A stretch of 64,000 nucleotides of DNA from Rhodospirillales bacterium (lineage in GTDB: Bacteria; Pseudomonadota; Alphaproteobacteria; TMED109). The position numbers and the translations under genes were made by a program. Of this stretch, positions 1-64,000 are shown in pieces. How positions within the stretch are numbered: the stretch's first letter is position 1; every line of letters begins with the position of its first letter. Under the pieces are notes generated by a model. That model made no database searches. It saw nothing but the letters and a program-made list of their open reading frames with translations, and had not been told where the DNA came from. The stretch is from the NCBI GenBank assembly GCA_009839325.1, contig VXPW01000052.1, positions 2,756-66,755 on the forward strand, in the 5' to 3' direction.

Positions 1-2130
<2,130 letters not shown>

Positions 2131-2134
2131 ACTG

Positions 2135-3154
2135 ATGATGACCCGTCCAGAAGTCGCGTTCCCGGAATTTCGTCCAAGGCTCCCGTGGTGGTCAGGGGAT
2201 TTGCAGACTTGCCGCAACTCCCTGGGGGGACGGTCCGTCAGCCTGGCGGAGTTCCAGACCCGCCGGTTGCGCGTGCCGGCATCGGACGGGTCGGGCGACT
2301 GTCAGCAGGCGGTGCTGAATTCTCCATTGACGGAGGCGAACCAGCCGTTGCTGCTGCTGGTTCACGGGCTGGCCGGGTCTGAAGACAGCGACTACCTGCG
2401 AGCCAGCGCCCGTCATTTTCTCGAACACGGGTACTCGGTGCTGCGTATCAACCTGCGCGGTGCCGGACCGTCGAGCACCACCTGCCGGGTACGGTACTGC
2501 GCGGGCAGCAGCACGGACCTTTCGGACCTCATCGCGGACCTGCCTGCGGAACTGGTGGGCGACGGTGTGGTGGTGATGGGCTTCTCGCTGGGCGCCAACA
2601 TCCTGCTGAAGTTCCTGGGAGAACCAGGCGGTGCCCGGAAGCGAGTGCTGGCAGCAGTCTCCGTATGCGCGCCGATCGATCTGGCCGCAACCTGCAGCAA
2701 CATTCTTCGGTGGCGGAACGCCGGTTACCACCGATGGTTCCTGTCGCACATGAAGGCGGAAACGCTGGCTTCCGGCGTGCCGCTCGACGCTGGCGTGCGG
2801 TCCGTGATCAAGGGGGCCAGGACGATCTATGAATTTGACGAGTGTTTCACCGCGCCAAGCCACGGTTATTCCAATGCGGACGACTACTACCAGCAGTGCT
2901 CTGCCAAAGAGTTCCTGGAGGAGATCAACGTGCCGACGCTGGTGATTACCGCCCAGGATGACCCGATCGTTCCGTTTGCGCCGTACCGTGCCCAGGAGTG
3001 GCAGCGGGCCACGGCGCTGACGTGCCTGTTTCCACGCTCGGGCGGCCATGTCGGGTTTCACGGCCAAGGGCCGACGACGCCGTGGCACGACCGCTGTGCC
3101 CATCGGTGGTTCCAGTACGCGGCCTCCCAGAAACGAACTACATCACTTGTTTGA
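2135..3154 (+). CDS. YheT-family alpha/beta hydrolase
   Basis: Predicted serine hydrolase of the YheT/ABHD1-3 type, 339 residues. The nucleophile elbow GFSLGAN is at about residues 149-155 (Ser151), the acid is in AQDDP (about 275-276), and the base is in SGGHVGFHG (His about 305), giving a complete Ser-Asp-His triad. The LLVHGLAGSEDSDYLR oxyanion region lies upstream. Substrate is unknown; the family includes short-chain esterases and lipases. Two consecutive ATG codons (2135, 2138) could serve as start, just 4 bp after the pobA stop, so translation is probably coupled. Its stop codon lies inside the promoter of the following vapBC module. Confidence 0.8.
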   Translation: MMTRPEVAFPEFRPRLPWWSGDLQTCRNSLGGRSVSLAEFQTRRLRVPASDGSGDCQQAVLNSPLTEANQPLLLLVHGLAGSEDSDYLRASARHFLEHGYSVLRINLRGAGPSSTTCRVRYCAGSSTDLSDLIADLPAELVGDGVVVMGFSLGANILLKFLGEPGGARKRVLAAVSVCAPIDLAATCSNILRWRNAGYHRWFLSHMKAETLASGVPLDAGVRSVIKGARTIYEFDECFTAPSHGYSNADDYYQQCSAKEFLEEINVPTLVITAQDDPIVPFAPYRAQEWQRATALTCLFPRSGGHVGFHGQGPTTPWHDRCAHRWFQYAASQKRTTSLV

Positions 3155-3179
3155 CATCATGATGTATTCCTCATAGCAT
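3151..3179 (+). promoter_or_regulatory. vapBC promoter with palindromic operator
   Basis: A perfect -35 box TTGACA (3151-3156) is followed after 17 bp by TAGCAT (3174-3179), a 4/6 match to the sigma70 -10 box. A perfect 12-bp palindrome ACATCATGATGT (3154-3165) overlaps the -35 box and spacer, as expected for autorepression by a ribbon-helix-helix antitoxin. Transcription would start about 7 bp beyond the -10 box, essentially at the vapB ATG (3187), so the mRNA may be leaderless; no ribosome binding site is visible. The -35 box overlaps the stop codon of the hydrolase gene. Confidence 0.7.
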
Positions 3180-3186
3180 CACTCGC

Positions 3187-3432
3187 ATGAGGACCACGTT
3201 GACGCTGGACGACGACAACGCAGCCAAGCTGCGCGACGAGATGGCGCGCACGGGCAGGAGCCTCAAGGAAACCGTCAACGAACGTCTTCGCCGCGGCTTC
3301 GAGGCGCCCTCGGAAGAGGACCTGGCGACACCGTTTTCGGTCAAGTCGCAGGCAATGGGACTCAGGCCTGGATGCGATCTGGACGACATCGGCGGCCTAC
3401 TGGATTTACTCGATGGCCCGGCCGGCCGGTGA
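3187..3432 (+). CDS. VapB-type ribbon-helix-helix antitoxin
   Basis: An 81-residue protein starting MRTTLTLDDDNAAKL, the typical beta-strand plus helix start of RHH antitoxins (VapB/DUF2191 style) that bind operator DNA and neutralise a partner PIN toxin. The N-terminal 40 residues form the DNA-binding part; the acidic C-terminal half would contact the toxin. It overlaps the PIN toxin gene by 4 bp (GTGA), the hallmark of a coupled toxin-antitoxin operon. Regulation is probably autorepression at the palindrome just upstream. Confidence 0.8.
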   Translation: MRTTLTLDDDNAAKLRDEMARTGRSLKETVNERLRRGFEAPSEEDLATPFSVKSQAMGLRPGCDLDDIGGLLDLLDGPAGR

Positions 3433-3866
3433 TTCTCATCGACGCCAATCTGCTTCTCTACGCCGCCGATACCGAAAGTCCGCATCATGAGCCCTCTCGG
3501 ATTTGGCTCGAGAACACGTTGTCGTCCGGCCGAGCGGTGCGCTTCGCCGTAGTCACCGTGCTGGCCTTCGTCCGGATTGCATCCGACCGCCGCATCTTCA
3601 GCCGTCCCCTGTCCCCGGCGGAGGCGTGTTCGCGGGTCGACGAGTGGCTCGCGTTACCGAACGTCCGACTTCTCCAGCCGGGACCGAATGCATGGCGGCT
3701 GCTGGGCAGAATGTGTCAGGAGGGCCAGGCGAAAGGTCCCATGGTGATGGATGCCCACCTTGCCGCACTGGCGATGGAGCACGGCGCGTCGATTGCAACC
3801 ACCGATCGTGACTTCATGCGCTTTCCGGACATCGAAGTCGTGAATCCGGCGGCGCCAAACGCATGA
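3429..3866 (+). CDS. VapC-type PIN-domain toxin
   Basis: PIN-fold ribonuclease, 145 residues from a GTG start whose last bases are the TGA stop of the antitoxin gene. The first catalytic aspartate is in VILIDANLL (Asp5). The later acids are in MVMDAHLAAL (Asp108) and ATTDRDFMRF (Asp126/128). The central segment reads LAFVRIAS, characteristic of the VapC subfamily that carries LAFxRxAS in the position where others have a glutamate. VapC toxins typically cleave tRNA or rRNA; the target here cannot be read from sequence. A longer in-frame ATG start at 3372 would lie deep inside the antitoxin gene and is disfavoured. Confidence 0.85.
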   Translation: MILIDANLLLYAADTESPHHEPSRIWLENTLSSGRAVRFAVVTVLAFVRIASDRRIFSRPLSPAEACSRVDEWLALPNVRLLQPGPNAWRLLGRMCQEGQAKGPMVMDAHLAALAMEHGASIATTDRDFMRFPDIEVVNPAAPNA

Positions 3867-4334
3867 TGAGCACTGCAGGCAACAGGGGTACAGCTGGTTT
3901 CCGAATGGTTTTTGCCGGTGCGTGCCCGCCGGCCTGAATCTTCTCGCACGGGCCAGGCGAAAAGTAGCGGCATCAAGTTCGGACGAAGCCCCGCCCCGTT
4001 CGGAGGAGCGGGGCAGGGTCGCCGCGCCGCAGGCGGGTGTTCGGGCGGAGCAGCGCGGGGAGCGCGCGCCGCCACCGCCGCCGCTGAACGCGACCAGCCA
4101 CGGTTCCTGGTCTGATCTCAGCCAAGATCTTCTCGATCTCGGAATCGCTCTCTCGGTGAGCTCAACCTTGCATGACGGGTTCACGGGCTGAGGCCCTTGC
4201 CTTGGCGTGCGCGCGGTGTGCACCTGCCGTGTCATGGACATCGTCTTGGCAGTCGGAAACCGATCGGGGCACGACGAGAGACCGGCGGCGTGTCGTAGCC
4301 GTCCGACTTGTTTCGTGTCGGTTCCTGCTGAATC
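3867..4334. other. Intergenic region without a recognisable gene
   Basis: These 468 bp are very GC-rich. Several short reading frames run through on both strands, but their translations are Arg/Ala/Pro-rich and show no family motif. A small inverted repeat (GCCCCG at 3994-3999 with CGGGGC at 4010-4015) lacks a T-tract and is not a convincing terminator. The region separates the VapBC module from the RraA-like gene. Confidence 0.5.
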
Positions 4335-5075
4335 ATGCACGTTTCTCGGCCAATGCTGGAGACCAGCGGAATGGACGCTGAACTGCGGGCTGCGTTAACC
4401 GCCTGTTCGACTGCAACGATTACGATGCAATTGCTCAAACGCGGCATTCGTGCGACGGCAATGCGTGGTGTCGCACCGCTCGCGGAGGAACAGGGGCGTG
4501 TGGTCGGCGAGGCCTACACCGTCAGGTTCATCCCCATGCGTGAGGACCTCTCGGCCCCCGCCGTCCTAGGCGCAAGGGAAAACCCGCAGCGTCGCGCGAT
4601 CGAGGAATGTCCCGCCGGGGCAATCCTGGTGATGGATGGTCTCGGAAACTGCGATGTCGGGACACTCGGGGACATCCTCGCGGAGCGCTTGCGTGTGCGC
4701 GGCGTCGCTGCCTGCGTGACGGACAGCGCGGTAAGGGATGCGGAGGCTGTCGTGACGACCGGCTTTCCGGTGTGGTGTGGCGGCCGGGCGGCACCACCCA
4801 ATAACACCGGGCTTGCGATGGGTGACCTGCAGACGCCGATCGGCTGTGGCGGCGTGGCGGTCATTCCGGGCGATGTGCTGGTTTGCGACGGCGACGGTGT
4901 GGCGGTCATCCCGGCCGCGATGGTGGAGAGCGTTGCGGTCGATGCCGTCGAGCAGGAGCGGGTGGAAACCTTCGTGCTCGAGCGGATCCGCGCCGGCGAT
5001 GCCGTCCCCGGCACTTACCCGCCCAATGAAGAGACCTTGTCGGCCTACGAAATCTGGAAACAGGGTCGCGACTGA
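4335..5075 (+). CDS. RraA-family / 4-hydroxy-4-methyl-2-oxoglutarate aldolase-like protein
   Basis: A 246-residue member of the RraA superfamily. The core signature is visible as DGLGNCDVGTLGD (about 101-113) followed by an Arg-Asp pair in SAVRDAE (134-135), which in class II HMG/CHA aldolases binds the oxo-acid and divalent metal. Members either cleave 4-carboxy-4-hydroxy-2-oxoadipate or HMG to pyruvate plus an oxo-acid, or are catalytically unassigned; E. coli RraA inhibits RNase E. The nearby pcaB and pobA genes make a role in aromatic or oxo-acid metabolism reasonable, but the stretch in between contains a TA module, so linkage is weak. In-frame ATGs at 4353 and 4371 are alternative starts. 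Confidence 0.75.
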   Translation: MHVSRPMLETSGMDAELRAALTACSTATITMQLLKRGIRATAMRGVAPLAEEQGRVVGEAYTVRFIPMREDLSAPAVLGARENPQRRAIEECPAGAILVMDGLGNCDVGTLGDILAERLRVRGVAACVTDSAVRDAEAVVTTGFPVWCGGRAAPPNNTGLAMGDLQTPIGCGGVAVIPGDVLVCDGDGVAVIPAAMVESVAVDAVEQERVETFVLERIRAGDAVPGTYPPNEETLSAYEIWKQGRD

Positions 5076-5495
5076 CTGCCGGCCGGCGCGACCGGTCGGT
5101 TCGCCTCTCTGGCCGGATCCCTCCAGCGGCACGCTCCGGGGGCGGGACTTGCGCCGGTATTAGCCGCCACTCGGACGGAAATGGCCGACGCACGTGCCTT
5201 GAAGTCCGCGCCAGGTGGTGCCTCGCGGGGGGAGCATGCCCCATCCACATCGAGGCCGGGCGCCGTCGCTCGGATAGATGGCCTCCCCGAAGCCTTCTCC
5301 CGATGGTTACGGGGTACGATCCGCTGCCGGGCGAAGGCCGCCGGTTCAGGTCCGCCCGTAGGCACGGCGCATTATCTGGCGTCGACCGGAGGGTACCGCG
5401 CGGGGCTGCCATTCCATCGGCTTTACCAGCGTCGCCCTGTTGGGCGAAAATGAGGAGGACGGGACAGGCGGCACGGACCGAGGCAGGAGGTCACC
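5076..5495. other. Upstream region of the alkB-glnE fusion gene
   Basis: No gene is recognised in these 420 bp. Just before the fusion gene there is a perfect AGGAGG ribosome binding site (5485-5490) five bases ahead of the ATG at 5496, which fixes that start. A short frame at 5181-5453 encodes a 90-residue Ala/Arg/Pro-rich peptide with no family signature. I saw no convincing -35/-10 pair. Confidence 0.5.
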
Positions 5496-7940
5496 ATGGC
5501 TGAAAGCGTTGTCAAGCCGGGTATGCCAACCGGGGCGACTCCGGCCCCGGGAGGCGCGGCCGAGCCGTCGTTGTGGAATGCGCTTCCGCATTTTCTGCCG
5601 TTGGCGATCTTTCCGCTGATATTCAATGCCGCCGTCTTCGGTGGCTGGTGGATTGGCGCCTGTTTCGTCTTTTTCATGCTGGCTGGTCCGCTGGACATTG
5701 CTCTGGGCGTGGACGAACGGAACATGGATCCGGCGAGGACGTCTGAGCGGCGGTTGCTCTGGCACAATCTGCCGGTCTGGTTGTGGGCGTTTCTCTGGCC
5801 CGTGACCCTCGTGTTCGGTCTCTGGCAAATCCTCCTTGCCGACCACCTGGCCACGTGGGAAGCGGTGTCGATGGCGATCATCCTGGCCGTGGAAGCGCAG
5901 GCAGTCTTCATCGTCGGCCACGAGTTGGTCCATCGGCGCACCGTGTGGGAGCGACGTCTTGGAGAGTTCCTGCTCGCCTCGGCCTCCTATCCGCACTACG
6001 CGACCGAGCACATCTACATCCATCACGCCCTCGTGGGCACGCCGCTCGACCTCGGCTCGGCCCCGAAGGGTCAGAGCCTCTGGCACTACTTTCCGCGCGA
6101 GCTGGCCAGCAATATCTTCGGCGCGTGGCGAGTGGCCCGCGAGCGGCTGGCGCGACGCGGACTGCCGGTCTGGCATTACACGAACCCGTTCTGGCGATAC
6201 GGTGGCGAAACGGTTGCCTGGTACGCGCTGATCTACTGGATGGGCGGTCCCTGGGCCGTCCTGATCTTCGCCATCCTCTGCCTCGGCGTCGTTCTGTCGA
6301 TGAAGATCAGCAACTACATCCAGCACTACGGACTGCGTCGCATCCGGCTTTCGACCGGTCGGTTCGAGCGTGTACGGCCTCGCCATTCCTGGAGCGCCAA
6401 TTGGCGGTTCAGCAACTGGATGTTCTACAACATGCAGCGGCATCCGGATCACCATGCCGTGGCAAGCCGCCATTACTCGCTGCTCCAGCATCACGGCGGG
6501 GACGAATCGCCGCAGCTGCCTGGCAGTTACGCCAAGATGTTCAATCTGGCGGTGCGTCCGCGGCGTTGGTTCGAGACCATGGACCCTCTGGTCGATCGCT
6601 GGCGGGCGCATTTCTATCCGGAAATTGACGACTGGACCGCCTACGACAGCCCAGTTTCCGCCGCCCGTCCGGAAGCGTTTGACGCGATCGTCGAGATCTT
6701 CGGCGCGGCGCCTCGGCTCGCGCGGCGGATCGAACGCCACCCCGAGTTGCTCGACACGCTCCAGGACAGGGAGTTCACCGATCTCGATCTTCCCACGGGC
6801 TTCGGACCGGACCCGGAAAGCGAAGCTATCGCCCGACGTGGCCTGACCCGGATCTACTGGACGCGCGAGTTCGGGGTACCGGAGATGCGCGCGCAAATCA
6901 CCGAGGCGCCGTTCCAGGATGCCGACGACGCCGCGGAAGTGGTTCGAAACTGGGCAAACGACAAGGCATTTCAAATCGGCGTTCACACGCTGCGGGGGAA
7001 TCTGTCTCCGATCGAAGCCGCGACAGCCCTCTCGCACGTCGCGGACGCTGCTGTGACCGCCGTGCTGGCGGCCGTCCAGGATGAATTTGCCGAGCAGCAC
7101 GGTCCGGGCGATGGGGGCGGTTTCGCAGCCGTCGTCTTGGGCGACCTAGCGAGCAGGGAGGCCGCGCCTGACGCGGAACTCCATCTCTTGTTCGTGCATG
7201 AGGGCGGACAGCAGGATCACTACGACTCGCTGTGTCGCCGGATTCTGGAGGCGACAGACGGCTTGCAGGTCGACAGTCTGCTGTTTGCGCCGATTCCGGG
7301 CGCCCGGAAAAGGCGCGACGTGTGGTCACTGGCCGAGTTCGTGGGACATTTCCGAGAGGGCGCCACGACCGGCGAACTCCGCGACCTGATCCGGGCGCGA
7401 TGCATCTACGAGTCTCCCGGTTCCGGCTTGGAGCGGCGGTTCGCTGAAGCACGGAGCGAGGCGCTGTCAGGCTCCCGGGTACGCGAACAGCTGATCACCG
7501 AACTCGCCGAGCCAGCCACGGACGCCGGCGAAGCCAGCCTGTCAGCGATCGACAGTGGCCGTGGCGGCCTCGTCGATGTGGAGCGCGTTGCCCGATGGCT
7601 GCAGTTGCTCCACTTCCGAGACATGCCCGCCGACACCGCCACCACCGCAGCTTCGGTATTCGAAACTGCTGCCACGCACGGATGGATCGCCGACGGAGCC
7701 GCAAAGCGGTTGGCCGAGGCTGCCAACCTTTGGCGAAATCTGCAGGGGGCCGTCCGCCTTGTTGCCGGTGCCAATGCCGAGATCGATGCACTCGGCACCA
7801 GGGCCAAGGCCGTGCTAGCGCAATGCTGTGGGGCCGACGACTTCGAGGCCCTGGCGACCACAGTGACGGACATGGCTGCCGGCACTGCCGCAGCGATCGG
7901 CGCGTTGCACGGCGGCGATGCTTCCGAGTCGCAGACTTGA
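5496..7940 (+). CDS. AlkB-type membrane hydroxylase fused to a degenerate GlnE adenylyltransferase-like domain
   Basis: An 814-residue two-part protein. Residues about 25-375 are a membrane di-iron hydroxylase of the alkane 1-monooxygenase/XylM family. All histidine boxes are present: HELVH (142-146), EHIYIHH (171-177), the AlkB signature NYIQHYG (273-279), HPDHH (316-320) and LQHH (330-333), with hydrophobic membrane segments around them. Residues about 390-805 resemble the C-terminal half of GlnE (glutamine synthetase adenylyltransferase): FQIGVHTLRG (492-501), the pattern GDLASRE (549-555) for GKLGGRE, RARCIY, and GGLVDVE (690-696) for GGIxDIE. The catalytic SDxD of GlnE is replaced by AELH (560-563), and the DxRLRPSG motif is gone, so the domain is probably not an active transferase. 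Start fixed by AGGAGG. Terminal alkane, fatty-acid or xylene hydroxylation is the likely chemistry; the role of the extra domain is unknown. Confidence 0.88.
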   Translation: MAESVVKPGMPTGATPAPGGAAEPSLWNALPHFLPLAIFPLIFNAAVFGGWWIGACFVFFMLAGPLDIALGVDERNMDPARTSERRLLWHNLPVWLWAFLWPVTLVFGLWQILLADHLATWEAVSMAIILAVEAQAVFIVGHELVHRRTVWERRLGEFLLASASYPHYATEHIYIHHALVGTPLDLGSAPKGQSLWHYFPRELASNIFGAWRVARERLARRGLPVWHYTNPFWRYGGETVAWYALIYWMGGPWAVLIFAILCLGVVLSMKISNYIQHYGLRRIRLSTGRFERVRPRHSWSANWRFSNWMFYNMQRHPDHHAVASRHYSLLQHHGGDESPQLPGSYAKMFNLAVRPRRWFETMDPLVDRWRAHFYPEIDDWTAYDSPVSAARPEAFDAIVEIFGAAPRLARRIERHPELLDTLQDREFTDLDLPTGFGPDPESEAIARRGLTRIYWTREFGVPEMRAQITEAPFQDADDAAEVVRNWANDKAFQIGVHTLRGNLSPIEAATALSHVADAAVTAVLAAVQDEFAEQHGPGDGGGFAAVVLGDLASREAAPDAELHLLFVHEGGQQDHYDSLCRRILEATDGLQVDSLLFAPIPGARKRRDVWSLAEFVGHFREGATTGELRDLIRARCIYESPGSGLERRFAEARSEALSGSRVREQLITELAEPATDAGEASLSAIDSGRGGLVDVERVARWLQLLHFRDMPADTATTAASVFETAATHGWIADGAAKRLAEAANLWRNLQGAVRLVAGANAEIDALGTRAKAVLAQCCGADDFEALATTVTDMAAGTAAAIGALHGGDASESQT

Positions 7941-8507
7941 AGCTCAGAAGGATTTGTCTTGAAGCGGCAAATCGTGGCAGGAGGCGAACGTACGTTTGCG
8001 CACGGACCCAACGTCAGAGGTGAGACCTTACAAGTCTTCCCTAGGTGTTTGGGCACCCCAACATGCGTTCGCCTGCAAGTTCTTGGCATTCGTCCTTGAC
8101 AGGGATTCGAGCCGTAAGCGTGACGGGCACAGCGAGGCTGCCTCATCGGACCCGCGCGATGAGAACATCCAGGGCCACGCTCGCGGTGCTCGAAGTCGCG
8201 ACTGATCCCGCCCTTTCGGACTTGGTTTTCGAACTTACCGTCCGCAAGCCGCCCAAATCACGAGTCGTTGCGTTTGGTCGGTATTGCTGGAGGTCCAGTT
8301 TTCTCGAGTGGCTTGGCAACATCACCCCAGCGGTAGCCGCGCCCTGGGCGGACGAGACCGTTCTTCGCCACCAGCGTCAGAAACCCGAATCAGAGCATGA
8401 TCTGCAGGCTCGCACCGTGACCAGTAGTCAGGCCGTGGCCTTATTGGCAATCACATAGTAACAGGCTATAGGATGATTACTCGCCGATTGCAAACGGGCG
8501 TAACGTT
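7941..8507. other. Intergenic region ahead of the mobile mystery cassette
   Basis: 567 bp with no recognised gene. A 137-residue frame at 8045-8458 is open but its translation shows no known motif and no good ribosome binding site. The last 110 bp are less GC-rich and carry the promoter described separately. The perfect 8-bp palindrome TAACGTTA (8501-8508) touches the start codon of the HTH gene and could be part of an operator. Confidence 0.45.
8444..8472 (+). promoter_or_regulatory. Candidate sigma70 promoter of the HTH/Fic pair
   Basis: TTGGCA (8444-8449) and TATAGG (8467-8472) are separated by 17 bp, giving a reasonable sigma70-type promoter. Transcription would begin near 8479, about 30 bp before the ATG at 8508. 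The stretch is clearly more AT-rich than its surroundings. Confidence 0.5.
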
Positions 8508-8969
8508 ATGAAAACCGGCACAAGAGCTATTGCGCGCCAACGCCTGGATCAACGCTTTTCGTCCATGAAGCCGGAATCCCGCTACCAACCTCCACCGAAA
8601 GGCTGGATCAGGGCGATACGCGACGCTTTGGGCATGTCCGGCACCCAACTTGGCCGACGCATGGGCGTGAAAGCCCAAAGCGTCGCTGACATCGAGAAGT
8701 CGGAGGCCTCTGGAACCATCCAGCTCAAGACGCTTCGCAGGGTGGCGGAGGCACTGGACTGTGTTGCGGTTTACGCGCTCATTCCGAAGTCTTCGCTGGA
8801 AGAACTGGTTCAACGAAACGCCCGCGAGATCGCACGCAAAGAACTCGTCCGGATCGCGCATTCGATGGATCTTGAAGCCCAAGGCTTGTCTCCGGAAGAA
8901 CGCGAAGGACAACTCGAAAACTATATTCGCCAACACCTTCGAGAACGTGATCTCTGGGAGGATGCTTGA
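8508..8969 (+). CDS. Mobile mystery protein A (HTH regulator)
   Basis: A 153-residue protein with an Xre-like helix-turn-helix at about residues 33-66 (WIRAIRDALGMSGTQLGRRMGV, then QSVADIEKSE). The arrangement and the partner gene identify it as the 'mobile mystery protein A' family, which accompanies a Fic-domain protein on accessory DNA. It probably represses its own operon and may act as antitoxin. The TTG start of the Fic gene overlaps its TGA stop (TTGA), so the two are co-translated. The C-terminal part (about 95-153) is charged and helical. Confidence 0.85.
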   Translation: MKTGTRAIARQRLDQRFSSMKPESRYQPPPKGWIRAIRDALGMSGTQLGRRMGVKAQSVADIEKSEASGTIQLKTLRRVAEALDCVAVYALIPKSSLEELVQRNAREIARKELVRIAHSMDLEAQGLSPEEREGQLENYIRQHLRERDLWEDA

Positions 8970-9553
8970 ACGATCTCTTCGATGAGCTGGCGCATACCAC
9001 ACCTCTCGAGCCGGGAGAGCGCGAAGGTCTTCTCCAGAGCTGGATCACCTATCGGCGAGATCTGAACGAGGCGGAGCAAACGAACGTCGCTGCGGGCACA
9101 GTATGGGCTTGGCGCGTTCGCCGACACGACCTGCTTGAGGAGAAATTCCTTCGGCAGCTTCACAAGCGCCTGTTCGGTGACGTCTGGGTCTGGGCCGGCG
9201 AGTTTCGCACGACCGAGCGGAACATCGGTATCGAGCCGGTACGGATCTCCGTCGAACTAAGAATGGCATTCGACGACGCTCGTTACTGGATTGAACACAA
9301 AACATTCCCGCCCGACGAGATCGCCGTGCGACTGCATCACCGGCTAGTCGCGATCCATCCGTTTCCCATTGGCAACGGCCGAACGACGCGCCTGATGGGA
9401 GATTTGGTGGCAGCCCGGCTCGGCCAGGAGCCGTTTACATGGGGCAGACAGGATCTAACCGACGTCAGCGAAATGCGTACTAGATACATCGCCGCCCTTC
9501 GGGCCGCGGACAACCACGACATCGATCCGCTGCTGGAATTCGCGCGCTCGTAG
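8966..9553 (+). CDS. Mobile mystery protein B (Fic-domain protein)
   Basis: A 195-residue Fic-fold protein. The Fic active-site motif HPFPIGNGRTTR is at about residues 132-143, with catalytic His and the phosphate-binding GNGR complete, so AMP transfer (or transfer of another phosphate-containing group) to a protein target is chemically possible. A WAGEFR segment upstream is typical of this 'mobile mystery protein B' family. The TTG start overlaps the stop of the HTH gene by 4 bp. Fic/HTH pairs behave like toxin-antitoxin or regulator pairs; the target is unknown. No transposase or integrase is seen nearby. Confidence 0.85.
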   Translation: MNDLFDELAHTTPLEPGEREGLLQSWITYRRDLNEAEQTNVAAGTVWAWRVRRHDLLEEKFLRQLHKRLFGDVWVWAGEFRTTERNIGIEPVRISVELRMAFDDARYWIEHKTFPPDEIAVRLHHRLVAIHPFPIGNGRTTRLMGDLVAARLGQEPFTWGRQDLTDVSEMRTRYIAALRAADNHDIDPLLEFARS

Positions 9554-9845
9554 ATCATTCAGCGCCATCCGTAAGCATGTTGGACTGATCGCGGTAGGGC
9601 TACTGTTCAAGCGCCAAGCCGATTTCGGCCGCCGGTCCTGCGGCTCCGGAATCTGCCAGCGTTTCAACCCCGATTCCACTGGTCGCCAAGCTGCACAGTC
9701 GGAGACTCACCGGGATCACAGACCCATCCGGGCGCCGCCCATAGAGCGCCGTCGGCGTCTCGGTCCGGGTGGGCTGGGGGCGGCGCACCGGCCACCCTTC
9801 TCCATCGGCGCGAGTGCGCGGGGCACCGCTTGCCGGCGGATTCCC
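9554..9845. other. Short region where dprA would be expected, no gene assigned
   Basis: In many Alphaproteobacteria plsY is followed by dprA. Here plsY (minus strand) ends at 9846 and only about 290 bp separate it from the Fic gene. A minus-strand reading frame at 9600-9788 contains YGRRPDGSVIPVSLRL, faintly like the end of a PAS domain, but it is too short to call. No DprA motif was seen. Confidence 0.35.
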
Positions 9846-10535
9846 TTAGCCGGGTCCTGGTTGGTCGCGGGTGCCGCGACCGAGGTCGATCTCCGGCTCC
9901 GTACCCTTCAGCAAGCGACGCATGTTGGCATGGTGGCGGAAGGTGATGAGCAGCGCGATCAGGATCAGGGGGGGCAACTGCGCAGGATCGCCGGGAAGTC
10001 CGATCGGCAGGTGACCAGCCCGCTGCAGCTCCAGCAGTCCCCAGAGGAGGGCGGGGGCGCCCACGACCAGCGCGCCCAGCGCACCGACGGAGGACCTCCG
10101 GAAGATCGCCACAAGCGCGACCCATCCGACTCCTGACACGAGCGCCACCGGCCACGTCAAGGCCAGCAGCGCGCCAAACGTGGTGGCAACTCCCTTGCCG
10201 CCGCGAAAGCCGAGCCACACGGGGAACATGTGTCCAGCGACGGCGGCAAGCGCCGCCCAGCCCGCAGGCTCGGGCCCGAACCGCAAGGCCAGCACCACGG
10301 CCAGCGTTCCCTTCCCGGCGTCCAGGACGAGCGTTGCGAGGGCCAGGTCGCGCCGTCCGGTACGCAGCACGTTGGTCGCGCCGATGTTGCCCGATCCGCG
10401 CTGCCGCAGATCACCGACACCCGCCAGCCGGCCCAGGATCAGACCGAACGGAATCGAGCCGAGCAGGTAGGCCGGGACCAGCACGGTCGCCCAGTACACG
10501 ATTTGCCCCGTGCCCAGGACCAGGTCCGGGATCAC
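9846..10535 (-). CDS. plsY: Glycerol-3-phosphate acyltransferase PlsY
   Basis: Integral membrane acyltransferase that moves the acyl group from acyl-phosphate to glycerol-3-phosphate, the first step of phospholipid synthesis; its partner PlsX is encoded at 24.6 kb. The 229-residue protein has five or so hydrophobic segments and the family motifs GSIPFG, GSGNIGATN (about 47-55) and FRGGKGVAT (about 110-118). The start is GTG, overlapping the TGA stop of pyrC by 4 bp (GTGA), so it is the third gene of a pyrB-pyrC-plsY operon. Confidence 0.95.
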   Translation of the reverse strand: MIPDLVLGTGQIVYWATVLVPAYLLGSIPFGLILGRLAGVGDLRQRGSGNIGATNVLRTGRRDLALATLVLDAGKGTLAVVLALRFGPEPAGWAALAAVAGHMFPVWLGFRGGKGVATTFGALLALTWPVALVSGVGWVALVAIFRRSSVGALGALVVGAPALLWGLLELQRAGHLPIGLPGDPAQLPPLILIALLITFRHHANMRRLLKGTEPEIDLGRGTRDQPGPG

Positions 10536-11851
10536 GGTTCTTCTCCGAAGACCGGGCGGCCATCGACAACCGTTCGGATCGCCCGGCCGCGAACCGGATG
10601 CGCGGTATAGGGTGCGTTCTGGGACTTGCTTCGAAATTCCTTGGCGTCCAGGGCCCAGGCGTGATCAAGGTCGAGGAGGACGAGGTCGGCGGGCTCGCCG
10701 GGAGCGAGGCGCCCGCCCGGGACGCCGAAGATGGAGGCGGGGCTCCAGGTGACCCGCCGGAGCAGCTCGATCAGCGACAGCTGACCCGAATGCACGAATT
10801 CGAGAGCCAGCGGCAGCACGGTCTCCAGCGCGGCCATCCCGAAGTCGGCCTGCTCGAATGGCTGACGCTTGCTGTCCTCATGGTGGGGCGAGTGGTCGCT
10901 CGCGATGACATCGATCACGCCGTTCACGACGGCCTCGGCGACGGCAGACCGGTCGGCTTCGGAGCGCAGCGGCGGCGACACCTTGGCGAAGGTTCGCCAG
11001 CCCTCGACCTCGTTTTCAGTCAGCGCGAAGTAGTGCGGTGCCGTCCCGGCCGTGACCGCCACGCCCCGCGCCTTGGCGGCCGCGACGGCCTCCACCGCGC
11101 CACGGGTCGAGAGAAGCGGGAAGTGGATGCGCGACCCCGCGGCCTCGGCCAGCCTCAGGTCGCGCTCGATCAGGATCATTTCCGCGATGGGCGGACGGCT
11201 GGGGAGGCCAAGCCGCGTCGCGAGAACGCCGGCGTTCATGGTGCCGTTCCCCGCCAGGGCCGGGTGTTCCGGGTGCTGGACGAGCAGCAGGTCGAGTGAG
11301 CGCGCGTACTTGAGTGCGCGGAACATCAGGCGGGCGTTCTCGACGGCGCAGTTGGCGTCGGTGAACGCGGGCACGCCATTCTCGGCCAGCAGGCCCATCT
11401 CTGTCAGCGCTTGGCCACGACTGCCTACCGTGATGGCCGCCATTGCGAAGACCTTGACGAGGCTGGTCTCGCGCGCCCGTCGGCTGATGAACTCCACCTC
11501 GGCCACGCCGTCGATGATCGGGTCCGTATCCGGCGTGCAGAGGATACTGGTGATGCCGCCGACCGCTGCCGATCGGCTGGCCGTGAACAGGGTTTCCTTG
11601 TGCTCGGCGCCGGGCTCCCGGAGATGGGCGCGCGTGTCGATCAGTCCCGGCGCCAGCACGAGGCCCGTGCAGTCCACGTGGACCGAGTCCTCGGGCGCGC
11701 CGTCGGCAAACAACCCGGGTCCGACATCGATGATGTTCTTGCCTTCGGTGAGCAGCCCGCCCTGCGTGTCCAGCCCAGATGCCGGATCCACGAGACGGCC
11801 CCCCGTGTAGGCGGTTCGCCGCGGCGGGGCGCGGAAACTCTTGCCTGCCAT
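10532..11851 (-). CDS. pyrC: Dihydroorotase-like protein of the PyrC/PyrX type
   Basis: A 439-residue amidohydrolase-fold protein encoded directly after aspartate carbamoyltransferase (stop and start overlap as TGATG). The first metal motif, normally DxHxHLREPG, reads DTRAHLREPG, so the first histidine of the HxH pair is arginine. The later IAHVST-type motif reads RIHFPLLST, losing another metal histidine, whereas SDHSPHH near residue 320 is kept. This matches the inactive PyrC' (PyrX) partners that stabilise ATCase, and alphaproteobacterial pyrB-linked PyrC proteins often deviate at the same site. A catalytic dihydroorotase may therefore be encoded elsewhere. Alternative: an active enzyme with unusual ligands. 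Confidence 0.85.
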   Translation of the reverse strand: MAGKSFRAPPRRTAYTGGRLVDPASGLDTQGGLLTEGKNIIDVGPGLFADGAPEDSVHVDCTGLVLAPGLIDTRAHLREPGAEHKETLFTASRSAAVGGITSILCTPDTDPIIDGVAEVEFISRRARETSLVKVFAMAAITVGSRGQALTEMGLLAENGVPAFTDANCAVENARLMFRALKYARSLDLLLVQHPEHPALAGNGTMNAGVLATRLGLPSRPPIAEMILIERDLRLAEAAGSRIHFPLLSTRGAVEAVAAAKARGVAVTAGTAPHYFALTENEVEGWRTFAKVSPPLRSEADRSAVAEAVVNGVIDVIASDHSPHHEDSKRQPFEQADFGMAALETVLPLALEFVHSGQLSLIELLRRVTWSPASIFGVPGGRLAPGEPADLVLLDLDHAWALDAKEFRSKSQNAPYTAHPVRGRAIRTVVDGRPVFGEEP

Positions 11852-12813
11852 CAGCCGGGGACTCCCTCCTCGGCGTCCTGGACCAGCGCTTCGAGCACAG
11901 CGATCCGCACCGCGACTCCGTGCGCCACCTGCTCGAGAATGAGCGAGCGGCCGATGTCATCCGCCAGCACGCTGTCGAGTTCGGTCCCGCGGTTGATCGG
12001 GCCGGGGTGCATGATCACCGCATCGTCCTTGGCCGCTCGCAGCTTGTCCGAATCCAGGCCGAAGAAACGGAAGTACTCGCGGGTGGACGGGACGAGCGAG
12101 CCGTGCATGCGTTCGAGCTGGAGGCGGAGCATCATGACGACGTCGGCTCCGTCCAACCCCTCGGCCATCGATTCGAACGGTTGGGCACCGAATGCCTCGA
12201 TGCCGGCAGGCATGAGCGTCGCCGGGGCCACGACGCGGACCGTGGACCCCATGATGGTGAGCAGGCGCATGTTCGAGCGCGCCACCCGGCTGTGCATGAT
12301 GTCGCCGCAGATGGCGACGGTCAGCCCCTCGAGGGTGCCCTTGCGCCGCCGGATCGTCAGGGCGTCGGTCAGGGCCTGGGTTGGGTGCTCATGGTTCCCG
12401 TCACCGGCGTTGATCACCGCGCAGTTGACCTTGTGACTAAGGAGATGGGGCACCCCGCTCATGGCGTGGCGCACGACGAGCACGTCGGGGCGCATCGCAT
12501 TGAGCGTCATCGCCGTGTCCAGCAGGGTCTCCCCCTTGCCGGTCGAACTGGTCGCGAGCGACATGTCGACGACGCTGAAGCCGAGATGCTGGCCCGCGAT
12601 CTGGAACGACGCCCTGGTGCGGGTCGAATTCTCGAAAAACAGGCTGATCAGCAGGTGGCCGGGCAGCGGATCGGGCGGACGATTGTCCCGGGCCAGGCAA
12701 TCCGCGATGAGGTCGGCCCGATCAATGAGGTGGACGATCTCGGTGCGGCTCATCTCCTCGATTCCAAGGAGATGGCGGCGAGCTACGGGAGCGGTGGATG
12801 CAGCTTCGCCCAT
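11851..12813 (-). CDS. pyrB: Aspartate carbamoyltransferase catalytic subunit
   Basis: Catalyses carbamoyl phosphate + L-aspartate to N-carbamoyl-aspartate, the committed step of pyrimidine synthesis. It has 320 residues. The carbamoyl-phosphate site FFENSTRTR (about 59-67) is intact. HPTQAL and the C-terminal [11 protein letters not shown] motif also match the family. It is the first gene of the minus-strand pyrB-pyrC-plsY operon, overlapping pyrC by 1 bp. The ATG start lies about 150 bp from the divergent dacC-like gene, so the two probably share a promoter region. Confidence 0.97.
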
Positions 12814-12961
12814 GAGTTTGCACGATAGGTCAGGTCCGGGACGACGGCAAGCTGCCGTAGCTGCCGTGCTTGTGCGTTCGCCGGTCGATGACTACCGGAT
12901 ATGGGGTACCCGCGTGGTACACTGATGCGCTGCTGTCATGCATCAGTCATCGAGGTCCTAC

Positions 12962-14128
12962 ATGAATCCTCACGTGCGTACTGGTCACCGTCGGCTTGTA
13001 TCGCTCGCCGGCGCCGTTGCCGTCTTGGCGTGGGTTCTGCCCGCTCCCGCCACGGCCGTCGAGTTCACGACGACCGCGCCGCAGGGGTACCTGATCGACG
13101 CCGAGACCGGCACGGTCTTGCTGGCCAAGGAGGCCGACCAGCCAATGCCGCCGGCGTCGATGAGCAAGCTGATGACCGTGTACATGACGTTCGAGGCCCT
13201 CCAGGATGGCCGCCTATCGCTGGACACCGAACTGCCCGTGAGCCGGGAGGCCTGGCAAAAGGGCGGGTCCAAGATGTTCGTGGAAGTCGACACCATGGTG
13301 CCGGTAATCGACCTGCTGCGCGGCGTGATCGTCCAGTCGGGTAATGACTCGAGCATCGTCCTGGCAGAGGGGATCGGCGGGACCGAGAGTGGTTTCGCGA
13401 GCCTGATGAATCACCGTGCGCGCGAACTTGGCCTTCAGGACAGCCATTTCACCAATTCCACGGGCTGGCCGGACCCGAACCACGTGATGTCTCCCCGCGA
13501 CCTCGCCCTTCTGACCATTTTGATCGTTGATCACTTCCCGGAATACTTCCCCCTGTTTTCCGAGACTGAATACACCTACGGCGGCATCAAGCAGCAGAAC
13601 CGCAATCCGCTGCTGTACCGGAACATGGGGGCGGAGGGAATGAAGACCGGCTACACAAAGGCAGCCGGATACGGCCTCACCGCTTCCGCGCTTCGAAATG
13701 GGCGGCGCTTGGTGCTGGTGCTGAACGGCATGAACTCGCCGCGACAGCGAGTGTCCGAGGCGACACGCCTGTTGGAGCTGGCGTTTGCACAGACCGAGGC
13801 GGTCCACCTAGCGGATGCCGGCGAGGTCATTGGCGCGGTGTCCGTGGCCGGCGGCCGGGACCTGGAAGTCCCGGTGGCGTCGGCAACGAGGCTGGCGGCG
13901 ACCTTGCCGAGGGGATCCGGGCGCGACGACACCGAGTTCTTTATCCGGTACGAGGGCCCGGTAACAGCGCCGATCGCGGCCGGGGCCCAAGTCGCCTCGC
14001 TGGTAGTCAGCAATCCGATGCAGGCGCCCACGGAGTATCCGCTGGTGGCGGCTACCCCCGTCCCCGAGGTGGGCCTTTTCATGCGGATGGTCCGGGCCGC
14101 CGGGTTCCTGATCTGGGGTCCTCCATAG
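12962..14128 (+). CDS. D-alanyl-D-alanine carboxypeptidase (PBP5/6 family)
   Basis: Periplasmic, membrane-anchored penicillin-binding protein that trims the terminal D-Ala of peptidoglycan pentapeptides. The 388-residue product has a signal peptide (basic start, then LAGAVAVLAWVLPAPATA), the SxxK site SMSK (66-69), SGN (126-128) and KTG in GMKTGYT (228-230), followed by the PBP5_C beta domain and a C-terminal amphipathic anchor. I chose the ATG at 12962 because GAGG lies 6 bp upstream; an in-frame ATG at 12938 would add eight residues. Its stop overlaps the apparent start of tmk. Confidence 0.93.
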   Translation: MNPHVRTGHRRLVSLAGAVAVLAWVLPAPATAVEFTTTAPQGYLIDAETGTVLLAKEADQPMPPASMSKLMTVYMTFEALQDGRLSLDTELPVSREAWQKGGSKMFVEVDTMVPVIDLLRGVIVQSGNDSSIVLAEGIGGTESGFASLMNHRARELGLQDSHFTNSTGWPDPNHVMSPRDLALLTILIVDHFPEYFPLFSETEYTYGGIKQQNRNPLLYRNMGAEGMKTGYTKAAGYGLTASALRNGRRLVLVLNGMNSPRQRVSEATRLLELAFAQTEAVHLADAGEVIGAVSVAGGRDLEVPVASATRLAATLPRGSGRDDTEFFIRYEGPVTAPIAAGAQVASLVVSNPMQAPTEYPLVAATPVPEVGLFMRMVRAAGFLIWGPP

Positions 14129-14796
14129 TCCGCTCCGCTGCCCGGCGCGCTGCTTTCATTAGCTTCGAGGGAATTGATGGCAGCGGGAAGACGGTCCACG
14201 CACGTCTCGTTGCGGACCGTCTCGAATCGTGCGGAATCACGGTCGTCCGGACGCGCGAGCCGGGCGGAAGCGAAGGGGCCGAAGCGATTCGCGCGCTCCT
14301 CAACAGTGGGGTCCTCGAAAGCTGGGACGCCATCGCCGAAACGTTCCTGCTGTCGGCCGCGCGGACCGATCACTGTCGGCGCGTGATCGAGCCCGCCCTT
14401 AGACGCGGATCGTGGGTAGTGTCGGACCGGTTCGTTGACTCGATGTTTGCGTATCAAGGTGCCGGACGCGAAGTCTCCAACAGATTCCTCCAAATGGTGA
14501 CGCAGTACTCGGTGGGCGAGTTGATGCCGGATCTCACAGTGGTCTGCGATGTTGACGTGGACACGGCCAATGCCCGGATCGAGGGGCGCAGCCTGGAAGG
14601 CGGAGGACTGCGGACCCGTTACGAGCAGACCGACCGGGAGCTGCGGCAACGGATACGCGAAGGGTTTCTCGACCATGCGTCGGTAGTGCCGGAGCGCTGC
14701 GTCGTCGTGGACACAACCGATCCCCAGGACCAAGTCGCGGCACGGATCTGGTCGGTGATCGCCGAGCGGCTGGACGTGGATGATGGCGAAGGCTGA
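14125..14796 (+). CDS. tmk: Thymidylate kinase with a non-standard start codon
   Basis: Phosphorylates dTMP to dTDP. The P-loop FEGIDGSGKT is encoded at about 14164-14193, and REPGGSEG, the DRFVDSMFAYQG segment and a C-terminal arginine-rich LID region are also present, so the gene is complete. However, there is no in-frame ATG, GTG or TTG upstream of the P-loop: the first ATG (14383 region) would delete the active site. The best candidate is ATA at 14125, which overlaps the dacC-like stop (ATAG) and gives 223 residues. ATT at 14158 or CTG at 14113 are alternatives. It overlaps holB by 17 bp. A sequencing error near the start is possible. Confidence 0.85.
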   Translation: MVRSAARRAAFISFEGIDGSGKTVHARLVADRLESCGITVVRTREPGGSEGAEAIRALLNSGVLESWDAIAETFLLSAARTDHCRRVIEPALRRGSWVVSDRFVDSMFAYQGAGREVSNRFLQMVTQYSVGELMPDLTVVCDVDVDTANARIEGRSLEGGGLRTRYEQTDRELRQRIREGFLDHASVVPERCVVVDTTDPQDQVAARIWSVIAERLDVDDGEG

Positions 14797-15865
14797 GCCC
14801 CGCTACGCGGTGGATCCGCTGCACCCCCGCCGTGCCCCGGAACTGGTTGGCCACGACCGAGCCCGGGAAGCCTTCCGCGCGTCACGGGCCGGCGGGCGGG
14901 TTCCGCACGCTTGGCTGCTCGTCGGGCCGAGGGGTGTCGGCAAGGCGACGTTCGCCTATCAGGCGGCGATCGAGGTTCTTGCCCAACGGAGCGGAGACCG
15001 GTCGCCGGCGCCCACCGAAGCGTCCGATCATCCCGTCCGGCGGCGGGTGTGGGCGGGGAGTCACGGAGACCTGCTGGCGATCGAGCGGGTTGGGGATGCC
15101 GGCGAGACACGGAGGATTCCGGTCGAGACTGTTCGCGAGCTGCGTCACTTCTTCGGTCTCACCTCTGCGGAAGCGGGCTGGCGCGTGGCCATCGTGGACG
15201 CACTCGACGACCTGAACCTCCACGGCGTCAACGCCTTGCTCAAGATCGTGGAGGAGCCGCCGCCACGGGCGCTTCTGTTCCTGATTGCCCATCGGGTGCG
15301 ATCGGTTCCGGCGACGATTCGCTCCCGCTGCCGGTGGCTGCCCTTCTCGGGCCTGGCGCACGACGAATGCGTCCAGGTGCTGGAGCGGCTGCTGCCCGAT
15401 CAGGATGTCGCCCAGCGGTCGGGCCTGGCGCATCTTGCCAGCGGCGCGCCCGGTCTCGCCTTGACGTTTGCCGACGCCGAGGCATTGACCCTGTTCGGCG
15501 AGATCACGGGGCTCTGCCGGACGCTGCCCGCGCTCGACGTTCCTGCTGCACATGCGTTCAGCGATCGCTTCGCCCGGCGGCCGGGCTCGGACCAGTTCCC
15601 GACGTTCGCCGCCATGTTCAAGATCTGGGTGTACCGCGCCGCGATCCGCATCGTTGCGGGCGACGAGTCAGTAGGGGACGACATTGTGGACGGCGAGGGA
15701 GAAGTGCAGCGCCGTTACGGCACAGCGGCGGGCCTTGCGGGGGTGCTGTCCTTGTGGAACGATGTCGGGCAGATTGCGGACGCCGCGATAAACGCGCACC
15801 TTGACCGCAAGCAAGCCGTACTGGACGTGTTGTTCGCCAGCCGCCGTCTGGCGCGCTGCGCTTGA
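14780..15865 (+). CDS. holB: DNA polymerase III delta' subunit
   Basis: AAA+ clamp-loader subunit, 361 residues. A Walker A-like GPRGVGKATF is at about residue 49, and ALLKIVEEPPP plus the SRCRWL (sensor 1/SRC) motif clearly identify the delta'/gamma family. The zinc-binding cysteines seen in some delta' proteins are not present in the region after Walker A. It sits in the classic alphaproteobacterial tmk-holB-metG-tatD order and overlaps tmk by 17 bp. ATG codons at 14780 and 14783 are both possible. Confidence 0.92.
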   Translation: MMAKAEPRYAVDPLHPRRAPELVGHDRAREAFRASRAGGRVPHAWLLVGPRGVGKATFAYQAAIEVLAQRSGDRSPAPTEASDHPVRRRVWAGSHGDLLAIERVGDAGETRRIPVETVRELRHFFGLTSAEAGWRVAIVDALDDLNLHGVNALLKIVEEPPPRALLFLIAHRVRSVPATIRSRCRWLPFSGLAHDECVQVLERLLPDQDVAQRSGLAHLASGAPGLALTFADAEALTLFGEITGLCRTLPALDVPAAHAFSDRFARRPGSDQFPTFAAMFKIWVYRAAIRIVAGDESVGDDIVDGEGEVQRRYGTAAGLAGVLSLWNDVGQIADAAINAHLDRKQAVLDVLFASRRLARCA

Positions 15866-15878
15866 GCGGGGGAACACT

Positions 15879-17444
15879 GTGGACGCCTCGCCGAAGCCGT
15901 CGCGCTTTTACCTGACCACTCCGATCTACTACGTGAACGATGTGCCGCATCTGGGGCATGCGTACACCACGGTGGCATGCGACGCCCTAGCACGGTTCAT
16001 GCGCCTGGACGGACGGGATGTCCGGTTCACGACCGGGACCGACGAGCACGGCCAGAAGGTGGCGAAATCCGCGGTAGCGGCGGGGCTGGATCCCGGCGCG
16101 TTTACGGACCGGGTGTCCGAGCGCTTCCGCTCGCTCGTCGAGGCAGTGGGGGCCACGCCGAACGATTTCATCCGGACGACCGAAGAGCGTCACTACCGGT
16201 CGGTCCAGGAGATCTGGCGCCGTCTGGTCCAGCGCGACGAGATCTACGCGGGCAAGTACGAAGGCTGGTACTCGGTTCGGGACGAGGCCTATCTCGCGGA
16301 GAGCGAGCTGATTCGCCAGCCGGACGGTTCCTTCCGGGCGGCGAGCGGGGCGCCGGTCGAGTGGGTTGCCGAATCGAGCTACTTCTTCAGGCTTTCGCGC
16401 TGGCAGGAACCGCTGCTTCGGTGGTACGCGGACCACCCCGATTTCATCGGGCCCGAATCCCGCCGGAACGAGGTCGTGCGATTCGTGGAAGGCGGTCTCG
16501 ACGACCTTTCGGTATCCCGGACCAGCTTTCGCTGGGGCGTGCCGGTTCCCGACGATCCCGATCACGTCATTTACGTGTGGGTGGATGCGCTCACCAACTA
16601 CCTGACCTCAGCCGGCTTCCCGGACGAGGGTTCGGACACGTACAACCAGTTCTGGCCTGCCGATGTTCACGTCGTCGGGAAGGACATCGTCCGCTTTCAT
16701 GCCGTCTACTGGCCGGCCATGCTGCTGGCTGCCGGAGTCGCCCCGCCGCGACGGGTGTTCGCGCACGGGTGGTGGACCGTGGAAGGTCAGAAGATGTCGA
16801 AATCGGTCGGCAACGTGGTCGACCCGTTTGAACTCGTCAAGGAGTACGGACTGGATCAGGTCCGCTACTTCCTGCTTCGCGAGGTGCCCTTCGGGAATGA
16901 CGGCGATTATTCCAGGGCGGCGATGATCCACCGCGCGAATGCAGATCTCGCGAACGATTTCGGAAATCTGGTGCAGCGGGTCCTGACGCTGGTGCAGCGG
17001 AACTGCGAGGCCGCCGTCCCCGAGCGGGGCCCGGCGACGACGGAGGACGAGGTGCTGCTGCAGGCGGCTTCGGGTCTCGGGGCTGAACTGCGGCCGTTGA
17101 TGGATACGCAGCAGATGCATGCTGCCCTGCGGGCGCTGTGGGACGTGATCCGGGCGGCGAACGCCTACATCGATCATGCGGCGCCGTGGGTCCTTGCCCG
17201 CACGGATCTCGACCGGTGCCGTACGGTGCTGAGCGTGTTGCTGGAGGTCCTGCAGCGAATCGCCATCTTCTCGCAGCCGTTCGTGCCGGCCGGCGCCGCG
17301 GCGATCCTGGATCAGCTCGGCGTACCCGCCGATCAGCGGCAGTTCGTGGACGCCGGCCGTGGCCCCGCCCCGGGGACGCCGCTGGCCCCGCCGAGTCCCG
17401 TCTTTCCGCGTCTTACATCCAAGGTCGAAGCCGATGCTGGTTGA
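15879..17444 (+). CDS. metG: Methionyl-tRNA synthetase
   Basis: Class I aminoacyl-tRNA synthetase, 521 residues, charging tRNA-Met in the cytoplasm. The HIGH motif is HLGH (24-27) in PIYYVNDVPHLGHAYT, and KMSKS is at 305-309. It is the shorter bacterial type without the C-terminal dimerisation domain and without zinc-knuckle cysteines in the connective peptide. I placed the start at GTG 15879 because a GCGGGGGA ribosome site precedes it and the protein then begins like other MetRS. An upstream in-frame ATG lies inside holB. Overlaps tatD by 11 bp. Confidence 0.96.
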   Translation: MDASPKPSRFYLTTPIYYVNDVPHLGHAYTTVACDALARFMRLDGRDVRFTTGTDEHGQKVAKSAVAAGLDPGAFTDRVSERFRSLVEAVGATPNDFIRTTEERHYRSVQEIWRRLVQRDEIYAGKYEGWYSVRDEAYLAESELIRQPDGSFRAASGAPVEWVAESSYFFRLSRWQEPLLRWYADHPDFIGPESRRNEVVRFVEGGLDDLSVSRTSFRWGVPVPDDPDHVIYVWVDALTNYLTSAGFPDEGSDTYNQFWPADVHVVGKDIVRFHAVYWPAMLLAAGVAPPRRVFAHGWWTVEGQKMSKSVGNVVDPFELVKEYGLDQVRYFLLREVPFGNDGDYSRAAMIHRANADLANDFGNLVQRVLTLVQRNCEAAVPERGPATTEDEVLLQAASGLGAELRPLMDTQQMHAALRALWDVIRAANAYIDHAAPWVLARTDLDRCRTVLSVLLEVLQRIAIFSQPFVPAGAAAILDQLGVPADQRQFVDAGRGPAPGTPLAPPSPVFPRLTSKVEADAG

Positions 17445-18219
17445 CAGCCACTGCCATCTCGATTTCCCGGCCTTCGCGGACGACTTTCCGGCCATGCTGG
17501 AGCGCGCGCGAGCGGCGGGGGTGCAGACACTCCAGACCATTTCGACCCGACTGGCGACGGTGGACACCATCCTCGACGTGGCGTCGCGGGACCCCGACAT
17601 CTGGTGTTCGGTGGGCCTGCATCCGCACGAGGCCGCGACCGAGGAAGACGTGTCGCCGGATCGAATCGTTGCGTTGTCGGACCACCCGGATGTGATCGGG
17701 GTGGGTGAGACCGGCCTCGACTACTACTACGAGCACAGTCCGCGCGAGCGGCAGCAGGAGAGCTTCAGGAACCACATCGAGGCCAGCCGCAGGACCGGGC
17801 TGCCGTTGATCGTGCACGCCCGCGACGCGGATGACGACATCGTGGCGGTGCTCAGGGAGGAGTACGAGGCGGGTCCGTTTCCAGGACTCATTCACTGCTT
17901 TACGGCTGGCCCGGAGTTGGCGCGCGCCGCATTGGACATTGGATTCCTGATCTCCATTTCCGGCATCGTGACCTTCAAGAAGGCGGAGAACGTGCACGCC
18001 GCGGCCCGCGAGGTTCCGCTTGATCGATTGCTCGTGGAAACGGACTCGCCGTTTCTGGCGCCCGTGCCGCACCGGGGCAAGCGGTGCGAACCCGCGTTCG
18101 TCGCGCGCACGGCGGCGGCGATCGCGGAGCTGCGGCAAATCGATCCGTCGTGCCTGGCCGAGGCCACGACCGACAACTTCTTTCGGCTTTTCTCCAAGGC
18201 CAAGCGGCCGGCGAACTGA
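17434..18219 (+). CDS. tatD: TatD-family metal-dependent DNase
   Basis: TIM-barrel hydrolase of 261 residues with the family signature VDSHCHLDF at residues 3-11 (metal ligands His6 and His8), GETGLDYYY, HARDADDD and TDSPFLAP near the C-terminus. Family members are 3'-5' exonucleases active on DNA/RNA ends. The gene overlaps metG by 11 bp and closes the tmk-holB-metG-tatD run, the usual alphaproteobacterial position for this paralogue. Confidence 0.95.
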   Translation: MLVDSHCHLDFPAFADDFPAMLERARAAGVQTLQTISTRLATVDTILDVASRDPDIWCSVGLHPHEAATEEDVSPDRIVALSDHPDVIGVGETGLDYYYEHSPRERQQESFRNHIEASRRTGLPLIVHARDADDDIVAVLREEYEAGPFPGLIHCFTAGPELARAALDIGFLISISGIVTFKKAENVHAAAREVPLDRLLVETDSPFLAPVPHRGKRCEPAFVARTAAAIAELRQIDPSCLAEATTDNFFRLFSKAKRPAN

Positions 18220-18242
18220 CGGCGGTTCCGCGGCTATCGCGA

Positions 18243-18848
18243 ATGCGCTATGTTCGAATGATGTTGACGATCATGTCGCAGTTCTTGCGTATCTCACTGA
18301 TCAAGTTGATTGTTTTCGCCTTCGTGCTGCCGGCACACGCGGCCGATGCGCCGGCGCCGGCGGCGCCGTGTCTCGCCTGTCATGCGGTCGACGGGCTTGC
18401 CGCCGATGCCGTCACGCCGCTCATCGCGGGGCTTCGCAAGAAGCACGTCCTGGCGGCGATGGAGGACTATCGCTCGGGTGAGCGCTTGCATGAGGTGATG
18501 CAGCAAGCGGCCCAGGGGCTCGACGACGCGACCCTCGACATGCTTGCTGCCTGGTATTCCGAGCAACCCTGGATCGGGAGCGAGCGCCCGGTTGACAGCG
18601 ATCTTGCTAAGGCCGGCAGCAGGAAGGCCCGCGCGTCATGTAGTTCGTGCCACCGCCGCTCGGGCGAGGGCGGGATCGGTGCACCCCGTCTCGCCGGCCA
18701 GAGCGTCGATTACCTCGTCGCAGCGAGTACCGCCTACCGGGACGGTGGCCGCACCAGCCCGGCTGCCCGCGGGAAAGGCTTCGTCATGGGCGACCTTACC
18801 GACGACGAAATCCTGGCGCTGTCCCACTACTACGCGAGTCTCCGCTAG
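18243..18848 (+). CDS. Diheme cytochrome c (c4-like), secreted
   Basis: About 201 residues with a signal peptide (SLIKLIVFAFVLPAHAADA) and two heme-attachment motifs, CLACH (about 43-47) and CSSCH (about 133-137), in tandem class I folds, so the layout is that of cytochrome c4. Each half ends in a typical LxxYYxxL segment with methionines that may be axial ligands (VMQQ, FVMGDL). It would act in the periplasm as an electron carrier, for example to a terminal oxidase. Start is uncertain: ATG codons at 18243, 18258, 18261 and 18273 are in frame and no clear ribosome site decides between them. Confidence 0.85.
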   Translation: MRYVRMMLTIMSQFLRISLIKLIVFAFVLPAHAADAPAPAAPCLACHAVDGLAADAVTPLIAGLRKKHVLAAMEDYRSGERLHEVMQQAAQGLDDATLDMLAAWYSEQPWIGSERPVDSDLAKAGSRKARASCSSCHRRSGEGGIGAPRLAGQSVDYLVAASTAYRDGGRTSPAARGKGFVMGDLTDDEILALSHYYASLR

Positions 18849-18988
18849 CCAACCGCAACGGCGCGGTCGAGATGATCGTCTTGGCTGCCCCGGTTGCCCA
18901 CGGCGCATGACCGCGGGTCCCCGGGGAATCGCCTATCCTTGAAACGGCGATACGTCACCGCGTCGCGCCCGGGCCGCAACCGACCTCC

Positions 18989-19756
18989 CTAGGCTGCGAT
19001 GCCGATGAGCGAGAGCAATCGCCCGTAGCGCGGTTCCCCGGCCCGAAAGTTCCGGCGGTAACTGAAGAAGCTGTCCGGCTCGCCGGCGGTGTCGCGGTCG
19101 AGGACGTCGACGGTGCCAATCCCTGCTTTCTCCAGACAATGGACCGCGTATCCGGGCAGGTCGAACAGAAGCTTCGCGCCTGCTCGTCGAAACAGCGACT
19201 CGCCGCCCGGGTCGTCTCGCAGGAATGGTTCGGCGAACGGGGGATCCACCTCGTAGCTGGCCTGGGCGATTGCCGGCCCGATCGCGGCGACCACGCGCTC
19301 GCGCTTGGCGCCCAGCCGTTCCAGCTGATCGACGGTTGCCGGCAGTACGCCGGCCAGCGCACCCTTCCATCCGGCGTGGGCGGCGCCAGCTACGCCGGCG
19401 ACCGGATCGGCGAACAGGACCGGAGCACAATCTGCAGTCAGGATGCCCACCGCGACTCCTGGCTGCGCAGTCACGACAGCATCCGCCCGTTGCGCCGGCA
19501 ACGGCTTGGGCCCGGCGACGATGACGCGGGTGCCATGGACTTGATAAGGGGTTACCAGGGGTGCGTTTTCCAGGCCTGCGGCCGCAACCGCCCGGCGGCG
19601 GTTTTCGGAGACCCGTGCGCGCACGTCATTTGATCCGAACCCGCAGTTGAGGGAACGGAACGGGCCGTCAGACACACCGCCGCGACGGGTCAGGAAACCG
19701 TGTCGCACGGGGCAGCCCTCGAATACCGGGGACTGGAGTGCCTCCACCCGACCCAC
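18989..19756 (-). CDS. pgeF: Laccase-domain purine nucleoside phosphorylase / PgeF (YfiH)
   Basis: A 255-residue cytoplasmic protein of the former multicopper oxidase-like family, now known to include purine nucleoside phosphorylases/deaminases and peptidoglycan-editing factor PgeF. Zinc-site residues are visible in QVHGTRV, TADCAPV and AHAGWKG. The GTG start overlaps the TAG stop of the upstream methyltransferase gene by one base (TAGTG). It is the last gene of a minus-strand lgt-methyltransferase-pgeF operon, an order common in Alphaproteobacteria. Confidence 0.92.
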   Translation of the reverse strand: MGRVEALQSPVFEGCPVRHGFLTRRGGVSDGPFRSLNCGFGSNDVRARVSENRRRAVAAAGLENAPLVTPYQVHGTRVIVAGPKPLPAQRADAVVTAQPGVAVGILTADCAPVLFADPVAGVAGAAHAGWKGALAGVLPATVDQLERLGAKRERVVAAIGPAIAQASYEVDPPFAEPFLRDDPGGESLFRRAGAKLLFDLPGYAVHCLEKAGIGTVDVLDRDTAGEPDSFFSYRRNFRAGEPRYGRLLSLIGIAA

Positions 19757-20820
19757 TATGCGAACCCCGCGGGATCCGGGCCGTTCGGGGAGGCCACCGA
19801 CATAGCGTGGAAGCGGGACCCCATGCCCTCCGGGTGAACAAGACGGTGAAGGGCGGTCTTGATGCCGGCGCTTGCCGCGGGCTGCATGGCAGCCAGCCGC
19901 CGCGCGCGCTGCCGGATGCCGATGGTTTCAAGGAATTCGCCCTGCTTCCGAGGACCATGCACGCAGGCACCGCCCGTGCGGGCCGTGGCCGCCAACTGCT
20001 GGAAATCCACCCGGGAGGACAGGTCCGCCGAACCAGGCTCGTCCAACGGGTCGACCCGCCGGTGCGACCGGACCGCCTGCAGGGTTCCGAACGGCTCCTC
20101 CCGATCGCGCGCGTAGTCGACAATCAGGCTGGCGCCGCCGTCGCTTACGGCACGGGCGGCAAGATCGGCGACGACGGCCTGGGCGACTGGCGAAATCTCT
20201 ACCACCTCGCCTTCGCACGCCGAAACCGGCAGCTGACACGTGATGGGCGAGGGGCGGGGGGCAAGCGCGAAGACGAAACGGGCGCTGGCTTCGTCCCAGG
20301 TGACCGTTCGTTCTCGCCAATGCGTGCCGGTCTTGACGTACTGATGAATGGGCAATGCGTCGAAGAACTCGTTGGCCACGAACAGTGAGAACGCCTGCGG
20401 AACCGAGGCGAGCTCGCTGGCAAAACGCGCATCGGGGACGGCGGCGGCCTGCTCGCCACGCAGTTTCGGTGAGGTCTCCACGAACCAGATGCTGGCGGCA
20501 CGGGCGAACGAGGGCGCCACGGTGTCGGCAGCACGCAGGATGTCCTGCACGAGCGTACCCCTGCCGGGGCCAAGCTCGACGAGGAGAAGCGGCTCGGGGC
20601 TTCCGGAGCGGTGCCAGTAGTCGATGAGCCAGCCTGCGATCATCTCGCCGAATATCTGGTGGATTTCAGGTGCGGTCGTGTAGTCACCTGCTTCGCCGAT
20701 CGGAATGCGGCGGGCGTAGTAGCCCTGCTCAGGATGCAGCAGGACCGTGGCCATGAAGTCCGCGATCGTCAGCGCGCCGTCGCGGCGGATTCGGCGGATC
20801 AGGACGTCCCGCAAGGTCAC
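19756..20820 (-). CDS. SAM-dependent methyltransferase, MidA/NDUFAF7 family
   Basis: A 354-residue class I methyltransferase. SAM motif I ELGPGRG is at 82-88, followed by ETSP and NEFFDALP, which are diagnostic of the NDUFAF7/MidA family; the eukaryotic member methylates an arginine in a complex I subunit, while the bacterial role is not settled. The start is the GTG at 20820, overlapping the lgt stop as GTGA; any upstream extension runs through lgt in another frame. It is translationally coupled to both neighbours. Confidence 0.9.
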   Translation of the reverse strand: MTLRDVLIRRIRRDGALTIADFMATVLLHPEQGYYARRIPIGEAGDYTTAPEIHQIFGEMIAGWLIDYWHRSGSPEPLLLVELGPGRGTLVQDILRAADTVAPSFARAASIWFVETSPKLRGEQAAAVPDARFASELASVPQAFSLFVANEFFDALPIHQYVKTGTHWRERTVTWDEASARFVFALAPRPSPITCQLPVSACEGEVVEISPVAQAVVADLAARAVSDGGASLIVDYARDREEPFGTLQAVRSHRRVDPLDEPGSADLSSRVDFQQLAATARTGGACVHGPRKQGEFLETIGIRQRARRLAAMQPAASAGIKTALHRLVHPEGMGSRFHAMSVASPNGPDPAGFA

Positions 20821-21605
20821 GGTCCGGGCCGGCGATAGGCCTGCACCCATACGATTGCGCCGATGATCAGTACCGGAATCGACAACACCATGCCCATCGT
20901 CAGCGGCCCCGCCAGGTAACCCAGGTGGGCATCCGGTTCTCGAACGAACTCCACGAGGATGCGAGAGCATGAGTAACCTGCGAGGAATACGCCGGCTAGG
21001 GCGCCGGGGCGGTGGACCATCGGCGTTCGCGTAGCCAGGAAACGGAGCACGACGAACAGGACAATCCCTTCCAGCGCCGCTTCGTACAGCTGGCTCGGAT
21101 GGCGGGGTTCGGCGCCCGCTCCCGGAAACACAACGCCCCACGGGAGATCGGTGGGCCGGCCCCACAGCTCTCCGTTCACGAAATTGGCGACCCGCCCGAA
21201 GAAAAGGCCGACCGGGATGACGCAGGCAATTGCGTCGCAGAACGAAGCGAACCCGAGGCCACGGATGCGACAGAAAAGCCAGGCCGCAACCGCACTTCCG
21301 GCGAGGCCTCCGTGGAAGGACATACCGCCCTGCCAGACAGCGAAGGCGGCCGAGGGATCCCGAGCGAGGATGTCGTGACCGTAGAACAGCAGGTACCCGA
21401 GGCGGCCGCCAACGATGATCCCGAGTATCGTCCAGAGGACGAAGTCAGCGACGTCCTTCGGCGTCGCATTGGCCGGGAACCTGTGAATGGATTGCGACAG
21501 GAGGCGCCATCCAAGGAGGATGCCGGCGATGTACGCGAGGGCGTACCAGCGGATGGTCAGCGGACCGATGGCAAAGGCCACCGGATCGATGTCGGGGAAC
21601 GGCAC
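20817..21605 (-). CDS. lgt: Prolipoprotein diacylglyceryl transferase
   Basis: Inner-membrane enzyme that transfers diacylglycerol to the lipobox cysteine, first step of lipoprotein maturation; relevant to the BamE and Lol genes in this window. 262 residues with about seven hydrophobic segments. The Lgt signature is GRVANFVNGELWGR, preceded by SFHGG. I set the start at GTG 21605, giving the family-typical VPFPDIDPVAFAIGPL beginning; the upstream 37 codons in frame look non-coding. Divergent from ubiK with 86 bp between them. Confidence 0.94.
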   Translation of the reverse strand: MPFPDIDPVAFAIGPLTIRWYALAYIAGILLGWRLLSQSIHRFPANATPKDVADFVLWTILGIIVGGRLGYLLFYGHDILARDPSAAFAVWQGGMSFHGGLAGSAVAAWLFCRIRGLGFASFCDAIACVIPVGLFFGRVANFVNGELWGRPTDLPWGVVFPGAGAEPRHPSQLYEAALEGIVLFVVLRFLATRTPMVHRPGALAGVFLAGYSCSRILVEFVREPDAHLGYLAGPLTMGMVLSIPVLIIGAIVWVQAYRRPGP

Positions 21606-21691
21606 GTCGGGGGGTCTTGTCGGGTGCGGCGCAGATGGAAGATCAATGCTGATCCGTATACTAGCGGCACACTTTGGGGAGAGACACGTCG

Positions 21692-21991
21692 ATGGCCACG
21701 TCCCGGCGGATAGCATCCGATCTGTTTCGGCTTACCCGGGGGGCTGCGCGGACCTGTCGTCGGCTCGGCCGGGAAGCGGCCTGCCGCGGACTGCCCGCGC
21801 GGGACCGTCTGCTCGACCGTCTGGGATTGGTGCCTCGCGAGGAGTTCGACGCGGTTCGCGAGCTCGCCGAGAATGCGCGCCTGGAAAGCGAACGATTGGC
21901 CGAGCGAATCGCCGGGCTTGAGGCCGGTGGGCGAAAAAGGACGACCAGACGGCGCAGCACGACCAGGAAGGCGGGAGAGTCCTCGTCGTGA
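21692..21991 (+). CDS. ubiK: UbiK/BMFP-family accessory factor
   Basis: A 99-residue protein whose DRLGLVPREEFDAVRELAE segment (about 42-60) and following coiled coil match the BMFP/YqiC family. UbiK assists aerobic ubiquinone synthesis in Proteobacteria by forming trimers and contacting membranes. The C-terminus is a basic Arg/Lys/Thr tail. A GGGGAGAG ribosome site lies about 8 bp before the ATG at 21692. A possible -10 box TATACT (21657-21662) is present in the 86-bp gap to lgt, without an obvious -35. Confidence 0.75.
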   Translation: MATSRRIASDLFRLTRGAARTCRRLGREAACRGLPARDRLLDRLGLVPREEFDAVRELAENARLESERLAERIAGLEAGGRKRTTRRRSTTRKAGESSS

Positions 21992-22019
21992 TTCCTGGCG
22001 CGCCGGTCAAACCTTGACC

Positions 22020-22847
22020 GTGCCAGCGGAGGCACTTCGGGTTCTGCTCGTCGGGTCGGGCCGCATGGGCTCGGCCATGCTTCGCGGCTGGCTGGGACAG
22101 TCAATCACAGACCCCGCCGCAATCACGGTTGTCGAGCCCGACGAAGACCGTCGCAACCAGGCGGGGTCTGCGCACGGGGTGCCCGTTAGCCCCGTCGTGC
22201 CAGCGGCGTGGTCCGGTGACGCCGTGGTGTTTGCCGTCAAACCGCAGATCCTGGATCAGGTCCTGCCGGCCTATCGCTCGCACTGTGCCGCAAGTTGTGC
22301 CGTTTCCATCGCCGCCGGAAAGGACCTGCGGACGCTTGCGCACGGTGTCGGTGACACGGTCCCGATCGTGCGCGCGATGCCCAATTTGCCGGCTTCGGTG
22401 GGGCAGGGGGTCAGCGTGGCGGTTCCGAACGACCACGTGGACGCGGGTATCCGGGAACGCGCCAGTCAGCTGCTCGGCGCGGTCGGCGCCGTCCACTGGA
22501 TCGAGGACGAGACGTTGATGGACGCGGTCACGGCGCTCTCGGGGAGCGGCCCCGCCTACGTGTTCCTCCTGACCGAAGCGATGGCGAAGGCCGGCGAGCG
22601 GGCCGGGCTGCCGTCGGGACTATCGCGCAGTCTGGCACGGGAGACGGTGGCGGGTGCGGCGGCGCTGATGGCTGCGACCGACGACGACCCTGCCCAGCTC
22701 CGGGCCGACGTGACAAGTCCGGGCGGCACCACGGAAGCCGCGCTTCGGGTGCTGATGGACGACGAGCGATGGGCGTCACGGGTGGATCGGGCAGTGGCTG
22801 CCGCAGCTGCCCGTTCACGCGAACTCGCTGCGGTCAGGGAAGACTGA
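22020..22847 (+). CDS. proC: Pyrroline-5-carboxylate reductase
   Basis: NAD(P)H-dependent reductase making L-proline. About 275 residues. The Rossmann motif LLVGSGRMGSAM is at residues 8-19, FAVKPQ and VRAMPNLPASVGQGVS mark the family, and the C-terminal ALSGSGPAYVFLLTEAM plus TSPGGTTEAAL motifs are classic ProC. The start is not ATG; GTG at 22020 or TTG at 22014 are the only reasonable choices. It follows ubiK by 28 bp, the common alphaproteobacterial order. Confidence 0.95.
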   Translation: MPAEALRVLLVGSGRMGSAMLRGWLGQSITDPAAITVVEPDEDRRNQAGSAHGVPVSPVVPAAWSGDAVVFAVKPQILDQVLPAYRSHCAASCAVSIAAGKDLRTLAHGVGDTVPIVRAMPNLPASVGQGVSVAVPNDHVDAGIRERASQLLGAVGAVHWIEDETLMDAVTALSGSGPAYVFLLTEAMAKAGERAGLPSGLSRSLARETVAGAAALMAATDDDPAQLRADVTSPGGTTEAALRVLMDDERWASRVDRAVAAAAARSRELAAVRED

Positions 22848-22956
22848 GCAAAGCGCTCGGGTGGCCTGCAAGCGCCGGCCGGTGCCGTCACGTACGCGCT
22901 GATGACCGGCGACACCCCGACATCGATGTGCACCTCCGATCACAGACTCCAATCCC

Positions 22957-23619
22957 ATGATTGAGTTGTACACGGCAGCCACGCCGAACGGCTACAAGGT
23001 GAGCATTGCGCTGGAGGAACTGGGCCTTCCCTATGACCTCCACGCCTTGGAACTGGGCGCGAACGAGCAGCGCGAGGAATGGTTTCTCAGGATCAATCCC
23101 AACGGCCGCATTCCCGCCATCATCGATCGAGATGCCGGCGATCTGGCGGTTTTCGAGTCCGGTGCGATCCTCATCTATCTGGCCGAGAAGACAGGGAAGC
23201 TAATGCCGTCGGACGCGAGGGGGCGCTCCGAGGTACTGCAATGGCTGATGTTCCAGATGGGCGGCGTCGGGCCGATGCAGGGGCAGGCAACCGTGTTTCA
23301 CCGCTATTTCGAACCAAGACTACCTGCGGCGGTGGAGCGATACCGGAACGAAACCACCCGGCTGTACCGGGTCTTGGACCGACGGCTTCAGGGTCGTGAG
23401 TGGTTGTGCAGCGCCTACTCGATTGCCGACATCGCGACGTGGCCGTGGATACGGCGCTACGACTGGTCGGGAATCCCGGATGTCGAGGACCTTGAGCATC
23501 TCCGTGCCTGGATGGACCGCATGGCGGCCCGGCCGGCCTGTGCTCGCGGCGTCACGCGTCCGCCTTCCCCGAGACGGACCGAGGTGATCGACATGGCCAG
23601 GAAAATGTTGGTCCGCTAG
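22957..23619 (+). CDS. Glutathione S-transferase (nu-class-like)
   Basis: A 220-residue GST with thioredoxin-fold N-terminal domain ([21 protein letters not shown]; Thr/Asn at the glutathione site as in YfcG/YghU), the cis-proline in [20 protein letters not shown], and an all-helical C-terminal domain ending in IADIATWPW. Nu-class members act as glutathione-disulfide oxidoreductases. Stands alone; its end overlaps the convergent MerR gene by 4 bp. A second GST of the YghU type lies at 32.4 kb. Confidence 0.9.
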
Positions 23620-24092
23620 CCGGCGGCGAGATCGGCGCGCGCCGCCAGCAGGTCCTCGCGAAGTTTGCGCATTCGTTTCCGGAGTTCCGGCTCCATGGCG
23701 ACGGCGCCCGGGTACCGAACGGCGTCGATACCTTCCTCACGCAACGCCTTTTGCGCACCGTCGATGGTGAGGTGGCGCTCGTGCAGGAGACGCTTGATGC
23801 CCCTGAGGAGGGCGACGTCCTTGGGGCTGTAGCGGCGACGCCCGCCACCAACCCTCCGGGGCTTCAGAGCCGGAAACTTGTCTTCCCAGTAGCGGAGTAC
23901 ATGCTGCGGAACGTCGAGTTCGGTGGCCACGTCTCCAATTTCACGAAGCGCTGTGCTTCGGAAGTCAAGCCGTCCGGTTTCCGCAGTGGAACCGTCGCGG
24001 GTAACTGCCGTCGCTCGCTCCGGATCCGGTCTCACGGTTCCGCCTGCAGGCCGACCTGCGGGCCCGGTGTGAGGGTCGGAACCGCCTGACAC
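23616..24092 (-). CDS. MerR-family transcriptional regulator linked to ihfA
   Basis: A 158-residue regulator whose DNA-binding winged helix is at about 49-115 ([27 protein letters not shown], then [12 protein letters not shown]). The first 45 residues are a low-complexity extension. This MerR protein sits directly downstream of ihfA in most Alphaproteobacteria; its targets and any effector are not known. No cysteine metal site is visible. One base separates it from ihfA, so it is co-transcribed. Confidence 0.9.
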
Positions 24093-24093
24093 C

Positions 24094-24399
24094 TCACTTG
24101 CCCCGCGGCGCGGAGTTGACTCGTCGCTTCAAGTTGTTCGAGGAGCGGAAACTGACTACCCGCCGAGGCTTGATGACGGCCTCGACTTGCGTATTGGGGT
24201 TTCGTCCCAGCCGCATTCCCTTCCGGTGCAAGATAAACCGTCCGAAATTGCGAATTCTGACCACTTCGCCATCGGCGAGACGCTCGGCAATCTCTTCGAA
24301 TACCCGATCCACCAGGGTGGAAGCGAGTTGTTGGGAAACCCCGAGCTGTTCGAATATCTCCCGGGCCAGGCCAGCGCGGGTCAATGTTCCCTTGCGCAT
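24094..24399 (-). CDS. ihfA: Integration host factor subunit alpha
   Basis: A 101-residue DNA-bending protein of the HU/IHF family. [20 protein letters not shown] opens the helical body, and the DNA-intercalating beta-arm has [17 protein letters not shown] with the usual proline. IHF alpha/beta dimers organise the nucleoid and assist recombination and transcription. I prefer ATG 24399 because GGACGGGGG lies about 6 bp upstream; the GTG at 24405 is also possible. A strong promoter is visible immediately upstream. Confidence 0.95.
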
Positions 24400-24405
24400 G
24401 CGCAC

Positions 24406-24585
24406 CCCCGTCCAACCCGACGTCTAATCTATCCATCAGTTAATGCTAATGTCAATGCCAAATACCGAGACATTCGGCGCCAGGGTTCCCAATGGGAAAA
24501 GTAAAACTTATTGAATTCAAGGACAGGTATTGGACGTGGACTTGATACTGGTGTAACTGAACTACTCTCTCTAGCAGGAATTCCG
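24406..24585. other. AT-rich plsX-ihfA interval, fabH absent
   Basis: In most Alphaproteobacteria fabH lies between plsX and ihfA. Here only 180 bp separate them, unusually AT-rich for this window, holding the ihfA promoter. A small hairpin (CTAGC 24571-24575 with GCTAG 24585-24589) overlaps the plsX stop codon but is not followed by a U-tract, so it is not a convincing terminator. Confidence 0.7.
24426..24455 (-). promoter_or_regulatory. ihfA promoter
   Basis: On the minus strand a perfect TTGACA (24455-24450) is followed after 18 bp by TAGATT (24431-24426), a 4/6 match to the -10 box. Transcription would start near 24419, leaving a leader of about 20 bases that includes the ribosome binding site. 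This is one of the clearest promoters in the window. Confidence 0.75.
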
Positions 24586-25614
24586 CTAGGCAGGTGCAGC
24601 TTCTCCAATCTCCTTGATGGCCGCGAGGATGTGCTGATTGACGTCGCCGCGCACCATATCGTACGCCACGTCGATAGAGTGCGCGAACCCCAGTGCATCG
24701 GTGCCGCCATGGCTCTTGACGGTCACGCCGTTCAAGCCAAGCAGAATCGCGCCGTTGTGTTTCCGGGGATCAAGCTTCTCACGCAGGGTCTGGAAAGTGG
24801 GGCGTGCAAGTATTCCTGCCATCAGTCCGCCGAGTGAACTCCTGAGCGCTGTTCGCAGGTAGTGGCTGCAGAGCTTCGCCGTGCCTTCTGCGGTCTTCAG
24901 CATCACGTTGCCGGTGAAACCATCGGTCACTACCACGTCCGCCTCGCCGGCCGCTACGCCGTCGCCCTCGATATATCCCTGATAGTTCTCGCTGAGCGGG
25001 CCGTTCCGCAAGTGCGCATCCGCCTGGCGGATGACGGCGCGTCCCTTGCCCCGTTCCTGTCCGATGTTGAGAAGTCGGACTTCCGGGTCGGTGCGGCCGA
25101 GTACCACGCGCGCAAACGCGGTTCCCATTACCGCGAACTGGACCAGGTGACTGTCCTCGCACTCGGCGTTGGCGCCCATATCCAGCAGCACGATCTCGCT
25201 GCGGCGTGTGGGGATCGTGGCCGCAATCGCGGGGCGGTGGATTCCGGGGAGGCATTCGAGAAGCTTGACCGCGAATGCCATCAGGGCGCCGGTATTTCCT
25301 GCCGAAACCGCGGCATCCGCGGTCCCGTCCTTCACCGCGCCGATCGCCAGCGCCATGCTCGAGTCCGTCTTGTTGCGGAGCGCGAGGGATGGCCTCTCGC
25401 CGGGTTCCACGCTCGCACCTGCCGCGACAACATCGCAGCGGCTGCGCAACGTCTTTTGGCGATCCAGAAGCGGTTTGATGCGGTCCGGGTCTCCCACGAG
25501 ATGCATGCGCGCGTCGGGATGGCGCGCGCACGCCAGTGCGGCCCCCCGGATCACGAGTTCGGGCGCGCGGTCACCTCCCATCGCATCCACTGCGATAGTC
25601 GGTTGTCGGTTCAT
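24586..25614 (-). CDS. plsX: Phosphate acyltransferase PlsX
   Basis: Makes acyl-phosphate from acyl-ACP for PlsY (encoded at 9.8 kb), linking fatty-acid and phospholipid synthesis. 342 residues from ATG 25614: TIAVDAMGGDRAPE opens the protein, and SAGNTGALMA, DMGANAEC and TDGFTGNVMLK are family motifs. It follows rpmF by 10 bp in the DUF177-rpmF-plsX operon. The usual downstream fabH is missing. Confidence 0.96.
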   Translation of the reverse strand: MNRQPTIAVDAMGGDRAPELVIRGAALACARHPDARMHLVGDPDRIKPLLDRQKTLRSRCDVVAAGASVEPGERPSLALRNKTDSSMALAIGAVKDGTADAAVSAGNTGALMAFAVKLLECLPGIHRPAIAATIPTRRSEIVLLDMGANAECEDSHLVQFAVMGTAFARVVLGRTDPEVRLLNIGQERGKGRAVIRQADAHLRNGPLSENYQGYIEGDGVAAGEADVVVTDGFTGNVMLKTAEGTAKLCSHYLRTALRSSLGGLMAGILARPTFQTLREKLDPRKHNGAILLGLNGVTVKSHGGTDALGFAHSIDVAYDMVRGDVNQHILAAIKEIGEAAPA

Positions 25615-25624
25615 GAAGAAAGGT

Positions 25625-25816
25625 TCAGTCGCGGGCGGAGGGCGTGTCGTCGACGAAGTCCCGACCACGATAATGCCCGCACGACCCGCAAACATGGTGT
25701 GGGCGCCGGTAGGAACCGCAGTGCGGACATGCGACCGCGTTCACCGGCTTCAAACGCTGGTGCGCGCGACGATGCCCTCGCCGCGAACGCGTCACTTTCT
25801 TACGCGGTACTGCCAT
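25625..25816 (-). CDS. rpmF: 50S ribosomal protein L32
   Basis: A 63-residue ribosomal protein beginning [19 protein letters not shown], the invariant L32 start. It keeps a zinc-ribbon-like pattern CPHC ... CGSCG (about 30-46). It lies between DUF177 and plsX as in most bacteria, 10 bp upstream of plsX. Confidence 0.97.
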
Positions 25817-25915
25817 GAGTTTGCCTGATCAGAGTCGAACAAGACTTGGGGGCGGACTTGGTAACCCAATTGACGCCGCCGCGCAACCACGGAACCTGCC
25901 GGCGGCGCCAGGGAT

Positions 25916-26449
25916 TCAGGCACGATCGCCGCGATCCTTGAGGCTGGCAAGCTGCGAAGCGAACTCGGATTCCGTGCCGCCTTCCAGCCAATCCGCCTGC
26001 CCCGGCGGTGGAGCATCTGGGTGCCGGGGGTATGGATCGAGGGCTAGGGACAGATGCTGGATGGCCAGCTCCCCCAATTCCAGCCCCTCCGCGCCGAGGG
26101 GCTCGGGGATGTCTTTCTCCGGGTCAGCTGGTTCTTCAACCGGGACCGAGCGGCCGGCACGTTCGTCGAACGTCGTCTTGAACGGAAGCGTGACCGTTTC
26201 CTCGAAGTCTTCGAGTGTCACGACACAGGTCCGGATCAAGCGGGCACGGACCAGAGCCTCAACGTGGACTGCGCTACCGGATACCGAGGCGACCCGCGCT
26301 TCGACCGTAAGGGACTTCAGACCCGACAAGCCTAGCCGTTCCACCGTTTCGGGACGTTCCGCACCCGAGCAGCGAAGTCGAAAGCGGCTGTTGACCGTAC
26401 TGCACAGTTCCGCCGGGACGGGATCCAGCAGCGGGCGGGCGGTAGGCAT
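25916..26449 (-). CDS. DUF177 (YceD-like) protein
   Basis: A 177-residue protein of the DUF177/YceD family that precedes rpmF in most bacteria; plant and bacterial members are implicated in 23S rRNA accumulation. Visible features are the RTCVVTLEDFEETV segment (with one of the two CxxC-type cysteines lost) and acidic DIPEPLGAEGLELGELAIQHLSLALDPYPR, typical of the C-terminal half. It is the first gene of the minus-strand run to plsX, 99 bp ahead of rpmF. Confidence 0.85.
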   Translation of the reverse strand: MPTARPLLDPVPAELCSTVNSRFRLRCSGAERPETVERLGLSGLKSLTVEARVASVSGSAVHVEALVRARLIRTCVVTLEDFEETVTLPFKTTFDERAGRSVPVEEPADPEKDIPEPLGAEGLELGELAIQHLSLALDPYPRHPDAPPPGQADWLEGGTESEFASQLASLKDRGDRA

Positions 26450-26894
26450 GCGATCGGGGTTCCCGGAACGTCAGGGCGACCACCTCGATTGCGCCCGTGC
26501 GCTGACCGGCAGGGTTCGATGCAGGCGAGGCGACCAAAAGGAAAGACGGGAGAGAGTCTAGTTCACCGAGCGTCGGTCGGCATCGTTTGACAAGCGGCGG
26601 GACGCAGCGGAGGTACCCGCCAAGAAGAGGGTAGGTTCGGATCGCGTCGATGCTCGTCGAAGCGCTGCTGGCCGGAAAGACCGCTGGCACGGCTGTTTCC
26701 GCCCACGAGGCCCGGACATGCGTGGTCTTTCGCCGACGGCGAAAATCCGCGCCCGAGGCGGCGACTCGGGAAACGGACATCAGCTACCATGTCGCGTCCA
26801 ATTCAGGCGCGCTTGTCCCCACGGCTCGCCGTTCCGACACCGGCGGTTTTGCCGGTGCTTTCGTGTTTCAGGACCGTGCGAGGAGAGAAGACAC
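26450..26894. other. Divergent intergenic region between DUF177 and the TPP enzyme gene
   Basis: 445 bp with no recognised gene. A TTGACA sequence (26587-26592, plus strand) has no matching -10 box at normal spacing. A strong hairpin near the right end is listed separately. Short frames on both strands have no family motif. Confidence 0.5.
26838..26857 (+). terminator. Leader hairpin upstream of the TPP enzyme gene
   Basis: A perfect 7-bp GC-rich stem CACCGGC (26838-26844) / GCCGGTG (26851-26857) with the six-base loop GGTTTT is followed by a T-rich stretch CTTTCGTGTTT. It sits 37 bp before the ATG of the TPP enzyme. It could be an attenuator-like terminator in the leader or the end of an upstream small transcript. 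Confidence 0.5.
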
Positions 26895-28517
26895 ATGAAA
26901 GTCGTTGAATCGGTAGCGGAAATCCTGAAGCGTGAGAATGTCGAGATCATTTTCGGCTACCCGGTCAATCATGTCTTGGAGTACGCGGCCCGGGCCAACA
27001 TTCGACCGATCATCGTGCGGCAGGAGCGTATTGGCCTGCATATGGCAGATGCGATGTCCCGCATCACGTCGGGGGCCAAGATCGGCGTGTTCGCGATGCA
27101 GCATGGGCCCGGTTCCGAGAACGCGTACGGGGCGGTGGCCCAGGCCTTCGGCGAATCGGTGCCGATACTGGTGCTGCCGATGGGATACGCGCGGCGACTG
27201 GCTCACATTTCCCCCAATTTCAATTCCACCCAGGCTATGCGACCGGTCGCGAAATCGACGGAGCCGGTGACGGCCCCGGCGGAAGTCGGGAACGTGCTGC
27301 GGCGGGCGTTTTCCAAGTTGAGAACCGGTCGCGGCGGACCGGCGGTGGTCGAGATTCCGGCCGACCTCATGCAGGAGGAGCTGCCCGACGAACTCGACTA
27401 CGAGCCGGTCTATGCAACCCGCTACGGCCCCGACCCTGAGGCCGTCGCCCAGGCTGCCGGCCTCCTTCGGTCGGCAGCGCGCCCGGTCATCTATGCGGGT
27501 CAGGGAATCCACTATGCGAAGGCGTGGTCTGGCCTGCGGGAGTTGGCCGAGAAACTGGCGATACCCGTTTGCACCAGTCTCGGTGGCAAGAGCGCCTTTC
27601 CCGAGGACCACCCGCTGAGTCTTGGCTCGGGCGGCGTATCGATGCCCAAGCCGGTCCGGACCTTCCTGGATCAGGCGGATGTGATTTTGGGAATCGGGTG
27701 CAGTTTCACGGAAACCGCCTTCGGTGTGTCCATGCCGACGGGCAAGACGGTCATTCACGCCACGCTGGATCCGTCTGACCTGAACAAGGATGTCCGCTCG
27801 AAGGTCGGTCTCGTCGGCGACGCCGACTTGACGCTGAAGGCTCTGCTTGCGGCGCTGGAGGATGAACCGCCACGCGATTCCTCGGCGGTGGAGGCAGAGA
27901 TTTCGCAAAGCACGGAAGCATGGATGGCGGAGTGGCTGCCCAAGCTCACCAGCGATGCCGCGCCGCTCAGTCCGTACCGCGTGCTGTGGGAACTCCAGCA
28001 GACGGTCGACAAGGCCAATGTCGTCATCACCCACGACGCCGGTAGCCCGCGCGACCAGCTCTCGCCATTCTGGAAGGCCACCACGCCGCTCTCGTACATC
28101 GGCTGGGGCAAGACCACGCAGCTGGGCTACGGTCTCGGGCTTGCCATGGGTGCCAAGCTGGCCTGCCCGGAAAAGCTCTGCATCAACGTCTGGGGCGACG
28201 CCGCGATAGGTTTCACGGGCATGGACTTCGAGACCGCGGTTCGTGAACGCATCCCGATTCTCTCGATCCTGCTGAACAACTTCTCGATGGCCATCGAACT
28301 CAAGGTCATGCCGGTCTCGACGGAGAAGTATCGGTCGACCGACATTTCGGGCGATTACGCCGCCATGGCCCGCGCCTTCGGAGGGTACGGAGAGCGCGTC
28401 ACGGAGCCTGGCCAGATCCGCGAGGCCATTGCGCGCGGAATCGCTGCGACCGAGAGCGGTCAGCCGGCGCTGCTCGAGTTCATCACGTCGAAGGAAGTCC
28501 AGGTATCCAGGCACTAG
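26895..28517 (+). CDS. Thiamine-diphosphate-dependent enzyme of the acetolactate synthase family
   Basis: A 540-residue three-domain TPP enzyme. The catalytic glutamate is in IVRQERIGLHMADA (about residue 50). The central domain includes PVIYAGQGIHYA, and the TPP motif GDAAIGFTGMDFETAVRE (starting about residue 434) is followed by ILLNN. It is shorter than typical IlvB and lacks an adjacent regulatory subunit gene, so it is more likely a decarboxylase/carboligase of unknown substrate (for example oxalyl-CoA, sulfoacetaldehyde or benzoylformate-type) than a biosynthetic acetolactate synthase. An AGGAGAGAAG ribosome site precedes the ATG. It separates DUF177 from bamE, which are normally closer. 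Confidence 0.85.
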   Translation: MKVVESVAEILKRENVEIIFGYPVNHVLEYAARANIRPIIVRQERIGLHMADAMSRITSGAKIGVFAMQHGPGSENAYGAVAQAFGESVPILVLPMGYARRLAHISPNFNSTQAMRPVAKSTEPVTAPAEVGNVLRRAFSKLRTGRGGPAVVEIPADLMQEELPDELDYEPVYATRYGPDPEAVAQAAGLLRSAARPVIYAGQGIHYAKAWSGLRELAEKLAIPVCTSLGGKSAFPEDHPLSLGSGGVSMPKPVRTFLDQADVILGIGCSFTETAFGVSMPTGKTVIHATLDPSDLNKDVRSKVGLVGDADLTLKALLAALEDEPPRDSSAVEAEISQSTEAWMAEWLPKLTSDAAPLSPYRVLWELQQTVDKANVVITHDAGSPRDQLSPFWKATTPLSYIGWGKTTQLGYGLGLAMGAKLACPEKLCINVWGDAAIGFTGMDFETAVRERIPILSILLNNFSMAIELKVMPVSTEKYRSTDISGDYAAMARAFGGYGERVTEPGQIREAIARGIAATESGQPALLEFITSKEVQVSRH

Positions 28518-28721
28518 CGTGCTGCCAGGATGGGTGAGGCCGGGACGGCTGCAGTGCGTCCGCGCGCGTACGGAGGGCCGGGGTCAGGCACCGGCGCCGG
28601 CACCGCTACCGCCTTGCCGTACCGATCGGCCGTCATGGGAACGGTCGGCAACACTTCGTCTGGCGTGCAGGACGTACCCGCCTATGCTGACTGCTTCGCA
28701 TGCCTCACGGGAGTTCCGCCG

Positions 28722-29216
28722 TTGCGCATCTCGCCGCTAGCGTTGCCGCTGATCGCCTTGCTGGTGGCGTTGGCTGCCTGCGGGTCACCGCGCGTCACGA
28801 CCAACGGGTTCCTGTTTTCAGGGCTCGATCTTTCCTTCCTGGAAGAAGATGGCGTCACCTGTGAAGACGTCTTGGCAACACTGGGTACGCCCACGGCGCG
28901 GCGCCACTTCACCGGCGAGCCGTTTGGCAACGACGCGTGGTTCTACATCGGTCAACGTGTCAGCTACTACGCGTTCCTGAAGCCCGACGTGATCGAGCAG
29001 CGGGTGCTTGCGGTACTTTTCGATTCGGAGATCGACGCGGGACGGTCGAACTGCGGCGACAACCCTAACGTGCTGGAGATTGCGGATTACGGTGACAACG
29101 AGCTTCGCAACATGGTCTTCAATCCTGATGCGACGGTCGTTGTCGGCAACACGCGGACCCTGCTGCAGGAACTGTTCGGAGACATCGGCCGATTCTCCAC
29201 GCCGACCGTCCGGTAA
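28722..29216 (+). CDS. bamE: BamE-like outer-membrane assembly lipoprotein
   Basis: A 164-residue lipoprotein from TTG 28722, preceded by GGGAG at 8 bp: signal peptide with lipobox LAAC (mature Cys at residue 19-20), then an SmpA/OmlA-like fold with a TCEDVLATLGTPTARRHF segment and WFYIGQRVSYYAFLKPDV. BamE is an accessory part of the Bam complex that inserts outer-membrane proteins. Starting at the upstream ATG 28635 would put 29 residues ahead of the signal peptide, which is unlikely. Maturation would need Lgt and Lol, both encoded in this window. Confidence 0.85.
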   Translation: MRISPLALPLIALLVALAACGSPRVTTNGFLFSGLDLSFLEEDGVTCEDVLATLGTPTARRHFTGEPFGNDAWFYIGQRVSYYAFLKPDVIEQRVLAVLFDSEIDAGRSNCGDNPNVLEIADYGDNELRNMVFNPDATVVVGNTRTLLQELFGDIGRFSTPTVR

Positions 29217-29413
29217 CCGGTGGGGCGTGAACGCGAATGCGGGATCAATTGCGAGGACGCGCGCGCCAAGCCGAATGATCGGTTGACATCCCGACTCGGC
29301 TACCGGGTTTCGAGGGCGATGCCCTGGGCGGCGGTACTCGCGTTCCGTCCGATGGGCGTTTCACCCAGTGTTGCCCGTGCCGCCGAGGCTTGGAAGCGTC
29401 GTGACTCGACAGC

Positions 29414-30436
29414 ATGTCATGTCGCGATAGATGGGGGCAGCGGCCGTACTCGAAAGTCCCCGGCAGCGAGGATGCACGGTCCTTAGGCTTGTCCCAACGG
29501 ATGCGCCGCCGGCGTCGTGGTGACGATCCTGGAAGCGCGGTAACCGGCCCTCCAGAGAGTCCGACGCCCTCTTTGCTAGAGCCGAGAGTCGCCCGTCCAG
29601 CAGACCCCCGCCGGATACGGACAGAGGAGATATTCCGTGCCTCCCGGTTCGCCGAAGTGTTCACCGGGATTCACGACTTCGACATGGATGAACCGGAAGA
29701 GGATTACCCGATCTTCCGAATGACCTTCACGACCTGGGTCTTCCTCGCCCAGTTCCCTATTCCGAGTTACGCCCGCTGGTTGGCGGAACGTGGATCCTGG
29801 GCAGCCGATGGCTTCCATCGGCGCACCATGCAGCACTTCAACTGGCAGCGGCGGCAGCGTTTTCCGGAGCACGGCGGCCAGTGGCTACTCAAGATGCCCT
29901 TCCATCTGATGGAACTCGATACCTCGATGGCAACCTGTCCCGACGCCCTGTTCATTCAGATCCATCGGGAGCCGACCCAATTCATGGGATCGTGGAACAG
30001 CCTGGTGGAACGAATTCGCTCGCTCAACAGTGATCGGGTTGTTCCCTCCGAGGTCGGTGCTGAGCAGCTGTCGTTCATGAGCCGGATGCTGAACCGTGGA
30101 ATCCGGTTTCGGGAGTCGCATCCGGAGTTGGAATCCCGCTGGGTGGACGTGAACTACCATGAACTGGTTTGCGATCCGATGGCGGTGGTAGAGGCCATCT
30201 ACGGTCGGTTCGGGTGGCCGGTCACGCGATCAACCGTGAACGAGATGACCGGTTGGCTGGGCCAGCAGGCGGAACGGCGGCGGCGGGAGACTCGACACCA
30301 ATACACCCTGGATGATTATGGCCTGACCCACGCCGGGGTCGACGCGGCGTTCGCCGGTTATGCCAAGTTTCTCGCGACCCGAAACTACGTGCACGACATG
30401 AAACCGATGCTAACAACCCGCTGCGATACCCCCTGA
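29414..30436 (+). pseudogene. Sulfotransferase-family gene lacking its N-terminal PAPS loop
   Basis: The frame from about 29570 on matches the C-terminal two thirds of PF13469-type sulfotransferases: IPSYARWLAERG, HFNWQRR, WLLKMPFHL, and the 3'-phosphate motif in IQIHREPTQFMGSWNSL. The N-terminal third is absent: no GxPRSGTT loop, which binds the 5'-phosphosulfate of PAPS, appears in the frame or in the 200 bp upstream in any frame, and the first 50 codons are Arg-rich and unrelated. I therefore regard it as a truncated remnant, although the frame is intact for 340 codons and could still be expressed. Confidence 0.6.
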
Positions 30437-30852
30437 CGACAAGACCTCTGAACACGGCTATGCGAGTACAGACGACTTGACAGACTCCTCCGGCGGCCGG
30501 TTCATGGACGCAGGCGCCCACTTGCGAGTGTAAAGTTGATACGCAGTTTCAACCGACTTGCCCGATGCTACTGGTTCCGTCGCACCAGCCATCTCCGCCC
30601 CGTGAGTGAACATCAGATGTTTGATGTTGAACCGATCATCGGCGTCCGTTGAACGCGCGTCGACGACGCACGTCCGTGTTCGGACGCCGGGGGAGTTGCC
30701 TCGAAGCAAGTTGGAGACATTCAGCGGGGTCCGTATAACGTGTACGCCGTCGACGCAGCGGCACCTATCGTTGTTCCGCAAGGACAACAGTCGCCTGCAA
30801 GTTATCCGTGGACATCACGCAATGCATCCGAAACAGATGAAGGAGAATCGAG
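30437..30852. other. Intergenic region upstream of the LysN-like aminotransferase gene
   Basis: 416 bp without an assigned gene. A 109-codon minus-strand frame (30458-30787) is open but matches nothing I recognise. The promoter listed separately lies at 30711-30739 and would leave a leader of about 107 bases before the GTG start. Confidence 0.45.
30711..30739 (+). promoter_or_regulatory. Candidate promoter of the aminotransferase gene
   Basis: TTGGAG (30711-30716) and TATAAC (30734-30739, 5/6 to consensus) are separated by 17 bp. The -35 box is weak. The gene start is 114 bp downstream. Confidence 0.4.
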
Positions 30853-32094
30853 GTGGCAGTGACCATTGACTATGCAGCGCTGCTGGCGCCTGATCTCCCA
30901 GCTCCAGCTCCCGGTTGGCAGGGGCGCCCGCCCTACAATTTCATCGGTGGGCACGTCGATGCCGCCAGCATGCCGGTTGAAGACATGATTGCGGCGACGG
31001 CGGCGGTCCTTCGCCGGGATGGCGCCACGCTTTCCACCTACGGACTAGAGAGCGGCCCACTCGGTTATCAGCCACTGCGTGAGTTTGTCGCGGCCAAGCT
31101 CGGGAAACGGAGCGGGATGTCGATATCGGCAGACCAGGTCCTGATCACCTCGGGTTCCATACAGGCGCTCGACCTCGTCAACGGGATGTTTTGCTGTCCC
31201 GGTGACACGGTCCTGGTTGAGCAGTTCACCTATGCAGGCGCACTCAGCCGGCTCCGTGGTCTCGGCGTGACCCCAATCGGCATCCCGCTGGACGAAAGCG
31301 GCATGCGCGCGGATCTGCTGGCCGCAAAGCTGGCTGAGCTCAAGGCACAGGCGATCCAGCCGAAGTTCATCTACGTCATTCCAACTGTCCAGAATCCTGA
31401 TGGCAGCATCATGCCCGAGGCACGGCGCGCGGAACTGCTTGAAGTGTCCGCCGAATACGGTGTGCCGATTTTCGAGGATGAATGTTACGCGGACCTGTTG
31501 TGGACGGGCGAACGTCCGCCAGCTATTGCGGCCATGGATCGCCGCCAACAGGTCATCCACTGCGGCTCGTTTTCGAAGACCATCGCGCCGGCTCTGCGAG
31601 TGGGCTACATCGTTGCGGAGCCAAACCTCGTGGCGCAAATGGCTGCCTGCAAGGAAGACGGTGGCACTGGAGCGCTCGAGCAAATGATGCTGTCCGAGTA
31701 TTGCCGAGGGCACTTTGACGACCATGTCGCCAAGGTCACGGTCCTGCTCAAGGAGAAGCTCGACGTGATGATCGAGGCGCTGGAGGAGAACTTCGGAACG
31801 ACTGCCGAATTCACGCCGCCTCCTGGTGGGATCTTCCTGTGGGTCACATTCCCGGACGTCGTGGACGCCACGAAGCTGGCTACAGCCGCGGCCGCCCGAG
31901 GAGTGACCATCAATCCCGGACCCGACTGGTCAGCTGATGCTGCGCCTGCGCGTTCGCGGATACGCCTTTGTTTCGGGAACCCGACGGCAGATGCGATTCG
32001 GGAGGGTGTGAAGGTGCTCGCGGACGTCTGTCACGAGGAGTTCGGCATTCCGGTGCGGAGCGCGAATGTCGAGCGGAACAGGCTGACGGGCTGA
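30853..32094 (+). CDS. PLP-dependent aminotransferase, 2-aminoadipate aminotransferase (LysN)-like
   Basis: A 413-residue fold-type I aminotransferase of the MocR-like/LysN group without the DNA-binding domain. TYGLESGPLGYQPLRE (about 57-72), NPDGSIMP, EDECYADLLW, and the PLP-lysine in GSFSKTIAPALRVGY (about 242-256) are visible. Such enzymes transaminate 2-aminoadipate, kynurenine or branched/aromatic amino acids. The GTG start is preceded by AAGGAGAA at about 8 bp. No pathway partner is adjacent apart from a GST gene. Confidence 0.85.
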   Translation: MAVTIDYAALLAPDLPAPAPGWQGRPPYNFIGGHVDAASMPVEDMIAATAAVLRRDGATLSTYGLESGPLGYQPLREFVAAKLGKRSGMSISADQVLITSGSIQALDLVNGMFCCPGDTVLVEQFTYAGALSRLRGLGVTPIGIPLDESGMRADLLAAKLAELKAQAIQPKFIYVIPTVQNPDGSIMPEARRAELLEVSAEYGVPIFEDECYADLLWTGERPPAIAAMDRRQQVIHCGSFSKTIAPALRVGYIVAEPNLVAQMAACKEDGGTGALEQMMLSEYCRGHFDDHVAKVTVLLKEKLDVMIEALEENFGTTAEFTPPPGGIFLWVTFPDVVDATKLATAAAARGVTINPGPDWSADAAPARSRIRLCFGNPTADAIREGVKVLADVCHEEFGIPVRSANVERNRLTG

Positions 32095-32368
32095 CCGGGC
32101 GCCAGCGTCGGTTCCGGTGAGGGGCAAGACGTCCGCTTGGCCGGAGAGACCGCCTGCACCTATCTGGGGATTGACGCTCGATCCAATCGGGATGAACTCG
32201 ACTTTTTGGAGGGTGCGGGGTTCCAGCGGTCGACGGGAACCCCTGCCAGCATGAGCGACAGAGCGCGTGCAATCCGAGTCCCGCAATGCTAAGTCATCCG
32301 CTTCGGCGTCCCCATGGTCGGGATGCCGGATTCCGCAGATGTCCGCTAAGCCCTTGAAGGAAGACGCA

Positions 32369-33244
32369 ATGACGGGTGCCGCACCTTATGAACCGCCGAC
32401 AGTCTGGAAATGGGAAAAGGAGAGCGGCGGCCGCTTTGCCTCGATCAATCGCCCAGTGTCCGGCGCCACACACGATAAGGAGCTTCCGCGCGGCCGGCAC
32501 CCTCTCCAGCTGTACTCGCTGGCGACTCCCAACGGGGTCAAGGTCACGGTGATGCTCGAGGAGTTGCTGGCGGCCGGGCACAGTGGTGCGGAGTACGACG
32601 CCTACGTGATCCACATCGGGAACGGCGATCAGTTCGGGTCCGGGTTCGTTGCCATCAATCCGAACTCGAAGATTCCTGCCCTGGTGGACTACTCGCTGCC
32701 CAAACCGACGCGAGTGTTCGAATCGGGAGCGATCCTGTTGTACCTCGCGGAGAAATTCGGCGCCTTCATTCCGGAAGACCCGTCCGAACGGGCCGAGTGT
32801 CTCTCCTGGCTGTTCTGGCAGATGGGTTCGTCGCCCTACCTCGGCGGTGGATTCGGGCACTTCTACGCATACGCGCCCTACAAGATGGAGTACCCGATCG
32901 ATCGCTACACCATGGAGGTGAAACGCCAGCTCGATGTCCTCGATAGGCGCTTGGCCGAGACCCGGTACCTAGCGGGCGATGCGTACACCGTTGCCGATAT
33001 TGCGGTCTGGCCGTGGTACGGTGTCCTGACAACGGGCAGGCTATACGACGCGGCCGAGTTCTTGGCTGCAAGCGAATACCAGAACGTCGTCCGCTGGTAC
33101 GAAGAGATTGCCGCCCGCGACGCCGTCGTGAGGGGGCGGAAAGTCAACCGTATCAGCGGGCCGCTGGAAGACCAGCTGCGCGAGCGCCACGACGCATCCG
33201 ATTTCGAGCTTCGGACCCAGGACCGGCTCGAGGCCGCCGCGTAG
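32369..33244 (+). CDS. yghU: YghU-type glutathione-dependent disulfide oxidoreductase
   Basis: A 291-residue nu-class GST strongly resembling E. coli YghU: VWKWEKESGGRFASINRPVSG near the start is collinear with it, then LATPNGVKVTVMLEE (Thr-Pro-Asn glutathione site), NPNSKIPAL, FESGAILLYLAEKFG, GGGFGHFYAYAP and the C-terminal LRERHDASDFE. Acts on glutathione disulfide and organic hydroperoxides in the cytoplasm. GGAAG precedes ATG 32369; an upstream ATG at 32339 is also in frame. Convergent with the LacI gene. Confidence 0.93.
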   Translation: MTGAAPYEPPTVWKWEKESGGRFASINRPVSGATHDKELPRGRHPLQLYSLATPNGVKVTVMLEELLAAGHSGAEYDAYVIHIGNGDQFGSGFVAINPNSKIPALVDYSLPKPTRVFESGAILLYLAEKFGAFIPEDPSERAECLSWLFWQMGSSPYLGGGFGHFYAYAPYKMEYPIDRYTMEVKRQLDVLDRRLAETRYLAGDAYTVADIAVWPWYGVLTTGRLYDAAEFLAASEYQNVVRWYEEIAARDAVVRGRKVNRISGPLEDQLRERHDASDFELRTQDRLEAAA

Positions 33245-33336
33245 GACTGCCGGCTCGCGATCCGTGATCCGACTTGTGCGGTCCTGTGCCGGGCGAACTT
33301 GCGTCGTGAAGACGGTGCCGTCCGCTGACCGGTGCG

Positions 33337-34350
33337 TCACGAACCCGATGGAATCCGGAAGCCGCAGGTTTCCCGAATGATCAGTTCCGGCCGGAGCACG
33401 ATCCGCTGCTGCGGCGCTTCCGGATGGTCGATACGCTCGATGAGGGCCGCGGCCGCGCGACGTCCCATTTCGTCGCGGTCGACGGCGGTGACACTCAGCG
33501 AAGGGTTGGTCATGCCGGTTTCTTCCACGTCCTCACTGCCGATGAGCGCGAAATTCCTTCCCGGGTACAAGCCGTCTCTCTGGAGACCCGCCATCAGACC
33601 AAGGGCAAGTGAATCGTTGTAGCAGATGGCGGCCGTGGGCCGCGGCGACAGCGATGCTATCCAGCGTGCTGCGTCAAATCCGGCCTTCCGGGTCGGGTCG
33701 GAGGATCGAACAAGCGCCGGGTCGAATCCTACTGAAGCACAGTCGAGAGACTCGCGATAGCCGCTGAATCGTTCAACGAAGCAGCTGACCCGGGTGTCCC
33801 CGCCGACAAGGGCGATCCGTCGGTGGCCCTGTCGGAGCAGTCGATTTGTCGCCATTCGCGCCGCTTCCCGGTCATCGTTGATCACGTAATCGAATCCAAG
33901 TTCGAACACGGCTCGCGAGACAAAGACCGTCGGCGGGATGCCATCCTGCCCGAGCCGAAAATGGGCCGTCGTCGTACCCACTGCGGGACAAACGATCAGG
34001 CCATCAGCGCTGTACTCCGCCATTTTTCGAACGAAGTCGGTCTGGCGCGAGATCACTTCATTCGTGTGGCACAGAAACGCTGTTTGCCCGGACGCTGCCA
34101 AAGCGTCCGCCAACGACGTGAGGAGTGAGCTGAAGAACGGGTCCGAGACGTTGTTGAGAATGACCCCGACGGTCTGGGTCATGGAGGTGCGAAGGCTTGC
34201 CGCGCTTCGTTGATAGACGTAGCCAAGCTCGGTAATGGCAGCGAGAACCCGCTCCCGCGTCGCAGCCGAGATTCGCTCGTTGCCGCGCATGGCGAGAGAT
34301 ACCGTCGCCGCGGACACACCAACGTGTTCGGCAACGTCGCGGAGAGTCAT
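33337..34350 (-). CDS. LacI-family transcriptional regulator
   Basis: A 337-residue repressor. The N-terminal helix-turn-helix reads MTLRDVAEHVGVSAATVSLAMRG, with the hinge and a periplasmic-binding-protein-like effector domain behind it (VGVILNNVSDPFFSSLL, ICYNDSLALGLM, GSEDVEETGMTNPSLS). I chose ATG 34350; the in-frame TTG at 34374 would add eight residues. It lies downstream of the rhodanese and TRAP genes on the same strand and is the obvious candidate regulator of that operon. Effectors are usually sugars or sugar acids. Confidence 0.9.
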   Translation of the reverse strand: MTLRDVAEHVGVSAATVSLAMRGNERISAATRERVLAAITELGYVYQRSAASLRTSMTQTVGVILNNVSDPFFSSLLTSLADALAASGQTAFLCHTNEVISRQTDFVRKMAEYSADGLIVCPAVGTTTAHFRLGQDGIPPTVFVSRAVFELGFDYVINDDREAARMATNRLLRQGHRRIALVGGDTRVSCFVERFSGYRESLDCASVGFDPALVRSSDPTRKAGFDAARWIASLSPRPTAAICYNDSLALGLMAGLQRDGLYPGRNFALIGSEDVEETGMTNPSLSVTAVDRDEMGRRAAAALIERIDHPEAPQQRIVLRPELIIRETCGFRIPSGS

Positions 34351-34589
34351 CCTGCCCAAGAAGGAGCACTCCAAAGCCGCTGAGACTTGAAGGTATCACG
34401 GGCTGATTGAACTTGCACGGCTGGAGGCGATACCACTGCCGTGCGCGCGGACTAGCGACCCACGGAAGTCGGTTGTCGGCCTGCCGCAACTGACCAACAA
34501 TTACGGCACGCTAAGGCACGAAAAGGGGTTCATTGTGCCGCCCGCACTTCGAACTGCACATTCTGTGTCATTGTGTCTTGACGTCGGTG

Positions 34590-35000
34590 CTATCGGTGCG
34601 GTACGGTCGGCCGACCCTCGGCGATCCATTGCAGGATCCCTTGGTGCGCGTTGTAGACTTGGCGGTACCCAAGCTGCTCGCTCAGTAGGCGGCTCACTGC
34701 AGCGCTGCGTCCGCCGCTACGGCAGATCAGCACGATGGGTTCATCGGCAGCCGCGATCGGTCCGATCGCTGCCATCCATGCGCGCACGTCAAAACGTCCC
34801 TCCTCATCAAAAAAGGTCTGGAGGTGGCTGCCTTCGATGATGCCGGTCTGCATCCACTCATCGGGTCTTCGGATGTCGATGACAGCAACCCCGTTCGCCA
34901 GCAGCTGTTCAAGCGTAGTATTGCCGATGTCCGTTACCTCGCCGCGGGCAGGGGAACTGGCGGCAAAGGTCAAGACGACGAAGAGTGCCAGTTTCAGCAT
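34590..35000 (-). CDS. Secreted single-domain rhodanese-like protein
   Basis: A 136-residue protein with a cleavable signal peptide (LALFVVLTFAASSPARG) followed by one rhodanese domain. The active-site loop is CRSGGRS (catalytic Cys at about residue 96), so sulfur transfer is possible; IDIRRPDEWMQTG and the C-terminal YRQVYNAHQGILQW are typical. A periplasmic location suggests a role in sulfur or thiosulfate handling or redox repair. Lies 225 bp downstream of the TRAP genes on the same strand, so it may belong to that unit. Confidence 0.85.
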   Translation of the reverse strand: MLKLALFVVLTFAASSPARGEVTDIGNTTLEQLLANGVAVIDIRRPDEWMQTGIIEGSHLQTFFDEEGRFDVRAWMAAIGPIAAADEPIVLICRSGGRSAAVSRLLSEQLGYRQVYNAHQGILQWIAEGRPTVPHR

Positions 35001-35224
35001 CGGGACACCCCCGGGATCGGGTCGGATGAGCAGGTCTAGCCTACCGCACTTGCGATGGCTGGAAGCGCGGTGGCGACCTGTCCTGCGAGGGTGACCGTTT
35101 CCGGCAGGCGGCCACGCCGCGTGTGCGGAAGTGGACAGGCTTCGCACGTGGAGCAATTCCCGTCCCATGGCATCCGCTCTGGGGCGCTGTTCCAAGCTTG
35201 GCAACGTCGGTGCTGCCGCTTGAG

Positions 35225-36520
35225 CTACAAGCGGAACGGAATGTAGAGCGCGATATCGGGGACGGCGACGACAATCGATACCGTGATCAGGATCAGGATC
35301 ACGAACGGGAGCACGCCGTGCACGATGTCGGCGATCGTGGTTCCGGCTCCGTCAGGGGTCTGGCGGGCGACCGCTTGGATCACGAACAGGTTCAGGCCTA
35401 CCGGAGGCGTGATCAGGGCGCACTCGATCATCATCGTGAAGATCACGCCAAACCAGATCGGGTCGATGCCGAGGCCGCCCAACGACGGCTGAATGATGGG
35501 CAGCATCAACAGCATCATGGAGAGCGTTTCGAGGACACAGCCCAGCGCCAGCAGCAACGCGCAGATGGCCACGATGAATGCGAGCGGGCCGGTCATGCTG
35601 CCGGTTACGAACGCGGTGACATCTTGCGGGAGCTGATAGAGCGTGATGGCCTGCCCGAACACCTTCGCGCCGACGATGATGAACAGGATCATCACCGTCG
35701 TTCGCATCGACGAGATCGCGATCTGCGGCAGGTCGGAAATCCGCAGCGAGCGATAGATGCCCAGCGTGATTACCAGCGCCGCGACGAAGCCGACGCCGGC
35801 GGCTTCGGTGGGTGTGAAAACGCCCAGATAGATGCCGAACACAATGCCGGCCGCCAGCGCGAAGGCAGGCAATGCCCGTGCCGTGGCCGTCCACCGCTCG
35901 GCCCAGCTGGCGCGGGGCATCGACTGGTAGCCCGACCCGAAGTGCGCCTTTGCCACGACGTACGCAATGAACACCGTGGCCAGCAGCAGGCCGGGGCCGA
36001 TGCCCGCCAGGAACAGGTCGACGATCGATTCCGAGAGTACGAAACCGAACACGATCATCGGGATCGAAGGAGGTATCAGGATGCCCAGGGTACCGCCTGC
36101 CGCCAGCAGGCCGAAGACGAAGCGCCGCTCGTAGCCGCGGTTGACCATCTCCGGGATCGCGACCGTACCGATCGTTGCCGACGTGGCGACCGATGATCCG
36201 GACGTCGCTCCGAAGATGGCGCAGGACAGGACGGTCGCAACGGCCAGCCCGCCCGGCCAGTGGCCGATCCAGCTCTGCACAGCGCTGAACAGGCGTTCGC
36301 CGGCACCGCCCTTGAGCAGCACATTGGCCATCAGGATGAACAGCGGCACCGCCAGCAGGATGAAATTGTCCACGCTGGAGAGCATCGCCTGCGGAATCAT
36401 GAGCGGTGAGTAGCCGCCGACCAGCAGCATCACGATGCCGAGCCCGGCCATGGCGAAGGCGATGTCGATTCCCGCCAGAAGGAATCCGAACAGCGTTAGC
36501 AGGATGACGATGCCGGTCAC
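35225..36520 (-). CDS. dctM: TRAP transporter large permease (DctM)
   Basis: A 431-residue inner-membrane subunit with 11-12 hydrophobic segments; it carries the ion-coupled solute path of the TRAP system. Family text includes AVPLFILMANVL, GATSGSSVATSATIG, LGILIPPSIPMIVFG and ITPPVGLNLFVIQ. The GTG start lies 9 bp after the DctQ stop. It forms one transporter with the DctQ and DctP genes upstream and a lyase gene as first member of the operon. Confidence 0.95.
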   Translation of the reverse strand: MTGIVILLTLFGFLLAGIDIAFAMAGLGIVMLLVGGYSPLMIPQAMLSSVDNFILLAVPLFILMANVLLKGGAGERLFSAVQSWIGHWPGGLAVATVLSCAIFGATSGSSVATSATIGTVAIPEMVNRGYERRFVFGLLAAGGTLGILIPPSIPMIVFGFVLSESIVDLFLAGIGPGLLLATVFIAYVVAKAHFGSGYQSMPRASWAERWTATARALPAFALAAGIVFGIYLGVFTPTEAAGVGFVAALVITLGIYRSLRISDLPQIAISSMRTTVMILFIIVGAKVFGQAITLYQLPQDVTAFVTGSMTGPLAFIVAICALLLALGCVLETLSMMLLMLPIIQPSLGGLGIDPIWFGVIFTMMIECALITPPVGLNLFVIQAVARQTPDGAGTTIADIVHGVLPFVILILITVSIVVAVPDIALYIPFRL

Positions 36521-36529
36521 GGCGCGCCG

Positions 36530-37039
36530 TCAGACCTCGCTGCGGGGTTGCTCGCCTCCGAGGAGCGCGGGCGAACGAAAGCTTCCGATGACCGTCGCCA
36601 GCGCTTGGAGGACGATCAGCACCAATCCGGCGACGACCGGCCCCTGCAGCAGCCACATCGGCAGTTCCAAAGTGGTGTCCGTGGTCTGCCCGATGTCGAT
36701 CGAGAACTGCATCAGTCCGAGTCCGTACCAAGCCGAGATCCCGGCCACGGCCCCGATCACCAGCAGTACGACGCGCGACAGCCAAGTCTGTACCCCTGGC
36801 GGAAGATGGGCCGTCAGGACGGTGATGCGGATGTGCTCGCGGCGCCCGACGAGCCACGCCGCCGCCAGGAAGACTCCGTAGATCTGCAGCACCCGCGCGG
36901 TTTCCTCGACCCAGCTGGTTGGCGCCAGGAAGGCATGCCGCATGGCCACTTCGTAGAACACGATGAACCCGATCATCGCGAACAGGGCCGCGGCGACCCA
37001 CGCCGCGACTTGGGTCATGCGATTGATCAGGTGGAGCAC
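36530..37039 (-). CDS. dctQ: TRAP transporter small permease (DctQ)
   Basis: A 169-residue protein with four hydrophobic helices and the DctQ-typical WVEETARVLQIYGVFLAAAWLVGRREHIRI segment (conserved Glu and Arg/His pair). It scaffolds DctM in the membrane. GTG start, 14 bp after the dctP stop; coupled to dctM. Confidence 0.93.
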   Translation of the reverse strand: MLHLINRMTQVAAWVAAALFAMIGFIVFYEVAMRHAFLAPTSWVEETARVLQIYGVFLAAAWLVGRREHIRITVLTAHLPPGVQTWLSRVVLLVIGAVAGISAWYGLGLMQFSIDIGQTTDTTLELPMWLLQGPVVAGLVLIVLQALATVIGSFRSPALLGGEQPRSEV

Positions 37040-37053
37040 GCGTGGAGGTGCCT

Positions 37054-38073
37054 TCAGGGCGTGCTGGCGGCGCGTAGCGCCTCGGCGGCAGCAAGCAGCT
37101 GCTCACCGAGAGGCCCAGCGGCCGTTCTGTAGAGCTCCTTGAGGCCGCGGGTGGCGTCCTGCCAAGCCGCGAGATCGGTTGCGCTAAGGCGATGGATGCT
37201 CATCCCGTTGGCCTCGGCCAACGAGTACGCTTCGGCCTCGATCTCGGCCAGCGCGTCGCGCATCTCTATTTCCACCGTCCGCGCGGCCCGGCTGATGAGG
37301 GCCTGGAAGGCGGGATCCAGTCGCTGCCAGACCCGATCGTTGATCAGCACGATGAACTCGATGTTGCTGTGATTCGTCACGGTCAGGTGATTCATGACCT
37401 GATACAGCTTCCGCTCGCTGACGCTTTGCATGCCCGTCATGCCGCCGTCGACGGTGCCGCGTTCGTAGGCGAGATACTGCCGGGATCCGCCGATGTTCGT
37501 CGCCGCGCCGCCGACGTGGTTCACGAACTGCTCGAGCGCCTTGCCAAACGTGCGTACCTTGAGGCCCTTGAGGTCCTCGGGTCGCCGGACGACTGTGTCG
37601 CGCGTCATCAGGACCGACAGTCCGTAGGGCTGCCACCACAGCGGCCGGGCGCCCTTCGAAGTCATCGCGGCGTCAAGCGGACCGCGGACGGGAGAATCCG
37701 GCTCGGTGGCCGCCCGAACGAGTTCCGGCGTGTCCAGCAGGAACGGCACGTTGAAGATATCGACGGCCGGGATCGTGCCGGCAAACCGGGCGAGCGACGA
37801 CGAGCCCATCTCGATCTGGCCCGAGGCGACGGCTCCCGGGACCTCCTTATCGGTGAAGAGCTGGGCCGCCGGGTAAATCTCCACCACCAGCTCACCGTCC
37901 GATTCTGCCTCGACGAGATCCTTGAAACGCACGAGGTTCTGACCGAGCGGCGTGGTCAGCGGAAGCTGGGTGGTGATCCGCAGCTTGGTCTCGCCTATGG
38001 CTGGCCCGTGAGCGAAACCTACGGCCAGGAAGGCCGTCGCGGCCAGTGACAGCCAGCGGGCCGGCCAGGTCAT
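37054..38073 (-). CDS. dctP: TRAP transporter substrate-binding protein (DctP)
   Basis: A 339-residue periplasmic binding protein with a signal peptide (ARWLSLAATAFLAVGFAHG). The central LKGLKVRTFGKALEQFVNHVGGAATNI holds the arginine expected to bind a substrate carboxylate, and GTVDGGMTGMQSV follows. The ligand is an organic acid of unknown identity. The ATG overlaps the TGA of the upstream lyase gene (ATGA), which makes the lyase's substrate, or a relative of it, the best guess for the transported compound. Confidence 0.93.
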   Translation of the reverse strand: MTWPARWLSLAATAFLAVGFAHGPAIGETKLRITTQLPLTTPLGQNLVRFKDLVEAESDGELVVEIYPAAQLFTDKEVPGAVASGQIEMGSSSLARFAGTIPAVDIFNVPFLLDTPELVRAATEPDSPVRGPLDAAMTSKGARPLWWQPYGLSVLMTRDTVVRRPEDLKGLKVRTFGKALEQFVNHVGGAATNIGGSRQYLAYERGTVDGGMTGMQSVSERKLYQVMNHLTVTNHSNIEFIVLINDRVWQRLDPAFQALISRAARTVEIEMRDALAEIEAEAYSLAEANGMSIHRLSATDLAAWQDATRGLKELYRTAAGPLGEQLLAAAEALRAASTP

Positions 38074-38939
38074 GACGCCGCTCCCGTTTCCTGGCGTTCC
38101 GCGTAGCGCATGTAGGCCTCGAGGCCGGCGGTCTCGCACATATCGTCAAACCCTCCTTGCAGGTGGTCCGGCGCCTTGCCCTGTGCGCGCAGGTCGCCAA
38201 GGGTCGCCCGCATGGCACGCGTGGCTGTGATGAGCAGGCTCAGCGGGTAGATCGCCAGCTGGTATCCGATGCCGGCCAGGGTGTCGGCATCGAGGTAGGG
38301 GGTCTTGCCGCCCTCGACGATGTTGGCCAGCAGCGGCACGCCGGTGACGCGCCGGCAGATGGTGTGCATCTCGTCCCGGTCGATGGGAGCCTCGATGAAC
38401 ACGACGTCGGCGCCTGCATCGCGAAAGCTCAGCCCCCGGTCGATGGCTTCGTCCAGTCCATGCGTGGAGCGGGAGTCCGTGCGGGCAATAACGAGAACCG
38501 CGTCGCCGGCAGTGTCCTTGGCGGTCTTGATCTTGGCGGCCATCTCTGCGGCGGCGATGACCTGCTTCCCCGCCAAGTGCCCGCAACGCTTGGGAAAATC
38601 CTGGTCCTCCAGCTGGATCGCGGCCACGCCGGCTCGGCGATAAGCGGCCACCGTGTGGCGAACGTTGAGGACGTTTCCGTACCCGGTATCGCCGTCGGCG
38701 ACGATCGGGATCCCTGCGGCATCGGCCATGCGGGCAGCGTTATCCGCCATCTGTGTCGCCGTCATGAGGCCGATGTCCGGGGCGCCGAGAAACGCCCCGG
38801 AAACGCCGAAGCCCGTCATGTAGCAGGCACCGAAGCCGGCCTGTGCCACAAGTCGTGCCGTCCAGGCGTCATAGGCCCCTGGGATCAGGGTGCATCCCGG
38901 TGCGGCGATCAGCGTGGAGAGCTGTTGGGCGGGGGTCAT
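38070..38939 (-). CDS. Isocitrate lyase/PEP mutase-family lyase
   Basis: A 289-residue TIM-barrel enzyme with IPGAYDAWTARL near the N-terminus, the Mg-site ADGDTGYGN, IQLEDQDFPKRCGHLAGK (the KRCGH catalytic loop; Cys present as in lyases rather than PEP mutases) and VFIEAP. Members cleave 2-methylisocitrate, 2,3-dimethylmalate, oxaloacetate or similar 2-hydroxy-acids. The KRCGH cysteine argues for C-C lyase rather than phosphonate chemistry. First gene of a minus-strand operon with the TRAP transporter. ATG 38939 chosen; an ATG at 38984 would add 15 residues. Confidence 0.88.
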   Translation of the reverse strand: MTPAQQLSTLIAAPGCTLIPGAYDAWTARLVAQAGFGACYMTGFGVSGAFLGAPDIGLMTATQMADNAARMADAAGIPIVADGDTGYGNVLNVRHTVAAYRRAGVAAIQLEDQDFPKRCGHLAGKQVIAAAEMAAKIKTAKDTAGDAVLVIARTDSRSTHGLDEAIDRGLSFRDAGADVVFIEAPIDRDEMHTICRRVTGVPLLANIVEGGKTPYLDADTLAGIGYQLAIYPLSLLITATRAMRATLGDLRAQGKAPDHLQGGFDDMCETAGLEAYMRYAERQETGAAS

Positions 38940-39321
38940 TGGCAAGTCTCTGTCCGTCACCGCAGGGGAGCGTTCTCGATCCATTATGGCGATTGCTCGT
39001 GAACCGCCGCATGTGCATCCGGAAAAGTCGTCGAAACTGCCCCGCTCCTACCTGACGAGCACGATCCTTGATCTTGGAGAGGATGTACGACCGCTTGATC
39101 CCCATCCCTTGGCCTTGCTGACAGGATGCTCTCACGTAGGTGCGGCCGAAGGGCCTTTCGCGGAATCGAGTGGTTACATCAGGGAATCATCAGATCCATC
39201 GCCTTGCTGGAAACCTGCCTTAAGAGCCACTGGCCCAGCGTTACGATGCAGCTCGACTGTCGAGACTCCGCTGAATCGGCGATGCAGTCGTCCCCGAAGG
39301 TCTGAGAAACGAGGCTTGGCC
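38940..39321. other. Divergent region between the lyase/TRAP operon and the deoxyribosyltransferase-like gene
   Basis: 382 bp without a recognised gene. It must hold the promoter of the TRAP operon; I do not see a clear LacI-type palindrome or consensus boxes. A frame continuing upstream of the next gene is not conserved-looking. Confidence 0.45.
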
Positions 39322-39795
39322 ATGATCATGGCATCAAGGAAAACACTGTACTTGGCGAACCCGTACGGATTCTCCGCGCAACAACGGGAGGGTCCGCTTC
39401 AGCTCCTCGTGGCCGCCTTGGAGGCGGCTGGTGCCGAAGTCTGGGAACCCTTCGCCCGAAACAACGTGATCGACCGCACAGTCCCCGGCTGGGCGCACCG
39501 CATCGGACAAGCTGACCTCCGGGACGTGCGCGAGGCGGACGGCATGTTCGCAGTGGTCAATGGGTGTCCGCCGGATGAGGGCGTCATGGTCGAGTTGGGG
39601 ATGGCCGTGGCCTGGGAGAAGCCGATATTCCTGTTCCGTGATGACTTCCGACGATGTACGGACAGCGAAACCTATCCGCTGAACCTCATGGTGTTTACCG
39701 GCCTGCCGGAGAACGGTTGGGAAGCCCACTGGTACAGTGATGTCGAGGAGGTCGGGGATCCAAACAGGGCTCTGGCGCGATGGCTGCGCGGATAG
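39322..39795 (+). CDS. Nucleoside 2-deoxyribosyltransferase-like protein
   Basis: A 157-residue Rossmann-like protein of the PF05014 family. YLANPYGFS (about 10-18), EVWEPFARNN, DLRDVREADGMFAVVNGCPPDEGVMVELGMA with the catalytic-type Glu in VELG, and IFLFRDDFRR follow the family order. These enzymes exchange or hydrolyse the N-glycosidic bond of (deoxy)nucleosides or nucleotides, and some members act in signalling or defence. GAGG sits 9 bp before ATG 39322; ATG 39328 is also possible. It stands alone between two >350-bp gaps. Confidence 0.75.
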   Translation: MIMASRKTLYLANPYGFSAQQREGPLQLLVAALEAAGAEVWEPFARNNVIDRTVPGWAHRIGQADLRDVREADGMFAVVNGCPPDEGVMVELGMAVAWEKPIFLFRDDFRRCTDSETYPLNLMVFTGLPENGWEAHWYSDVEEVGDPNRALARWLRG

Positions 39796-40157
39796 GGGCA
39801 GGCGGAGAGGCCGCTCGAGAACCTGCTGCGTGTGTCGCGCAGTGGCGCGTCGATCCCCAAGTCCGTGGGCCCGCGGCGCGTCTCCGGCTCCAGCAGTTCA
39901 ACCACGGTCGAGCTAGCCGATGGCGGATGCGGCAACCGGTGCTGGGGTCGAGGTTACCGTCATTGGCAGCCCGCTTCGGCCGATTCCCGCGGGACAAAGG
40001 GCGCCGTGTTGATTCCGGAATGGCCCGTGTCGCGGCTATGATCGGCAGACGGCGTAGCGCCGGTCCCGCCGTCCAGCAAAGCAGAAGGGGGTGGGCCAGC
40101 GCTCCTACAAGAACCCGCTGCTGTCAGCCCTGCAATGCAACTTCCAGTTTGTCCTAA
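39796..40157. other. Intergenic region upstream of proS
   Basis: 362 bp with no gene recognised and no tRNA-like fold seen. A TATGAT at 40042-40047 or nearby could serve as -10 box for proS, but there is no good -35 partner. No clear ribosome binding site precedes the proS ATG. Confidence 0.4.
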
Positions 40158-41495
40158 ATGAGATCCCCGGCCATGTTGCGAACTCGATTTCCAGTTCCTA
40201 CCCAGAAAGACGACCCGGCGGAGGCGCAGATCGTGTCGCACCGGCTGATGCTGCGTGCCGGGCTGGTGCGGCAGGCGAGCGCTGGGATCTACAGTTGGCT
40301 GCCCATGGGTTTCCGGGTTCTCAAGAAGATCGAGGACATCGTCCGGGCTGAGCAGAACGCAGCGGGCGCCGTCGAGGTCTTGATGCCGACGATCCAGGCG
40401 GCGGACCTCTGGAAGGCATCCGGCCGTTACGAGGACTATGGCCTGGAGATGCTCCGGATTACCGATCGCCACGAACGGGAGATGCTGTACGGGCCGACGA
40501 ACGAAGAGCAGATCTGCGAGATCGCTGCAGAATTCCTCAAGAGTTACAGGGATCTCCCGAAGAATCTGTACCACATCCAATGGAAGTTCCGGGACGAGCT
40601 GCGACCCCGTTTCGGGGTCATGCGTGGCCGGGAATTCCTGATGAAGGACAACTACTCGTTCGACGTGGACGCGGCCGCGTCGCGCTTGTCGTACCACCGC
40701 ATGTTCCTGGCCTACCTCCGCACCTTTCAGGCGTTGGGCCTGACCTCGATACCCGTCCGTGCAGAGTCCGGCCCGATCGGCGGCGACATGAGTCACGAGT
40801 TCGTGATCCTGGCCGACACCGGGGAAAGCGGCGTGTTTTGCGACCGCGGCATTCTGGATCACCCAGTTCCAGGTCCCGTGTATGACGATCCCAAGGAACT
40901 GCAGCGGATCGTCGACCAGTGGACTGGACCCTATGCCGCCACCGACGATATGCACGAGCCCGAGCGGTTCGAACAGGAGGTTCCCGAGGAGCGGCGGGTC
41001 GAGGCGCGCGGGATCGAGGTCGGCCACGTGTTTTATTTCGGGACCAAGTACTCGGAAAAGCTCGGCGTTTTGGTCGACCTGCCTGACGGTTCGCGCGTCC
41101 CGGTGGAGATGGGCTCGTACGGAATCGGGGTATCCCGCCTAGTGGGCGCGATCATCGAGGCGTTCCACGATGATCGCGGGATCCTGTGGCCGGCCTCGGT
41201 CGCGCCGTTCCAGGTCGGTCTGGCCAATCTCCGGCAGAACGACCGGGCCTGCGCGGAGTGCGCGTCCGCGATGTACGACTCGCTGACGGGCGCCGGCGTC
41301 GAGGTTCTCTACGACGACCGCGACGAACGGGCCGGCACGAAGCTCGCCGATCTCGACCTGATTGGCTTCCCCTGGCAGGTGGTGGTGGGCCCGCGCGGCG
41401 TCGCGCAGGGTGTCGTCGAGCTTCGCGCGCGCGCGACGGGCGAGAGCGCGGAGGTCTCGCCCGAAGACGCCCTCCAGCGCATCCAGGGCGCGTGA
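40158..41495 (+). CDS. proS: Prolyl-tRNA synthetase (short, alphaproteobacterial type)
   Basis: Class II synthetase of 445 residues without the large editing insertion, the ProRS form typical of Alphaproteobacteria. Motif 1 lies around [20 protein letters not shown], motif 2 is [24 protein letters not shown] and motif 3 is [13 protein letters not shown]. The C-terminal anticodon-binding domain ends near residue 440. It heads the proS-lolC-lolD-dnaE run, whose members overlap by 4-8 bp. ATG 40158 and 40173 are both possible starts. Confidence 0.96.
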
Positions 41496-42742
41496 ACCTC
41501 GGACTTGAACTGTGGATTGCCCGCCGCTATCTGCGGGCACGCCGGGTTGAAGGGTTCATCTCCGTCGTCGCCGGGTTCTCGCTGATCGGCATCGCGCTGG
41601 GCGTGGCCACGCTGATCATCGTGATGTCGGTGATGAACGGCTTCCACACGCAGCTGGTGGACCGGATCGTCGGGGTGAACGGCCACGTGGTCCTGCATCC
41701 GCCCCCTGGCGCCGACACGCTCTCGGACGTGGCGGGACTGGAACGCGAGCTGCGCGATCTCCCGAACGTGCTGGACGTCTTCTCAGAGACCGAGGGCCAA
41801 GCGCTGGCCACCGCGACCGGGAACGCCACCGGAACCCTGGTCCGCGGCATCCGTCCCGACGATCTTCGCCGGCGGACGCTCGTGGCCGGCGCCATCACGG
41901 GCGGCTCGCTGGACACCTTTGCGACGGAGGGCGGCGCCGTCATCGGCGCTCGTTTGGCCCGGCAGCTGGGGGTCGGGGCCGGCGACGCCCTGACGCTGCT
42001 GCACCCGGACGGCGACGTCACCGTCGTCGGCACAATTCCGCGGGTCCGGACGTACACCATCGCCGCCCTCTTCGAGATCGGCATGTACGAATACGACTCC
42101 GGTCTCGTCTACCTCCCGCTGAACGATGCCCTGATCTTCTTCCGGGCGGGGGCGGAAGCGACCAAGATCCAGGTCGTGCTCGACGATCCGGACTCGGCCG
42201 AGCAGGTGAGCACGGGGCTTGCGGAGACGTTTGCCGGCCGGGCGCGCACCTCGGCGTGGCCGAGCCTCAACCGGCAGTTCTTCAACGCCCTCAAGGTGGA
42301 ACGGAACGTGATGTTCCTGATCCTCACCCTGATCATCCTGGTGGCCGCGTTCAACGTCGTCTCCAGCATGATCATGTTGGTACGCGACAAGGAAAAGGGC
42401 ATCGCCATCATGCGCACCATGGGGGCCACGCGGCCCGCGGTGCTGCGGATCTTTGTATTCACCGGGGGCTCGGTCGGGGTCGTCGGGACCCTCCTTGGGT
42501 TCGTGCTGGGCCTCGCCTTCGCCACCAACGTGGAGGCCATGCGCCGGTTTCTCGAGAGCATCGCAGGCGTCGACCTGTTTGCCGCCGAGATCTACTTCCT
42601 CTCGCAACTGCCCGCCGAAGTGCAGCCCCTGCAGGTGATCGGCGTCCTGGCGTTCGCGCTGGCGCTGGCGCTCCTGGCCACGATCTATCCGGCTTGGCGG
42701 GCCTCGCGGATCGACCCGGCGGAGGTGCTGCGGTATGGCTGA
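41492..42742 (+). CDS. lolC: Lipoprotein-releasing ABC transporter permease LolC/E
   Basis: A 416-residue membrane protein with an N-terminal helix ([30 protein letters not shown]), a periplasmic MacB-like core and three C-terminal helices (FtsX domain) including [15 protein letters not shown]. With LolD it extracts outer-membrane lipoproteins from the inner membrane for LolA. GTG start overlaps the proS stop (GTGA); overlaps lolD by 8 bp. Only one permease gene is present, as in Alphaproteobacteria with a LolF-like homodimer. Confidence 0.93.
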
Positions 42743-43478
42743 GCCGGTGCTGAGGCTCAGTCGGGTGTCGCATTCGTATTGGCAGGGACGCGCCGAGGTT
42801 CCGGTGCTCGCCGACGTGGACCTCGTTCTGGAAGCCGGGGAAACCGTGGCGCTGGTCGGCCCGAGCGGCGCCGGCAAGTCGACGCTCCTTCACATCGCCG
42901 GACTGCTGGAGACCCCGAGCGCCGGGGAAGTGGCGCTCGCGGGACAGGTCGTGCGGGCCGGGCGCGACGGCACGCGGACGCGCCTGCGCCGGACCCACCT
43001 CGGCTTCGTGTACCAGAATCATCACCTGATGCCCGAGTTCTCGGCGCTCGAGAACATCATGGTGCCGCTGCGGCTGGCCGGGCACGACCCGCGGGCGGCG
43101 CGGGGCCGTGCGGCCGAGCTGCTCGATCGCGTGGGGCTTGCCGCGCGCGGTTCCCACCGCCCGGCAGCACTGTCCGGGGGCGAACAGCAGCGGGTGGCCA
43201 TCGCCCGTGCGATTGCCAACCGGCCGAAGCTCCTGCTCGCGGACGAGCCGACCGGCAACCTCGATACCGGGACCGCGGCAGACGTCACCGACATGCTGGT
43301 CGAGCTTGTCCGGGCCACCGGCCTGGCGGCACTGCTGGCGACCCACAATCCCGAAGTGGCGCGCCGGATGCACCGCGGCGTGCGCCTGGAATCGGGTCAC
43401 CTGCATCCATGGACGCCCCTGGGGTCGCTGGTCTCGCCGGCCGGGGGCGCGCCGGAACCGGTCGAGGGGCAGCCATGA
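42735..43478 (+). CDS. lolD: Lipoprotein-releasing ABC transporter ATPase
   Basis: A 247-residue ABC ATPase of the MacB/LolD class. Walker A GPSGAGKST (about 42-50), Q-loop in VYQNHHLMPEFSALEN, signature LSGGEQQR and Walker B LLLADEPTGNLD are all intact, followed by the H-loop in ATHN. Overlaps lolC by 8 bp and dnaE by 4 bp (ATGA). Powers lipoprotein release with the permease encoded upstream. Confidence 0.95.
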   Translation: MAEPVLRLSRVSHSYWQGRAEVPVLADVDLVLEAGETVALVGPSGAGKSTLLHIAGLLETPSAGEVALAGQVVRAGRDGTRTRLRRTHLGFVYQNHHLMPEFSALENIMVPLRLAGHDPRAARGRAAELLDRVGLAARGSHRPAALSGGEQQRVAIARAIANRPKLLLADEPTGNLDTGTAADVTDMLVELVRATGLAALLATHNPEVARRMHRGVRLESGHLHPWTPLGSLVSPAGGAPEPVEGQP

Positions 43479-46400
43479 GCGGTGCTCCGTTCATCCATCT
43501 CAGGGCCCGGTCCGCCTACTCGCTCGCCGAAGGGGCCATCCAGATCCCCGATCTCGTGAAACTCGCCGCCGGCGATGCGATGCCGGCGCTCGCCCTCACG
43601 GACCATTCCAACCTGTTCGGCGCCCTCGAGTTCGCGCTCGCGGCGAGCCGGGCCGGGATTCAGCCCATTCCCGGCGCCCTGGTCGAACTCGCCCCGGATG
43701 AAGACGGTCATCTCGCGGATTCGCTGCAATGGCCGCGTGCACCGATCCTGCTGCTTGCGGCCACCGAGACCGGGTGGCACGGCCTCAAGCGGCTGGTCTC
43801 ACAGATGTACCTGGAGGGAAGCAGTTCAGGGGCGCCGGTCGTGACTCTGGGGCACCTGGCCGACCACGCCGACGGCGTGATCGCCCTGACCGGTGCGGTG
43901 CCGGGACCCCTCGGACAGCTGCTGGCGGCCGGCAAGGCGGAATCCGCCGAAACTTTGCTTGAGCGCCTGCAGTCGGTGTTTGCGGATCGGCTGTACATGG
44001 AGCTGCATCGCCACGGCACGGACGCCGACGCGGCTCTGGAGCCCGAATTTCTGCGCCTTGCCCATGCGCGCGACATCCCGATCGTGGCCACCAACGACGT
44101 CTATTTTTCCGGCCCGGAGATGCACGCCGCGCACGAATGTCTGCTCTGCATCCGGGATTCGACGACCATCCTCGACGACCGGCGCGTCCAGCTCACGCCG
44201 AACCATTGCTTCCGGTCCCAAACGGCAATGGCAGAGCTGTTCGCGGATCTGCCCGAGGCCCTGGCCAATACGGCGGTCATTGCGCGGCGCTGCTCGCACG
44301 TGCTGACGGCGCGAACGCCGATCCTGCCCAGGGTCCCGGACACCGGCGGCCGGTCCGACGCGGAGGTGTTGGCGGAACGGGCGGAGCGGGGGCTCGAAGA
44401 ACGGCTCGACCGGCACGTGTTCACGGCGGGCATGACGGAAGGCGAGCGCCGGGAGCAGGGGGGGCGATACGCGGACCGGCTGCAGCGTGAGCTCGAGATC
44501 ATCCGCGAGACCGGCTACGACGGGTACTTCCTGATCGTGGGCGAGGTCATGAACTGGTCCCGGGAGCAGGCGATCCCGGTCGGGCCGGGCCGCGGCTCGG
44601 GCGCCGGCTCCGTGGTCGCATGGGCGCTCGGCATCACCGATGTGGATCCGCTTCGGTTCGGCCTGCTGTTCGAGCGCTTCCTCAATCCCGAGCGGGTCTC
44701 CATGCCCGACTTCGACCTGGATTTCTGCCAGCAGCGCCGCGAGGAAGTCATCGCCCACGTGCGGGAGCTGTACGGGGACGACCGGGTCGCCCAGATCATT
44801 ACTTTCGGTTCGCTCAAGGCGCGGGCGGTGGTTCGCGACGTGGGCCGGACCCTCGGGCTCTCGTACAGCAAGGTCGACGAGCTCGCCAAACAGGTGCCGG
44901 AGAACCCCGCCAATCCGATCAGCCTGAGCGAGGCGCTGCAGTCCGAGCCGGGACTGCAGGAGGCGCGGGCCACAGACGGCGACGTCGAGCGGCTGTTCGA
45001 GATCGCGCTCGCGCTGGAGGGTCTCAACCGCAACGTGTCGACGCACGCCGCGGGCCTCGTGATCGGCGACCGGCCGATCGAGGAACTGGTGCCGCTGTAC
45101 CGAGACCCCCGCTCGGAGATCGCCGCCACCCAGTACGACATGAAACGCGTCGAGCAGGCCGGGCTCGTGAAGTTCGACTTCCTCGGCCTGAAGACCCTGA
45201 CGTCGATGGACCTCGCCGTCCGCCTGCTCAGGGAGCGCGGCACCGAGCTCGACCTCGAGGCGCTGCCGCTCGACGACGGGGCGACCTACGCGCTGCTCAC
45301 GAGCGGCGAGACGGGCGGGATTTTCCAGCTAGAGAGCCCGATGATGCGGGAGGTGCTGCGGCGGCTGCAGCCCAACCGGATCGAGGACCTGGTGGCGATC
45401 CTGGCGCTGTACCGGCCGGGTCCCATGGACAACATTCCCAGTTTCATCGAGCGGCGGCGCGGGCGGGAAGCGATTGCCTATCCGCACGAGAAGCTGCGGG
45501 ACATCCTGGAAGAGACCTCCGGCATCTGGGTCTACCAGGAGCAGGTCATGGAGACCGCCCAGGTTCTTGCCGGCTTCTCCCTGGGCGAGGCCGACATCCT
45601 GCGGCGCGCCATGGGCAAGAAGATCAAGTCGGAAATGCAGGCGCTCGAGGCCGACTTCGTGGACCGTTCCGTGCGGAACCAGGTGCCCCGCGCGGTGGCG
45701 GTCGACATCTTTGCCGATCTCGAGAAGTTCGCCGGGTACGGCTTCAACAAGAGCCACGCGGTCGCCTACGCTCTGATCAGCTACCGCACGGCCTACCTCA
45801 AGGCACACCATCCGGCCGACTTCTTCGCCGCGATGATGACGATCGAATCCGGTAACCGCGACAAGCTCAACCTGTTCCACGACGAGATCACGCGCCGCGG
45901 GATCAGCCTGCTGCCGCCCGACATCAACCGGTCGCGGACCGAGTTCACGGTCGAGGCGATGAACGGGAATCAGCCGGCGGTGCGCTGCGGCCTGGGCACG
46001 CTCCGCGGGGTCGGCAATGCCGCCATGGACGTGGTCGTGAACGAGCGGGACCAGGCCGGTCCGTTTGCCGATCTTTGGGACCTGGCCCGCCGGTCCCGGA
46101 AGGCCGACCTCAACAAGGAGCACTTCGAGAACTTGGCCGAAGGAGGGGCGCTCGACGGGCTCCTCGCAGGCGTGGCGCAGGACCAGGCCCGCGCGGTGGC
46201 CCATGCCGCCGCCCAGATGGCGGCCCGTTGCGGACAGGAGGCGGCGACGGAGGAACGGCTGTCGCAGTCAAGCCTGTTCGGCGACGAGGCGTCGGCGCAG
46301 GAGTTGTGGGTGCTGCCCGAGGCCGAGGCCTGGGAGCGCTCCGAGATGCTTGCCCGCGAGTTTGCAGTGCTTGGCTTCTACGGTTCGGGCCACCCCCTGG

Positions 46401-46993
46401 AGCAGCACGCCCGGCAGCTCGCCGCGATGCATGCGGTTCCCCTCCGGGAGGCGAGCAGGCAGGAGGCGGGTACGGCATTCCGGGTGGCCGGGGTCGTCGC
46501 CCAGGTCAAGGAGCGCGTCTCGCAGCAGAAGCGAAGGTTCGCGCGCGTGCGGCTCTCCGATGCGACCGGGGCGGAAGAGGTCATGGTCTTCCCCGAGACC
46601 CTCATCCGGTACCGGGACGTCCTCCGGGAGGGGGCATCGCTGCTGGTCGAGGTCACCCGGGAGGCGGATTCGTCACGGGCCGACAGCCTGATCGCGCACG
46701 ACTTCGCCCTGCTCGAGGACGGCGGCCTCGAACGCGAGCTACCGCCCGGATGGAAGGTCTGGACCGACGACTCGTTCGACATCGCGGCGCTGTTCGACCT
46801 GCTCGAGACCGCGCGGCCCGGCAACGGGCGGGTGGAAGTGGTGTTTCCGCTGGACGGGGATCTGGAGGCGGACATGAATCTCGGCGTCAGCGTGCGCTTG
46901 GGCCGGAGCCTTCGGCTGGCCGTCGAGCGTCTCTCAGGCGTCACCGGTGTCGAGGAACTGCCAGATCAGGAAGGTCTCTCGCACACCGTCTGA
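43475..46993 (+). CDS. dnaE: DNA polymerase III alpha subunit
   Basis: The replicative polymerase, 1172 residues. An N-terminal PHP domain, then the Pol III core with GPGRGSGAGS (about 370) and the catalytic aspartates in MPDFDLDF (Asp412/414/416), the helix-hairpin-helix and the C-terminal OB fold around 990-1060. In the PHP domain the usual HLRVHSxYS reads HLRARSAYS, so one metal-ligand histidine is replaced by arginine; PHP exonuclease function is then unlikely, as in most Proteobacteria. Start by ATGA overlap with lolD. Its 3' end overlaps the convergent tsaC gene by 28 bp. Confidence 0.97.
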   Translation: MSGAPFIHLRARSAYSLAEGAIQIPDLVKLAAGDAMPALALTDHSNLFGALEFALAASRAGIQPIPGALVELAPDEDGHLADSLQWPRAPILLLAATETGWHGLKRLVSQMYLEGSSSGAPVVTLGHLADHADGVIALTGAVPGPLGQLLAAGKAESAETLLERLQSVFADRLYMELHRHGTDADAALEPEFLRLAHARDIPIVATNDVYFSGPEMHAAHECLLCIRDSTTILDDRRVQLTPNHCFRSQTAMAELFADLPEALANTAVIARRCSHVLTARTPILPRVPDTGGRSDAEVLAERAERGLEERLDRHVFTAGMTEGERREQGGRYADRLQRELEIIRETGYDGYFLIVGEVMNWSREQAIPVGPGRGSGAGSVVAWALGITDVDPLRFGLLFERFLNPERVSMPDFDLDFCQQRREEVIAHVRELYGDDRVAQIITFGSLKARAVVRDVGRTLGLSYSKVDELAKQVPENPANPISLSEALQSEPGLQEARATDGDVERLFEIALALEGLNRNVSTHAAGLVIGDRPIEELVPLYRDPRSEIAATQYDMKRVEQAGLVKFDFLGLKTLTSMDLAVRLLRERGTELDLEALPLDDGATYALLTSGETGGIFQLESPMMREVLRRLQPNRIEDLVAILALYRPGPMDNIPSFIERRRGREAIAYPHEKLRDILEETSGIWVYQEQVMETAQVLAGFSLGEADILRRAMGKKIKSEMQALEADFVDRSVRNQVPRAVAVDIFADLEKFAGYGFNKSHAVAYALISYRTAYLKAHHPADFFAAMMTIESGNRDKLNLFHDEITRRGISLLPPDINRSRTEFTVEAMNGNQPAVRCGLGTLRGVGNAAMDVVVNERDQAGPFADLWDLARRSRKADLNKEHFENLAEGGALDGLLAGVAQDQARAVAHAAAQMAARCGQEAATEERLSQSSLFGDEASAQELWVLPEAEAWERSEMLAREFAVLGFYGSGHPLEQHARQLAAMHAVPLREASRQEAGTAFRVAGVVAQVKERVSQQKRRFARVRLSDATGAEEVMVFPETLIRYRDVLREGASLLVEVTREADSSRADSLIAHDFALLEDGGLERELPPGWKVWTDDSFDIAALFDLLETARPGNGRVEVVFPLDGDLEADMNLGVSVRLGRSLRLAVERLSGVTGVEELPDQEGLSHTV

Positions 46994-47943
46994 AGGGAAG
47001 CCGGTCCGCCTGGAGAGGCGGCGCCGCGCTCCGCCCGCCGCAGCCGGTCGTTGATGGCCTTGCCCAGGTGGTGGTCGGGGATCGGTGCGACCGCGATGCG
47101 CCGGGCGCCCGCGCTGTCCAGCTGGCGCAGCATCACGAACAGATTCCGCGCCGCCTCCTCGAGATCGCCGGTCGGGCTGAGGTTGCAGGTGGCGCCCGGC
47201 GCGGCGCCGAACCCCAGGTACACCTCGTCCGGGAGCGGATCATCGGCATCGAGCCGGAGCGGCGTCCGGGGCGCGTAGTGCTGCCGGAGCATGCCGGGCG
47301 CGCGGGCGGGCTCGTCGGCGCCCGGCTCGTCCACGGGGCCGATCGCCGCTTCCAGGTCCTCGACGGTGATGCCGCCGGCGCGGAGCAGCAACGGCCGGTC
47401 GCCAGCGAGTTCGAGCACCGTCGATTCGACGCCGATCTCGGTGGGTCCGCCGTCCAGAACCAGGTCGACCGCCGGCCCGAGCTCGTCGCGGACGTGCTGC
47501 GCTTCGGTGGGGCTCAGCCGGCCGTGCGGGTTGGCGCTGGGCGCCGCCACTGGCCGTCTGACCGCCCGCAGGAGAGCCGCGGCCACCGGATGGCGGGGGA
47601 CCCTGACGGCGACGGTGGAACGCCCCCCCGTGACGGCGTCGGCGATGCCCACCTCGGACCGCAATGGCAGGACCAGGGTCAGCGGACCTGGCCAGAACCG
47701 TTCGGCCAGCCGAGCAGCGGTGGGATCGGCCGCGCCCACCGCGAACGCGGCCGCAGCGCTGGCGGTATGGATGATCAGCGGGTGGCCGGCCGGGCGGTTC
47801 TTGGCCTGGAACACCCGCCCGACGGCGTCGGCGTTGGTGGCGTCGGCGCCGAGCCCGTAGACGGTTTCCGTCGGAAAGGCGACGAGACGGCCGTTCCTGA
47901 GGTGGGCCGCCGCTTGGCGAATGCCGACGGCCGTCGCGAGCAC
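46966..47943 (-). CDS. tsaC: Threonylcarbamoyl-AMP synthase (Sua5 type)
   Basis: Makes threonylcarbamoyl-AMP for the universal t6A37 modification of tRNAs. The YrdC domain has LVAFPTETVYGLG (about 20-32), KNRPAGHPLI (about 48-57), TVAVRVPRHP and SANPHGRLSPT, and a C-terminal Sua5 domain brings it to 325 residues, joined by the linker around APGMLRQHYAPRTP. The GTG start follows immediately after the TAG stop of the aminotransferase gene. It ends inside the last 28 bp of dnaE on the other strand. Confidence 0.95.
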   Translation of the reverse strand: MLATAVGIRQAAAHLRNGRLVAFPTETVYGLGADATNADAVGRVFQAKNRPAGHPLIIHTASAAAAFAVGAADPTAARLAERFWPGPLTLVLPLRSEVGIADAVTGGRSTVAVRVPRHPVAAALLRAVRRPVAAPSANPHGRLSPTEAQHVRDELGPAVDLVLDGGPTEIGVESTVLELAGDRPLLLRAGGITVEDLEAAIGPVDEPGADEPARAPGMLRQHYAPRTPLRLDADDPLPDEVYLGFGAAPGATCNLSPTGDLEEAARNLFVMLRQLDSAGARRIAVAPIPDHHLGKAINDRLRRAERGAASPGGPASLQTVCERPS

Positions 47944-49134
47944 CTAGCGGAGCGCCACGGCCAGTCGATCGAGCGCCGTTTCCAGCAGGTCCGGCGACTT
48001 GGCGTAGCAGATGCGAAGGTAGTTGTCGCCGCCCGCGCCAAAGGCGTCGCCGGGCGCCAGGCCGACGCCCGCCTGCTCGACCAGCGACCACGCCATGGCG
48101 GTCGGTGAGTTCATGCCGTGCACCCCGAAGAACGCGTAGAACGCCGCGTCCGGCCGGATCAGCTCAACCCGGTCGATCGCGCCGAGGGCCGCCATCACGG
48201 TGTCGCGGGCCCGCGCAAGGCCGGCGCGCATTTCCAGCACGTGGGGCTCGCCCTGGCGGATGGCGGTGATCCCGGCCGTCTGGGCCGCCGCCGCCGGGCT
48301 GGCGACGTTGAACTCGTTCAGCCGCTCCATCATGGTGGCGGCTTCGGCCGGCGCCACGACCCACCCGAGGCGCCAGCCGGTCATGGACCAGCTCTTCGAG
48401 AAGCTGTTCACCACGATCACGGCGTCATCGGGTTCGACCAGGTCGAGGAATGACGGGGCGACGTCCCGGTCGTAGACCACGCGGGCATAGACCTCGTCGG
48501 AGACCACCCACAGCCCGTGGTGCCGGCAGAATTCGAGGATGGCCTCGAGGGTGTCGCGTTCGGCCATCCAGCCGGTCGGGTTGTTCGGCGTGCTGAGGTA
48601 GATCGCCCGGGTCCGCGCCGTGACGGCGCCGAACAGGCGGTCGAGGTCAAGGTGCCAGCGGCCGTCTTTGGGCGCCAGCGCCACCTCTACCGGATGGCCG
48701 TCCATGATCTCGACACAGCCGAGGAAGTTCGGCCAGACCGGCGTGACGCAGATCACCTCGTCGCCAGGATCCACGAGAAGCTCCGCGGCGATCATCAGAG
48801 CATTCATGCCAGCGTTGGTCACCACGATCCGGTCTTCGGCGATCGGCTTCGCGTAGAGGCGGTTCTCGTACTCGGCGATCGTGGTCACGAGCTCGGGCTT
48901 CCCACGGTTGGGTGCGTAGAACGTGTCGCCAGCGCGGAGCGCCGCCGCGGCCGCGTCACAAATGAACTCGGGCGTCGGCTGGTCCGATTCGCCGAACCAG
49001 AGCGGAATGACGTCTTCCCGCCCCATCGTGGCATTCGCGATGACGCGAATGCCCGATTCCTTGATCCGCGCGATGCGCCGGCGGATGGCCGGCGGGCCGG
49101 GGACCGCCTTTACAGCAGGGCGCCGATCTGCCAT
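47944..49134 (-). CDS. Class I/II pyridoxal-phosphate aminotransferase (aspartate aminotransferase-like)
   Basis: A 396-residue fold-type I aminotransferase: LWFGESDQPTPEFI, YAPNRGKPELVTTIAEYE, STPNNPTGWMA, VVSDEVYARVVY, and the PLP-lysine in NSFSKSWSMTGWRLGW (about 240). The pattern fits the aspartate/aromatic aminotransferase AAT-I gamma group. GAGGAG lies about 9 bp before the ATG. It overlaps the UxaA-like gene by 25 bp and abuts tsaC, so all three are probably one transcript; the link to sugar-acid catabolism is unclear. Confidence 0.9.
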   Translation of the reverse strand: MADRRPAVKAVPGPPAIRRRIARIKESGIRVIANATMGREDVIPLWFGESDQPTPEFICDAAAAALRAGDTFYAPNRGKPELVTTIAEYENRLYAKPIAEDRIVVTNAGMNALMIAAELLVDPGDEVICVTPVWPNFLGCVEIMDGHPVEVALAPKDGRWHLDLDRLFGAVTARTRAIYLSTPNNPTGWMAERDTLEAILEFCRHHGLWVVSDEVYARVVYDRDVAPSFLDLVEPDDAVIVVNSFSKSWSMTGWRLGWVVAPAEAATMMERLNEFNVASPAAAAQTAGITAIRQGEPHVLEMRAGLARARDTVMAALGAIDRVELIRPDAAFYAFFGVHGMNSPTAMAWSLVEQAGVGLAPGDAFGAGGDNYLRICYAKSPDLLETALDRLAVALR

Positions 49135-50639
49135 GGGACAAACTCCTCGTCGCCGAGCCCTGCGGCCTCGCTCTTCGATTCCTCGCCGGACACCACCCGG
49201 AGAATGGTGTCGAAGACCTCTTCGCCCATGGCGTCGATGCTCTTGGTCCCGTCGAGGACCTGACCGCAGTTCACGTCCATGTCTTCGCTCATGCGTTCGT
49301 ACATGGGCGAGTTGGTCGCGAGCTTGATGGACGGCGCCGGCTTGCAGCCGAACACGGAGCCCCGTCCCGTGGTGAAGCAGACCACGTTGGCGCCGCCGGC
49401 GACCATGCCGGTGACCGAGACCACGTCGTAGCCCGGCGTGTTCATGAAGGTGAAGCCCTGCGCGCGAATCGCCTCGGCGTACTGGTAGACGTCGACGAGG
49501 TTGGTGGTGCCCCCCTTGGCTACGGCGCCGAGGGACTTCTCGAGGATGGTCGTCAGGCCGCCGGCCTGGTTGCCGGGCGAGGGGTTGTTGTTGAGCTCAG
49601 CCCCGTGCTGCTCGGTGTAGTCCTCCCACCAGCGGACGTGCTTGATCAGCTTCTCGCCGATCTCCTCGCTGACCGCCCGGCGCGTAAGGAGGTGCTCGGC
49701 CCCGTAGATTTCCGGCGTTTCGGCCAGCGTCGCGGTGCCGCCGTGCCGCACCAGCCGGTCGACGGCCGCCCCGAGCGCGGGGTTGGCGGTCATGCCGGAG
49801 TACGCGTCGGACCCGCCGCACTGGAGTGCCAGGCGGATGTGGCTGGCGGGAAGCGGCGTGCGCCGGACGTCGTTCGCGCGCGGCAGCATGTGGCGAATCC
49901 GCTCGACACCGGCCTGGATGGTCGCCCGCGTCCCGCCGGTGTCTTGGATCGTCATCATCTGGAACAAGTCGTTGGCGGACCATTCGTGGTTGGCCGCCAT
50001 CGTGTCCACCTGGTTGACCTCGCAACCGAGGCCCACGACCAGGATGCCGGCGAAGTTGGGGTGCCGCGCATAGCCGGCCATGGTGGCCTGCAGCAGGTCC
50101 CAGCCGAGCCCCTTGCCGGCCATGCCGCACCCGGTCCCGTGGGTGATGGCCACGACGCCGTCGACGTTGGGGAAGTCCTTCAGCCCGTCGCCCTTGAACG
50201 TGTCGGCGATGTAACGGCAGACCGTGGCCGAGCAGTTCACCGACGACAGCACGCCGATGTAGTTCCGGGTCGCAACCCGCCCGTCGGGCCGCTGGATTCC
50301 CAGAAACGTGGCGCGTTCCGCCTCGGGCACCATGGCGGTCGCCTGCGCCCCCTGGGTGAACTCGTAGTCGCGCTGAAACTGGCGGACGGCCACGTTGTGC
50401 GTGTGCACGTGGTCGCCAGGCTCCACGGTCTCGGTGGCGAAGCCGATGATCTGGTTGTACTTGCGGACCGCATCCCCGGCGTCGATGCGGCGCGTGGCGA
50501 CCTTATGGCCGACCGGGATCTGCCGGGCCGTGCTCACGCCTTCACCGGGCACGGTCGTGTCCGGCGCGAGCGTGGTTTTCGCGGTGACCACGTTGTCCGC
50601 GGCGTTGAGGCGGATGGTCAGTGTTTCCTGTGCGGTCAT
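49110..50639 (-). CDS. UxaA-family sugar-acid dehydratase
   Basis: A 509-residue altronate/galactarate dehydratase-family enzyme: an N-terminal SAF domain (about 1-95, with IGFATETVEPGDHVHTHNVAV), then the GARD domain with THGTGCGMAG, GLGCEVNQVD, CGGSDAYSGMTANPALG, GGTTNLVD and FTTGRGSVFGC. These Fe/Mn-dependent enzymes dehydrate altronate, galactarate or related aldonates. The start is ATG 50639 with AGGAGG 7-8 bp upstream. It faces FAH, hydroxyacid dehydrogenase and SDR genes across a 400-bp divergent promoter region, indicating a shared catabolic role. Confidence 0.9.
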   Translation of the reverse strand: MTAQETLTIRLNAADNVVTAKTTLAPDTTVPGEGVSTARQIPVGHKVATRRIDAGDAVRKYNQIIGFATETVEPGDHVHTHNVAVRQFQRDYEFTQGAQATAMVPEAERATFLGIQRPDGRVATRNYIGVLSSVNCSATVCRYIADTFKGDGLKDFPNVDGVVAITHGTGCGMAGKGLGWDLLQATMAGYARHPNFAGILVVGLGCEVNQVDTMAANHEWSANDLFQMMTIQDTGGTRATIQAGVERIRHMLPRANDVRRTPLPASHIRLALQCGGSDAYSGMTANPALGAAVDRLVRHGGTATLAETPEIYGAEHLLTRRAVSEEIGEKLIKHVRWWEDYTEQHGAELNNNPSPGNQAGGLTTILEKSLGAVAKGGTTNLVDVYQYAEAIRAQGFTFMNTPGYDVVSVTGMVAGGANVVCFTTGRGSVFGCKPAPSIKLATNSPMYERMSEDMDVNCGQVLDGTKSIDAMGEEVFDTILRVVSGEESKSEAAGLGDEEFVPWQIGALL

Positions 50640-51045
50640 GGCGGGCCTCCTGACCAGACACTTCGGGGGGCTGAAGAGCCGGATGTTAGCAGCAGCGAGG
50701 CGCCAACTGCCGTTTTGCACCGCGCGCCTGGGCCGGACGACCGGGTGCATTGCGCCGCTTGTGCTGGGCTCACGTTGCAACCGGCTGCAGGGGTTCCGTG
50801 ACCGCAAACGCGCGCGGTTCCGGGTCCGGCCGTTCCCGTTGAAGCGAGCATCGCGCATGCCTGGGCCGTCGGGCAGATGGGTCCGCTGCCGCTCTCCGTC
50901 TCCCGGAGGCTGAGCATTGCGGTGGCGTGCGGGTGTTGGGCGCCTCCGCGGGCTGAAAAACGCGGGAGATTCAATGGGGCGGCGTGTTAAGGTGCCCGCC
51001 GCGTGCCCGCGGTACGCTGTTCGGTTTCCACGAAGGAGAGTCGTC
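50640..51045. other. Divergent promoter region of the sugar-acid genes
   Basis: 406 bp between the UxaA-like gene and the FAH gene. Good ribosome sites flank it on each side (AGGAGG for the minus gene, AAGGAGAG for the plus gene). No clear consensus promoter or operator palindrome was found and no gene is recognised. Confidence 0.45.
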
Positions 51046-51897
51046 ATGAAATTGGTGCGCTTCGGCCCGCGCGGCAGAGAAAAGCCCGGCTTGATCGATG
51101 ACGAGGGCAACTTGCGCTCGCTGGAGAAACGGGTGCCCGACATCACGTCGAAGGTGCTGTCCGACAAGGGGTTGGAGCGACTGGCCAGGATCAATCCGGC
51201 GCGACTGCCGAAGGTGACCGGCCGGCCGCGGATCGGGGTCCCGGTCGCCGACATCGGCAAGATCGTCTGCATCGGCCTCAACTACATCGATCACGCGAAG
51301 GAGGTGGGCGCAGCGATTCCTGAGGAGCCCATTGTCTTCATGAAACCCACCAGCGCGCTCAACGGGCCGAACGACATCGTCGAGATGCCGAAGGGCTCCA
51401 AGAAGTCGGACTGGGAGATCGAGCTCGGCGTGGTGATCGGCACCGCGGCGAACAACGTGCCGAAGAGCCGGGCGCTGCAGCACGTGGCCGGCTACACGGT
51501 CGTGAACGACGTGTCGGAGCGCGAATGGCAGATCGAGCGCGGGATGACGTGGGACAAGGGCAAGGGGTGCGACACGTTCTGTCCCGTCGGCCCGTGGATG
51601 GTCACGCGGGACGAGATCCGGAACCCGCAGCGCCTCAACCTCTGGATGGATGTCAATGGCAAGCGCATGCAGGATGGCAACACCAGCACGATGATCTTCG
51701 ATGTGCGTACCCTGGTCTCCTATATCAGCAAGTTCATGACGCTCTACCCAGGGGACCTGATCGCGACCGGTACCCCGCCGGGAGTGGGCTCAGGCATGAA
51801 GCCGCCGCTGTTCCTGAAGCAGGACGACGTCATGGAGCCCGGCATTGAGGGACTGGGCGCGCAGCGCCAGAAGGTGCGGAAGTGGGCTGCCCGCTGA
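51046..51897 (+). CDS. Fumarylacetoacetate hydrolase-family protein
   Basis: A 283-residue FAH-fold hydrolase. CIGLNYIDHAKEVGAAIPEEPIVFMKP and the metal-binding acids in DWEIELGVVIG (Glu-x-Glu) are followed by VNDVSEREWQ and ATGTPPGVGSG. The sequence resembles ureidoglycolate lyase/2,4-diketo-3-deoxy-L-fuconate hydrolase members that cleave or hydrate 2,4-diketo acids. ATG 51046 with AAGGAGAG upstream; 27 bp ahead of the dehydrogenase. Together with the UxaA-type dehydratase it suits a non-phosphorylating deoxy-sugar-acid route. Confidence 0.9.
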   Translation: MKLVRFGPRGREKPGLIDDEGNLRSLEKRVPDITSKVLSDKGLERLARINPARLPKVTGRPRIGVPVADIGKIVCIGLNYIDHAKEVGAAIPEEPIVFMKPTSALNGPNDIVEMPKGSKKSDWEIELGVVIGTAANNVPKSRALQHVAGYTVVNDVSEREWQIERGMTWDKGKGCDTFCPVGPWMVTRDEIRNPQRLNLWMDVNGKRMQDGNTSTMIFDVRTLVSYISKFMTLYPGDLIATGTPPGVGSGMKPPLFLKQDDVMEPGIEGLGAQRQKVRKWAAR

Positions 51898-51924
51898 TGC
51901 GCCCACAGTCCTGACGGAGCGCCC

Positions 51925-52917
51925 GTGAACCGCCTGTCCGTCCTCGTTCACACCTGGGTGCCGGACGAACTCCGGGCTCGGCTCGACGACCGGTTCGACG
52001 CGGACTACCACGACGTCTTCGCCGATGGCTTGCTGGAGCCGGAGCCCCTGAAGGAGCGCTTCCGGGACAAGGCCGGGGTACTGCTGCTCGGGCCGTACGT
52101 GGGCGCGGAGATTTTCGATGCCTGTGCCGGCACCCTCCGGGTGGTCGCCAACATCGCGGTCGGGGTGGACAACATCGATGTCGATGCCGCCACGCAGAAC
52201 GGCGTGCTGGTGACCAACACGCCGGGCGTGCTCGACGCGCCGGTCGCCGACATGAGCATGGCGATGGTCCTGGCGGTCGGCCGGCGCCTCGCCGAGGGCG
52301 ATCGGTACGTACGCGCCGGGCGCTTCCGCACCTATCCCTTCCAGTTGCTGTGGAGCGCCGACATCGGTGGCGAGACGCTCGGGATCATCGGCCTCGGGCG
52401 CATCGGCAAGCGGGTCGCCGCGCGGGCGCAGAGCTTCGGGATGAAGGTCTGCTACCACAACCGGAACCGCCTTCCGGATGACGAGGCGGCGGCCCTCGAC
52501 GTGGAGTGGCGGAGCCTGCCCGACCTGCTGGCAGAGGCGCGGTACGTGGTTCTCCTCTGCCCGCTCACGCCGGAGACCCGCCACCTGATCGGGGCGCCGG
52601 AGCTCTCACGGATGCGGGATGACGGGTTCCTGATCAATATGGCGCGGGGGCCGGTCGTGCACGAGCAGGCGCTGGTGGAGGGGCTGCAGAAGGGTGAGAT
52701 CGCGGGCGCCGCCCTCGACGTCTACGAGTTCGAGCCCAAGGTCAATTCCGCGCTGTGGGAGATGGAGAACGTGGTCCTCACGCCCCACATCGCGAGCGCC
52801 ACCCGCACCACGCGTCTCGCGATGATCGATCTGGCTGCCCGCAACCTGGAGGCGGCCCTGACGGGCGGTGACATCCCGACGCCGGTCAACCCCGAGGTAC
52901 TGAAAAGGAGCTTCTGA
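51925..52917 (+). CDS. D-isomer-specific 2-hydroxyacid dehydrogenase
   Basis: A 330-residue NAD(P)-dependent dehydrogenase of the glyoxylate/hydroxypyruvate reductase type. The Rossmann motif is GLGRIG in GETLGIIGLGRIGKRVA (about 151-167). The catalytic Arg is in LLCPLTPETRHLIGAPE, the Glu in ALDVYEFEP and the His in TPHIASAT, so the active site is complete. GTG start. Its last base is the first base of the SDR gene (TGATG), so both are made together. Confidence 0.92.
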   Translation: MNRLSVLVHTWVPDELRARLDDRFDADYHDVFADGLLEPEPLKERFRDKAGVLLLGPYVGAEIFDACAGTLRVVANIAVGVDNIDVDAATQNGVLVTNTPGVLDAPVADMSMAMVLAVGRRLAEGDRYVRAGRFRTYPFQLLWSADIGGETLGIIGLGRIGKRVAARAQSFGMKVCYHNRNRLPDDEAAALDVEWRSLPDLLAEARYVVLLCPLTPETRHLIGAPELSRMRDDGFLINMARGPVVHEQALVEGLQKGEIAGAALDVYEFEPKVNSALWEMENVVLTPHIASATRTTRLAMIDLAARNLEAALTGGDIPTPVNPEVLKRSF

Positions 52918-53651
52918 TGGCCTGGACCGTGGACCTTTCGGGCAAGGTGGCGCTCGTCACGGGCGGTGCCACCGGCATCGGTTATGCGATCGGGAGCGCG
53001 TTCCTCGAGGCCGGTGCCGCGGTGGTGGCGACGGCCCGGAGCGATGCTTCCCTGGCGGCGTGCAACCCGGAAACCGAGTACGGCACGATGCAGCTGCTGA
53101 AGCTCGACGTGACCAACGATATTTCGATCGACGCCGCCCTCGAGCAGATCGGCCGCCTCGACATCCTCGTGAACAACGCCGGCATGGTGAAGCGTGCGCT
53201 CGAGTTCCAGAGCGAGAACTTCGCCGACGTGCTCAACACCAACCTGATGGGCGTGCAGCGCATGGCCCAGCACTGCCTGCCCAAGTTGGCCCTGACGCGG
53301 GGGTGCATGATCAACGTCGCGTCCATGTGGTCGTACTTCGGCTCGCGCACGGCGCCGGGCTACACCGCTTCGAAGACGGGCCTGGTTGGGCTGACACGTT
53401 CACTGGCGCACGCCTGGGCCGAGCACGGCATCCGCGTGAACGCCATCGCGCCGGGCTGGATCGCGACGAAGATGACGCAGGCGCTCCGCGAGGACCAGGA
53501 GCAGTACGAAGGGATCCGGTCGCGGATTCCGATGGGGGAGTGGGGCAGACCGGAGGACGTCGCGGGAACCGCCGTGTTCCTGTGCTCACCGGCGGCTTCG
53601 TACGTGACCGGGGCTCTGATTCCGGTCGACGGCGGCTACTCCGCCGCCTGA
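52917..53651 (+). CDS. Short-chain dehydrogenase/reductase
   Basis: A 244-residue classical SDR. The cofactor motif TGGATGIG is at about 15-22, NNAGM follows at about 89, and the catalytic Ser/Tyr/Lys set is in NVASMWS and YTASK (about 150-154). The C-terminal end SYVTGALIPVDGGYSA is typical. Substrate probably a sugar, aldonate or deoxy-sugar acid given the neighbours. Overlaps the preceding dehydrogenase by 1 bp and ends 7 bp from the convergent ygfZ gene. Confidence 0.92.
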   Translation: MAWTVDLSGKVALVTGGATGIGYAIGSAFLEAGAAVVATARSDASLAACNPETEYGTMQLLKLDVTNDISIDAALEQIGRLDILVNNAGMVKRALEFQSENFADVLNTNLMGVQRMAQHCLPKLALTRGCMINVASMWSYFGSRTAPGYTASKTGLVGLTRSLAHAWAEHGIRVNAIAPGWIATKMTQALREDQEQYEGIRSRIPMGEWGRPEDVAGTAVFLCSPAASYVTGALIPVDGGYSAA

Positions 53652-53658
53652 CAACCTC

Positions 53659-54582
53659 TCAGGTGGCCGACGGCGCTTCGGGGAGCGGCGTCCGGATCCT
53701 GAGCTTCGCGTCGCCGCAGTCGAGTTCCTGACCTCCCGCTGCCGCCTCGGCGACGAGCGCGAGGCGGACGTGCGCCAGGCCGTCGCTGCCCTGGCTTGAG
53801 CGCATCGTGCCCACGTCGCGATTGCCGAGGCGGATCGGCGTGCCCGGGGCCGGCGCCGGTCCTGAGGTGATCGCTACGCGCGCTAGGCGCCGTCGCACGG
53901 TCCCCCGGTACCTCTGACGGGCCGTGTTCTCCTGCCCGATGTAGCAGCCCTTGGAGAACGAGACTCCGTCCAGCAGGTCGAAGTTGCTCTCGAGCAGGTA
54001 GCTCCGGCCGACGACGAGGTCCCGGCTGCCGTCGGGAATGCCGGCCGAGAGGCGGTGCCGGTCGTAGTCGTCGCGACTGTCCTCCGCGAAGCCGGCGGCC
54101 CCGAAGAAGTCGGCGAGGCGTGCTTCCGGAAGATGAACGCGGACGCCCAGCTCCTCCGAGCGGGGATCCGTGAACACGATGCCGTCGGCAAGGCCACGCG
54201 CGTGGCCGCGCGTTCCATCGAGGCCTGCCGCCTGCGCCGCGTGCACCCCAAAGCCGACCCCGACACAGAGCCCTGCATCGACCTCGATGGTGGCCTTGCT
54301 GCGCAGCCGGTACAGCGCGAGCTTGCGGGCGAGATCCGGCTGACGCTCGCGCTCGCTGTCCAGCAGGATGGCGCCATCCGATTCGGTCAGCACGAAATCA
54401 TGGAGATACATGCCCTGGGGGGTCAGCAACGCGGCATAGAGGGCGCGGTCACTGTCGAGCCGGTCGAGGTCGTTGGTGACGACGTTCTGGAGAAATTCGC
54501 GCGCGTCCGGCCCGTCGACCCGGGTGATCACCCGGTCGGGAAGCGGGCACCAGTGAAGCTGGGGAGCGTGGTTGTCGGCCAT
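53659..54582 (-). CDS. ygfZ: Folate-binding Fe-S cluster repair protein YgfZ
   Basis: A 307-residue GcvT-like protein. The YgfZ signature KGCYIGQE (about 223-230), with its conserved cysteine, is present, along with GPDAREFLQNVVTND near the N-terminus. YgfZ uses folate to support maturation or repair of some Fe-S enzymes, including MiaB. Monocistronic here, divergent from the glycosyltransferase gene by 82 bp. Confidence 0.92.
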   Translation of the reverse strand: MADNHAPQLHWCPLPDRVITRVDGPDAREFLQNVVTNDLDRLDSDRALYAALLTPQGMYLHDFVLTESDGAILLDSERERQPDLARKLALYRLRSKATIEVDAGLCVGVGFGVHAAQAAGLDGTRGHARGLADGIVFTDPRSEELGVRVHLPEARLADFFGAAGFAEDSRDDYDRHRLSAGIPDGSRDLVVGRSYLLESNFDLLDGVSFSKGCYIGQENTARQRYRGTVRRRLARVAITSGPAPAPGTPIRLGNRDVGTMRSSQGSDGLAHVRLALVAEAAAGGQELDCGDAKLRIRTPLPEAPSAT

Positions 54583-54664
54583 GCGATGTCAGTGTACTAG
54601 CGAACCCCGAGAGCCTCATCGTACACGGTGCAGGCGCCGGCAGATTTCCTCCTACAGGCCCCCC

Positions 54665-55693
54665 ATGCTCGTGACCATCGCCGACCGTTCCTTTCCCTTT
54701 GACGGGAACACGCCCTCCGAGATCGCCCTGCCTCCCGGCCAAAAGGGCGTGGTGGAACTGGCGGAGGCATTGGCGTCGGCAGGCCACACGGTCCGGGTCT
54801 TCAACCAGTGTGAGATGTCCACGGTAGTGCGTGACGTGAGTTGGGTGCCCCTCGAAGAGGCGGCGGCGGCCAGCACCGATCTCTGCATCGCGCACCAGGA
54901 CCCGGAGCTTCTTGACCTGGTGCCCGACATCAAGACCCGCGTCCTGTGGCTGACTGGCTCGGGAAAGCCGCTGGTCAAACCGGAGCGGTTTGCCGCGGCG
55001 GCACGGCATCGTCCGACGCTCGTTTACCAGGGCGATGCGCATCTCAAGACCATTCCCGACGCACTCCTCGCATTCGAGGGGGCCCGCATCCGGAACGGGG
55101 TGGGCGAGGCGTTCCTGAATGCGGAGGAGCCCCGTCCGAGCGTATCTCCGAGAGCAGTCGTGACGACGCACCCGTTGCTCGGCCTAGAGTGGCTCATCGG
55201 CCTCTGGCGCAGGCGCATTCACGGCCGTCTGCCCTGGGCCGAGCTCCATGTGTTCTCGAGCGCGCTGCACGGCGCATCGGAGGGTCGGTCGCCGGCGCCT
55301 GCCTACGAGCGGATTCACGCCATTGTCACGGCGGCGGAAAAATCCGGCGTGCATGTCCACAAACCCTTGCCGGATGCGGAAATGGTTGAGTTCCTGAGGG
55401 CCGCCCGGGTGCATTTCTACCCGTCCCACGAGACCGACGTCTCGGCGATGACGCTGGCCGAGAGCCAGGCGGTTGGATTGCCGGCGATCGCGCGCCCCCT
55501 TGGCGCGGCCAGCGAACGCATCCTCGACGGCAAGACCGGATTCCTGGCCAAGGATGACAACGCGTTCGCCGAGTATGCCATCCGGCTGCTCGATGACCAG
55601 GCCACCCACGCCCGCATGAGCGAGCACGCCCGCGAGCGTGGCGGGCAGTCGTGGAGTTCAGTGGCAGGGGAATTCGAAGCGCTTACCCGCTGA
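54665..55693 (+). CDS. GT-B fold glycosyltransferase (family 4-like)
   Basis: A 342-residue protein with a two-Rossmann GT-B layout. The second domain shows HKPLPDAEMVEFLRAARVHFYPSHETDVSAMTLAESQAVGLPAIARPLGAASERI, the nucleotide-sugar-binding E-x7-E region seen in GT4 enzymes (here E near FYPSHETD and AESQAVG). The N-terminal domain is divergent and no GxGG acceptor loop is obvious. ATG 54665 is chosen; the frame extends upstream without support. Donor and acceptor are unknown. Confidence 0.75.
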   Translation: MLVTIADRSFPFDGNTPSEIALPPGQKGVVELAEALASAGHTVRVFNQCEMSTVVRDVSWVPLEEAAAASTDLCIAHQDPELLDLVPDIKTRVLWLTGSGKPLVKPERFAAAARHRPTLVYQGDAHLKTIPDALLAFEGARIRNGVGEAFLNAEEPRPSVSPRAVVTTHPLLGLEWLIGLWRRRIHGRLPWAELHVFSSALHGASEGRSPAPAYERIHAIVTAAEKSGVHVHKPLPDAEMVEFLRAARVHFYPSHETDVSAMTLAESQAVGLPAIARPLGAASERILDGKTGFLAKDDNAFAEYAIRLLDDQATHARMSEHARERGGQSWSSVAGEFEALTR

Positions 55694-55839
55694 GCGTGTC
55701 AGCGGACCCAGGGAATCCGGCGCAGTAGCGGTGAGTGGTTGGAGGTGCAGCGGAGACTCCAGATCGGATGGAATTGTGGGGCGACCTGCCCCGGCCCCGT
55801 CAAACCAGTCCGAAGACAACGTAACGATTCGGAACGCTA

Positions 55840-55968
55840 CTAGAGAATGCGGGCACGGCTTCGGCCTTCCTGGTCGCCTCCGCCGCAGGTAACTGCGTGG
55901 ATGATTACCTCATCGGCAGCATCGTCCACCGTGAATGCGATCCGGTCGGGCCCTGCAGCGCGCAGCAA
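55840..55968 (-). pseudogene. Possible 3' remnant of a RelE/ParE-type toxin gene
   Basis: Directly after the aldo/keto reductase stop, in the same frame, 42 codons read as a beta-rich tail including GPDRIAFTVDDAADEV and IIHAVTCGGG, ending in a TAG stop. The alternation of Arg/Phe and acidic residues resembles the C-terminal strands of RelE/ParE-family toxins. The N-terminal half is missing and no antitoxin gene is adjacent. The call is tentative. Confidence 0.3.
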
Positions 55969-56835
55969 TCAGTTGGCAATCCCAAACAGCGACGTAGCGC
56001 GCTTCGTATTCATCATCGCTCGGACGGTAGGGTCGTCGGGAGCCTCTACGAATTGGCTCGCGGCATCGAGAACAACCGGCAGCAGATCCAAGTCGCCAAC
56101 CGTATTCAGGAAGATCTGGGGTTTCGCCAGCACCCAGTGCACAGCTTGCTGAATGTCTTGTGGATCTTCTAGGGGCTGGTACCACGTGTCGCGATTGGGC
56201 TTCGTAACCGCCCAGGGGCCGCGCGCGATCGACTTGATGGTTTGCACGGCGACGTCCCGTTCCTCGCAGAGCTCGTAAAGAGTTTCGAAGTCCTCGCGGT
56301 AACGCTTGTTCTCGTGCATCACGAAATTCCACGGCAACAGGATCGAATCGAAGTCGAAGCGCTGAAGACTTTGGATGTGCATGGCTGCGATCGTCCAGCC
56401 GTGACCGGTAACGCCAATGAATCGTGTCAGGCCTGCCTCGCGGGCCTCGATCACCGCCTCCAGGGCGCCTTGAGGACCCATCGCGGTCTCCCACTCGTCC
56501 GGATGACCCAACGAGTGAAGTTGCAGCAAGTCAACGGAGTCCACACGGAGACGTTCCAGGGATCGCTGGATTTCGTCACGCGCGGCCGCGTACGTACGCT
56601 GGCCGGTCTTGGTGGCCAGAAAGAACCGATCACGGTGCTCTCGCATCCAGGGCCCGATCCGAAGTTCCGCGTCGCCGTAGCGGGGCGCCGTGTCGATGTG
56701 GTTGACGCCGTGTTCCATCAGTAACTCAAGTGCGCGGTCGGCGCGGGCCTGGGTCACGTTCTTGAGCGCGGCCGCCCCAAATATTGTGACGGTGCTCAGG
56801 TGGCCTGTACGGCCGAAACGACGCGTTTCGATCAT
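55969..56835 (-). CDS. Aldo/keto reductase
   Basis: A 288-residue TIM-barrel oxidoreductase. The tetrad is visible as Asp/Tyr in [12 protein letters not shown] (about 46-57), Lys in [10 protein letters not shown] (about 76) and His in LLQLHSLG (about 109). It resembles the YajO/Tas-like and ferredoxin-associated group rather than aldose reductases. No operon partner; ribosome site not obvious before ATG 56835. The region just beyond its stop carries a possible toxin remnant. Confidence 0.88.
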
Positions 56836-57289
56836 GCTAGCAATCTCTCGTGTTTCCGGTGTCGACCGCGAAGAACAAGGACCGGAACTCTAATGCCTAG
56901 CATCAAATGGGGATGATAGACGTTCGACGAGAAACTCGATGCAAGTGGAAGGCGATCTCCGGGTCAAATTTGGCGGCCCGGCCGAAAAGGCGGCAATCCG
57001 TCGAGTCCAGCTGATGACGCGCCTGAACAGCTGGATGCCGCGGTCTCACAAGTGCGTTGCTTGAGCGGTGGCTTGGGACAGGTATGGCCTACGGATGGGA
57101 TTTCGTTCGAACTTGCACAGCGTTTCGAGACCAAGACGCTAGGCTGCATGCGCGAAACCCCCTTGGACGATTTTTGACGAGCGTCGACATGGCATGTCGG
57201 GTTGATAACCCGCAATTCGAGTGGGTGTGCCCACTACTTCGGGACTCGCAACGACACCGACGTAGTGCGGCAGCGATGGGTGCGGCCGC
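56836..57289. other. Intergenic region between the aldo/keto reductase and MFS genes
   Basis: 454 bp with lower coding character than the surroundings. A plus-strand frame at about 56990-57176 is open for 60 codons and a minus frame for 80, but neither shows a family motif. It must hold promoters for both divergent neighbours; none is clear. Confidence 0.4.
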
Positions 57290-58510
57290 ATGAGGTCGAG
57301 CGGCTCGAATAGGGCTCCGCTACCGAGGTTTCGCACGACTTTGGGATCACAAGACCCATTGCACCCGGCTGCCCTGTCGCTGGCTGGTCTCCTGTCGCTG
57401 GCGGTGGCAGTTGGTATTGGGCGTTTCGCCTACACCCCGATTCTGCCGTACATGGCCGCGGGCCTGGCACTGGGCAAGTCAGAGGTCGGCCTGATCGCAT
57501 CGGCCAACTACGCGGGCTATCTGCTGGGTGCGCTGGCAGCGGCACTTCGGGGCTTGCCCGGTAATCCGCGTGGCTGGCTGCTCGGAGCACTGGCGGCAAG
57601 CGGGTTGAGTACCTGCGCCATGGCCCTGACGACGGACCTGACGGCGTTTCTGCTGCTGCGTTTCGTGGGGGGAGCGGCCGGCGCGTTGGTGATGGTATTT
57701 GCCTCCTCGCTGTTGATGGACCGGCTCGCGGCGGCCGGCCGCGACGGGTGGGCGGACGCGATCTATGCGGGGGTGGGGACAGGTATTGCAATTTCGTCGC
57801 TGGCGGTTCCGGCGTCGGCATCCGGGATCGGGGACTGGCAAAGCCCGTGGCTGTTCTGTGGCGCGCTTTCCATCGCCCTGTCTGTACCGGTCGCTGTGCT
57901 TCTGAGAGCCCCGTTGACACCTGCCTCGGTTTCCGTGGGATCAAGGGTAGGGCAGGGAGAACGGGGGATTCGTTCGCTCATTGTCGCCTACGGGTTGTCC
58001 GGATTTGGCTACGTCATCACCGCGACGTTCGTGTCTGACATGATGCGGATCGACCTCCTGCTGCGGCCCGCTGAAGACTTCGTTTGGCTTTGTGTCGGCC
58101 TGGCGGCGGCCCCGTCGGTCGTGTTCTGGGGTTGGGTAGGGCGCCGCTGGAGTGTTCGGGGCGCTTTCGCGGTCGCCTGTCTGGTAGCGGCGGGCGGCGT
58201 CGCGATGAGCGTCTTGGTTGCCGGAATCTGGCCAGTGCTATTGGCGGCAGGCCTCCTTGGTGGGACGTTCGTAGGACTGACCGCGCTGGGACTCGTCAGC
58301 GTCCGGCGGATGTCCGTTGGCAATCCACGTCGAAATTTGGCGTTGATGACCGCGGCTTTCGGGCTAGGCCAAATGGTGGGGCCAACGTTTGCAGGTGTGC
58401 TACATGATTCGTTGGGGAGTTATCAAGTGCCATCGCTCTTTGCCGCATTTGCGCTCGTCGCTGCAGCCGTGTTGGGGGGCGGGCTGCCACGCAGGCAAGG
58501 CTCTGAATAG
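57290..58510 (+). CDS. YbfB/YjiJ-family MFS transporter
   Basis: A 406-residue major-facilitator carrier with 12 hydrophobic segments. The opening helices LSLAVAVGIGRFAYTPILPYM and SEVGLIASANYAGYLLGAL match the YbfB/YjiJ family (PF06779). Substrate unknown; probably a proton-coupled efflux or uptake carrier. ATG 57290 chosen. Convergent with the AbrB/VapC module, 210 bp away. Confidence 0.88.
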   Translation: MRSSGSNRAPLPRFRTTLGSQDPLHPAALSLAGLLSLAVAVGIGRFAYTPILPYMAAGLALGKSEVGLIASANYAGYLLGALAAALRGLPGNPRGWLLGALAASGLSTCAMALTTDLTAFLLLRFVGGAAGALVMVFASSLLMDRLAAAGRDGWADAIYAGVGTGIAISSLAVPASASGIGDWQSPWLFCGALSIALSVPVAVLLRAPLTPASVSVGSRVGQGERGIRSLIVAYGLSGFGYVITATFVSDMMRIDLLLRPAEDFVWLCVGLAAAPSVVFWGWVGRRWSVRGAFAVACLVAAGGVAMSVLVAGIWPVLLAAGLLGGTFVGLTALGLVSVRRMSVGNPRRNLALMTAAFGLGQMVGPTFAGVLHDSLGSYQVPSLFAAFALVAAAVLGGGLPRRQGSE

Positions 58511-58720
58511 ATCCGTTCTGTCGGAGAATGTTGATCTGCGCTGCCAAGCGCGGCTCGGGTTCGCAAGGGGCGCCCGAATACGGCCCATCGCGCAACGATC
58601 GCCTTCTTGATTGGATGCCCCCGGCACTTGGGACTTCGCGCGTACTGGCCTGGCGGACATTCGGCCGTGGGATCCTTTTCCGGCGTCTGCAGACAGGAAA
58701 GGGTTTTGAGTCGATTCCTC

Positions 58721-59107
58721 TCAGGGCTCGAGCATTCGCACCGGGCCGCCCTGGGCCTGCTCGATAAAGCGGCGATCGAATGTGAGCATGGTGTCGCATC
58801 GCGCGGCGGCGCCAAGATGCAGTGCATCGGCAAAGTCCATGCCGGCTTCCGCGCGGTCAAGGGCTGCGGCAATCCGGCTCGGATTCTCGACCGCAACGCC
58901 CGGCAGCCCCGCGAACGCCCGGAGGGCCGCCGCGATCTCTTCGGGAGCAAAGCCGTAGACGCTTCGCAAGACCCATTCGCTTTCCAACAGAACCGTCGTG
59001 CTCGCAAACACGGCCCCGCCGTCGACCGCGGTCCGCGCCCTCGCGGACTGGTCCGGGTCGTCACCGGTGAGGTACCGGACCACGACATTGGTATCAATCG
59101 CCCGCAT
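58721..59107 (-). CDS. VapC-type PIN toxin (AbrB-linked)
   Basis: A 128-residue PIN-domain ribonuclease starting MRAIDTNVVVRYLTGDD. The acidic set is Asp5 (AIDTNV), Glu in LLESEWVL (about residue 43) and Asp in GMDFADALHL (about residue 96), then FDRRF. It overlaps the AbrB-type antitoxin gene upstream by 14 bp and is read from the same minus-strand promoter. This is the second toxin-antitoxin module in the window and belongs to a different VapC subgroup than the one at 3.4 kb. Confidence 0.9.
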   Translation of the reverse strand: MRAIDTNVVVRYLTGDDPDQSARARTAVDGGAVFASTTVLLESEWVLRSVYGFAPEEIAAALRAFAGLPGVAVENPSRIAAALDRAEAGMDFADALHLGAAARCDTMLTFDRRFIEQAQGGPVRMLEP

Positions 59108-59363
59108 GCCGACGTTTCGCCTCCGCCGCAATGCCCGCCTCCATCTCCGACAGGGACCGGGGGGGGCCGTGGAAGGCGAGCCGGCCAAACACCTCGTCCG
59201 GCCGGGTCTCCGGGAACCCTGGCGCCGGCTTCAGCAGCACGCCCCCAGAAGTGGTTTCGACGGCAAGCCGGGTCCCAGGACCCCAGCGCAGTGCCCGGCG
59301 AATCGCGCTGGGCAGGATGACCTGGCCCTTGGTCGAGACGGTAGTGGTGAGCGGTTCCGGCAT
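59094..59363 (-). CDS. AbrB/SpoVT-type antitoxin
   Basis: An 89-residue protein whose first 45 residues form a swapped-hairpin DNA-binding domain (TTVSTKGQVILPSAIRRAL, then WGPGTRLAVET). It is the expected VapB partner of the overlapping PIN toxin gene and probably autoregulates the operon. The C-terminal 40 residues would bind and inhibit the toxin. A promoter is visible about 40 bp upstream. Confidence 0.9.
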   Translation of the reverse strand: MPEPLTTTVSTKGQVILPSAIRRALRWGPGTRLAVETTSGGVLLKPAPGFPETRPDEVFGRLAFHGPPRSLSEMEAGIAAEAKRRHAGD

Positions 59364-59401
59364 CGCAAGGCTTCCAACTCAGCGGGATGTAAGGCAAGAG
59401 T

Positions 59402-59430
59402 AAGATATCACATTCGGTGTTCCGGTCCAA
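59402..59430 (-). promoter_or_regulatory. Candidate promoter of the AbrB/VapC operon
   Basis: On the minus strand TTGGAC (59430-59425) and TATCTT (59407-59402) are spaced by 17 bp, a plausible sigma70 promoter. Transcription would start near 59395, giving a leader of about 30 bases before the antitoxin ATG (59363). Confidence 0.45.
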
Positions 59431-60267
59431 GAGACGTGGATGCGCGTGGCCCTTGTGTGAACCTATAGTTCCTACAAGGAGTTCAGCGGTCTGCCGCATC
59501 TCACCAACGTTGCCACCCTCCTCGAGCCAGGCAGCGGCCCGGCGGACCGCCATCCGTTCCTTTTCCGGCGCAGCGAGCCACGCCAGCGTGTTGCCGCACA
59601 TTCCACCGGTTCGTGCTGCCAATACGGGCACGTTGCAGTCAATGACCACTCTCTTGTATGGCGGCGGCGCGCATTCGGTGCTCGCCAATGACTTCGCCAA
59701 GATGTTGGCCGACGGCACGCTGCTTGACGAGAACGAACCGTTTGATGCGCTTGTGGAACGATGTGCCTCGATCGAGGTGAGAGCGAATAGCTAGGTGACC
59801 AGATGCGGGCGACCGCAGCCCCGCGCCCGGATCGGTTGCGGTGGGTGAAATCTCGGGCGAGGCATGGCCCGTCGCGCGCGTCCGTCGATTCGATGGCTCG
59901 TTGAGCATTGGTCCGAACCGGGTTCCCCGCGAGATGACCTACTTCCCGAACTGCGCGCACGCCGGGAGATCGATACGGCCTCGGCGCCGCCGGATTGCTC
60001 GTTCGGGTTCTTGACGAACTCGAATTCTCGGCCATGCGCGGTTTTGGGTACGGCGGGCGACGCCGTCCGGTGCCAGCAATCCGAACGGGGCAAACGCGCC
60101 GGGCCGAAGCGGGGAGGGGTTGCCTTGTGTGTTACGTTATTACCGATGCTGGGAGACGCCACGTGTATCTTCTGCAGGTCCGCTGACGGAGAGAGCAAGC
60201 GATGCCGCTCACCAAGAAGCAACCGCGGCCCTGGCTGACGCCAGCTGCAACCGCTGCGTGAAGACGT
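59431..60267. other. Long non-coding or decayed stretch before the ABC genes
   Basis: About 840 bp without an intact gene. On the minus strand near 59622-59660 the translation RVVIDCNVPVLAA resembles the first strand of a PIN domain (usual DTNV), but the following 60 codons lose the family pattern. A plus frame around 60100-60186 reads CYVITDAGRRHVYLLQV, faintly like a RelE-type strand, then stops. Both look like decayed remnants at best. Confidence 0.4.
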
Positions 60268-60978
60268 ATGACGGACAGTCATTCTGAAGTGTCCCCCCAA
60301 CCCGAGACGGCACCCCTGCCAGGGCAGGTTCCAGCGATCGAGTTGGCCGCCGCGACAGTCGGTTACGGTGGTGCTCCGGTTCTGGAAGAGCTGGACTGGC
60401 GGGTCGAGCGCGGCGAACACTGGCTCGTCATCGGTCCCAGCGGCGCCGGTAAGTCCACACTCCTGCACTTGTTGGCCGGTTTCTTGTCGCCTGTCTCGGG
60501 GTCCGCAAAAGTCCTGGGCATGGACCTGACGACCTTGGCTACCCCCGCGCGGGACCGTTTCCGGGGCAGGAATATGGCCATCGTCTTTCAACGACAGCAT
60601 CTGGTTCAGGCCCTCAACGTGACGCAGAACCTCGGCTTGGCCCGGCGGTTGGCGGGGTTGGACTTGGGGGAGGAGATCGTGAGCACCACGCTCCGCCGGC
60701 TCGGCGTTGACGCGTTTGCCCGGACCCGGCCGGGGGAACTGAGCGTAGGGGAAGCACAGCGTGTGGCGCTGGCTCGGGCGCTGGTCGTGGAGCCGAAGAT
60801 TCTACTAGCGGACGAGCCGACCGCGAGCTTGGATGATCGGAACGCTGAGACCGTGGCGGATCTCCTGGCGCAGGAGGCGGAACGCCTCGGCTCGACTCTC
60901 GTGATGACTACCCACGACGGCCGCGTGCGCGAAAGGTTTGCGCAACGCTTGGTCCTCGGCAACGGGGGGAGCTCGTGA
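60268..60978 (+). CDS. ABC transporter ATP-binding protein
   Basis: A 236-residue ABC ATPase. Walker A GPSGAGKST (about 56-64), Q-loop FQRQHLVQALNV, signature LSVGEAQR, Walker B ILLADEPTASLDD and H-loop TTHD are complete. The LVQALNVxxN pattern is that of ATPases partnering FtsX-type permeases (LolD/MacB group). It overlaps the permease gene by 4 bp. The 29-residue N-terminal extension is Pro/Glu-rich. Probably the ZrgC-like component of a zinc-related system (see neighbours). Confidence 0.9.
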   Translation: MTDSHSEVSPQPETAPLPGQVPAIELAAATVGYGGAPVLEELDWRVERGEHWLVIGPSGAGKSTLLHLLAGFLSPVSGSAKVLGMDLTTLATPARDRFRGRNMAIVFQRQHLVQALNVTQNLGLARRLAGLDLGEEIVSTTLRRLGVDAFARTRPGELSVGEAQRVALARALVVEPKILLADEPTASLDDRNAETVADLLAQEAERLGSTLVMTTHDGRVRERFAQRLVLGNGGSS

Positions 60979-62333
60979 GTACTTGGGGCCTGGCATGGGC
61001 CTGGATTCGGTTTCGTCCACTGGGTGCCGCGCTGAACGTCGCGCTGCTTGGCTTGGGGACAGCGACCATCGCCCTGCTGATGATTGCGGTCCAGCAGTTC
61101 GAGCAGCGGCTCACCGCGGACGCCGACGCCGTCGACATGGTGGTCGGCGCGAAGGGCAGCCCCATGCAGCTGGTGCTCTCGACGGTGTTCCATGTCGACG
61201 CGCCGGTCGGCAACGTCCCCGCGGAAGAGGTCCAGTTTCTCGACCAGCACTCGATGGTCAAGCAGGTCATCCCGATGGCACTGGGGGACGGGTTCCGGGG
61301 TTTCCGGATTGTTGGGACGGATACGAGCTACCTCGATCTGTACGGCGCGGAGCTGGCCGAAGGCCGGCTGTGGGACGCGCCGCTGGAAGCGGTTTTCGGG
61401 GCAGTTTCGGCCGCGCAGACCGGTTTGGGGCTGGGTGACCGCTTCGTCGGAGAACACGGGCTCAGCGAGGCTGGCGGGCCGACCCACGACGACTTTCCCT
61501 ATGACGTGGTGGGCGTGCTGGCTCCTACCGGGAGCGTAGTGGACCGTCTCGTGTTTACGTCGGCGGCAACGGTTCAGATCGTGCACGAAATGGACCCCTA
61601 TCACGATCACGACCATGATGATCACGCCGACGAGGCGCATCACGACGACCACGCGGACGACGACGATCACGCCGACGAGGCGCATCACGACGATCACGCG
61701 GACGACGACGATCACGCCGACCATGCGGACGATGCGGATCACGCACACGACGACGATCACGCCGAGCACGCAGACGATGCTGTGCTCCGGGCACCCGAGA
61801 TCACGGCGTTCCTGGTCGAATTCTCCACGCCGATGGCGGCGGTGGCGCTGCCTCGTGAGATCAACCAGTCCACGGTGATGCAAGCGGCGCGCCCGGCATA
61901 CGAAATTCAGCGACTGTTACGATTGATCGGATTTGGTGCCGACGTTGTGCGTGCGTTCGCGGTGATTTTGGTAGTCGGGGCGGTGCTCGGCCTGTTTACC
62001 GCCCTCTTCCAGGCCCACGAGGAGCGGCGTGCAGACCTCGCGGTCATGCGGGTACTGGGGGCCACGCAACGCCGTTTGTTCTGGCAGATCGTGGTCGAGA
62101 GTCTTATATTGACCGTTACCGGTATAGCACTGGGGCTGGTTCTCGCCCACGGCGTGGCTTGGGGTGCAAGCCTGTGGTTGTGGGAGTACAGCCAGATCTT
62201 GGTGTCGTTCGCTTGGGCCGACGGGGAAATCGTACTGGTTCTGACGGTGCTCGGGCTCGGCGTCCTGGCAGCACTTCCGTCTGCCATTCGGGCCGCCGGA
62301 ATCGATATTCCTCGTGTGTTGTCCGGCGGCTAG
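60975..62333 (+). CDS. FtsX-family ABC permease with a His/Asp-rich periplasmic repeat
   Basis: A 452-residue membrane protein with an N-terminal helix (LNVALLGLGTATIALLMIAVQQF), a large periplasmic loop and three C-terminal helices. The loop holds a run of histidines and aspartates (about residues 209-269) built from 15-residue repeats, a likely metal-binding stretch. The start overlaps the ATPase stop. Its partners (FtsX-type ATPase and a DUF3299 protein) match the ZrgB-ZrgC-ZrgD set of the zinc uptake system described in Vibrio cholerae; there the His-rich protein is a separate ZrgA, which is not seen here. Zinc is the best guess for the substrate or signal. Confidence 0.85.
   Translation: MSTWGLAWAWIRFRPLGAALNVALLGLGTATIALLMIAVQQFEQRLTADADAVDMVVGAKGSPMQLVLSTVFHVDAPVGNVPAEEVQFLDQHSMVKQVIPMALGDGFRGFRIVGTDTSYLDLYGAELAEGRLWDAPLEAVFGAVSAAQTGLGLGDRFVGEHGLSEAGGPTHDDFPYDVVGVLAPTGSVVDRLVFTSAATVQIVHEMDPYHDHDHDDHADEAHHDDHADDDDHADEAHHDDHADDDDHADHADDADHAHDDDHAEHADDAVLRAPEITAFLVEFSTPMAAVALPREINQSTVMQAARPAYEIQRLLRLIGFGADVVRAFAVILVVGAVLGLFTALFQAHEERRADLAVMRVLGATQRRLFWQIVVESLILTVTGIALGLVLAHGVAWGASLWLWEYSQILVSFAWADGEIVLVLTVLGLGVLAALPSAIRAAGIDIPRVLSGG
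61620..61781 (+). repeat. 45-bp tandem repeat encoding a His/Asp-rich segment
   Basis: Four in-frame units inside the permease gene begin at 61620, 61665, 61710 and 61755. Units 1 and 2 are nearly identical (one base difference visible), unit 3 is diverged and unit 4 is partial (27 bp). Each full unit encodes 15 residues of the form DHADEAHHDDHADDD. The repeat is codon-periodic, so copy changes keep the frame. Confidence 0.9.
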
Positions 62334-62358
62334 GGCGCCGGCGCGAGGGAGACCAAAC

Positions 62359-62940
62359 ATGCAGAGTTGTCGGCCTTTTCCAGGGGCTGTCGTGGCGGCG
62401 GTGGTGATCGGCTGGGCGATGTGGGCCACTGCGCAGGATTACGGGCAGGACTACGAGCAGGATGCGGCGTCGGTGACGGCGGAAGGCGCAGACGCGGCGA
62501 TCGACGAAGAGCCGCACGAGCGCATGGACTACCGAGATGCGCTTGAGCTCGGCATTACACCTGCTTTGCCAGAGATTGAAGATGCCGTCTCGTGGGACCT
62601 GTTGATCACCAGCACGCTGGGTTACGACGAGCGGTTTGACGAACTGCGTCCGATGTTCCCGCCAGAAGTGCGGGCGCTAGCGGGGACCCAGGTCAAGATT
62701 GTCGGCTTCAACATCCCGCTCGACAGTTCGGGGCACCGAATTCTGCTGAGTCTGATCTCGCCTTCGTGTCCGTTCTGCCTGCCGGGCGGGCCGGAGACCG
62801 TGGTCGAGGTCGAAGCGGTGGAGTCAATCGGGATGCAATTGGAGCCGATCATACTGGAAGGGACGTTCGAACTAATTGGCGATGGAGTCTGGACGGGGCG
62901 CTATTTCTATCGTTTGACGGGCGCTCGAAGAATTTCCTGA
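62359..62940 (+). CDS. DUF3299 exported protein
   Basis: A 193-residue protein with an N-terminal signal-like helix (GAVVAAVVIGWAMWATAQ), an acidic linker and a DUF3299 domain (about 70-190) that includes IVGFNIPLD and SPSCPFCLPGGPE with a CPFC pair. In known gene sets it accompanies FtsX-type ABC permeases of the Zrg type (ZrgD-like). GAGGGAG lies 8-9 bp before ATG 62359. The permease stop is 25 bp upstream, so the three genes form one operon. Function of DUF3299 is not established. Confidence 0.85.
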   Translation: MQSCRPFPGAVVAAVVIGWAMWATAQDYGQDYEQDAASVTAEGADAAIDEEPHERMDYRDALELGITPALPEIEDAVSWDLLITSTLGYDERFDELRPMFPPEVRALAGTQVKIVGFNIPLDSSGHRILLSLISPSCPFCLPGGPETVVEVEAVESIGMQLEPIILEGTFELIGDGVWTGRYFYRLTGARRIS

Positions 62941-63102
62941 ACGGCCCGTCCTTGTCTTGCCGATTCCCGGCACACAGTTTGGTCGTGAGCCCGTTTACCC
63001 AATCGTGATCTGTAGTGCTGAGCCGTTCAGGCCATCAGTGGCTTGGGCGTCGCTGCGGCTGCTGGGTCAGGCGGGGTTCGAGGCGACGGAGCCGGAGCGC
63101 CA
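62941..63102. other. Spacer between the DUF3299 gene and the ppdK relic
   Basis: 162 bp with no recognised element; no convincing terminator after the DUF3299 gene. Confidence 0.4.
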
Positions 63103-63481
63103 GGCCTGCCGCGGGCGGGCCTGACTGCTCGGTCGATCGCTGAGGACGCGCATTTCTGCAGGCCGGAATGAACGATCTCGCCTGGACGACCTTTGGCTTC
63201 AGCCGTGACGATGCCAGGCGATCCCTCGCCGGGCATCTGGAAGCGGGCGTGTTCGCTGTGGATCCATTCGGGTCGCTCGACGTCGCCGGAGGGGGTGGAC
63301 TGATTCAGTTTGCCGCTGCCCGCAGAGGGGCCGCGCGATCGGCCTGAAGCAGGCTAGCCGTAGGCATCACTGGCGCGACCCGGCGTCGGTTCTGCATGGA
63401 CGTCTCCTGGGCCTCGATTGTGGGTCCTGCTCGCCGTACCCCGTGCGGATCGCGCTATTGGCAGCCGCACGCAGCGGTCGA
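63103..63481 (+). pseudogene. ppdK: Relic of the 3' end of pyruvate phosphate dikinase
   Basis: Three pieces in three different frames follow the C-terminal part of PPDK in order. 63103-63168 reads GLPRAGLTARSIAEDAHF (family: ELPRAALTADEIAE-AEF). 63168-63347 starts MNDLAWTTFGFSRDDA and continues to DPFGSLDV (family: TNDLTQTTFGFSRDDA ... DPFxSLD). 63329-63481 reads GLKQASRRHHW then DPASVLHG and SCSPYPVRIALLAAA (family: GLKxGICGEHGGDPASV, SCSPxRVPIARLAAA). At least two frameshifts and loss of the catalytic GICGEHGG motif make it non-functional. The upstream 750 residues of PPDK are absent. Confidence 0.75.
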
Positions 63482-63791
63482 GTCCCGTACCGGGAGCCCC
63501 GCCTCCACAGATTGATCGGGATCGCGTCGAGCAGGCGTCGATATCCGTGTTCGGGCCGGACGCTGTCAGGAATGTGAAGAGGCGCGACATAAATGCCTGG
63601 CGCGCCGCAGTGAGGCCGCGTGTTGCGGCAGGTCAGTTATCAAAACCGTATCAAGAAGTTATACGAATGTTTGGACAAGGATTGTTCGGCTTCGTCCGAA
63701 ATTCGGGCCCCTCCTTGAAAAAAGTTATATGGTTACACTTCCGAAATGTTCCGTTGGATGGTTCCGACGGATCCCGGATGGAGGAAATCAC
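63482..63791. other. AT-rich upstream region of the cyclase gene
   Basis: 310 bp without a gene. From about 63640 to 63760 it is clearly AT-rich for this window and probably holds the promoter of the cyclase gene; TTATAT (63725-63730) or TACACT (63734-63739) could be -10 boxes, but no -35 box at good spacing stands out. Confidence 0.45.
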
Positions 63792-64000
63792 ATGAAACTT
63801 CACGTGTTGTTGCCGATCGCGGCAGCATTCATGCTGGTGGCGTCGGCTCACGCCGGTAACAATCCGGTTGACGAGAGCTGGTGGCCCAGTGAGTTCGGAG
63901 CCGACGACGAGGCGGGCGCCACGAACTGGATCACGCCTGAGAAGCGGATGGCAGCCGCGGCGCTGGTGAAGACCGGTCGGGTCGCCACCTTGGGCATGCA
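63792..64000 (+). CDS. Secreted cyclase-family protein (kynurenine-formamidase-like fold), 3' end outside the window
   Basis: The first 69 residues are visible: a signal peptide (LLPIAAAFMLVASAHAG) followed by SWWPSEFGADDEAGATNW, ITPEKRMAAAALVKTGR and VATLGM, the N-terminal signature of the PF04199 cyclase family. These metal-dependent hydrolases open amide or lactone bonds, as in kynurenine formamidase or isatin hydrolase. GAGGAAA lies about 5 bp before ATG 63792. The export signal suggests a periplasmic enzyme. The rest of the gene lies beyond the right edge. Confidence 0.8.
   Translation, partial: MKLHVLLPIAAAFMLVASAHAGNNPVDESWWPSEFGADDEAGATNWITPEKRMAAAALVKTGRVATLGM

Follow-up and report, generated by a model that had tools for sequence, protein, structure and literature searches.

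In the window, the 64,000-nucleotide stretch of DNA analysed here, one gene encodes an AlkB-like di-iron membrane oxygenase fused to a C-terminal GlnE half of the alphaproteobacterial kind, and this gene shows genetic linkage to the srp proteusin RiPP cluster that sponge symbionts carry. GlnE is the bifunctional glutamine synthetase adenylyltransferase. The first-pass annotation had read the frame as 814 codons joining a complete AlkB-like hydroxylase to about 415 residues of the C-terminal part of GlnE, and this reading holds: the frame is open on the forward strand with no internal stop, the GlnE part occupies residues 386-806, and Pfam, NCBIfam, PDB sequence and fold comparison agree on both halves. 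Pfam places FA_desaturase at residues 120-349 (E = 9.9e-24), GlnE PF03710 at 473-641 with a significant E = 6.1e-9, and GlnD_UR_UTase at 685-782 (E = 1.6e-5). The NCBIfam model of alphaproteobacterial GlnE, PRK14108, matches with E = 8.1e-32, at a score far under the model's cut-off because the fusion has only half of GlnE. Sequence matching to the PDB finds AlkB 8f6t (1e-50) and 8sbb (2e-40) and the E. coli GlnE C-terminal domain 3k7d (3e-8). The same genome has a separate complete GlnE, on contig C99, and its C-terminal half alone aligns well with the fusion, residues 392-781 with 547-931 of GlnE (E = 3e-18). The AF2 model of the fusion has pLDDT 82.7 and pTM 0.73, and Foldseek matches it to AlkB 8f6t (2.5e-16) and to the C-domain (3k7d, 4e-11) and N-domain (1v4a, 5e-11) of E. 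coli GlnE.

The junction is clean and tight, with the end of stand-alone AlkB, ..YYPEIEDWTPY, corresponding to ..FYPEIDDWTAY at residues 374-384 of the fusion, and with the AARPE shortly after it being the start of the GlnE half, the same as in the full-length GlnE paralogue at L125. A homologue scan in which each GTDB species was represented by one genome found homologous loci outside the window's genome, 46 in all, and alignment A1 holds 42 full-length fusion sequences, the window protein included, with homologues 47-94% identical to it. Because these full-length sequences come from independent MAGs, an assembly chimaera is ruled out. The coordinates of the features are collected in the table.

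Table. Coordinates of the fusion gene, its parts and related genes. Plain positions refer to the window; other positions carry their locus or contig.
Feature	Position	Strand	Basis or remark
AlkB-GlnE fusion gene, whole, 814 aa + stop	5496..7940	+	ATG start, no internal stop; homologues
AlkB-like membrane di-iron oxygenase domain, residues 24-384	5565..6647	+	Pfam FA_desaturase; PDB 8f6t/8sbb sequence and fold; nine His
His box HELVH (H142, H146)	5919..5933	+	invariant His
His box EHIYIHH (H172, H176, H177)	6006..6026	+	invariant His
Box NYIQHYG (H277); Q276 at the position of FtAlkB Glu271 (Fe2 carboxylate ligand)	6312..6332	+	Q in 39/42 fusions
His box QRHPDHH (H316, H319, H320)	6435..6455	+	invariant His
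GlnE C-terminal half, residues 386-806	6651..7913	+	Pfam, NCBIfam, PDB, own-GlnE alignment, fold, tree
GlnE half, helical first part (386-535)	6651..7100	+	dN/dS, identity; invariant K490, Q493, H497, R500
Degenerate nucleotidyltransferase domain (540-640)	7113..7415	+	Asp counts, dN/dS
E561-L562-H563 at the catalytic D-x-D position	7176..7184	+	both Asp in only 2/42
SrpE-type precursor, NHLP, core LCCCW	G000:C67:76801-77019	-	precursor search
YcaO cyclodehydratase	G000:C67 about 73.1-75.5 kb		own genome
372-aa srp-cluster protein	L057:11526-12650; homologues in A4		predicted ABBA aromatic prenyltransferase fold
Stand-alone AlkB-like protein	L022:1464-2603, L029:1672-2820, L030:1752-2891, L034:978-2117		two loci labelled Porisulfidus

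The iron ligands of the Fontimonas thermophila AlkB (FtAlkB) are nine His and Glu271, the latter on Fe2 (PMC10113152). All nine His are invariant in the 42 fusions, which argues for catalysis. The Glu position is Gln276 in 39 of the 42, the Glu being retained only in one Acidobacteria clade (L037, L040 and L041), and Glu is found there in 16/16 of the stand-alone AlkB-like proteins examined. This replacement may alter or abolish AlkB-type hydroxylation. Five of the six rubredoxin-facing Arg of FtAlkB are largely kept, and rubredoxin as a genome-encoded donor was searched for and is absent from most hosts: in these incomplete MAGs, none is present in the window's own genome (0/1), and among the other host genomes it is found in 11/35 and missing in 24/35. 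A CxxC metal-binding motif that might substitute for rubredoxin is likewise absent from the C-terminal half in the six sequences checked. Most hosts probably use an electron donor other than rubredoxin, and it is odd that the docking Arg are kept, since they fit badly with a donor that is not rubredoxin-like. A second, distant stand-alone AlkB-like protein of about 380 aa is encoded a few kb upstream of the fusion at four Gammaproteobacteria loci.

The fusion carries one of the two nucleotidyltransferase domains of GlnE. Both of its metal-binding Asp are present only at L016 and L039, so that the D-x-D is lost in 40/42, with the first Asp lost in 39 and the second kept in 23, and all three metal positions vary across the 42 fusions. 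The window protein has E-L-H in this place. With the D-x-D lost, the GlnE half is most likely non-catalytic. In close pairs, dN/dS is 0.01-0.20 for the AlkB domain. The helical start of the GlnE half, at 0.04-0.22, is as constrained as AlkB in most pairs; the ratio rises to 0.12-0.41 in the nucleotidyltransferase part and 0.24-0.43 in the C-terminal helices. As the ratio is below 1 throughout, the GlnE half is still under purifying selection, with its catalytic part loose. At L035, L046, L047 and L038 the frame is broken or shortened, always inside the GlnE half (at about residues 490-660), either by sequencing error or by loss.

The fusion occurs in every one of the seven genomes of the window's genus, in one of them with a broken frame, which bears out an expectation of orthologues in related genomes, and in none of the 21 genomes from the family's other genera. 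Among 385 genomes sampled across the class and 398 across the phylum, full-length fusions are confined to a few families. Among the part of the loci that was checked, the fusion homologues with a checkable source are from sponge symbionts; a sponge origin is given in the record titles of some (Spongia_Bin9, lac_sponge), and the labels RHO, COS and IRC are presumably sponge sample codes. The jk18x bins derive from Ircinia sponges (PMC9531527). In trees of the sampled AlkB and GlnE sequences, with the root arbitrary, the fusions form one clade in both (SH-aLRT 100 and 99), which is consistent with a single origin, without proving it. Fusions of Gammaproteobacteria are scattered at several places among the alphaproteobacterial ones in the trees, and this suggests horizontal transfer of the fusion, with MAG binning errors possible for single cases. 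The closest relative of the fusion's GlnE half is an additional full-length paralogue of GlnE; the genomes concerned, G323, G399 and G322, hold the fusion, the canonical GlnE and this paralogue. A 1363-aa frame of G323, considered as a GlnE half with another partner, was rejected as such, being the full-length paralogue. The loci of this nearest paralogue are L094, L125 and L126, in fusion-bearing alphaproteobacteria that also have the canonical GlnE, and the one at L125 is followed by a gene that reads like a putative ammonium transporter.

The link to srp comes from the neighbours. At 36 of the 46 fusion loci an srp-type YcaO lies within 6 kb on either side, and for 9 of the remaining 10 it lies elsewhere in the genome, so 45/46 have one beside the fusion or in the same genome. 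It usually adjoins the fusion on the same strand; at 26 loci its frame is clear and no more than 700 bp away. Of 372 alphaproteobacterial genomes, ten have an srp-type YcaO scoring over 800 bits (the next YcaO scores 450 bits), and the genomes with the fusion are these same ten, with the qualification that the YcaO profile was made from fusion neighbours, which favours joint detection, and that the ten genomes come from four families and are therefore not ten independent events. Distances of the AlkB domain and of YcaO are correlated (Mantel r 0.59, 0/2000 permutations), as expected if the genes move together. The conserved neighbours are the YcaO cyclodehydratase with a TOMM leader-binding domain (TIGR03882, seen on a homologue), a 372-aa protein, a tryptophan halogenase, NHLM transporters, a protein with an NHLP leader and a cyclase-like domain, an MMPL exporter, methyltransferases, and NHLP precursors, most of which end in LCCCW. 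The srp proteusin RiPP cluster is reported to be widespread in sponge microbiomes and encodes a precursor SrpE with the core LCCCW and the leader motif NLTEEQL, the YcaO SrpC and the tryptophan brominase SrpI (PMC10858898, PMC10286304). The precursor in the window's own genome agrees with SrpE, having the leader motif NITEEQL and the same core, and this genome further shares with the published cluster the YcaO, the tryptophan halogenase and the NHLM transporters.

Contig C67 of that genome has, in order, a C39-peptidase transporter, a second transporter, the NHLP-cyclase protein, YcaO, the 372-aa protein, SrpE and the start of the halogenase. C67 ends in the 55 bases with which the window's contig C72 begins (L057, L051), and the tryptophan halogenase frame, with its 5' part on C67, runs on across the overlap, so the two contigs are adjacent in the genome. 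By coordinates, the distance from fusion to YcaO in the window's genus is about 11.5 kb, and between them are genes for protocatechuate dioxygenase subunits, an FAD monooxygenase, an alpha/beta hydrolase and an RraA-like protein, a set of the protocatechuate and 4-hydroxybenzoate catabolism type. With a gap of this size and content, the fusion may be regulated apart from YcaO.

The 372-aa neighbour has no relatives in Pfam, NCBIfam or PDB sequence searches. Its predicted structure is of good quality (pLDDT 91, pTM 0.90), and the 50 Foldseek matches listed are all ABBA or DMATS-type, the best with E = 2.5e-6 and a TM of about 0.5. It thus has the predicted fold of the ABBA aromatic and indole prenyltransferases (DMATS, IptA, PriB, CymD) without detectable sequence similarity to them. 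Resting on a structural model, this suggests that the srp product is prenylated, and a prenylated peptide would be a natural substrate for the AlkB domain.

Because the fusion travels with the srp genes, it probably helps to finish the bromine-containing peptide, and not to sense nitrogen. Our proposal, in which we place about as much belief as doubt, is that the srp pathway uses it as a tailoring or accessory enzyme, with the AlkB domain oxidising a hydrophobic part of the product and the GlnE half docking. The AlkB domain would oxygenate the srp product at a site that is hydrophobic and exposed to the membrane, preferably the prenyl group from the predicted prenyltransferase or else an aliphatic side chain, and the GlnE half, without catalysis of its own, would serve as a docking site or scaffold for a partner from the cluster such as the leader peptide, the YcaO or the prenyltransferase. 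Partner binding had been one of several roles offered in the first-pass annotation, and it is the putative role that we favour. Against the proposal weigh the 11.5 kb gap in the window's genus, the Gln at the Glu271 position, the kept rubredoxin-docking Arg, the modelled basis of the ABBA fold, the derivation of the YcaO profile from fusion neighbours and the minority of homologues whose GlnE half is broken or short. The fuller version, in which the peptide acted on at its prenyl group or side chain is thiazoline-bearing, brominated and prenylated and the dead GlnE half is a new RiPP recognition module, is more speculative, and we consider it doubtful.

As an alternative, the oxygenase could be a passenger that merely travels with the srp genes and supplies carbon by oxidation of sponge lipids, fatty acids or free alkanes, as its AlkB homology, the close match (E = 1e-105) to a stand-alone AlkB from a different alphaproteobacterial family and the adjoining aromatic catabolism genes in the window's genus would allow, but the tight adjacency and co-occurrence with YcaO over several phyla, the lack of rubredoxin in most hosts and the replaced Fe2 ligand make this rather unlikely. 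The predicted joining of an integral membrane domain to a soluble helical scaffold, and the NHLM and MMPL exporters nearby, would fit an oxygenase that acts on the producer's own membrane lipid or serves as an anchor for srp enzymes, tethering a cytosolic GlnE-derived scaffold to the membrane; we judge this unlikely, given that the complete set of His ligands speaks for catalysis.

A hydroxylase gated by nitrogen status, in which glutamine, PII or nucleotide bound by the GlnE half would switch the AlkB domain, was a suggestion of the first-pass annotation, and what speaks for it is ancestry: the half is clearly derived from GlnE, and the C-terminal halves of GlnE respond to glutamine and PII, as a matter of general knowledge. 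Against it are the lost D-x-D, the fast evolution of the C-terminal parts, a constraint that outside the first helical part is weaker than on the AlkB half, the separate intact GlnE of the same cell, and a neighbourhood that is a RiPP cluster and not nitrogen genes, and we find it very unlikely. That the GlnE half is a working nucleotidyltransferase with altered metal ligands, modifying the srp peptide or enzymes, would draw on the two sequences that keep both Asp, on the more frequent second Asp and on the continuing purifying selection; the nearly general loss of the first Asp and the variability at every metal position leave it hardly credible.

Relative to known proteins, the fusion shares with the natural AlkB-AlkG (rubredoxin) fusion protein of F. 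thermophila (8F6T, 8SBB) the fold, the nine His, the C-terminal position of the fused partner and the five of six Arg, and differs from it in that the partner is half of GlnE and not an electron carrier, in the Gln for Glu271, in the lack of rubredoxin in most host genomes and in its RiPP cluster neighbourhood. The AlkB fusions in a review of the family are only with rubredoxin or with ferredoxin/ferredoxin-reductase (PMC8918992). With GlnE (E. coli 3K7D and 1V4A; PRK14108) the fusion has in common the sequence and fold of the C-terminal half, whereas it has a single nucleotidyltransferase domain where GlnE has two, with a degenerate D-x-D, joined to a membrane oxygenase. The claim that no protein of this architecture had been described stands in the literature searched, where none was found, and the open srp literature searched has no mention of the AlkB-GlnE gene or of the prenyltransferase-fold gene; the founding srp paper (Nguyen et al. 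2021, 10.1021/jacs.1c03474) lies outside both searches, and the novelty, limited to the architecture and the functional reading, is subject to it. In the published work consulted, srp chemistry consists of thiazolines and tryptophan bromination (PMC10858898, PMC10286304). The fusion and the prenyltransferase-fold gene predict two added modifications, prenylation and oxygenation, and so give masses for chemists to seek. If the proposal is true, a membrane oxygenase family of alkane metabolism has moved into peptide tailoring, and half of a nitrogen-regulation enzyme has been reused after loss of catalysis.

Some loci retain the fusion with precursor variants. Two loci of the Glu-retaining Acidobacteria clade have, instead of LCCCW, precursors ending in RCCCCA (L040:1353-1622, L041:148-417), and one locus elsewhere has LCCC without the Trp (L017:11985-12254). 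The NHLP-cyclase neighbour has its NHLP leader fused to a domain of roughly 350 residues with weak squalene-cyclase similarity (L057:7422-8810; L020:4567-5859; L019:10722-12020), and could be either a RiPP substrate of protein size or an enzyme with its own leader.
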